Part shown: one piece after another, positions 1 through 25,775 of the stretch
How positions within the stretch are numbered: position 1 is the stretch's first letter
Layout of the letters: every line of letters begins with the position of its first letter
Virus record (IMG/VR): IMGVR_UViG_3300049855_000106
Span: 1-25,775 of that record
DNA from: a virus
DNA length: 25,775 nt
Strand: one strand, 5' to 3'
Made by a program: the position numbers and the translations under genes
Notes under the pieces: model-generated
Seen by the model: only the letters and a program-made list of their open reading frames with translations
What the model was told of the DNA's origin: nothing
Database searches by the model: none

Positions 1-460
1 GTTTTACCTCGTCGCGTCCTTCTTTGAGTGACAGGTATTGCGACCAAATTTCGTCGACGATCCCATACCGCGCAAGCTTTTGCATTGTTTCGTCACTAAC
101 GTATCCGCGACCGTCTTGCTTAAACACGATACCCTTAACGCCTGGCGGATTTTGAATGTCTTTTAATACGATCTTGCAAACCGTGTGAGCCCACTTGCCC
201 ATAGCTAACATCGGCGTTTTATCTTCGTCGAGTCCGCGTGTTTGGCTGTCTTTGATTGATGCGTCGTCTTTTGCGCTGATTTCTAGATTTAGGATAAAGA
301 CGGTTGGTTCTTCTCCGTTTTTCATGACGAGTTTATCAGCATTCGCAATGATATCTAATTCGTACTCTTCGCGGTTAGATGCTTCTTTGTCGATAGCCCC
401 ATCGCGTTTTGAAATGAAGCGCACACAACTAAGTTTTCGTTCGTCTTCGACAATCGCCAT
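1..460 (-). CDS. Probable tail-assembly protein, C-terminus beyond window
   Basis: The reading frame is open from the ATG at 460 down to base 1, so the 3' end lies outside the window; 153 codons are visible. It starts MAIVEDERKLSCVRF and has a good Shine-Dalgarno GGAG 8 nt before the ATG. The protein is charged, with no membrane segment or motif I recognise. It follows the tail-tube gene in the same direction, where siphophages usually place tail-assembly chaperones or small tail proteins, so a tail-assembly role is inferred from position only. A terminator and a near-copy of the phage operator motif separate it from the tail-tube gene, so its expression may be set apart from the head and tail operon. 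No homology can be asserted. Confidence 0.7.
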   Translation of the reverse strand, partial: MAIVEDERKLSCVRFISKRDGAIDKEASNREEYELDIIANADKLVMKNGEEPTVFILNLEISAKDDASIKDSQTRGLDEDKTPMLAMGKWAHTVCKIVLKDIQNPPGVKGIVFKQDGRGYVSDETMQKLARYGIVDEIWSQYLSLKEGRDEVK

Positions 461-476
461 TGCAAACTCCGTTTAT

Positions 477-516
477 AAAAAAAATGACCGCCTGATCATA
501 AAATGATGAAGCGGTC
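477..516 (-). terminator. Rho-independent terminator after the tail-tube gene
   Basis: On the minus strand the arms GACCGC and GCGGTC (486-491 and 511-516) form a stem. It is extended inward by GATCAT pairing with ATGATG around an AAA loop, and is followed by eight consecutive U (477-484). It lies between the tail-tube stop at 551 and the next start at 460. Confidence 0.8.
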
Positions 517-529
517 GGAAACATTTATG

Positions 530-542
530 ATCGTTAAACGAA
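530..542. promoter_or_regulatory. Near-copy (12/13) of the ATCGTTWAACGAT palindrome
   Basis: The sequence ATCGTTAAACGAA differs from the perfect palindrome only at the last base. It sits between the tail-tube stop and the terminator. It may be a weak operator or a stoperator-like site; no clear -35/-10 pair is seen here. Confidence 0.45.
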
Positions 543-550
543 TGCTAACA

Positions 551-2161
551 CTACCGGAACGAGATAACAATAGGATCGCGTGCGCCTGGTTGCGATTGAT
601 AGAGCGTGCCATCGAACGTTACGGGTGTCGTGCCGTTCTCCGGTAGATCGATCGGCGGTACGCTTACGATCCACTTGCTAAAGTCTACCAGCAAATAACG
701 ACCGCTACCGACTGTCCCGATAATCAATTCGCCGTCTAGCCCACCAAACGCGCGACTTTGTACTAGATCGCCGAGATTTTCATTTGACAAATCGAGGGTA
801 ACGCTGAGTGCCCATGTCGCCCGATTACCGGCAGCAAAGCCTTGATTAGTCTCGTCGCCGAAACAGTTATTTAGGTCGATGTGCTCGTTAGTAAGCGATA
901 GCTCGATATTAGTCGCGCAAACTGTGTTACCGCTGTCAGTAAATTTGAACGATCCCGCGAGATCGGTGTAAATCGCATCACGTCCCGTCGCTTGAACGGC
1001 CCCAGGGTGCCAAAACACGAGGTAGCCGTTATCTGGGATAGATACCGCTGTCGATACGACTACTGTCTCCGTCATCAAATTGACGCTAGATACGCTTAGA
1101 GTGCCGTCGAATCCGGCTAAGATCGTGCGACCGTCGGGATCTACTGCCATGACGCGAGCGCCAACAGTGAATCGTTTAGCATGGCTTGCATTGAGGATAA
1201 CGTTAGCAGACGATACGACAGCGCCGTTTAACTGACCAATACCAGCGATCGAGCCATCTGACCCCATACCAGCAAACTTTTGCGTAGCTGGTGCGTCGCC
1301 AGGCGCCGTCAATGTCCAGTCTTTAACGTAAGCGCCGGTAAAATATTCGCCGAAAATCGTCGATGCTTTGACGACTGAGAAAGTGAAATTGGGGAGACCC
1401 TGTGTATAGTCGATCGAAATGCCAGGAACGACCGTTTCTACCCCTGTCGCGCTCTCTAGTAGCAGTCTAACTGCTGCATCTAGCGACGCCCCCGCTGATC
1501 CGCTCATGTTAAGCATCGCGTCAAAATCGAAATCGACGACTTTTTTGCTTTTGATGATGCCACTGTGGAAGCGACCGGATCGATGCGGATTGCTCTCGAT
1601 CGGTTGAGTAAATTTGATGCCGCCGGTCGTGTAGAGGAAAAAATCTTGATCATCTGTACCGACGGTCTCAGTACCGGCGTTAGCGACGCCGAGCTTGAGG
1701 TTATCGGCGACGTTGTTAGATACTGCGGGAGTGATTACGACAGACGTAGCAACGCCGGTCTTTTGCGACCATACGGTATATTGATCGGGACCAGCGCCGT
1801 TAAATTGTACCCATGCTCGCGCATCCTGACCGTCAGCAATCAAAGCTGTATTGATTGCTAGCTCTAATGCCGCTGCGATTAGTGCGCCCGTATTTAGACC
1901 GACAACCGACGGGATAGTAGCGGTTACAATTGCGCCACCGTCTACGGCGATTTTGATCGACGTATCAGTTCCGGCAGAAATGTCGGTAGATGCGGTGACC
2001 GCACCGAGCGACTTCCCTTGTGTACCAATTCGCGGTCGTTCGAACGTGCGTTCGATTGCTTCGCGACGTACGAAAATCGCCGCATCGATACCTAAGTTGA
2101 TACCTTCGCGGTTACCGGCCACAATCGCAGCAAAGTCAATAAGGGAACGATACTTAGCCAT
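551..2161 (-). CDS. Major tail (tube) protein with inserted domain
   Basis: A 536-residue protein beginning MAKYRSLIDF. The ATG at 2161 is preferred over an upstream TTG at 2167 because GGAG lies 8 nt before it. Position after the connector, gp10-like and tail-terminator genes, and the large, beta-rich, Gly/Ser/Thr/Val-rich composition, indicate the tail tube subunit that polymerises into a long non-contractile tail. Residues about 60-170 look like an insertion: the pattern IKIAVDGGAIVTATI, then AIAAALELAIN-type helix, then YTVWSQKTG, resembles the IN-type motif of flagellar hook-associated proteins and phage sheath/tube decorations. The rest has short beta-strand repeats. The protein is longer than lambda gpV or typical 200-300-residue tubes, consistent with the insert. 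No separate sheath gene is seen, which supports a siphovirus. Confidence 0.75.
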   Translation of the reverse strand: MAKYRSLIDFAAIVAGNREGINLGIDAAIFVRREAIERTFERPRIGTQGKSLGAVTASTDISAGTDTSIKIAVDGGAIVTATIPSVVGLNTGALIAAALELAINTALIADGQDARAWVQFNGAGPDQYTVWSQKTGVATSVVITPAVSNNVADNLKLGVANAGTETVGTDDQDFFLYTTGGIKFTQPIESNPHRSGRFHSGIIKSKKVVDFDFDAMLNMSGSAGASLDAAVRLLLESATGVETVVPGISIDYTQGLPNFTFSVVKASTIFGEYFTGAYVKDWTLTAPGDAPATQKFAGMGSDGSIAGIGQLNGAVVSSANVILNASHAKRFTVGARVMAVDPDGRTILAGFDGTLSVSSVNLMTETVVVSTAVSIPDNGYLVFWHPGAVQATGRDAIYTDLAGSFKFTDSGNTVCATNIELSLTNEHIDLNNCFGDETNQGFAAGNRATWALSVTLDLSNENLGDLVQSRAFGGLDGELIIGTVGSGRYLLVDFSKWIVSVPPIDLPENGTTPVTFDGTLYQSQPGARDPIVISFR

Positions 2162-2221
2162 GTTCAAATCTCCGCTAAATGTTTAAACGACGTAGCCGGT
2201 ACTAGCGGCGTTGCATATAAA

Positions 2222-2686
2222 TCATAATTCGGTCGGCGTCGTATGATACTCGATCAAGTGAGTCATAATCGCAAACCGATTTCCCTCGATCAAATTCAAA
2301 TCTGGCTCGATATTTACCGTCAAAACGTTAAACGGTTTGCCGTTCCAAATTCGCCAAGCGTCTGTGCGTGTAGCTGTTGGACTATTTGCGTAGATCGCTT
2401 TGTTGATATCTCTACAAAAGTTTAGCATATCTTGGCTCGTTGCGTCTGCCCGATGGATTAGTTGCAAATCGATAAACCAAGCGCCGCGTATACATTGATG
2501 TTCGTGTTTTATTTTGTCGGGACCAGCGATAACCAACACCGCCGGTAATTCGTAATCGTCGAGATCAAGCCCCATGGGTATCTGATCCGCGAATACTTTT
2601 ATAATGTTAGTATCGTAACCGTTTGCCGTCGTTACTGTCGCGATCGCTGTCGCTAACGATGTAAAGATGTCGCCCTTTTTACTCAC
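2222..2686 (-). CDS. Putative tail terminator/completion protein
   Basis: A 154-residue protein starting at GTG (2686), within a GTGA overlap with the stop of the preceding gene, so translation is probably coupled. Size and place between the gp10-like protein and the tail tube match the lambda gpU/tail-terminator position, where the protein caps the tail tube and joins it to the head. Visible features are an N-terminal helix (DIFTSLATAIATV), a central strand LPAVLVIAG, and RGAWFIDLQLIHRAD followed by a second helix, an alternating alpha/beta layout usual for this family. Function is inferred from order and fold pattern, not from a diagnostic motif. Confidence 0.65.
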   Translation of the reverse strand: MSKKGDIFTSLATAIATVTTANGYDTNIIKVFADQIPMGLDLDDYELPAVLVIAGPDKIKHEHQCIRGAWFIDLQLIHRADATSQDMLNFCRDINKAIYANSPTATRTDAWRIWNGKPFNVLTVNIEPDLNLIEGNRFAIMTHLIEYHTTPTEL

Positions 2687-3306
2687 GTCGTGCGCCTCAT
2701 TGACATTGCTATGCGTTGCCTTGCGATTTGCGGATAATTGAGCAACGCCTTGTTTATCCCGACGCGCAAGAACGATCGCTCTGGCATCTCGACCGAATCT
2801 TTAAGCACGAATAGCGGTACGATTTCGGGATCGCTTCGGCCTTTCATAAACTCGTAAGCAGCGATCAAATTGCCGCGCTTGCTGCGAAACATTTTGAAAT
2901 GCTTAGGATCGGTTTGTTTTGCTGCGATAAACTCGCGCGGCGTCATACGTCGAAATTGATCCGCATCTCCGCCCCATTGCTTAAGCCAAAGATGCTTCGC
3001 TTTTTTCGGGTAAATCTTACCGCCGTATTCATGAATGCGAGCGTAGGGTATGCCGCGCGTGCCCAATATCCCCACCGGCATCTCATTGTCGCTCTTTTGT
3101 TTTAGCCCCGTGTAGATCGAGTTTAAGAGACGCCCTGAGAGTTTACGATTATTGCGCCCGCTGAAATTGATAATCGCTTGCCGTTTGGCGTTAGCTTCGG
3201 CCTCGGCGAGGAAAATCAGCATCGCCTCGATACGCCCGCGAGTTACTGAGTCGGATACGTTCGCGAGATATCCTGGTAGGTCTGTGATAATGCGAGTCGT
3301 TGCCAT
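2683..3306 (-). CDS. HK97 gp10 / Mu gpG-like tail completion protein
   Basis: A 207-residue protein starting MATTRIITDLPG. The ATG at 3306 overlaps the preceding stop as TAATG, which fixes the start; the frame is open further upstream but that stretch overlaps the neighbour. The motif PYARIHEYGGKIYPKKAKHL is the classic signature of the HK97 gp10 and Mu virion-morphogenesis families, and PERSFLRVGI near the C-terminus matches the usual P-R-x-F-hydrophobic ending. N-terminal helices (residues 10-45) are followed by S-G-x-L-hydrophobic and beta segments, as in the family. The product acts at the head-tail joint or tail completion step during virion assembly. Confidence 0.8.
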   Translation of the reverse strand: MATTRIITDLPGYLANVSDSVTRGRIEAMLIFLAEAEANAKRQAIINFSGRNNRKLSGRLLNSIYTGLKQKSDNEMPVGILGTRGIPYARIHEYGGKIYPKKAKHLWLKQWGGDADQFRRMTPREFIAAKQTDPKHFKMFRSKRGNLIAAYEFMKGRSDPEIVPLFVLKDSVEMPERSFLRVGINKALLNYPQIARQRIAMSMRRTT

Positions 3307-3926
3307 TATGGATTCCTCGTCGCCATCGGTTGTACCGCAAACTCGAAGTTGGTGCGGTACTTTTGCAACATCGAGATAGCCTCGGCGGGTAGTCCCGTCG
3401 CTGAATCCCAACCGACCATCGAATCAGCAAACGATTCGGATTCGTCTTTTTTAGATCGCCCCGATAGGCCGATCGATTTGCGCGACTTGCGTCTGAACTT
3501 AGCTTCGACCGAAAGTAAAATCGCTTCCTTCACGTCCGCCGGTAAACTTGCATAGCCGTAGGTGTAATCGACGCGAACGATCGAACGCCCTCGCGTTTGG
3601 CCGAATGCTTTTAAAACGATGTTAGTCGGCAACACTTGATAAGACGTTGTTTCGAGCACGTCGCCGCCAGCGCCGAGCGTATCAACGCCCAGCTTGACAG
3701 CTTGTACAGACGTAATCGGCCAATTACGCGGAACGATACAATCAGAGCCGTTAGAGTCTAAAATCTCGTTGACGACCGTCGTTAGAGCGAATGTCGTTTC
3801 AACGTAATTTAATACCGCTGTCTCGACAGAGTCGCGCATAAGCGTAAGGACAGAGTCTTGCGACGTATCGCTTACCTGTATACCCAGCCACGGTTTTACG
3901 TCTGCATTTAAGTCTACTAGCGGCAT
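3306..3926 (-). CDS. Head-tail connector (adaptor, HK97 gp6-like)
   Basis: A 206-residue protein with GAGGG 7 nt before its ATG. The N-terminus (LNADVKPWLGIQVSD followed by a helix with SVETAVLNYVE) is typical of the QLRG/gp6-like adaptor family: a short helix, then a second helix, then strands with PITSVQAVKLG and the VDYTYGYASLPADVKEAILL segment. The G-Y/P-x-D-V-K-x-A-I/L-L pattern is a hallmark of these connectors, which form a dodecameric ring beneath the portal. It lies two genes downstream of the capsid and directly before the gp10-like gene, the expected position. The C-terminal 55 residues are basic and probably flexible. Confidence 0.8.
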   Translation of the reverse strand: MPLVDLNADVKPWLGIQVSDTSQDSVLTLMRDSVETAVLNYVETTFALTTVVNEILDSNGSDCIVPRNWPITSVQAVKLGVDTLGAGGDVLETTSYQVLPTNIVLKAFGQTRGRSIVRVDYTYGYASLPADVKEAILLSVEAKFRRKSRKSIGLSGRSKKDESESFADSMVGWDSATGLPAEAISMLQKYRTNFEFAVQPMATRNP

Positions 3927-3938
3927 TTCTCGCCCTCT

Positions 3939-4289
3939 TTATTTGCGACGCTTTTTAAACGCTGCTTTTTTAGATCCCATCGAACGATCTTCGGCCATTA
4001 TCGCCTCTGCTGGCCCTTGTTCGATCGTGTCTAGCGTGTCAAATTTGTCGTTTTCAACTAGCGTATTATGCTGCCTTACTTCGTAGCTGCCGTTTGCTAA
4101 TAGTCGCGACAACCGCACCGGCCTAGGCTCTTCGAGATACGCTCGATATTTTAAATAAATATACCCAGCAAGAGGCGCTTTAACTAAAAGAGAATCGCCA
4201 TGTCGGATAAGACAACCGCCGCACTCGTCTATTTTTAGAGCGTCGATATATTTTAAACGCGATCCGCTCATTAACTCATAAACCGCCAT
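3939..4289 (-). CDS. Small virion-region protein, unknown
   Basis: A 116-residue protein beginning MAVYELMSGSRL. The start at 4289 is preferred over an in-frame codon at 4325 because GGGGGA lies just before it and the upstream start would fall inside a hairpin. The N-terminal half is beta-like (GGCLIRHGDSLLVKAPLAGY) and the C-terminus ends in a basic tail KKAAFKKRRK. It sits between capsid and connector, where some phages carry head decoration, head-fibre or connector-accessory proteins. I do not recognise the family. The basic tail could contact DNA or the capsid interior; that is inference only. Confidence 0.65.
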   Translation of the reverse strand: MAVYELMSGSRLKYIDALKIDECGGCLIRHGDSLLVKAPLAGYIYLKYRAYLEEPRPVRLSRLLANGSYEVRQHNTLVENDKFDTLDTIEQGPAEAIMAEDRSMGSKKAAFKKRRK

Positions 4290-4307
4290 ACGATCCCCCG
4301 TAATGCG

Positions 4308-4346
4308 CAAAAGCCTCGACCTCAACGTGCGAGGCCAAGGCTTTTG
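4308..4346 (-). terminator. Possible weak terminator behind the capsid gene
   Basis: The arms CAAAAGCC (4308-4315) and GGCTTTTG (4339-4346) pair, with an alternative inner stem GCCTCG/CGAGGC. On the minus strand the 3' arm ends in a short U run. It may reduce expression of the connector genes relative to capsid, or stabilise the capsid mRNA end. Confidence 0.45.
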
Positions 4347-4366
4347 TGTGCTATCGACTATAAAAC

Positions 4367-5755
4367 TTAAGCGGTTTTAACATCGATTGCCATTACGACG
4401 CTACGCTCGTTTGCTGATTGTGGGATACCAGCAAACGCATGTCGCGCTTTTGAAGACATAAGCATGTTGTCGCTGCTTGGCAACGAAGGTGCAGCCCAAA
4501 CGCGAGGCGCTTGACGTACCCAGTTTGTAAAGCGTGACTTTTGTACGAGTAAACAATATGTACGTGTTCCGATAGCTGGGTTAGATGTCTTACCGTCAGT
4601 ATCGAGATCCTCGCGAGCATATTGACTCTCGACGCATTCGACGCCAAAGACGGGAGGTACTTGACCAGTTACGTTAGACGCCAGCGATCCGAATGCGAAC
4701 GCTGTAAACAATTCTGGGATCGCGCCGGTAACAAGATCGTGACCAACGGTGCAACCAAAAATGTAAACGAGATCTTTTTTCTCGGATGCTTGGCAGCCCA
4801 TCTTTTTGAGAAGGGTTGCGAACATTGCTTTAGACGGTGTGTCGTTAAGAGCGAAAACGATCGCGTTACCGCCGACGAGAGTTTCGTTATCGAATGCAAG
4901 ACGACGCAGACCTTTCCACGCTTTGCTGAAGTGCTTCGCTGAAGCTGCTGCGGTATCATCATCCATATGCGGTGATGTAGTATCACCGTCAAGCAACGCG
5001 CGTTCGTAGCTTCGAGCAATACCGCGTAAAACTTCTTTACGCAATTTGTCGATAATTGCTGGGGACGAGTCGTCGAGAAGGTCCTGAGTGATTTTAACGT
5101 GTACGACGTTGTTTTTGCTCTCGACGATGTAGCTCGATTTGGTATTCGCTTGCTCAGTAAATACGCCGTCGTCGCTTTCTAGCTCGCCTTCGAGAAGACC
5201 TAGAGCCCCAGGTACTCTAACGAGTGAAGATGTCATTGGTAGCTGATCGAATTTATCAGCTAGAAGTTGTGGAATTTCGAATTCTTCGAAGTAGAAACGT
5301 GATTGAACGGTATCAATAAACACGTCGAAATCAGTGATGTCGAACGCTTTCGCTGCAGTAACGAATGTACGCCACAAAGGAACGGATTTGATTAGCTCTT
5401 TAGTAGGGTGCTTAGTTTGACCTTTTACGCACGCTTGAATCTCGCAGTTATTGTACAATTTTTTCAATTGCAACAATCTCATACGGGTAGAGTCTTTTAG
5501 ACCGTGACCGTTTTTGAGTGTCATAGATTTGCGCGAACCTAAATTTAGAGGAGCGGCGCTGGTGCGGTCGTCGTCGTCGCGCAATCGTTTACCGAATACG
5601 TCGCCGAAGTTGATAGAGCCGTCTTTTTGCTCAGTAAGCAACATTTTAACCGCTGCCATGTCGCTCGCATAAAGAACTTTCGGTGTGTGATTAGCTGGTG
5701 CGCTCTTGCTGCCAAGAACTTCCAACAATTTGTCGCTGCTCGATTGATCTGCCAT
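4367..5755 (-). CDS. Major capsid protein, HK97 fold
   Basis: A 462-residue protein directly after the protease-scaffold gene, the usual order. The pattern SSYIVESKNNVVHVKITQDL (residues 208-226), then LDDSSPAIIDKLRKEVLRGI as a long helix, then LLDGDTTSPHMD (254-265), matches the HK97 P-domain strand, spine helix and following GD-loop. Residues 1-160 are charged and partly helical and may be a delta domain removed by the adjacent protease. The ATG at 5755 follows GGGAG by 9 nt, but that Shine-Dalgarno is part of a 10-bp inverted repeat, suggesting translational control. A possible terminator follows. The protein should be the main structural component of the head. Confidence 0.88.
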   Translation of the reverse strand: MADQSSSDKLLEVLGSKSAPANHTPKVLYASDMAAVKMLLTEQKDGSINFGDVFGKRLRDDDDRTSAAPLNLGSRKSMTLKNGHGLKDSTRMRLLQLKKLYNNCEIQACVKGQTKHPTKELIKSVPLWRTFVTAAKAFDITDFDVFIDTVQSRFYFEEFEIPQLLADKFDQLPMTSSLVRVPGALGLLEGELESDDGVFTEQANTKSSYIVESKNNVVHVKITQDLLDDSSPAIIDKLRKEVLRGIARSYERALLDGDTTSPHMDDDTAAASAKHFSKAWKGLRRLAFDNETLVGGNAIVFALNDTPSKAMFATLLKKMGCQASEKKDLVYIFGCTVGHDLVTGAIPELFTAFAFGSLASNVTGQVPPVFGVECVESQYAREDLDTDGKTSNPAIGTRTYCLLVQKSRFTNWVRQAPRVWAAPSLPSSDNMLMSSKARHAFAGIPQSANERSVVMAIDVKTA

Positions 5756-5759
5756 TTTC

Positions 5760-5811
5760 GTAAACTCCCAAAATTTTAATTAATAAACACAATAAACGAT
5801 CGGGAGTTTAC
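5760..5811 (-). promoter_or_regulatory. Hairpin burying the capsid ribosome binding site
   Basis: GTAAACTCCC and GGGAGTTTAC (5760-5769 and 5802-5811) form a perfect 10-bp inverted repeat with a 32-nt AT-rich loop. In minus-strand mRNA the 5' arm contains the UAA stop of the protease gene and the 3' arm contains the GGGAG of the capsid gene. A ribosome finishing the protease would open the stem and expose the capsid site, so this looks like a translational coupling device. The pairing is directly visible; the function is inferred. Confidence 0.6.
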
Positions 5812-7091
5812 CCTTTCGTCTTACCTTCCAAGACGCTCAACATGATCGACGATAGTTTTTCGAGTTTGTCGCTAAGAGCGTCGACGGTCGCTTTTAGCTT
5901 TTTAGATTCATCTGATTTCGGAGCTTCTGGCTTTGGTGCGTCTGGCTTCGGCGCTTCTGGCTTCGGTTCTTCTGGCTTCGGTTCTTCAGTAGCGTCTAGT
6001 TCCATCTTCGCTAGTATCTTCGCAACGCCCTCATTCATTGACGAAATCATCGAAGCCATGCGCTTCATCTCGTCGAGCATCTCAACCATTTGCTGTTCCA
6101 TAGCTGCCCCTTGTGTAACGTCTTTTTTAAGCTGTCCGATTACTGATTTAATCCCGTCGGTGATGTCAATCGTGCGAAATGACCCCTCGACGAAATCTCC
6201 TGGCTCTCTTTGCCGCAGACGCCAAGAGTCTTCGGTTTCGTCAACTTTATCGCTTCTAAAATCGTGAGCCTTTGCCCAGTCTTCGGCTTGCTTACGATCG
6301 AATTTACTCTTGTCGAAAATTAAACTTTGTACGGTCGTAGTCGCTTGCTCTTTTGATTGCTCTATTTCGATTTTCGCTGCGTCGGCGTTGTTTGTCAAAT
6401 CCTTAGCCACCGCAAAGACCTTTTTACGCGATTCTGGCTCGTATGACTTTAAATCGAACACAGCCCCAGGATTAGCTGGAACGGCTACTATCGACAATTC
6501 TAGCAGCTCCCAGGCTAGTATAACTGCGGGTGCGGTTAATTTGCCCTCGCCGTCGAATTCTGGCGCTTTGACCTTGTGCGGGATGAAACCGACCGAGACG
6601 GTACGTAGTAGCTTTTGAGCTACGAGAGATCGGGTATTGATTTGAGTTTGAGTGAGCGGCGCAAGTTTAGGATCGCCGATAAACGCTTCGAAATGGACGC
6701 CATCATGCTCCGATCGAATATCGACAACATCCCCAACAACGCACGATGTCGCGTACATGTGATCGACGAGGAGTACGCGATTGACCATAAAATTTTTGAT
6801 ATCGATACCGACCGGATCTAGTCGCTCGTCCATTCGATCGACAGCGTTAGCGTTAGCCACGCCAGCAATGTACAGCTTCGACTCAGGATCGTAGCTGGAC
6901 ATTTCCTTGCGCTCACCATGGACGCTTTTGATTGCGCCGTTCATGAGACGGAAACCGTCTGGCTTCGGCGCGAGTTGCTGCCCGCTGCGTGCGACCGCGT
7001 CCATAAATCGCTTAGTCATCACGCCGCGCTCGTGTAGCATCTCTCGATATTTTTTAACGGCGGATGGTTCGCCTACAATCTCAACGGCCAT
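5808..7091 (-). CDS. HK97-type prohead protease fused to scaffold-like tail
   Basis: A 427-residue protein with an ideal AGGAGG 9 nt before the ATG. Residues about 70-215 form the S78-type serine protease domain: LLVDHMY gives the likely catalytic His111, LLRTVSVGF gives Ser166, and ELLELSIVAVPANPGA (196-210) is the conserved downstream strand. Residues 258-320 carry IFDKSKFDRKQAEDWAKAH and SWRLRQREP, a module common in phage protease/XkdF-like proteins. A proline-charged EPKPE repeat (369-395) and a C-terminal helical segment follow, as expected of a scaffold. The protein would organise the prohead and cleave itself and capsid N-termini. No separate scaffold gene lies between it and the capsid, which supports a fusion. 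Confidence 0.87.
   Translation of the reverse strand: MAVEIVGEPSAVKKYREMLHERGVMTKRFMDAVARSGQQLAPKPDGFRLMNGAIKSVHGERKEMSSYDPESKLYIAGVANANAVDRMDERLDPVGIDIKNFMVNRVLLVDHMYATSCVVGDVVDIRSEHDGVHFEAFIGDPKLAPLTQTQINTRSLVAQKLLRTVSVGFIPHKVKAPEFDGEGKLTAPAVILAWELLELSIVAVPANPGAVFDLKSYEPESRKKVFAVAKDLTNNADAAKIEIEQSKEQATTTVQSLIFDKSKFDRKQAEDWAKAHDFRSDKVDETEDSWRLRQREPGDFVEGSFRTIDITDGIKSVIGQLKKDVTQGAAMEQQMVEMLDEMKRMASMISSMNEGVAKILAKMELDATEEPKPEEPKPEAPKPDAPKPEAPKSDESKKLKATVDALSDKLEKLSSIMLSVLEGKTKG
5922..5987. repeat. 15-bp tandem repeat inside the protease gene
   Basis: Four to five imperfect copies of GCTTCTGGCTTCGGT encode the (E/A)PKP(E/D) repeat. Such tracts can change copy number by slippage, altering linker length between protease and C-terminal helix. 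Confidence 0.75.
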
Positions 7092-7094
7092 AAT

Positions 7095-9584
7095 CTATCT
7101 ACCTCCTGTGATCGTGTCAGCGTTTGATTGAGCGTCTTTAGGTATTACGGACACCATGGAACATCTGCAGTTAATGACGTCACTAGCGCCGCCTTGAGGA
7201 TCTCTAGGATATTTGAGGCGACCGCCAGTTGTAGGATTTACCCATGTGTAGTTTCCCGATACTACGCCGCTCTCACCAGCATTTTCAAACTCAGCGTGTT
7301 CGACTCGCGCCATTGGGTTAGAGCCCGCGTCGCCGACGTGGAACCATTGCTTATTTACTTTTGTAAAAACTTTGTTGAGCGTCTCGTGTTGCCAATTCAC
7401 GCCGTCGGAAACCCCAAATAGAGTTTCAGTACGAGCGATCGTAAACGCTTGGTCGCCGTAGTTTTCGCCGTATTTTTGTTCGATTCTTTTAGCTGTCTGC
7501 TCTAACGTTTCGCCCTTTGCTAACGATTCGTCGATGATTCGCATAATGTTTTCCGTCGAATGCGAATCGAATCCGAAAAACGATTGAATGTTGCGCGCCT
7601 CAAGCGTTGCTCGTTTGCCATCTTGCGTTTGCTGCTTGATTGCGTTAATCGCTGCTACGTCTTGTGGCGTAAATTCGTAGCCTTTTTTCGATATGCGCCC
7701 GATCGATCTCGTTTGCGTTTGCGCTAATCCAAAACCACGATCCTGCGCATCGGCTAAAACGCGTACCGCATCGCGCCGATACTGTTCAGCACGTAGCGGT
7801 TGCGTATTGTTTAGATACGATTCTAACGCCATTTTATTCATCCCGTCGTTTACCGCTTTTTTTTCTTGCTCAAATTTAAGCGTTAAATTGCGATCGTATG
7901 ATTGCATGTAACGCTTACCGATCGTAGCTTCGACGTTCGCTTGTGCATTAATTGCCGACGCTTTTATGTACCCAAACTTTTTTTTTTCATCGTCGTGCTC
8001 TACTGGCGGGTGCGTATGACCATCAGCTCCTCCGACTTGTACCTCATAGCCTACGATCTCGTGATCGTGAGGCGCAGTGTCGCCGATAGTCGATGTCGTC
8101 GATCCGTTACCAATAGCGTCAACGTCAGCCGTGTGCGTGTGTTCGTCTTCGCCGTCGCCCGGTAATAGATCAACCTCTACGACCGCACCGACCGCATCCT
8201 CTACCGTCCCTAGGTCAGCTAGTGGCGTTGGTGCGGTTGTAGAGGTCATGCCGTAGGGATCTGGCGTTGCTGATCGTATAAGCTCGACTAGCATCATCTT
8301 GCCGCGCGGATCTGTCGGTTTAAGCTTAGGCAATCCTGCGATCTCTCGTTGCTCGTTGATTAGCGCGATGTTGTCGAGTGCTCTAGCCTCTTGCGCTCGC
8401 GATAATATGCCGCCCTTGAAAGCTTCGATCTTTTCGAGGTCTACAACGATTTCGATCTCGCCCTTAAACTTGCGCTGCACGATATCCGATTGATTCCAGC
8501 CACTCGCTTTAAGCTTCGCGAGCGGTAGAATCGTATTGACGTAAAATGTTTTGTCCTCTGCTTCGCTTGTCGATCTGTTGACGTCTTGTACGATACCGAC
8601 TTTCGACGGCGGTACGCCGAGCACTGCGAGTAGCGTTAATCTATTCTCGCGTAGACCTTCAAGGTGTTCCATTTCCGCCATTGTGAGCCCGGCGTTTACC
8701 CATTTCGCGCCTTTTGGCAAAAAGAGCTGGCGGAACCAGTTTCGACGACCTGAGAAGCTGCTTTCGAATGTACGCATCAAGCGTTCCATGCGGCTTTTAG
8801 TGATATCTTCAGTCGTTTCGATTACGCCTGCGTTAGTCGCACCGCGTAGATAAAACGCCATCTCGAATTCGTTTTTATGACGATCGAGCAAGATCGGTCG
8901 CGCTGCTGCTGCTACCATTGACATACCGATAAACGGCGAAAAAGGATTAGGTATCTTGTGATGTATAACGTCTTTCCACTCGATAAATCGCGATTCGATA
9001 TATGGTCCGCCGCCGCGATGACTACCCTGTATATCTATCCCCATGATGGGACCATATTTCTTACGCTCTTGTGCGTCGGATACCTTGAGCGTCACTAACT
9101 CTACGGGTACGTGATAGATTTGATCGCCGTCGACAATTTCGAAGAAGTTACCACCTAGAATTAGATCGAGATTGCCCGCCCAATCGAGTGAGAAACCGTC
9201 TTGAATTTGATTACCGCTTTTTAGAATCATGTTCATCGGATGATTAGCGTCGATCTCGCCCGTCTGTCTGTCTTTTACTGCAAAGGGTACAGTCGCTAGC
9301 GTACGAGCGATAAGCGATGCGGTCGTATAAACCCATGGCTCGCGACGATAGAGCGACTTCATTTTCCCCGCAGTAGCGATCAATTCAAATTCGGGTTGAA
9401 AGTGCCCGTCTGACCCATCTGCCAACTCATCTACGTTGCTAGGATCGAGTTGCTTTTGTATTGCTGCGTCGATCAACGTACGCAATCCGTTAAATTGCGC
9501 CATATCTACAGCAACGTCATCTCTCGCGCGATCGATCGTTAGCGTAGTTGTTGGCGCGATTAGCGCCTTATCAAAAGGCCACAT
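7095..9584 (-). CDS. Portal protein fused to MuF head morphogenesis domain
   Basis: An 829-residue fusion with AGAGGT 4 nt before the ATG. Residues 60-440 resemble HK97-type portals: SLYRREPWVYTTASLIARTL, LDLILGGNFFEIV, FSPFIGMSMVAAAARPI, and LLAVLGVPPSKVGI with the following long helix. Residues 479-533 are a His/Asp/Gly-rich linker with EHTHT, PHDHEI and DGHTHP motifs, a recurring insert in phage head proteins and possibly metal-binding. Residues 680-815 are a MuF/SPP1 gp7-type domain: ARTE, then HAEFENAGE, LKYPRDPQGG and NCRC close to the end. The portal ring is the DNA entry channel, and the MuF domain is usually internal and needed for infection. Fusions of the two are known. Terminase lies directly upstream and protease starts 3 nt downstream. 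Confidence 0.9.
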   Translation of the reverse strand: MWPFDKALIAPTTTLTIDRARDDVAVDMAQFNGLRTLIDAAIQKQLDPSNVDELADGSDGHFQPEFELIATAGKMKSLYRREPWVYTTASLIARTLATVPFAVKDRQTGEIDANHPMNMILKSGNQIQDGFSLDWAGNLDLILGGNFFEIVDGDQIYHVPVELVTLKVSDAQERKKYGPIMGIDIQGSHRGGGPYIESRFIEWKDVIHHKIPNPFSPFIGMSMVAAAARPILLDRHKNEFEMAFYLRGATNAGVIETTEDITKSRMERLMRTFESSFSGRRNWFRQLFLPKGAKWVNAGLTMAEMEHLEGLRENRLTLLAVLGVPPSKVGIVQDVNRSTSEAEDKTFYVNTILPLAKLKASGWNQSDIVQRKFKGEIEIVVDLEKIEAFKGGILSRAQEARALDNIALINEQREIAGLPKLKPTDPRGKMMLVELIRSATPDPYGMTSTTAPTPLADLGTVEDAVGAVVEVDLLPGDGEDEHTHTADVDAIGNGSTTSTIGDTAPHDHEIVGYEVQVGGADGHTHPPVEHDDEKKKFGYIKASAINAQANVEATIGKRYMQSYDRNLTLKFEQEKKAVNDGMNKMALESYLNNTQPLRAEQYRRDAVRVLADAQDRGFGLAQTQTRSIGRISKKGYEFTPQDVAAINAIKQQTQDGKRATLEARNIQSFFGFDSHSTENIMRIIDESLAKGETLEQTAKRIEQKYGENYGDQAFTIARTETLFGVSDGVNWQHETLNKVFTKVNKQWFHVGDAGSNPMARVEHAEFENAGESGVVSGNYTWVNPTTGGRLKYPRDPQGGASDVINCRCSMVSVIPKDAQSNADTITGGR

Positions 9585-9595
9585 TTTTACCTCTA

Positions 9596-11011
9596 TTAAT
9601 TCGCGTCGAAGTCTAAATCGTCTTCGTTGTCGTCTGCTTCGAAAAATTGATCGTCGTCATATGCGGCTTGAACGTAATCTAATATATCATCTTGTTTACC
9701 ATTGCGCACTGCGCCGCCCATCGTCTGCGCTAGTATTTTCTCTGCGTCTTCTGCCATATGCGTTTGATAAGCTACTGACACTGCAAGCATTGCAGCACAC
9801 ACGATATCGTCGTGCTCGCCTTCTGCCGCATTGTACGAATGTAGGCCCGTCTTAGTTGTCGCGACTTCAAACGAAGCCAATTCGTGCTCGAATTGCTCGA
9901 TACGAGGACATTTAAGCCATCCTTGTTCGATCGCTAACGTTAATCGCGTTACCATGTCTGCTTTTGATGTGTTAGTAAATATAACGGGAGTCATCGACGC
10001 ATCGATATCTAGCTCGTAAAATAGATCGCCAACAGCTTCACCAACGCCGGTACAATCAAAGCGCACGATATTGTCGTCGCTGCATTTAAAGTATCGCGTC
10101 ATATATTGTTCAAATCGTTTCGCTTGCTGTGTGTACGGTACTTGCCTAAATCGACAAAATCCCACGACGACGCCATCCGTGTTGACGCTAAAGAAAACGG
10201 TATAGTCGCGTTTTTTAGCGATATCGACGCCGTGTATGATCGATTTGGAGCGTTGTTTAACATCGGGATGTACCCAAAATTTTACGTTACCTTGCGGTGC
10301 TCGTAACGACTCGTCCCATATGCCAGTTAGATCGCCAAACACTGACCCACTTGATACAAATAGCGCGAGGTAATATTGATCGAATAGAGGCTTAGGTAAT
10401 AGTCTACGCGCCCGCTCGATCGCTTCTGGCTTGATGTATGGGGAGTCGATCGTCTTAAGCGTCGTGTGTACGAAAAATGGATCGCCAGATTTTGCTTGTC
10501 TGTAAACGTCGTAGTACCAATTAAACCCGCGAGGCGTTCCGGTGATGATACCCTTACCGCCGGTTTGCGTAATCGTCGTAAGTAACGAGTGCCATACTTG
10601 ACGCGATATCTTTCCGCTCTCGTCGATTACAAAACGATCTACCGCTTCGCCTTCGACCGTCACCTCTGCATCGCGTCCATGCAGAAACTTAATGAATGAC
10701 CCATTGCTAAGTCGTATCTCTAACAGCCCGTCAACGCATACTGCCACGTCTTTGATGTCGAGCATCATTTTCATGTAGCGATAACCGATTTTTGCTTTGA
10801 GATATGTCGGCGCGATCCAAACGCAATAGAGTCGCTTATTAAGTAACGATTCTTTTGACAGCCACAACGCGCAGCCGAACGACTTGCCCACCTTGGTGCC
10901 GCATGGTCCAACTAGTACTTGTGCTGTTTCGTTGTCGTCGTTCCAATAGAAAAACTTCTCCTGCCCGCCCTTGTGCGGCGGCGGTAGAACGATACGCGCC
11001 GCGCTTGTCAT
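9596..11011 (-). CDS. terL: Terminase large subunit
   Basis: A 471-residue packaging motor. The ATG at 11011 overlaps the preceding stop as TGATG; a TTG one codon upstream is less likely. The ATPase has a Walker A variant GPCGTKVGKS (about 35-44), Walker B RFVIDE (about 126-131) and motif III GTPRG (about 158-162). The C-terminal RNase H-like nuclease shows HGVDIAKKRDYTVFF (first Asp about 263), RFDCTGVGEAVGDLF (Asp about 319) and GEHDDIVCAAML (Asp pair about 401-402). The C-terminus is an acidic tail of about 30 residues. It cuts concatemeric DNA and drives it through the portal encoded next. The probable small subunit is unusually distant, at about 16 kb. Confidence 0.95.
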   Translation of the reverse strand: MTSAARIVLPPPHKGGQEKFFYWNDDNETAQVLVGPCGTKVGKSFGCALWLSKESLLNKRLYCVWIAPTYLKAKIGYRYMKMMLDIKDVAVCVDGLLEIRLSNGSFIKFLHGRDAEVTVEGEAVDRFVIDESGKISRQVWHSLLTTITQTGGKGIITGTPRGFNWYYDVYRQAKSGDPFFVHTTLKTIDSPYIKPEAIERARRLLPKPLFDQYYLALFVSSGSVFGDLTGIWDESLRAPQGNVKFWVHPDVKQRSKSIIHGVDIAKKRDYTVFFSVNTDGVVVGFCRFRQVPYTQQAKRFEQYMTRYFKCSDDNIVRFDCTGVGEAVGDLFYELDIDASMTPVIFTNTSKADMVTRLTLAIEQGWLKCPRIEQFEHELASFEVATTKTGLHSYNAAEGEHDDIVCAAMLAVSVAYQTHMAEDAEKILAQTMGGAVRNGKQDDILDYVQAAYDDDQFFEADDNEDDLDFDAN

Positions 11012-11274
11012 CAACTTTGCGCTCTGTACAAATTTATATGGTCATCAATAACTTGAGCTGCTTGCATAACGGACGAGCAATGAGCTAGATACTTATCGCA
11101 AAGATATACGTGATAGATAAAGCGGCCTTTCCGCAACATGTCATAACTCGGTATCGTCCTCTCGCCCCATCTTTCGCCGCGTCTTATCCGATAACCCGCT
11201 CTCGTCCAAACGCCTGTTTCTATCTCTTCGAGATCCTGTATACGCTCGTCCATCGCTATATTTTCGTCGGTCAT
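11011..11274 (-). CDS. Small protein upstream of terL, unknown
   Basis: An 87-residue protein starting at 11274 after GGGAA (8 nt spacing) and ending in a TGATG overlap with the terminase start, so translation is probably coupled. The first 20 residues are acidic (MTDENIAMDERIQDLEE). The rest contains TRAGYRIRRGERWGE and KGRFIYHVYLCDKYLAH, a mixed basic/aromatic pattern of a small folded domain. No family recognised. The first 134 bp also lie within the larger frame 11141-11425; composition favours this frame as the coding one in the overlap. Confidence 0.65.
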   Translation of the reverse strand: MTDENIAMDERIQDLEEIETGVWTRAGYRIRRGERWGERTIPSYDMLRKGRFIYHVYLCDKYLAHCSSVMQAAQVIDDHINLYRAQS

Positions 11275-11425
11275 ATTCTGCGTTCCCGAAATATTTAAGG
11301 TCTTCTGGTGTGACTATGTACGTGATTGTAGAGTCACACGACTTACAAAGCCACTCTGTTTTTATCGTCCCGTCCGATCTTACGTTAGCTTTGATCGGTG
11401 ACGAGGTCACATGGTAGCAAATCAT
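11141..11425 (-). CDS. Small zinc-ribbon-like protein, overlapped
   Basis: A 94-residue frame with GGGGG 4 nt before its ATG. The N-terminal half (MICYHVTSSPIKANVR then WLCKSCDSTITYIV) has C-x-H and C-x-x-C pairs that could bind zinc and is convincingly protein-like. The C-terminal 43 residues are strongly basic and overlap the next gene by 134 bp, where they look like an out-of-frame reading. Three possibilities: a true long overlap, a gene truncated by frameshift so that its tail is non-functional, or a frameshift joining it to the next frame. The Shine-Dalgarno faces a CCCC run 8 nt upstream that could form a small stem. Confidence 0.5.
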   Translation of the reverse strand: MICYHVTSSPIKANVRSDGTIKTEWLCKSCDSTITYIVTPEDLKYFGNAEYDRRKYSDGRAYTGSRRDRNRRLDESGLSDKTRRKMGREDDTEL

Positions 11426-11433
11426 CGCGCCCC

Positions 11434-11700
11434 CTATTTTCCGGGGAACGGGATGAGAAGCCCAGTATCGTCATCGCGTTCCGCGTTAGCTATGATAGCG
11501 TCGAAATTGGCATGGGTAGTGATTAGTAGGGTTTTGATGTTGGCGAGAGGAGCGTTAGTCGCGGCTAACACCTCGTCGAACGGTATCTCGATAGCTCGTA
11601 GCGGTTGTTTTACAGTTTGAATCGTTGATGGACTAAGCCCAATGAGCAAAGATTGCGCACTAGCGATATAATAGACGCCGATTTGCTCAGTTTTTGACAT
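11434..11700 (-). CDS. Small protein behind a terminator, unknown
   Basis: An 88-residue protein with no recognised family. It reads MSKTEQIGVYYIASAQSL, has a helical middle and ends TGLLIPFPGK. Its ATG lies just after the U tract of the terminator at 11702-11731. The only Shine-Dalgarno candidate, CGGA about 8 nt upstream, is in the 3' arm of that hairpin. Expression therefore seems to need read-through or processing of the upstream transcript plus melting of the hairpin. It begins the short gene string that leads into terL. Confidence 0.6.
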   Translation of the reverse strand: MSKTEQIGVYYIASAQSLLIGLSPSTIQTVKQPLRAIEIPFDEVLAATNAPLANIKTLLITTHANFDAIIANAERDDDTGLLIPFPGK

Positions 11701-11701
11701 T

Positions 11702-11731
11702 AAAAAAATCCGTGTGAAAGCTCACACGGAT
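11702..11731 (-). terminator. Strong rho-independent terminator
   Basis: TCCGTGTGA and TCACACGGA (11709-11717 and 11722-11730) form a perfect 9-bp stem with a 4-nt loop, followed on the minus strand by seven U. It ends the unit of the acidic protein gene and abuts the start codon of the next gene. Confidence 0.88.
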
Positions 11732-11758
11732 TATTGCGCACTTTTTGATGTATAGCAA

Positions 11759-12523
11759 TTAGCTAACGTAGATAGATGCGTCGATACTAGCGTCATCATA
11801 TAACTGTTTTGCTAGAGCACTAAAACCGAAAAAATCTTTTACTTGCTCGATCGTCTCACAAACTGCGCCGCTATGACGATCGCGCTCTCCCTGCCAGTGC
11901 GTTCGATCTATTTTTTGACACACATATAAATTGTTTTTAGTTTTGTAAAGACGCAAGACTCTGTAGCGTCCTACGCTTCCACTAAAGTGATAATGCGATT
12001 GATCGGGATTAGTAGACGCTATCGAAATTTCATCGCCTTCAAATTTTAAATCAGCGTCGTTATCTCTCTTGACTATTATCACGCTATCACTCCCTTCCTT
12101 TACTGCGCATACATATTCGATTTCGTCTTCTTCGTGCCAATCGCCTTCGTCGTATGCTAATGCTGAGTTGCGTAGCTCTCGTTCAAGATATGATGTAGCA
12201 ACTTCGTCTCCATCTTCATCTACTATTTCTGCTTCAGTAACATATAGCGGAAATTGTCCGTCTGGATTTGTAATCGTGACTTGCGACGCTTTATTAGATT
12301 TATGCTCAAAGTCGTAGATCAATGTAACAGTAACGTCGTCAACATCAAGCGTACGAGTTATATAACCGATCTCTTTATCGTATTTTACAAGACATTCGTC
12401 GCCGTTTTCGTCAGTGCTGTAATCGCTCACTTGAATCGAATCGACGTAGTCTATACATGTTTCGATATTTGATGCGTTAGCGTTGATTTGTGCAATTAGA
12501 TCGTTGATAGCTATAGTTTTCAT
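11759..12523 (-). CDS. Highly acidic protein of unknown function, separate unit
   Basis: A 254-residue protein. The start MKTIAINDLIAQ at 12523 is chosen because AAGGGG lies 6 nt before it; an upstream extension would start before that site. By my count about one fifth of residues are Asp or Glu, roughly twice Lys plus Arg, in several runs (DEDGDEV, EEDEIE). No known domain is recognised. It has its own strong promoter with an operator-like palindrome and its own terminator, so it is the one clear single-gene unit in the window. Strongly acidic early phage proteins often act as DNA mimics or inhibitors of host enzymes; that is a hypothesis only. It could equally be a structural accessory protein. 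Confidence 0.7.
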   Translation of the reverse strand: MKTIAINDLIAQINANASNIETCIDYVDSIQVSDYSTDENGDECLVKYDKEIGYITRTLDVDDVTVTLIYDFEHKSNKASQVTITNPDGQFPLYVTEAEIVDEDGDEVATSYLERELRNSALAYDEGDWHEEDEIEYVCAVKEGSDSVIIVKRDNDADLKFEGDEISIASTNPDQSHYHFSGSVGRYRVLRLYKTKNNLYVCQKIDRTHWQGERDRHSGAVCETIEQVKDFFGFSALAKQLYDDASIDASIYVS

Positions 12524-12593
12524 GAGAGACCCCTTTTTACTTTCGCAGAGACACTGCCGCGAAACCAGTTTTCGACTCACTGTCGATAAAGAG

Positions 12594-12622
12594 ACTATGC
12601 GCTATCGTTAAACGATAGTCAA
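12594..12622 (-). promoter_or_regulatory. Sigma70-like promoter with palindromic operator in the spacer
   Basis: On the minus strand TTGACT (12617-12622) and CATAGT (12594-12599) are separated by exactly 17 bp. The palindrome CTATCGTTAAACGATAG (12602-12618), containing the 13-bp core at 12604-12616, fills the spacer and overlaps the -35. A protein bound there would block RNA polymerase. The transcript would start near 12587 and give a leader of about 64 nt to the acidic protein gene. Confidence 0.75.
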
Positions 12623-12655
12623 GCTTTTTTGTTGATAGTACCAAATATTTTTTGA

Positions 12656-12683
12656 CGTTCAGTAATCATATGATTATTGAACG
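12656..12683. repeat. 28-bp near-perfect palindrome
   Basis: CGTTCAGTAATCAT followed by ATGATTATTGAACG pairs with itself apart from one mismatched position, centred on CATATG. No U tract follows on either strand, so it is more like a protein-binding site than a terminator. It lies about 35 bp upstream of the -35 at 12617. A smaller CGTTCA/TGAACG inverted repeat occurs at 12720-12751. Confidence 0.6.
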
Positions 12684-12753
12684 ATCGAGGGAATTGCTCG
12701 CATAGCTTACTATGACATGCGTTCAGCATCTTTTAGGGGGTTTATTGAACGTC

Positions 12754-13506
12754 TTAGCGTATCAGTGTCCAAAAGTCATGGGATAAATTCTCGTCGAGAA
12801 GATACGCATAGGGCATGAAAAAATCGCCGCCGTATCCCCACGCCGAGCCCCACGAGTTTCTGATACGCATCACTTGTGCGCGATCGTCCCAGCCCACCAT
12901 CATGACGGCATGACCGCCTTGCGCTTCTTCGCCTTTGCCAGGCATCTTTAGCATACCGTCTTTTTTGATGTCGTAGATCGACTCGTAGACCGTGAAGCCA
13001 AATACGATCGGGTTATTTGCAAAAAGTTGCTCTTTGAATGATTCGATACTGCGGTTGACGCGTGCGTATTCAGTGATACGATGCTTTGCAGCTTCCGCGT
13101 TTGCTTCTGCCGATGGTTCTACTTTGTACTTTTTAACAACGTAAGGCCACGTAGCTGATCTACACGCACCATATTTGGCTAGCTGTTTCATGCCTGTTCG
13201 CAAATACGAACCCGAATCGATCGTTAGATTTCCGTCTATAAACCGCTGCCACCAGTACATTTGCAAAAAAGATGGTTTCGTTAGATCCGAGTTAGCTGCG
13301 CCGAATTCGATCTCGGTCATTTGCAAAGCTGCGCCGCAAGCATGAGCAACGCACGACCCTAGACGACCTTGATTGTAATGCGCTGGCAACAAATGCGCGA
13401 AAGAGAAGGTAGCGGGATAAGCAACCGCAGCTTTACGCTCCGGCGCTTTTGCTAAAAAATCTCTATCATCTTTTTCGTCTCGTAAGCATCCGAAAGAATG
13501 TCGCAT
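12754..13506 (-). CDS. Papain-like (C1A) cysteine peptidase
   Basis: A 250-residue protein with AGAGGAC before the ATG. The full papain catalytic set is visible: YNQGRLGSCVAHACGAAL gives the oxyanion Gln46 and nucleophile Cys52, GGHAVMMVGWD gives His199, and IRNSWGSAWGYGG gives Asn217. The order and spacing match family C1. No signal peptide or long propeptide is seen; the N-terminal 35 residues are too short for a typical inhibitor prodomain. It would hydrolyse peptide bonds, but the substrate is unknown: candidates are virion proteins, host proteins, or cell-envelope peptides during lysis. A one-helix membrane protein is encoded just upstream in the same direction. C1A peptidases are unusual in phages compared with CHAP or NlpC/P60 enzymes. 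Confidence 0.9.
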   Translation of the reverse strand: MRHSFGCLRDEKDDRDFLAKAPERKAAVAYPATFSFAHLLPAHYNQGRLGSCVAHACGAALQMTEIEFGAANSDLTKPSFLQMYWWQRFIDGNLTIDSGSYLRTGMKQLAKYGACRSATWPYVVKKYKVEPSAEANAEAAKHRITEYARVNRSIESFKEQLFANNPIVFGFTVYESIYDIKKDGMLKMPGKGEEAQGGHAVMMVGWDDRAQVMRIRNSWGSAWGYGGDFFMPYAYLLDENLSHDFWTLIR

Positions 13507-13533
13507 TTTAAAAGTCCTCTAAATGTTGTCGAT

Positions 13534-13686
13534 CTAATGTATCAGAGTGATGAATGCTCTATAGATAAGAAGCTCGATCAATATAGCGAATTGCAGCGCG
13601 AAGCCCGCGATGATCGTAGCTATAACGACTTCTATCGTTCGCTGGCTCTTTTTCTGCTGCCACTGCGGCGGTAGGTCTTTACTCAT
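13534..13686 (-). CDS. Small one-helix membrane protein, holin candidate
   Basis: A 50-residue protein, MSKDLPPQWQQKKSQRTIEV onward, ending FITLIH. A polar basic N-terminus of about 16 residues is followed by one long hydrophobic segment (residues 19-48) containing IATIIAGFALQFAILIELL. A purine-rich GAGAG stretch precedes the ATG at 13686. Size and topology would fit a class III-like holin or another small inner-membrane phage protein. It lies just upstream of the papain-like peptidase, so the two could work together at lysis, but no amidase or muramidase is visible in the window to confirm a lysis cassette. Confidence 0.65.
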   Translation of the reverse strand: MSKDLPPQWQQKKSQRTIEVVIATIIAGFALQFAILIELLIYRAFITLIH

Positions 13687-13709
13687 GCGTCTCTCTATAT
13701 GTTGCTGGC

Positions 13710-13764
13710 GAGCGTCGAACGAGCTTACCCAACCAGCCGTGATTTAGTTTATCGCTCGACGCTC
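13710..13764. repeat. 9-bp inverted repeat between small genes
   Basis: GAGCGTCGA (13710-13718) and TCGACGCTC (13756-13764) can pair around a 37-nt loop. The second arm overlaps the stop of the zinc-finger gene. No U tract, so perhaps an mRNA structure rather than a terminator. Confidence 0.4.
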
Positions 13765-13951
13765 ACGACGAGCTTGCCTCGTTTGAGGCTATATTGCTAG
13801 TAAATTTTATAAACTTATTTATCGCCTGTAATTTTAGACGCCGATTTTTATCGCGGTATCTACTCTTTGTACACTCGTGATTATCGCGACAGTAGACGTT
13901 GCGTTCTGACTTCGCTACAAACGTTGCGCCGCACTGAATACATTTAGCCAT
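13763..13951 (-). CDS. Small zinc-finger protein
   Basis: A 62-residue protein starting MAKCIQCGATF at 13951 with AAGGAAG upstream. The spacing CIQCG, then YCRDNHEC, gives four Cys in a C-x2-C-x14-C-x5-C layout, followed by SRYRDKNRRLK. This resembles the zinc knuckle of CGNR- or DksA-like small DNA- or RNA-binding proteins. The C-terminus is helical and basic, then Ser/Asn-rich. The start overlaps the end of the preceding small membrane gene by 8 bp. Metal binding is likely; the nucleic acid target is not known. Confidence 0.7.
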   Translation of the reverse strand: MAKCIQCGATFVAKSERNVYCRDNHECTKSRYRDKNRRLKLQAINKFIKFTSNIASNEASSS

Positions 13952-14054
13952 CTCGCTCTTCCTTGTGTCTGTAATAAGAATCGACGATGAACCATACGGT
14001 TGAAATGACCAACATCGAACATAACGCATAATCGATGAATATAAATCCATACAT
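13944..14054 (-). CDS. Tiny membrane protein
   Basis: A 36-residue protein, MYGFIFIDYALCSMLVISTV then a charged tail SYYRHKEERDG. GGAG lies 10 nt before the ATG at 14054. One hydrophobic segment (residues 3-25) suggests an inner-membrane protein with the basic C-terminus in the cytoplasm. The stop lies inside the start region of the zinc-finger gene, so the two are probably cotranslated. A longer frame from 14135 exists but overlaps the upstream gene and lacks a better start. Confidence 0.5.
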   Translation of the reverse strand: MYGFIFIDYALCSMLVISTVWFIVDSYYRHKEERDG

Positions 14055-14074
14055 CTTATCGTTTCTCCAATTAA

Positions 14075-14428
14075 CTAATATGTAACATCGACCGGTTTCG
14101 GTGGCGATGATCGCCAAAATTTGCAGCATCGGCAATCGTCAGCTTGACACGGCAGTGGCTCCCGACCGTATAGTTTATCGAGTGCGTCTTTCATATCGAT
14201 AAACTCATTTGGTATAGCTACCGGCGTCCAACTCTTATTTAACTCTTCTCTAGCCATTACATAAATCGATACGCTATGTATTAAAGACGTAATCTCGGCA
14301 TAACAACTTAACAGCATATCCGAGAAATTATCTCTCAATCTCATAGTTTCAGCGTCGCTGATAGGCGCGACTGGCACTCTATACAGAAAATAGCTATCGT
14401 CTAATTGGTCAATTGTATATTTCGCCAT
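14075..14428 (-). CDS. Hypothetical protein with C-terminal Cys cluster
   Basis: A 117-residue protein preceded by GAGGC 6 nt from its ATG. A helix-rich body (ETMRLRDNFSDMLLSCYAEI, IHSVSIYVMAREELNKSW) is followed by LPCQADDCRCCKFW, where four Cys in ten residues could bind a metal. The start overlaps the previous gene by 20 bp. No family recognised. Confidence 0.65.
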   Translation of the reverse strand: MAKYTIDQLDDSYFLYRVPVAPISDAETMRLRDNFSDMLLSCYAEITSLIHSVSIYVMAREELNKSWTPVAIPNEFIDMKDALDKLYGREPLPCQADDCRCCKFWRSSPPKPVDVTY

Positions 14429-14762
14429 TCAACGCCTCATCTAATGTTCTGCTTTTCAAAATGTATTGGTCGTTTAGTTCGTGCACTGAATCTTTGCCGT
14501 TGCGTTTAATCGCCCACATTGACGCTTCGTCGTTAGTACGCTCGATCAAACATATTCGGCGACATACTTCGTCGTGACACGTTATATACCAAGTGTTTAA
14601 GCCGCGATCTTCAAACGTCGATCGTGTACGTTTACCGCACTCGCAAATTATTTCTATAGTTACCAACTTCTTACCTTTACTAAATTTGTAATGACTATCG
14701 ATAATTTTATATTCGTCTATCGTTGTCTCGCTCGTGCTAACGATAATATCTGATCCTGCCAT
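14409..14762 (-). CDS. Hypothetical zinc-ribbon-like protein
   Basis: A 117-residue protein with GGGGA 9 nt before its ATG. The middle has IEIICECGKRTRSTF and then ITCHDEVCRRICLIE, giving a C-x-C and later C-x5-C pairs typical of a small zinc ribbon; the flanking strands alternate hydrophobic and polar residues. The C-terminal 35 residues are helical. It overlaps both neighbours, by 46 and 20 bp. The function is unknown. Confidence 0.65.
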   Translation of the reverse strand: MAGSDIIVSTSETTIDEYKIIDSHYKFSKGKKLVTIEIICECGKRTRSTFEDRGLNTWYITCHDEVCRRICLIERTNDEASMWAIKRNGKDSVHELNDQYILKSRTLDEALNGEIYN

Positions 14763-14980
14763 CGTTGATCGTCCCCATCTGCGAAGTTAGCCCAAAAGAT
14801 CGCTAGCTCGTGCGGTGCTCGTGCGGTACGCATAAACGGGATGCGGAAGATCCCATGGCGCGCGTCTACCTCGCTAGCTAACGCCCCATGCTTATGCCGA
14901 AAGAATTCTAACGATCGATCGTACCTTAGCTTATAGTTGCCAACTTCTAAACCCGGCGAAGGTATCGGTCTCTTCGTCAT
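14717..14980 (-). CDS. Hypothetical basic protein
   Basis: An 87-residue protein starting MTKRPIPSPGLEVGNYKLRY with GGAG 8 nt upstream. It is Arg- and aromatic-rich (LEFFRHKHGAL, IFWANFADGDDQRWQDQI) and soluble, without Cys. Overlaps of 50 and 46 bp with its neighbours show the tight packing of this stretch. No family recognised. Confidence 0.6.
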   Translation of the reverse strand: MTKRPIPSPGLEVGNYKLRYDRSLEFFRHKHGALASEVDARHGIFRIPFMRTARAPHELAIFWANFADGDDQRWQDQILSLARARQR

Positions 14981-15149
14981 TTCGTTTACTCCAAACGATT
15001 ACATTACGCCTACGTTTATGCAAACATCGATTACACGTAACATCGTTCCAATCGTCGCTAACTTTTGTACCGCTTATATTTGACGTATCTTGACATAGCG
15101 CATTGTTGTAGCTGTTTAATTTGTGTATTTTAGTCGTTCGAGATTTCAT
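14931..15149 (-). CDS. Small Cys-pair protein
   Basis: A 72-residue protein starting MKSRTTKIHKLN. The series K-x-H, ALCQ and DVTCNRCLHKRR matches a recurring phage mini-protein pattern, in which a His and three Cys ending in VTCxxC probably hold zinc. The C-terminal third overlaps the next gene and may be less constrained. Four nucleotides separate its start from the upstream stop. The target is unknown. Confidence 0.6.
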   Translation of the reverse strand: MKSRTTKIHKLNSYNNALCQDTSNISGTKVSDDWNDVTCNRCLHKRRRNVIVWSKRNDEETDTFAGFRSWQL

Positions 15150-15152
15150 TAA

Positions 15153-15371
15153 TTACCCTAGTTGATTATAACTCATCTGGTTAGTTATTTTTAGAAGCGT
15201 CAATTGCTCTTGCGTCGTTAAGTCATCTAACACGTTTTCGCGAAGCTTATCGCGTAGCGATATTACATACTGCGGACACGTAAACCCGATATCGACAGCG
15301 TTAGCCTCGATCTTGTCCAGGCACTCGATAATATGCGGTACGCAACACTCGATCGAATTTTTATTTAACAT
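15153..15371 (-). CDS. Small hypothetical protein
   Basis: A 72-residue helix-rich protein with GAGGGG 5 nt before the ATG. It contains CCVPHIIECLDKIEANAVDI and LRDKLRENVLDDLTTQEQLT. Helix content and the absence of membrane segments suggest a small cytoplasmic protein. No motif recognised. Confidence 0.6.
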   Translation of the reverse strand: MLNKNSIECCVPHIIECLDKIEANAVDIGFTCPQYVISLRDKLRENVLDDLTTQEQLTLLKITNQMSYNQLG

Positions 15372-15382
15372 CGTCGCCCCTC

Positions 15383-15592
15383 TCAGCTATGTTTCTTATC
15401 GCTATTAGCTACGTCGTTAAACGCAACCCATGATTCGAGGTATTCAATCCGCTTCTCTAACGCCGAGAATCGTTTGTGTATCGATAGTAGCTGCTTGATC
15501 ATCTCGATGTCTGATCGCCTCTTACCCTGATCTACTACCGCCATTGTCGAGACGCCTTCTATATCTTGTGTGTATCGTGTCTCTCGCATCAT
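15383..15592 (-). CDS. Small coiled-coil protein
   Basis: A 69-residue protein. The start at 15592 lies in an ATGA overlap with the upstream stop and has GGAGA just before it; an internal ATG at 15544 is possible. Residues 30-55 (IEMIKQLLSIHKRFSALEKR and the following IEYLESW) form a heptad-like amphipathic helix suited to dimerisation. The role is unknown. Confidence 0.6.
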   Translation of the reverse strand: MMRETRYTQDIEGVSTMAVVDQGKRRSDIEMIKQLLSIHKRFSALEKRIEYLESWVAFNDVANSDKKHS

Positions 15593-15948
15593 AGGTCTCC
15601 GATCGTTTGCAAAATATATGTCGTTCCATTGTTATCGAGCTTAAAATATATCGACCACAAATAGAGCGCATCATCTTCGTCGGGTGCGGGTAGATACGTT
15701 TCTATGACCCATGGATCTTGTCGTAGTTCCGTTTCAAGCGAGTCAACTTTATCGCGCATCATTTCGAACGCCTTAGAAACAAACTCGATCCGCTTCAATG
15801 TACGAACATATTGCTTTTGGCATCTTAACTCGCACCGGTCCTCATACTCTCTCCCAATAAACTTACCGATTGACACGCCATGATCGCTAGCGAAGTCATG
15901 CGGCCCTAGCTCTATATCGTATCTATTACGCAAAAAATTAATAACCAT
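15589..15948 (-). CDS. Hypothetical protein downstream of small terminase
   Basis: A 119-residue protein with an excellent GAGGAG 6 nt before the ATG. Helices in the middle (YVRTLKRIEFVSKAFEMMRD) and a C-terminal beta-like part (ALYLWSIYFKLDNNGTTYIL). It is the second gene of the small-terminase unit, 13 bp after that stop. No family recognised. Confidence 0.7.
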   Translation of the reverse strand: MVINFLRNRYDIELGPHDFASDHGVSIGKFIGREYEDRCELRCQKQYVRTLKRIEFVSKAFEMMRDKVDSLETELRQDPWVIETYLPAPDEDDALYLWSIYFKLDNNGTTYILQTIGDL

Positions 15949-15961
15949 AAAATACTCCTCG

Positions 15962-16588
15962 TTAATTTATCCGTGTAGGTCTCAACCGTTTAAATTTACC
16001 CGCCTCGTTTACAGCGACTTCGAACGTAGGTACGTCGTCTTTTTCCATTGAATCACCGGCAGCGTCTTCAGCTATTTTTCTAGCATCCTCAACGCCGATG
16101 TTGTCGGTGCTCATACCCAAAGCTAGTCTCTGTACTCGTTGCACCGATTCTAACGCTTTAGCTAAATTTATCAATTCAAAAGTCTTAACGTTATCCTCGC
16201 TTATCATTCTCTCCAAATGCGCGCATATCGTCTCCTTGATCCTAGCTGCGGCAATGTAGTCAGTGCGACATTGCTCGATCCGCCATCGCCTGATATCGGT
16301 TAGAACTCGTTCTCGAATAGCATTGAACGAATTCTCGTCTAGATTTTTTTGCAATGCTGCTTTTGCTTGTAGTGTTATCTCTTTAGTCTGTGCCCATGTT
16401 TTTGTTTTCGCTCTAACGTATAGCTCATCAGGATCAACGCCCTGTGACACGAGAAATAACGACAGGCGCTCGTAGTAAGCATCTTTAATCCATAGATCGT
16501 GTAATTTTTGCCAATCGTAATCAGCATATTTAGCTTCGCTAATACGCGACGTAACTGGCTTTGATCTTTTTGCTTGCTTTTTACTCAT
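15962..16588 (-). CDS. terS: Probable terminase small subunit
   Basis: A 208-residue protein starting MSKKQAKRSKP. Residues 24-60 (YDWQKLHDLWIKDAYYERLS onward, with the GVDPDELYVRAKTKTW turn) fit the helix-turn-helix that many small terminase subunits use to recognise the packaging site. Residues 75-155 are long helices ending in LAKALESVQRVQRLALG, the typical oligomerisation end of this family. The acidic C-terminus could contact the large subunit. The gene lies about 5 kb from terL with a dozen small genes between them, an uncommon distance. It is first in its unit, directly after a perfect ATCGTTWAACGAT site. The Shine-Dalgarno is weak. Assignment is from architecture, not a diagnostic motif. 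Confidence 0.62.
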   Translation of the reverse strand: MSKKQAKRSKPVTSRISEAKYADYDWQKLHDLWIKDAYYERLSLFLVSQGVDPDELYVRAKTKTWAQTKEITLQAKAALQKNLDENSFNAIRERVLTDIRRWRIEQCRTDYIAAARIKETICAHLERMISEDNVKTFELINLAKALESVQRVQRLALGMSTDNIGVEDARKIAEDAAGDSMEKDDVPTFEVAVNEAGKFKRLRPTRIN

Positions 16589-16614
16589 ATCTCATATTCT
16601 ACTTGCTTCTTATT

Positions 16615-16627
16615 ATCGTTTAACGAT
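16615..16627. promoter_or_regulatory. Perfect ATCGTTWAACGAT palindrome in divergent region
   Basis: ATCGTTTAACGAT, extended to 15 bp by TA ends, lies between the divergently read small-terminase unit and the plus-strand small-gene unit. On the minus strand its end supplies GATAAT (16612-16617), a good -10 candidate; the -35 is weak. On the plus strand TTGCTT (16603-16608) could be a -35. Either or both units could be controlled. Confidence 0.65.
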
Positions 16628-16643
16628 ATTAGCTTAATTATTA

Positions 16644-16671
16644 GGCGGTCCGCTACTAAAAAATGACCGCC
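16644..16671 (+). other. Hairpin in the leader of the plus-strand small genes
   Basis: GGCGGTC and GACCGCC pair perfectly (7 bp, 14-nt loop) 29 nt before the ATG at 16700. No U tract follows on the plus strand. The arm context AAAATGACCGCC also occurs in the terminator at 477-516, so both may derive from one element. Confidence 0.5.
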
Positions 16672-16699
16672 GTCTCAACTTTATGTCAAGGGATAGCAA

Positions 16700-17014
16700 A
16701 TGATTATCGACTACGACCCAACGGGTAAAACGATCTTGTGCCCAGCAAAGCTTGGTATCTTGATCGACGACGAGGAAAGACTAACCCAAGTCGCCCACAA
16801 AACCCTTAGTTTAGGCGATTTAAGCATCGATGACGGCAAAAAGCTTAAGATGCAGCTATTGCAATCGCGTAGAAATCTCGGCGACTATCTCACCATGACT
16901 AGATACTCGATTATGGAATTGCTTACTGTTTTGAACGAAGCGGTTGAGAATAACGACGTTATAGATAAGCGTTTGGTCGATATTCGCAACAAACACTTTG
17001 CAAAATACAACTAA
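16700..17014 (+). CDS. Small hypothetical protein, first of plus-strand unit
   Basis: A 104-residue protein with AAGGGA 6 nt before the ATG. The N-terminus MIIDYDPTGKTILCPAKLGI is beta-like; the rest is helical with LLQSRRNLGDYLTMTRYSIM. It opens a four-gene plus-strand run against the prevailing direction and lies next to an operator-like palindrome, a layout usual for early or regulatory genes. No family recognised. Confidence 0.7.
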   Translation: MIIDYDPTGKTILCPAKLGILIDDEERLTQVAHKTLSLGDLSIDDGKKLKMQLLQSRRNLGDYLTMTRYSIMELLTVLNEAVENNDVIDKRLVDIRNKHFAKYN

Positions 17015-17025
17015 AGAGCAAGGCT

Positions 17026-17253
17026 ATGATGACATACCCAACGCCGATACGTGAGTATCTATTACAAGCCAAGCTTGTATCGCACGTAATCGTTCCGCGC
17101 AAACACGGCAACGTCAAAGTGATGTTCGACGCTATAGACCGCACTTACACGATCATGTCGTTATACGACGAGAATAAAAACCTACTAATACGCGGCACAT
17201 TCGATCGCGCATTAGTCACACTTGAGAAGTTAGGAAACAATTATGGAAACTAA
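17026..17253 (+). CDS. Small hypothetical protein
   Basis: A 75-residue protein, MMTYPTPIREYLLQAKLVSH onward. Two ATG codons in a row compete: AGCAAGG is 2 nt from 17026 and 5 nt from 17029, so 17029 may be the true start. The body is basic with beta-type pattern (VKVMFDAIDRTYTIMSLYDE). It overlaps the next gene by 11 bp. No family recognised. Confidence 0.65.
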   Translation: MMTYPTPIREYLLQAKLVSHVIVPRKHGNVKVMFDAIDRTYTIMSLYDENKNLLIRGTFDRALVTLEKLGNNYGN

Positions 17254-17503
17254 AACTTATCGGACCGAAGCGAACGAAAAATTTGTGGTAGATCTTTATC
17301 ATGCCGTTCATGATACATGTCGCGCTCATAAACCAGGTTCTACGGTTTGCATCGGTGCGATGCTAAATACAATTAGTATGCTAATTACATCTTACTCTAA
17401 AGATAGAACTACATTAGTAAAAAACTTAAGTGCTACTAGTGATATGTTTAAAAGAATGAGTGCTGTAACGATCGAAGAATTTGACGAGAGGAAAACACAT
17501 TGA
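17243..17503 (+). CDS. Tandem paralogue A, small helical protein
   Basis: An 86-residue protein with GGA upstream of the ATG. Helix-rich, ending AVTIEEFDERKTH. Its layout matches that of the next gene: hydrophobic helix around residues 14-27, central helix with an IS pair, KD turn, then a T-x-E-x-FDER ending. This suggests duplication. A function is not apparent; small paired early proteins often modify host processes, but that is conjecture. Confidence 0.7.
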   Translation: METKTYRTEANEKFVVDLYHAVHDTCRAHKPGSTVCIGAMLNTISMLITSYSKDRTTLVKNLSATSDMFKRMSAVTIEEFDERKTH

Positions 17504-17790
17504 AAGATATTACTGATAGTCAATTTGCGTTCACAGTCGCAGCTCACGATCAATTCGTGAAACTCTGTGAGCAACATAATATAAGCGATTCTTTAGCAAT
17601 CTCTACGCTAGTCGCTTTGATTTGCGAAATTAGTCATTGTGCTGCTAAAGATAAATTAGATTTTATGAAACTATGCGAAGAAGTTAAACGCGCAATGATT
17701 GGAGCGATGGAAATTAGCACCGAATCGTTCGACGAACGTAGAGCGTGCTTAGTTGCGACATCTAAAGGTGATACTCACGACGCGCAATAG
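17500..17790 (+). CDS. Tandem paralogue B, TTG start
   Basis: A 96-residue protein that most likely starts at TTG (17500), because AGAGG is 8 nt upstream and the TTGA overlap with the preceding stop is typical of coupled genes. It shares the C-terminal ISTESFDERR ending and helix layout with the gene before it. The last 18 residues extend past the homologous part. Its final 29 bp overlap the oppositely read zinc-ribbon gene, so the two transcripts collide tail to tail with no terminator seen. Confidence 0.7.
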   Translation: MKDITDSQFAFTVAAHDQFVKLCEQHNISDSLAISTLVALICEISHCAAKDKLDFMKLCEEVKRAMIGAMEISTESFDERRACLVATSKGDTHDAQ

Positions 17791-17983
17791 CCTGCTCTTT
17801 CTCTCGCTGATCTTTAGCACTGACGCGATGACCAACGATCGGTCGTCGCGTCTTATAGCTCAAATGTACAACCGAGCATTTATCGCATCTCTCAATCTCG
17901 ATCGAGTCGTTTACAATAGAGCCCCGTGTGTAGCGTTTATCGCAACCTGGACAAATGCAATTATATTTTTGGTAGTCTGGCAT
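17762..17983 (-). CDS. Zinc-ribbon protein, bL31-like pattern
   Basis: A 73-residue protein with AGGAG 7 nt before the ATG at 17983. Cys at residues 9, 11, 14, 33 and 36 (NCICPGCDKRY and ERCDKCSVVH) form a zinc ribbon. The sequence follows ribosomal protein bL31 in order: initial Tyr/Cys-x-Cys, a Ser strand, a C-x-x-C, then K-x-R and G-x-RV (VGHRVSAK). It lacks the CHPFyTG motif, so it is at best a divergent relative. Some phages carry ribosomal protein homologues; a plain zinc-ribbon regulator is the main alternative. It is last in the unit that includes the ribbon-helix-helix gene. Confidence 0.6.
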   Translation of the reverse strand: MPDYQKYNCICPGCDKRYTRGSIVNDSIEIERCDKCSVVHLSYKTRRPIVGHRVSAKDQREKEQAIARREYHL

Positions 17984-18046
17984 GGGTAGGCTCCTGCAAT
18001 CGATTGTAGTTGATTACAGTAACGCACAGAGGCGAGAAACGAACAA

Positions 18047-18253
18047 CTAGCGTTTGGCGTCTTGGATCGAAACGAAATCGTGTATGACCTTGCGTAGCAC
18101 TTCGCTCATTTTCATACCCCACGCCTCGCTAAACTCCATTAACACTTGCTTATCGCGCCCGCGTACTTTAACGCCAATAAATTGCGTATCGCTAGGATCG
18201 ACTCGCGATTTCCTCGTTCGCGGCTTGACGGGATGTATTGCCGGTCTAGTCAT
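18047..18253 (-). CDS. Ribbon-helix-helix (Arc/CopG-type) DNA-binding regulator
   Basis: A 68-residue protein. After a basic N-terminal arm (residues 1-20) comes a beta strand TQFIGVKV (23-30), a helix RDKQVLMEFSEAW (33-45), a GMKMS turn and a second helix EVLRKVIHDFVSI (51-63): the ribbon-helix-helix fold of dimeric repressors, whose strand enters the DNA major groove. Such dimers and tetramers bind short palindromes. It is the only clear small DNA-binding regulator in the window and lies in a unit headed by a perfect ATCGTTWAACGAT site, so it is a candidate autoregulated repressor. The ATGA-type overlap with the preceding gene suggests coupling. The binding link is inference. Confidence 0.78.
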   Translation of the reverse strand: MTRPAIHPVKPRTRKSRVDPSDTQFIGVKVRGRDKQVLMEFSEAWGMKMSEVLRKVIHDFVSIQDAKR

Positions 18254-18546
18254 AGCTCTCCTCGTGCCTTCGCCGTCAAAAACGCATGTAGCAACTCGTT
18301 AACGAACGTCTTTTGTCGTTGCGATAGGTGTTTAAATCGCATGTGGTTATCAACGTACCACGTGTAATACACCCCAGGCTTAAGCGTCGGCATCTCTGCG
18401 ATTGCCGCGTTTATCAGCTCGGCAGCTTCTGGCAGTAGCTTACCATATGTCGGCCCATACTTTACTGAGTAAGACGCCCATCGATGAAACGCGGCGATAA
18501 TGATCTCAGCGTGACAATTCTCCAGCATCTTCGTGTTAGTGATCAT
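18250..18546 (-). CDS. Hypothetical helical protein
   Basis: A 98-residue protein starting MITNTKMLENCH in an ATGA overlap with the preceding small gene; GGGAG is 8 nt upstream. Helical throughout, with AAFHRWASYSVKYGPTYG and HLSQRQKTFVNELLHAFL. Its size and context, between a tiny gene and the ribbon-helix-helix gene, suggest a regulatory or accessory role. No family recognised. Confidence 0.7.
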   Translation of the reverse strand: MITNTKMLENCHAEIIIAAFHRWASYSVKYGPTYGKLLPEAAELINAAIAEMPTLKPGVYYTWYVDNHMRFKHLSQRQKTFVNELLHAFLTAKARGEL

Positions 18547-18707
18547 TTACGCGTCTCCCAGTACAAATCGATAACTTGCCGCATATTGGCGACGACGCTA
18601 CCACGCAAAGGCGTCGGCGTTTCGTAGTAGCGTTTTTTAGCTTCTTTGAGTTTTAATCGAGACACCGCGCAGTATTCGCGCAATGTCTTAGCGGTCTTGC
18701 TGTTCAA
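18543..18707 (-). CDS. Tiny basic protein with TTG start
   Basis: A 54-residue protein, first in its unit. TTG at 18707 follows GGAGG by 9 nt, and no ATG is available nearby. Sequence begins (M)NSKTAKTLREYCAVSRLKL and continues KEAKKRYYETPTPLRGS; very Lys/Arg/Tyr-rich and helical. The stop overlaps the next start (ATGA). The basic composition suggests nucleic-acid contact. It lies 30 bp from an operator-like site. Confidence 0.6.
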   Translation of the reverse strand: MNSKTAKTLREYCAVSRLKLKEAKKRYYETPTPLRGSVVANMRQVIDLYWETRK

Positions 18708-18737
18708 CGTGCCCGCCCTCCTTGTGGTTAGGTCAGT

Positions 18738-18750
18738 ATCGTTAAACGAT
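18738..18750. promoter_or_regulatory. Perfect ATCGTTWAACGAT palindrome
   Basis: ATCGTTAAACGAT lies between the primase-helicase stop and the unit of the ribbon-helix-helix regulator. On the minus strand its end gives GATACT (18735-18740), a -10 candidate; the -35 is poor. It probably controls the 18707-to-17762 unit. Confidence 0.65.
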
Positions 18751-18757
18751 TTTTACG

Positions 18758-20554
18758 CTAATTTTGGCGAGAGTGCAATGTTAAATCGGTCCGCAAAACT
18801 TTGATCGCTAGCGCCATGCCTTTGCTAGCCATCGTTTCCTTCGCATCGATGTGTTCGTAAAGATTATGATCATGGTCGTAGCATAAAAACTCTTTAGCTT
18901 CGCGCCCAGGGTCTTTTACGCGACATTTCTCGACTTCAATGATCCGCACGTCGCTGATTGTAGGGTGACGATTAATATTAATATAGTTCGATGAGTCTTG
19001 TAGTACGTCGCTAAGACCTTTCTGGTTGTAGCTTGTAACCATTTTAGACGGATCGATTTTATTCGGCTGCCATACGTTAATCATGTGTACGTTGTATTTG
19101 ATTGCCATCGCGACGAGTATTTTATTCGTCGTAACTTTATCAACGCCAATACCTGTCGAGATAAAATCGAGATTATCGATTACGATTACTTTGCAACCAT
19201 TGTTAATAAACTCGTTGCAAGCGTCGATCACTCGATTATGCGTCGTCTCTGCCCCATCGAGCTGCGTTACTGTGAGGTTTTCGCGCCCGATCGTTGTCGC
19301 GTTATCAATCCCCATGGCGAGTTGCTTAAGCTTACGACGTAGACCCGCCGGCGAATCTTCGAGCGAAACTAACGCGCACCGCACTCCCGACGCCGCTACG
19401 TGCATCGCGATTTGGTTAACGATCGTCGTTTTACCAGACCCAGATGCTGCGAGTATGCTAGTCGTTTGTCCCGCGTAAAAGCCGCCTTGCAAGTAGTCCG
19501 TTAAAAACGGGTACGGCGTATCGACGATGACGTCGGCGCTGTCGTCATCGTCTACCATAAAATCCATCTTAGCGATCTTATTTGCGCGTGTACGATCGAG
19601 CGACCGCACTAGCCCACGCGCCGTATCTAGTACCTCATCCATGGTTAGCGTCGGTTTCGCCCGCCACCAGTCGTTTAAATCTTTCACGGGTAACTCCAGT
19701 CTAGCAAAGCGATCTGGCCCCACGGCGGTAAAAAATCTCTCTGCGCAATTATGTCCTGCTTCGTCCATGTCGCTGCAAACGTAGATCTCCCAGTCGTCTG
19801 GTATGTATTGCAGCAACGCATATACCTGCGCGTTTGTACTTATGCCGGCGCCATTTGGCAAGGAGAAAACGTTGCGGAAGCCCAACTCATAAGCGGTCAT
19901 CGCGTCCCACTGACCCTCGAAAATATAGATACGCTTCTCTGGTCGCTTAAGATCGAATAAATGATTACCGAGCATTAGATGCGTTGGCCCGCCGCTTGGA
20001 TCGAACCAGTTTCGCAACCCATCGCCGAAGCATCGTATAACGCGCGAGTTTACGATTTGCCAGCCAGAATCGTCCCAACCGTAGATTGGAAACCGCACGA
20101 GCTGCGGACCTTTCGATGATACTCGCCACGCGTCTAGCGTCTCGTTGCTTATGCCTCGTTCGTGACAATACCCCAGGAGTGCCGGGTATTTGTTAGACGT
20201 AACTGGCGTACGTGTTTGCGTTTCGAATGTTCGATTCCATTCGCGCGTGTAATTTATCGTTTCGATCGTGCCGATGTATCGATCGGCCTCGCTTAACGGT
20301 CGCCCCATGAGTCGCGTAAACGTAAACCAGTTACCTTTTTTGCCGCACGCCGTATGAAAGCAACACCAAAGCCCCGTCGTATCGCTAATCGAAAACGATA
20401 TATTTTGCTTAGAGTCGTGACCGCAGCATGGCGCTGGGTTGATACGATGCTGCCCAGCTATCAGCTTACTCTTTACGCCGTTAGAAGCGAGAAACATACC
20501 CACTTCGCCACTTCTCGGATCGCGATACGTTCTAAATTTATTACCGTATGCCAT
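18758..20554 (-). CDS. Bifunctional primase-helicase, T7 gp4-like
   Basis: A 598-residue replication protein. The N-terminal zinc-binding primase domain has APCCGHDSK (about 41-49) and LWCCFHTACGKKGN (62-75). The TOPRIM part shows IYIFEGQWDAMTAYELGF (Glu213) and IYVCSDMDEAGHNC (Asp262, Asp264). The C-terminal RecA-like helicase has Walker A ASGSGKTT (370-377) and Walker B KVIVIDNLDF (455-464), with VWQPNK as a later motif, in the manner of T7 gp4 and Twinkle. It would unwind the fork and lay down RNA primers. AAGGA lies 10 nt before the ATG. It follows the possible initiator gene by 39 bp, making a replication unit. No polymerase is visible in the window. Confidence 0.93.
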   Translation of the reverse strand: MAYGNKFRTYRDPRSGEVGMFLASNGVKSKLIAGQHRINPAPCCGHDSKQNISFSISDTTGLWCCFHTACGKKGNWFTFTRLMGRPLSEADRYIGTIETINYTREWNRTFETQTRTPVTSNKYPALLGYCHERGISNETLDAWRVSSKGPQLVRFPIYGWDDSGWQIVNSRVIRCFGDGLRNWFDPSGGPTHLMLGNHLFDLKRPEKRIYIFEGQWDAMTAYELGFRNVFSLPNGAGISTNAQVYALLQYIPDDWEIYVCSDMDEAGHNCAERFFTAVGPDRFARLELPVKDLNDWWRAKPTLTMDEVLDTARGLVRSLDRTRANKIAKMDFMVDDDDSADVIVDTPYPFLTDYLQGGFYAGQTTSILAASGSGKTTIVNQIAMHVAASGVRCALVSLEDSPAGLRRKLKQLAMGIDNATTIGRENLTVTQLDGAETTHNRVIDACNEFINNGCKVIVIDNLDFISTGIGVDKVTTNKILVAMAIKYNVHMINVWQPNKIDPSKMVTSYNQKGLSDVLQDSSNYININRHPTISDVRIIEVEKCRVKDPGREAKEFLCYDHDHNLYEHIDAKETMASKGMALAIKVLRTDLTLHSRQN

Positions 20555-20593
20555 TGCGTAATCGTCCTTTTCGATCGTTGGGTTAAATTTTAT

Positions 20594-21883
20594 TTACGCC
20601 GAGGGTATTTCGTTCGTATCGCCGAGGCAATACCCCAGTTTAGACGAGTGATGTTCGCCGAGCTTCGGCTCGACGTCGAGTAGATCGCCGTAGAATCGCT
20701 CTAGTTCGACGCGTATGTGCGGCCAGTCCCCACGAGAGAGCGATTTAAACTCAGCGTCGTTGAGGACGTTGACTAAATTATTAGCAAAGTCGCTTGGTCG
20801 CTTGTCGGGTGTCGTTCGATTTCGATGGGGAATGTCGAGATTCCATGTTCGCTTACCGGTTAAATCGACCTCGGGTACGCCTACGCAAAAAACGAACCAC
20901 AGAAGAGCTGTAATACCCCCTCCGTAGCTTTCGAATGTTCGGGTAAGGTTATATCGCTCCTTCCTAGCTGCTGGCGCTAGTGACGGCGTTGGACCCATCC
21001 ACGGAGGTGTTACCGCACCGAAGCCGTTTGTAAGCTGCGATCGTGACCAAATATCCGCCGACGCCTTGATAAATCGATCGTTGTATATTCGCCATCGCTC
21101 GTTTAGCTCTTCTTTCGCGTCTTTCGCCGTTTTTTTATTTTCGATCATCTTCGCAAGGTAGTCACCGCCGATTAGATCTTCGTAACGATGTTCGATTAAT
21201 TCAGGAGCGCCGTACGGTACAGTATACTCGCTGAATCCTTGAAACGTTCGCGCCGGTATCTCAGTGTATTCGCTACGTCTGTGTCCCCATGATAGCGATG
21301 TTTGTATAAAACGCTTACGTAGATGATCCTCGCGAAGATGGAATATCGATCGAAAAGCGTCGTTTACGTATATAGTCTGCGTTTCGCGCTTCATAGAGCC
21401 TTTACACTTATCGTCCCAACGACTCGTATCGACTACGATCCAACCGTAATGAGCGAATAAACGTAAGCGACGACGTATCGCTCCGATACAAATCCTCTTG
21501 TTAAGCTTACGTGATATCTCTTCTGCGGATAATTTAGTCGAAAATGTATTACTAGTCTTAGTTTCATCGATCGAACGAGCTATTATCATCGTAAACATCT
21601 TGATAGATGACCCATCGAATATTTCGAGAAACGTTTCTTGTTTATGAGCAAGTGATTGATCGATAAAATCGTCTAGAAAAGCTGTTATACGCAGCATTAA
21701 GTCTAATTTCATATCGCTACTCCGATCGACCGAAAATCGTTTATCGCGACTTGGGTTTGTTTTCGCCCGACGACGAGCGACGCGATCGTAGTGACGAACG
21801 TTACTAGTATAATATCTATACGTAGTATCCGACACTGTAGTGACCTGCGGACAGAGCATTGTAATGTCGTGGCTACAGGACAT
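20594..21883 (-). CDS. Putative winged-helix replication protein
   Basis: Up to 429 residues. The start is uncertain: ATG at 21883 has only a distant GGAAG, whereas ATG at 21712 (372 residues, MKLDLMLRITAFLDDFID) has GGAG 7 nt upstream and an ATGA overlap with a smaller frame. Residues about 115-150 counted from 21883 (LSAEEISRKLNKRICIGAIR and RRLRLFAHYGWIVVD) fit a winged helix. The rest is a large domain with aromatic and basic segments I do not recognise. Location directly before the primase-helicase and after an operator-like site suggests a replication initiator or loader. It could instead be a regulator. Confidence 0.6.
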   Translation of the reverse strand: MSCSHDITMLCPQVTTVSDTTYRYYTSNVRHYDRVARRRAKTNPSRDKRFSVDRSSDMKLDLMLRITAFLDDFIDQSLAHKQETFLEIFDGSSIKMFTMIIARSIDETKTSNTFSTKLSAEEISRKLNKRICIGAIRRRLRLFAHYGWIVVDTSRWDDKCKGSMKRETQTIYVNDAFRSIFHLREDHLRKRFIQTSLSWGHRRSEYTEIPARTFQGFSEYTVPYGAPELIEHRYEDLIGGDYLAKMIENKKTAKDAKEELNERWRIYNDRFIKASADIWSRSQLTNGFGAVTPPWMGPTPSLAPAARKERYNLTRTFESYGGGITALLWFVFCVGVPEVDLTGKRTWNLDIPHRNRTTPDKRPSDFANNLVNVLNDAEFKSLSRGDWPHIRVELERFYGDLLDVEPKLGEHHSSKLGYCLGDTNEIPSA

Positions 21884-21969
21884 TCTAATGACCAGCTTCC
21901 AATCGTAACTATGCGATATCTCATCAATCGACTTAGATCGTAAAATGGTAAATGTTCGTTAATAAGCAA
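21709..21969 (-). CDS. Possible leader gene in another frame
   Basis: An 86-residue frame with TTG start (21969), GAGGAG at ideal 8-nt spacing and an ATGA overlap with the ATG at 21712, a strong structural signature of a coupled gene. The first 30 residues (LINEHLPFYDLSRLMRYRIV) look coding, but the remainder is Cys/Ile-rich with rare-looking codons and overlaps the better frame of the replication gene from 21883. It may be a true overlapping or leader gene, or mark a frameshift between the two. Confidence 0.35.
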   Translation of the reverse strand: MLINEHLPFYDLSRLMRYRIVTIGSWSLECPVATTLQCSVRRSLQCRILRIDIILVTFVTTIASLVVGRKQTQVAINDFRSIGVAI

Positions 21970-21977
21970 AATGAGGT

Positions 21978-22022
21978 CTCCTCGCGTTGGTCCGTTTATA
22001 AAAATTTGGATGACGCGAGGAG
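21978..22022 (-). promoter_or_regulatory. Leader hairpin burying a strong Shine-Dalgarno
   Basis: CTCCTCGCGT and ACGCGAGGAG (22013-22022 and 21978-21987 read on the minus strand) form a 10-bp stem around a 25-nt AT-rich loop. The 3' arm contains GAGGAG, placed 8 nt before the TTG at 21969. Its pairing partner would block ribosome access, so it may regulate the replication genes. Confidence 0.55.
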
Positions 22023-22048
22023 TGTAGAAGATCTAAACCGGAAAGTAT

Positions 22049-22061
22049 ATCGTTAAACGAT
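22049..22061. promoter_or_regulatory. Perfect ATCGTTWAACGAT palindrome before replication genes
   Basis: ATCGTTAAACGAT, 15 bp with its TA ends, begins 6 bp after the SSB-like gene stop. On the minus strand TATACT (22044-22049) overlaps its edge as a good -10 candidate; the -35 is unclear. A protein bound here would block the promoter of the replication unit. Confidence 0.68.
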
Positions 22062-22066
22062 AGTCG

Positions 22067-22675
22067 CTAGAAAGGAATCGACTCTAAGCTAAATTCGCTC
22101 CCAGGAGGCACTAGAGTACCCGATGGTGGCGTTGGTGAGTTGCTCGCTTGCGGTGAGTAACCCTGCGATGCAATGCCGCTCACGAACGCCTGGGGTGCAT
22201 TCAGGAACGTCACTTGCTTACTCGCGTCTTTGTTGTTTGGCTTGATCGCGATCGAACACTTGCGGCCCTGGAAAAGCTTAAATGATCCCAAAATACACAG
22301 ATCGCCGTTCGTCGCGTTCGACCAAATCATCGACTTGACCTGCTCCGCTGTATAGATTTCGAGATCGACAAAGTGACGCTTGATCCGAGCGATCGAGTCG
22401 AGGATCTTTTTCTTACCCGCCTCAGTTCGTCGAGCGTCATCGACTTCAGCTTGCGAAAATCCCCAAATTGAAAACTGAGCGTGACCGACTGGCTTACCAC
22501 CATCGATACTCGTCGCGATCTTAAGCTCCCACAACGGCGAACCGTTGTGGCTTTTTTGCGTAACCGACTCTACAACGCCGTGAAACGTCCCTAGTGGGTG
22601 TTGTACGAATCCTACCGACTCCGCTGCCTCTGCGTTACCAGATAACGAATTTAAAAAGTCTAACGTGCTATCCAT
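22067..22675 (-). CDS. SSB-like single-stranded DNA-binding protein
   Basis: A 202-residue protein with AAAGG 8 nt before the ATG. The N-terminal two thirds show an alternating strand layout that fits an OB fold (GTFHGVVESVTQKSHNG, LWELKIATSIDGG, CILGSFKLFQGRKCSIAI). Residues about 155-195 are Gln/Ser/Pro/Gly-rich and probably disordered. The C-terminus FSLESIPF closes with IPF, the same tip that bacterial SSB proteins use to recruit partners. This is a strong clue for an SSB or related DNA-coating protein. It lies between the Sak4-like ATPase and the replication genes, an expected partnership. Assignment rests on the tail and context. Confidence 0.68.
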   Translation of the reverse strand: MDSTLDFLNSLSGNAEAAESVGFVQHPLGTFHGVVESVTQKSHNGSPLWELKIATSIDGGKPVGHAQFSIWGFSQAEVDDARRTEAGKKKILDSIARIKRHFVDLEIYTAEQVKSMIWSNATNGDLCILGSFKLFQGRKCSIAIKPNNKDASKQVTFLNAPQAFVSGIASQGYSPQASNSPTPPSGTLVPPGSEFSLESIPF

Positions 22676-22699
22676 ATTCGTGCCTTTCTTTTGCTACGA

Positions 22700-22978
22700 T
22701 TACCGCACTGACAGCGATATATTTAATTTAATGTTGCAAGTACGCCCGTAGATAACCTCTACATCGTTAGCTAGATGCGCATTGCTTGATAGTAAGAAAT
22801 TCTCGACTTCTTTACGTGTGTCGAATATGTGGCGCGTATATGTGCTACCGTCGATGCTCATGATGACATGAAAACTCTTCTCGTTAGCCGCTCGCTCATT
22901 CGATTCGATTGCAGCTATCTCGCTATCGATTGAGATTTCCGGCGATGTTTGCTCTGCTGCTACTTCGTTTGCTTCCAT
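22700..22978 (-). CDS. Hypothetical protein between SSB-like and ATPase genes
   Basis: A 92-residue protein with GGAAGG 6 nt before the ATG. The first 35 residues are acidic and Ala-rich (MEANEVAAEQTSPEI), probably disordered. Then a small folded part with HVIMSIDGSTYTRHIFDTRK. It is 1 bp from the ATPase stop, so it is cotranscribed with the recombination genes. Role unknown. Confidence 0.7.
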   Translation of the reverse strand: MEANEVAAEQTSPEISIDSEIAAIESNERAANEKSFHVIMSIDGSTYTRHIFDTRKEVENFLLSSNAHLANDVEVIYGRTCNIKLNISLSVR

Positions 22979-22979
22979 T

Positions 22980-23741
22980 TTAAACCTTCCTATCGTGTAT
23001 TTTAAAACCCATATCGATCGCTTTCGCTTCGTATAGCGCAGCGACGTGACTAAAACCCAATTCTTTTTGCGCTGGTAACACTATCTCGCCAAGCTCGCAC
23101 AGAATGCCCGTGCGGTCTTTTGCCGCGATTCTGGCGCTCGGTCGAAACGTGATGCAGTGACGATAGTTCTTATCGACATACATATGCCCAACCGCACGCA
23201 CTACGCCATCGAGAAATTGAGCGCCTTTGTTGCCGCTAAATTTCGGCGATTTACAAATCACTTCCTCGATTAACCCTGATTCGTTCGTGATTTCCTCCTC
23301 CTTTTCGACTTGATGCGATATAAACCGCACGCTCGTTTGATCGAGTAAACTCGTCAACCAGCCGCGCCATTCCTTGTTTACGTCTGCCCACGACTTGCCG
23401 AAGTCTTTTTTCTCGCCCGGGTACGCTATACCAAGGCGTCTACAAACATCATCGCGACAATAGTCGTACAGGTTATCGACGATATCGATGACACAGCTCG
23501 AAACGTCGTGTGGGTTAGCTTTATTCATCGCAGCTATTTCGATAACAGTTCGCTGAAACGTGTTCCAGTCTCTCGTGCGTACCGCTCTCGTCTGTACAAA
23601 GTCTGCGCCCGGCTCCGCTGCGACGGTAACAGTATCAGCGTCGCCGTTGCAGCCCATACCCTGCCGACCAAAAATCAAAATCGGTAAATTTGCAAACTTG
23701 GGGACGTAGTTTACGACGTTTCTTTCGGGGATTAATCCCAT
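22980..23741 (-). CDS. Sak4-like RecA-fold ATPase with degenerate P-loop
   Basis: A 253-residue protein with GAGGT 4 nt before the ATG. The order of elements matches phage AAA_24/Sak4 recombinases: a P-loop strand LPILIFGRQGMG (19-30), an acidic strand VAAEPGADF (40-48), a Walker B-like SSCVIDIVDNLYDY (81-94), a helix KSWADVNKEWRGWL and a strand VRFISHQVEKEEE. The P-loop is broken: the Lys-Thr/Ser of GxxGxGKT is replaced by Cys31-Asn32 (GMGCNGD). Either nucleotide is bound differently or the protein is a non-catalytic partner. Sak4-type proteins act with SSB in strand annealing, and an SSB-like gene lies two genes downstream. Confidence 0.7.
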   Translation of the reverse strand: MGLIPERNVVNYVPKFANLPILIFGRQGMGCNGDADTVTVAAEPGADFVQTRAVRTRDWNTFQRTVIEIAAMNKANPHDVSSCVIDIVDNLYDYCRDDVCRRLGIAYPGEKKDFGKSWADVNKEWRGWLTSLLDQTSVRFISHQVEKEEEITNESGLIEEVICKSPKFSGNKGAQFLDGVVRAVGHMYVDKNYRHCITFRPSARIAAKDRTGILCELGEIVLPAQKELGFSHVAALYEAKAIDMGFKIHDRKV

Positions 23742-23824
23742 TTGTACCTCGTTTCATTTAGGTTTCTCTCGCGTTTAATTTGACAATAAACGCACGATAT
23801 CACCGTCCTATGGAAAAAACCACT

Positions 23825-23837
23825 ATCGTTTAACGAT
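23825..23837. promoter_or_regulatory. Perfect ATCGTTWAACGAT palindrome in divergent region
   Basis: ATCGTTTAACGAT lies between the minus-strand recombination/replication unit and the plus-strand RuvC-like unit. On the minus strand GATAGT (23822-23827) is a possible -10 at its edge. One site could control both directions. Confidence 0.66.
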
Positions 23838-23882
23838 TTAGTGTACTAAGATCGAAAAAATAAGATGCGAGGAGCTGAAATC

Positions 23883-24377
23883 ATGATTGTAGCGGGCATC
23901 GATCCAGGTAAACGTGGGGCAATTGTAGCGATAGATAGCAAAAGCGACAAGGCTTGGTATCGTAAACTCACGTATAATAGCATGGGCATACTTACTAACG
24001 ATTTAAGGTTATTCGATAGCGTTGAAATCTTCATCATAGAACACGTTCGCGGTCGTGGTGGTTGGGGTGCTAGTCAAGTTTTCGCTATGGGCAGCTATTT
24101 CGGGCAGATACTTAAAACGATCCATGATAGCGGCAAACCTTATGTACTTGTAGAGCCAAGGATTTGGACCGCATTGATGTATCGCGATATCGATGCGAAA
24201 AGCTACAAAGGCAAAGAGCGCAACAAAGCGGCGTATATCGATTTTTGTCCCCATGACCCTATCGGCTTATCCAAATGCGGCAAAGGCCACCACGACGGCG
24301 TTATAGATGCTATGTTGATCGCTATGTATCATCTAGCACAATCAGAGAGTAAAATCAGAAAATGGAAATTCCAATAA
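23883..24377 (+). CDS. RuvC-like Holliday junction resolvase
   Basis: A 164-residue nuclease of the RNase H fold. The ATG at 23883 has GAGGAG 8 nt upstream; an earlier ATG at 23865 precedes that site. The metal-binding acids are visible in order: VAGIDPGKRGAIVAID (Asp7), FIIEHVRGRGG (Glu53) and GHHDGVIDAMLIA (Asp138, Asp142). WGASQVFAMGSYFGQI is the usual segment after the second acid. It resolves branched replication or recombination DNA before packaging. It is read divergently from the Sak4-like unit, with a shared operator-like palindrome. No signs of truncation. Confidence 0.9.
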   Translation: MIVAGIDPGKRGAIVAIDSKSDKAWYRKLTYNSMGILTNDLRLFDSVEIFIIEHVRGRGGWGASQVFAMGSYFGQILKTIHDSGKPYVLVEPRIWTALMYRDIDAKSYKGKERNKAAYIDFCPHDPIGLSKCGKGHHDGVIDAMLIAMYHLAQSESKIRKWKFQ

Positions 24378-24390
24378 CGAGTTATATAAA

Positions 24391-24585
24391 ATGACTATTT
24401 TAATCATGTGCGGCTTTTTTATTTGCGGAAGCGCGTTCGGGTTACTGCTCGCGATCATTTTCGCGGTGCTATCGATTCGAGATTTAGAGCATCATGCCGA
24501 AAACGATTCTAGCAAATCAAACGTAAGGAGTAATGCTTGTGGTGGAAGTAGACCCGATTTTCTACGCGATGAAGCCTCCGAGTAA
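24391..24585 (+). CDS. Small membrane protein
   Basis: A 64-residue protein with a strongly hydrophobic residue 2-28 segment (ILIMCGFFICGSAFGLLLAI) followed by a charged tail. The Shine-Dalgarno is weak. The final 47 bp overlap the next gene. Probably an inner-membrane anchor or a tiny accessory protein; the tail after residue 48 may be a by-product of overlap. Confidence 0.55.
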   Translation: MTILIMCGFFICGSAFGLLLAIIFAVLSIRDLEHHAENDSSKSNVRSNACGGSRPDFLRDEASE

Positions 24586-24790
24586 CTCGCTAGATGGCTG
24601 GCTAGATTTATTATTAGCTGGACGCGCTCGGATACGAATACAAATCGACCCCGAGTGCCCGGTTCTAATTGCTTCTGGGTTTTGTTTCATAAAAAGCGCG
24701 TCGAATACGTTTTATAATATCGATCACGTTCAATCGTTTCGTTGGATCACTAAAGACGATGACGATAAATGGCGGTTAATTTTTGAATAA
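24539..24790 (+). CDS. Small hypothetical protein, GTG start likely
   Basis: About 83 residues. AAGGAG is only 2 nt from the ATG at 24533 but 8 nt from GTG at 24539, so GTG is preferred. The body reads as a compact domain (LDGWLDLLLAGRARIRIQID, FCFIKSASNTFYNIDHV, then FRWITKDDDDKWRLIFE). No family recognised. It lies between two small membrane-protein genes. Confidence 0.6.
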   Translation: MVEVDPIFYAMKPPSNSLDGWLDLLLAGRARIRIQIDPECPVLIASGFCFIKSASNTFYNIDHVQSFRWITKDDDDKWRLIFE

Positions 24791-24801
24791 AGGAGTTAGT
24801 T

Positions 24802-25032
24802 ATGTACATGTTGGCCATCACGGTTTTCGCTATTTTTTATCTTTATGTAACGTTACGCGAGAAGAATCTCAATAAATATCCGCGCATATATCGTTACCTA
24901 TATAAAAATATGATTCGCGAAACGAAAACGGCTAAGAAGGTTTCGAAGCATCGTCATCAGCGCGTTTTGTCAACTCGTCATATTGGTGGCGTAGCTTACC
25001 CGTTGACACGATTTGACTGTCGAACTTTTTAA
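24802..25032 (+). CDS. Small N-terminal membrane protein
   Basis: A 76-residue protein with AAAGGAG 6 nt before the ATG. Residues 2-18 (YMLAITVFAIFYLYVTL) form one membrane helix, followed by a Lys/Arg/Tyr-rich cytoplasmic part. The last 101 bp overlap the oppositely read gene at 24932-25141, with no terminator seen. The C-terminal third may be shaped by that gene. Role unknown. Confidence 0.6.
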   Translation: MYMLAITVFAIFYLYVTLREKNLNKYPRIYRYLYKNMIRETKTAKKVSKHRHQRVLSTRHIGGVAYPLTRFDCRTF

Positions 25033-25141
25033 CGAATTCGAGCATCTGTTTTTGAAGTTTCTCGCGACGCTCTTTCTCACGAATCAGCATCGCGATAATC
25101 TTAAGCCCGACCTCTGCTACTAATCCCCATGGAATGCCCAC
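24932..25141 (-). CDS. Small helical protein, GTG start
   Basis: A 69-residue protein starting at GTG (25141) with GAGGTG 5 nt upstream. An N-terminal amphipathic/hydrophobic helix (GLVAEVGLKIIAMLI) leads into a charged coiled-coil-like helix (REKERREKLQKQMLEFVKKF). This topology suits a membrane-associated or virion-associated helper, possibly a holin- or spanin-like partner, but no diagnostic residue is present. It lies 4 bp after the lipoprotein gene, so both are cotranscribed, and overlaps a plus-strand gene at its 3' end. Confidence 0.65.
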   Translation of the reverse strand: MGIPWGLVAEVGLKIIAMLIREKERREKLQKQMLEFVKKFDSQIVSTGKLRHQYDELTKRADDDASKPS

Positions 25142-25145
25142 CAGT

Positions 25146-25775
25146 TCACCTCATTATCACATCATCATAACCCCACGTCGTAAGACGGTGGCGGTTCCTT
25201 TTGTCGTCTTGAAATAAGTAAACACATTTTGCTTTTGACAACTCGATCGTAAAAACGTTATTCGGTAGCTCGTGCGGTTGTGCGCAATCGTCTGGGGCAT
25301 AAGCTTTCACCGCTACGTCGAACGATATTCGTTGCACCAAGCCGAAACGAGATTGACAGATAGAAACGCCTCGCGCATCCCATTTGCTACCATTGCAGCC
25401 GATATGAGCGGCGAGCGTCTCCGCATTTACGAAATCGATGAAAGCCCATGAGTGCTGAGCACTCGTGTCAAAAGCTCCGATCTCTAGCGGACAATAACTA
25501 TTCTCTCGCATCTCTAAATTAAGATCGGGATCGTATACGTATTCGAAGTCGTTACCTGGGTTGATTAGGACGTGTTCGCGATGACACGACCGGATTTTAA
25601 CGATCGACGCTTTACGAAATAGCGACGCCTTGAACGTGTAATGTGCTCTCGCCGGGACAACTAAAAGCCCATCAGCTTCATACTTCATCCCGTCGATCTT
25701 AATCGGCATATCCATGCGGTACAGCTTATCTGGGGATTGTGTGTCTACCGTTGCGCATGATGCTACGAGTAAGCT
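25146..25775 (-). CDS. Lipoprotein-like protein, 5' end beyond window
   Basis: The frame is open to the window edge; 209 codons are visible and the true start is outside. Upstream of an internal ATG at 25715 the sequence continues as SLLVASCATVDTQSPDKLYR. VASC fits a lipobox (hydrophobic-Ala-Ser-Cys), so the protein is probably a lipoprotein anchored after signal peptidase II cleavage. The mature part is beta-rich, with paired Cys motifs RSCHREHV, YCPLEI, HIGCNG, SICQSR and DDCAQP. I do not recognise the family. A phage-encoded lipoprotein could act in superinfection exclusion, host surface change or lysis. The next gene is 4 bp downstream. Confidence 0.75.
   Translation of the reverse strand, partial: SLLVASCATVDTQSPDKLYRMDMPIKIDGMKYEADGLLVVPARAHYTFKASLFRKASIVKIRSCHREHVLINPGNDFEYVYDPDLNLEMRENSYCPLEIGAFDTSAQHSWAFIDFVNAETLAAHIGCNGSKWDARGVSICQSRFGLVQRISFDVAVKAYAPDDCAQPHELPNNVFTIELSKAKCVYLFQDDKRNRHRLTTWGYDDVIMR

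Follow-up and report, generated by a model that had tools for sequence, protein, structure and literature searches.

A palindrome within a promoter spacer and a predicted RHH autorepressor with dispersed operators in a tailed phage

The DNA analysed here, referred to below as the window, is a whole virus record of 25,775 bp, 95% of which is coding. It belongs to a tailed phage and includes genes for terminase, portal, protease and capsid proteins as well as a sheath-like gene. The portal protein is encoded by one 829-aa frame (7095-9584) with a weak C-terminal Mu gpF-like match. On the minus strand, an orphan gene at 11759-12523 encodes an acidic protein of 254 aa; its ATG lies at 12523 and is preceded by a Shine-Dalgarno-like AAGGGG at 12530-12535. 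No relative of this gene was found among viral contigs, and searches of Pfam and PHROGs with its product gave no family match better than chance. The adjoining gene, at 12754-13506, encodes a papain-family (C1) cysteine peptidase (Pfam PF00112, E = 1e-13), for which no convincing homologue was seen among the relatives examined.

Upstream of the acidic-protein gene, the sequence confirms a TTGACT hexamer (12622..12617) and a CATAGT hexamer (12599..12594) that are 17 bp apart on the minus strand, as the original prediction had stated. The spacer, ATCGTTTAACGATAGCG, runs from 12616 to 12600, and a 17-bp palindrome, CTATCGTTAAACGATAG, occupies positions 12602-12618. The palindrome was said to fill the spacer exactly and to touch the -35 box. 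It does lie in the spacer and reaches 2 bp into the -35 box, but it covers only 15 of the 17 spacer bases, and 2 bp (CG) remain between it and the -10 box. The arrangement is that of a sterically repressed sigma-70 promoter, with boxes 16-18 bp apart and an overlapping operator, and transcription would be predicted to start near 12587. The sigma-70 assignment is itself an assumption.

The promoter had also been described as strong, and here the scores do not follow. The pair matches 9 of 12 consensus bases, with CATAGT (4/6) a mediocre -10 box; shuffled sequence is expected to yield 2.4 pairs of this kind per kb. Of random places in the contig, about 98% have a lower weighted score (p = 0.017), and the comparison with shuffles of the local flanks gives p = 0.047. 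It is nevertheless the sole promoter-like pair that the scanner reports within 12000-13000. From its sequence, we regard this promoter as plausible rather than strong.

The palindrome is a member of a family, with nine strand-matches at three or fewer mismatches in the window against 0.13 expected. Its core, TCGTTWAACGA, occurs six times, at 531, 12605, 16616, 18739, 22050 and 23826, and all six copies are non-coding, although genes overlap all but 4.3% of 11-mers (p ~6e-9). Over 15 bp, three copies are perfect, two have one mismatch and one is weak, giving the consensus TATCGTTWAACGATA. The weak copy, GATCGTTAAACGAAT, is at 529-543, 76 bp upstream of the gene at 2-460; the copy in the promoter spacer is the second. 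The third, which is perfect, is at 16614-16628 in a divergent intergenic region between a terminase-small-subunit-like gene (15962-16588, minus strand) and a gene at 16700-17014 (plus strand). A similar site is found upstream of the terminase-small-subunit-like gene in one related phage, G001, with weaker ones in G002 and G004. The fourth copy (18737-18751, one mismatch) follows the helicase gene and precedes the operon at 18707-18047, which encodes a predicted ribbon-helix-helix (RHH) protein. The fifth (22048-22062, perfect) lies upstream of a replication-type gene (20594-21883, minus strand), and no operator of this kind was seen at the replication-type gene in relatives. The sixth (23824-23838, one mismatch) separates a Sak4-like gene (22980-23741, minus strand) from a divergent RuvC-like Holliday junction resolvase gene (23865-24377, plus strand), and is conserved in G001, G003 and G004.

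It had further been proposed that the sites evolved with promoters at three other copies, where GATAAT (16614), GATACT (18737) and TATACT (22048) overlap the palindrome edge. The hexamers exist, but they lack good -35 partners, and the promoter scores at these three copies are at p = 0.13 or worse against local shuffles. GATANT is present at six of the eight GATA edges (p = 0.006), and at the 16614 copy it flanks the palindrome on either side. Since GATA is the palindrome's own ending, only a T two bases further on is needed to complete it. The edges are thus better read as a T at operator position +9, and the three hexamers were rejected as -10 boxes. An A at -9 or a T at +9 recurs around 16614-16628, 18737-18751 and 23824-23838, from which the operator may perhaps be 19 bp long.

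Downstream of the fourth copy, the minus strand holds three overlapping frames: a 54-aa ORF (18543-18707) between the operator and gene X, assigned to the same operon by its overlap; gene X itself (18250-18546), encoding an all-helical protein of 98 aa; and, directly after it, a gene at 18047-18253 encoding a 68-aa protein, the proposed repressor. The AlphaFold model of this protein (pLDDT 87) has helices at residues 32-45 and 49-67 after an extended stretch, which corresponds to the short N-terminal strand and two helices of the RHH fold. Lists of structural matches from Foldseek and VIA are dominated by RHH proteins, among them CopASO, PutA, KacA, NikR, CopG, AmrZ, Arc, SvtR and omega, with Z of 5-6.5 over 44-48 residues; these values are modest because the domains are short. 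A sequence profile of the protein finds the RHH repressor ORF56 (E = 0.0036), and three of nine homologues match RHH_1 weakly (best E 0.019), while the window protein alone matches no RHH family. On the strength of the model and the homologues in related phages, we predict that 18047-18253 encodes an RHH protein. The structure search matched the product of gene X to no known fold.

Relatives of the window were found by helicase and terminase searches. They are uncultured phages with the same gene order, and their replication or terminase proteins are roughly 41-64% identical to those of the window. TerL searches of genome-database contigs found no relative, and the phage collection yielded only distant TerLs (best ~31% identity). 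Within this group, the primase/helicase at L007:10001-12532 has an apparent intein, including a LAGLIDADG-like insert, at its Walker A motif (GKC...HNTT), and TerL frames of 700-830 aa, compared with ~470, at L023:4006-6222, L127:911-3322 and L131:35-2227 suggest inteins or other insertions. Homologues of the RHH protein are present in eight distinct relatives of a first set and in three later ones, that is, in 11 phages besides the window. In these carriers, the RHH gene always directly follows a gene X homologue and overlaps it (start codons being those of a mechanical listing). A direct search with an alignment of the RHH pair gave no match, and the homologues came from inside the syntenic loci; gene X is conserved too little for its alignment to serve as a search query. 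In two relatives, the X-RHH pair is followed downstream by another paralogue of the RHH gene (G006:2916-3125 and L128:7294-7530).

For autoregulation, a symmetric matrix was built from the window's five sites outside the RHH operon and applied to the 300 bp upstream of gene X in the eight relatives. The best sites were GATTGTTAAACAATA, TTTTGTTGAACGTAT, TTTTGTTATACGTTT, AAATGTTTAACAATA, AATCGTTTGACAATA, TTACGTTTAACGAAA, TAGCGTTTAACTTAA and TTTTGTTTAACAATA. With the window excluded, these eight give a Fisher p = 1e-8 against first-order shuffles. Against segments of the same contigs, a background that includes other operators, p is 1e-5. The combined values pool phages of shared ancestry that are not fully independent. 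Taken singly, the sites upstream of gene X are weak in G002, G003, G009, L128 and L134. In the three later phages, a matrix of the X-upstream sites gives p values of 0.05, 0.12 and 0.004. Sites before the RHH operon are conserved across divergent phages.

Conservation extends to other places. With the X-upstream-site matrix, the divergent RuvC intergenic region scores in the window and in three relatives, G001, G003 and G004, with p values from 0.001 to 0.006 in each when compared with shuffles; leaving out the window and counting in the non-carriers G002 and G005 gives a Fisher p = 3e-5. Sites upstream of TerS and of the sheath gene in relatives are weak (p ~0.01-0.02), and no conserved operator was found upstream of the relatives' helicase, SSB, rep and tube genes. 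One relative, G005, has the replication genes but neither gene X nor the RHH gene, and the site is missing at the positions tested in it, including RuvC and the protease linker described below; the co-loss of operator and RHH gene rests on this one phage.

In G001 (the contig of L006), the operator has its own form, ATTGTTWAACAAT, also given as ATTGTTAAACAAT, where the window has ATCGTTWAACGAT, so that the arms read TTGTT instead of TCGTT. The 11-mer core of the G001 palindrome occurs three times in the whole 51.5-kb contig, and one copy lies after the helicase gene and before X-RHH, in synteny with the window's 18737 copy. A comparison by eye of the RHH strand residues with the variable operator base showed no clear pattern.

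Across the collected operators, sigma-70-like pairs that overlap a site score above those in shuffled flanks (p = 8e-7, 27 site-strand tests), and the X-RHH promoters alone give p = 1e-6. The operator overlaps the -10 box in G001, G002, G004 and G009 and the -35 box in G006, and lies just past the -10 box in G010. The in-spacer geometry was seen once more, at another gene of G001 (42479), where TTGACC-N18-TATAAA encloses the palindrome, which starts 18 bp before the -10 box, at the same offset as in the window. This is the only relative with that geometry; elsewhere the sites overlap the -10 box, the -35 box or the start region. Taken together, the sites before X-RHH in eight relatives, the co-absence in G005, the promoter enrichment and the spacer geometry in G001 support the original prediction that the palindrome is a repressor site, with the RHH protein as its putative binder.

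A further set of sites lies inside a gene. In several relatives, an operator-like palindrome is found in the linker of the prohead protease/scaffold gene, upstream of the capsid gene (G001:30936, G002:39246, G003:22977, G004:22784, G007:7254 and G010:20309), in a poorly conserved stretch of the protease 12-35 codons after PxN. Over eight phages, it stands out against synonymous codon shuffles at p = 9e-9, and a later set of 22 sequences, some of them near-identical, gives p = 6e-7 with strong sites in L021, L027, L032, L035 and L037. The site is absent from the window and from G005; the window's protease gene has tandem 15-bp repeats at 5911-5987 that encode a proline-, lysine- and glutamate-rich repeat. 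All clear linker sites share a codon phase, mostly [ST][LF]N, which leaves some room for a constraint on the protein. No promoter was detected near the protease-internal sites (p = 0.74). We tentatively raise the possibility, at well below an even chance, that this operator belongs to the RHH regulon, is conserved in most RHH-bearing relatives at the DNA level to a degree that the protein does not demand, and acts as an elongation roadblock tuning capsid against protease. If so, a roadblock just upstream of the major capsid gene would balance the expression of the two.

These internal sites, conserved in many relatives, bear on how the RHH protein would act in general. It might block elongation or form a nucleoprotein structure, in the manner of stoperators or segregation complexes, instead of excluding polymerase from promoters, and at several of the window's operator copies no promoter stands out convincingly from local shuffles. 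On the other hand, the intergenic copies as a whole show an excess of promoter-like pairs, and the site at 12602-12618 is within a core promoter; we therefore consider this unlikely as the general mode of action.

The operator could also be real and be bound by gene X, or by an X-RHH complex such as a toxin-antitoxin-like co-repressing pair. The constant position of gene X, directly before the RHH gene and overlapping it, resembles bicistronic antitoxin operons, and one study describes RHH antitoxins in such operons, RelB/RelE, as autoregulating with their partner (PMC2812701). However, it is the RHH protein that has a predicted DNA-binding fold, while the product of gene X has no known one, and sites at replication and terminase operons are unlike ordinary toxin-antitoxin operators. 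We judge this arrangement quite improbable.

Still less probable, in our estimate, is that the palindrome is recognised by a transcription factor of the host or by a different phage factor, with the RHH operon merely one member of its regulon. A host factor is conceivable, and the palindrome does stand at several operons. Against it, the site itself varies between related phages (TCGTT to TTGTT), the carriers, considered jointly, have it at the RHH operon, and it is missing at the tested positions of the RHH-less G005. Finally, the scanner reports one terminator-like site, the hairpin 12601-12619 with its following T run on the plus strand, but an intrinsic terminator is highly improbable and was rejected, given a stem with only three G-C pairs (0.8 such sites occur in shuffles), flanking genes that are both on the minus strand, and copies of the same palindrome elsewhere without such a T run.

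Our preferred reading is a viral RHH autorepressor with six dispersed operators, which blocks RNA polymerase at the 12602-12618 promoter; judged from sequence, we give it a probability of roughly 0.7. In this model, the palindrome at 12602-12618 would be one of six operators for the phage's own RHH protein (18047-18253), whose dimers, like those of other RHH factors, would be expected to bind DNA through a paired beta-strand and to sit side by side on two half-sites through the major groove. With protein bound there, the spacer and the margin of the -35 box would be occupied. The host's sigma-70 RNA polymerase could then neither bind nor open the promoter, and the acidic-protein gene would stay off. 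The same protein would repress its own operon through the site at 18737, along with operons for replication, terminase and other functions, and the circuit would amount to an autoregulated switch that times or damps the infection programme. We infer binding by this protein, repression rather than activation as its effect, the start site near 12587 and a host with a sigma-70 polymerase.

The phage group is uncultured, and the searches made here turned up no close relative among cultured phages or in genome databases. For such a group, the proposal supplies a regulatory scheme that is open to test, made up of a single small RHH protein, a defined operator and the operons that it would target. 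Viral RHH regulons have been described in archaeal viruses, and the proposal would extend them to tailed phages. The natural operator variants, with TCGTT or TTGTT arms and each paired with its own protein, should be useful for studies of specificity.

Among known systems, Arc of phage P22 has the same local geometry, with an operator placed between the -35 and -10 boxes of the ant promoter. Like the window's predicted protein, Arc is a phage RHH repressor, and its structures are among the fold matches (1myk, Z 5.6; 1par, Z 5.1). The known role of Arc is local, in the ant/arc/mnt region, and Arc is not known to have a genome-wide set of sites; no sequence homology was found. The plasmid proteins CopG and ORF56 share the fold, and ORF56 is the best sequence-profile match. 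CopG autoregulates, but these proteins serve plasmid copy control and are not known to act at dispersed phage sites. Mycobacteriophage stoperators are many genome-wide sites for one phage repressor, each asymmetric and bound by a monomeric repressor that also stops elongation (PMC9283540). The window likewise has many copies of a site for one putative phage repressor, but its site is a near-perfect palindrome rather than an asymmetric monomer site, and many copies are at promoters.

The nearest likeness is to SvtR of SIRV1 and AvtR of AFV6, RHH regulators of archaeal viruses, which repress their own genes and bind several sites in the viral genome, including one at a structural gene (PMC5569661). 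Eight potential sites are described for AvtR, and they are conserved among homologous genes within the genus (PMC5569661). The predicted fold of the window's protein matches SvtR (2kel, Z 5.3), and the systems share a small viral RHH protein, self-repression (presumed, in the window) and dispersed sites. As with SvtR and AvtR, a site precedes the protein's own operon, in the window and the eight relatives taken together, and further sites are conserved at other genes, here the RuvC/Sak4 intergenic region of four phages. The archaeal systems differ in their promoters and in their imperfect inverted repeats, and no sequence relation to them was found. The most likely reading of the sequence data is that the window phage has a system of the SvtR/AvtR kind, in an undescribed phage group.
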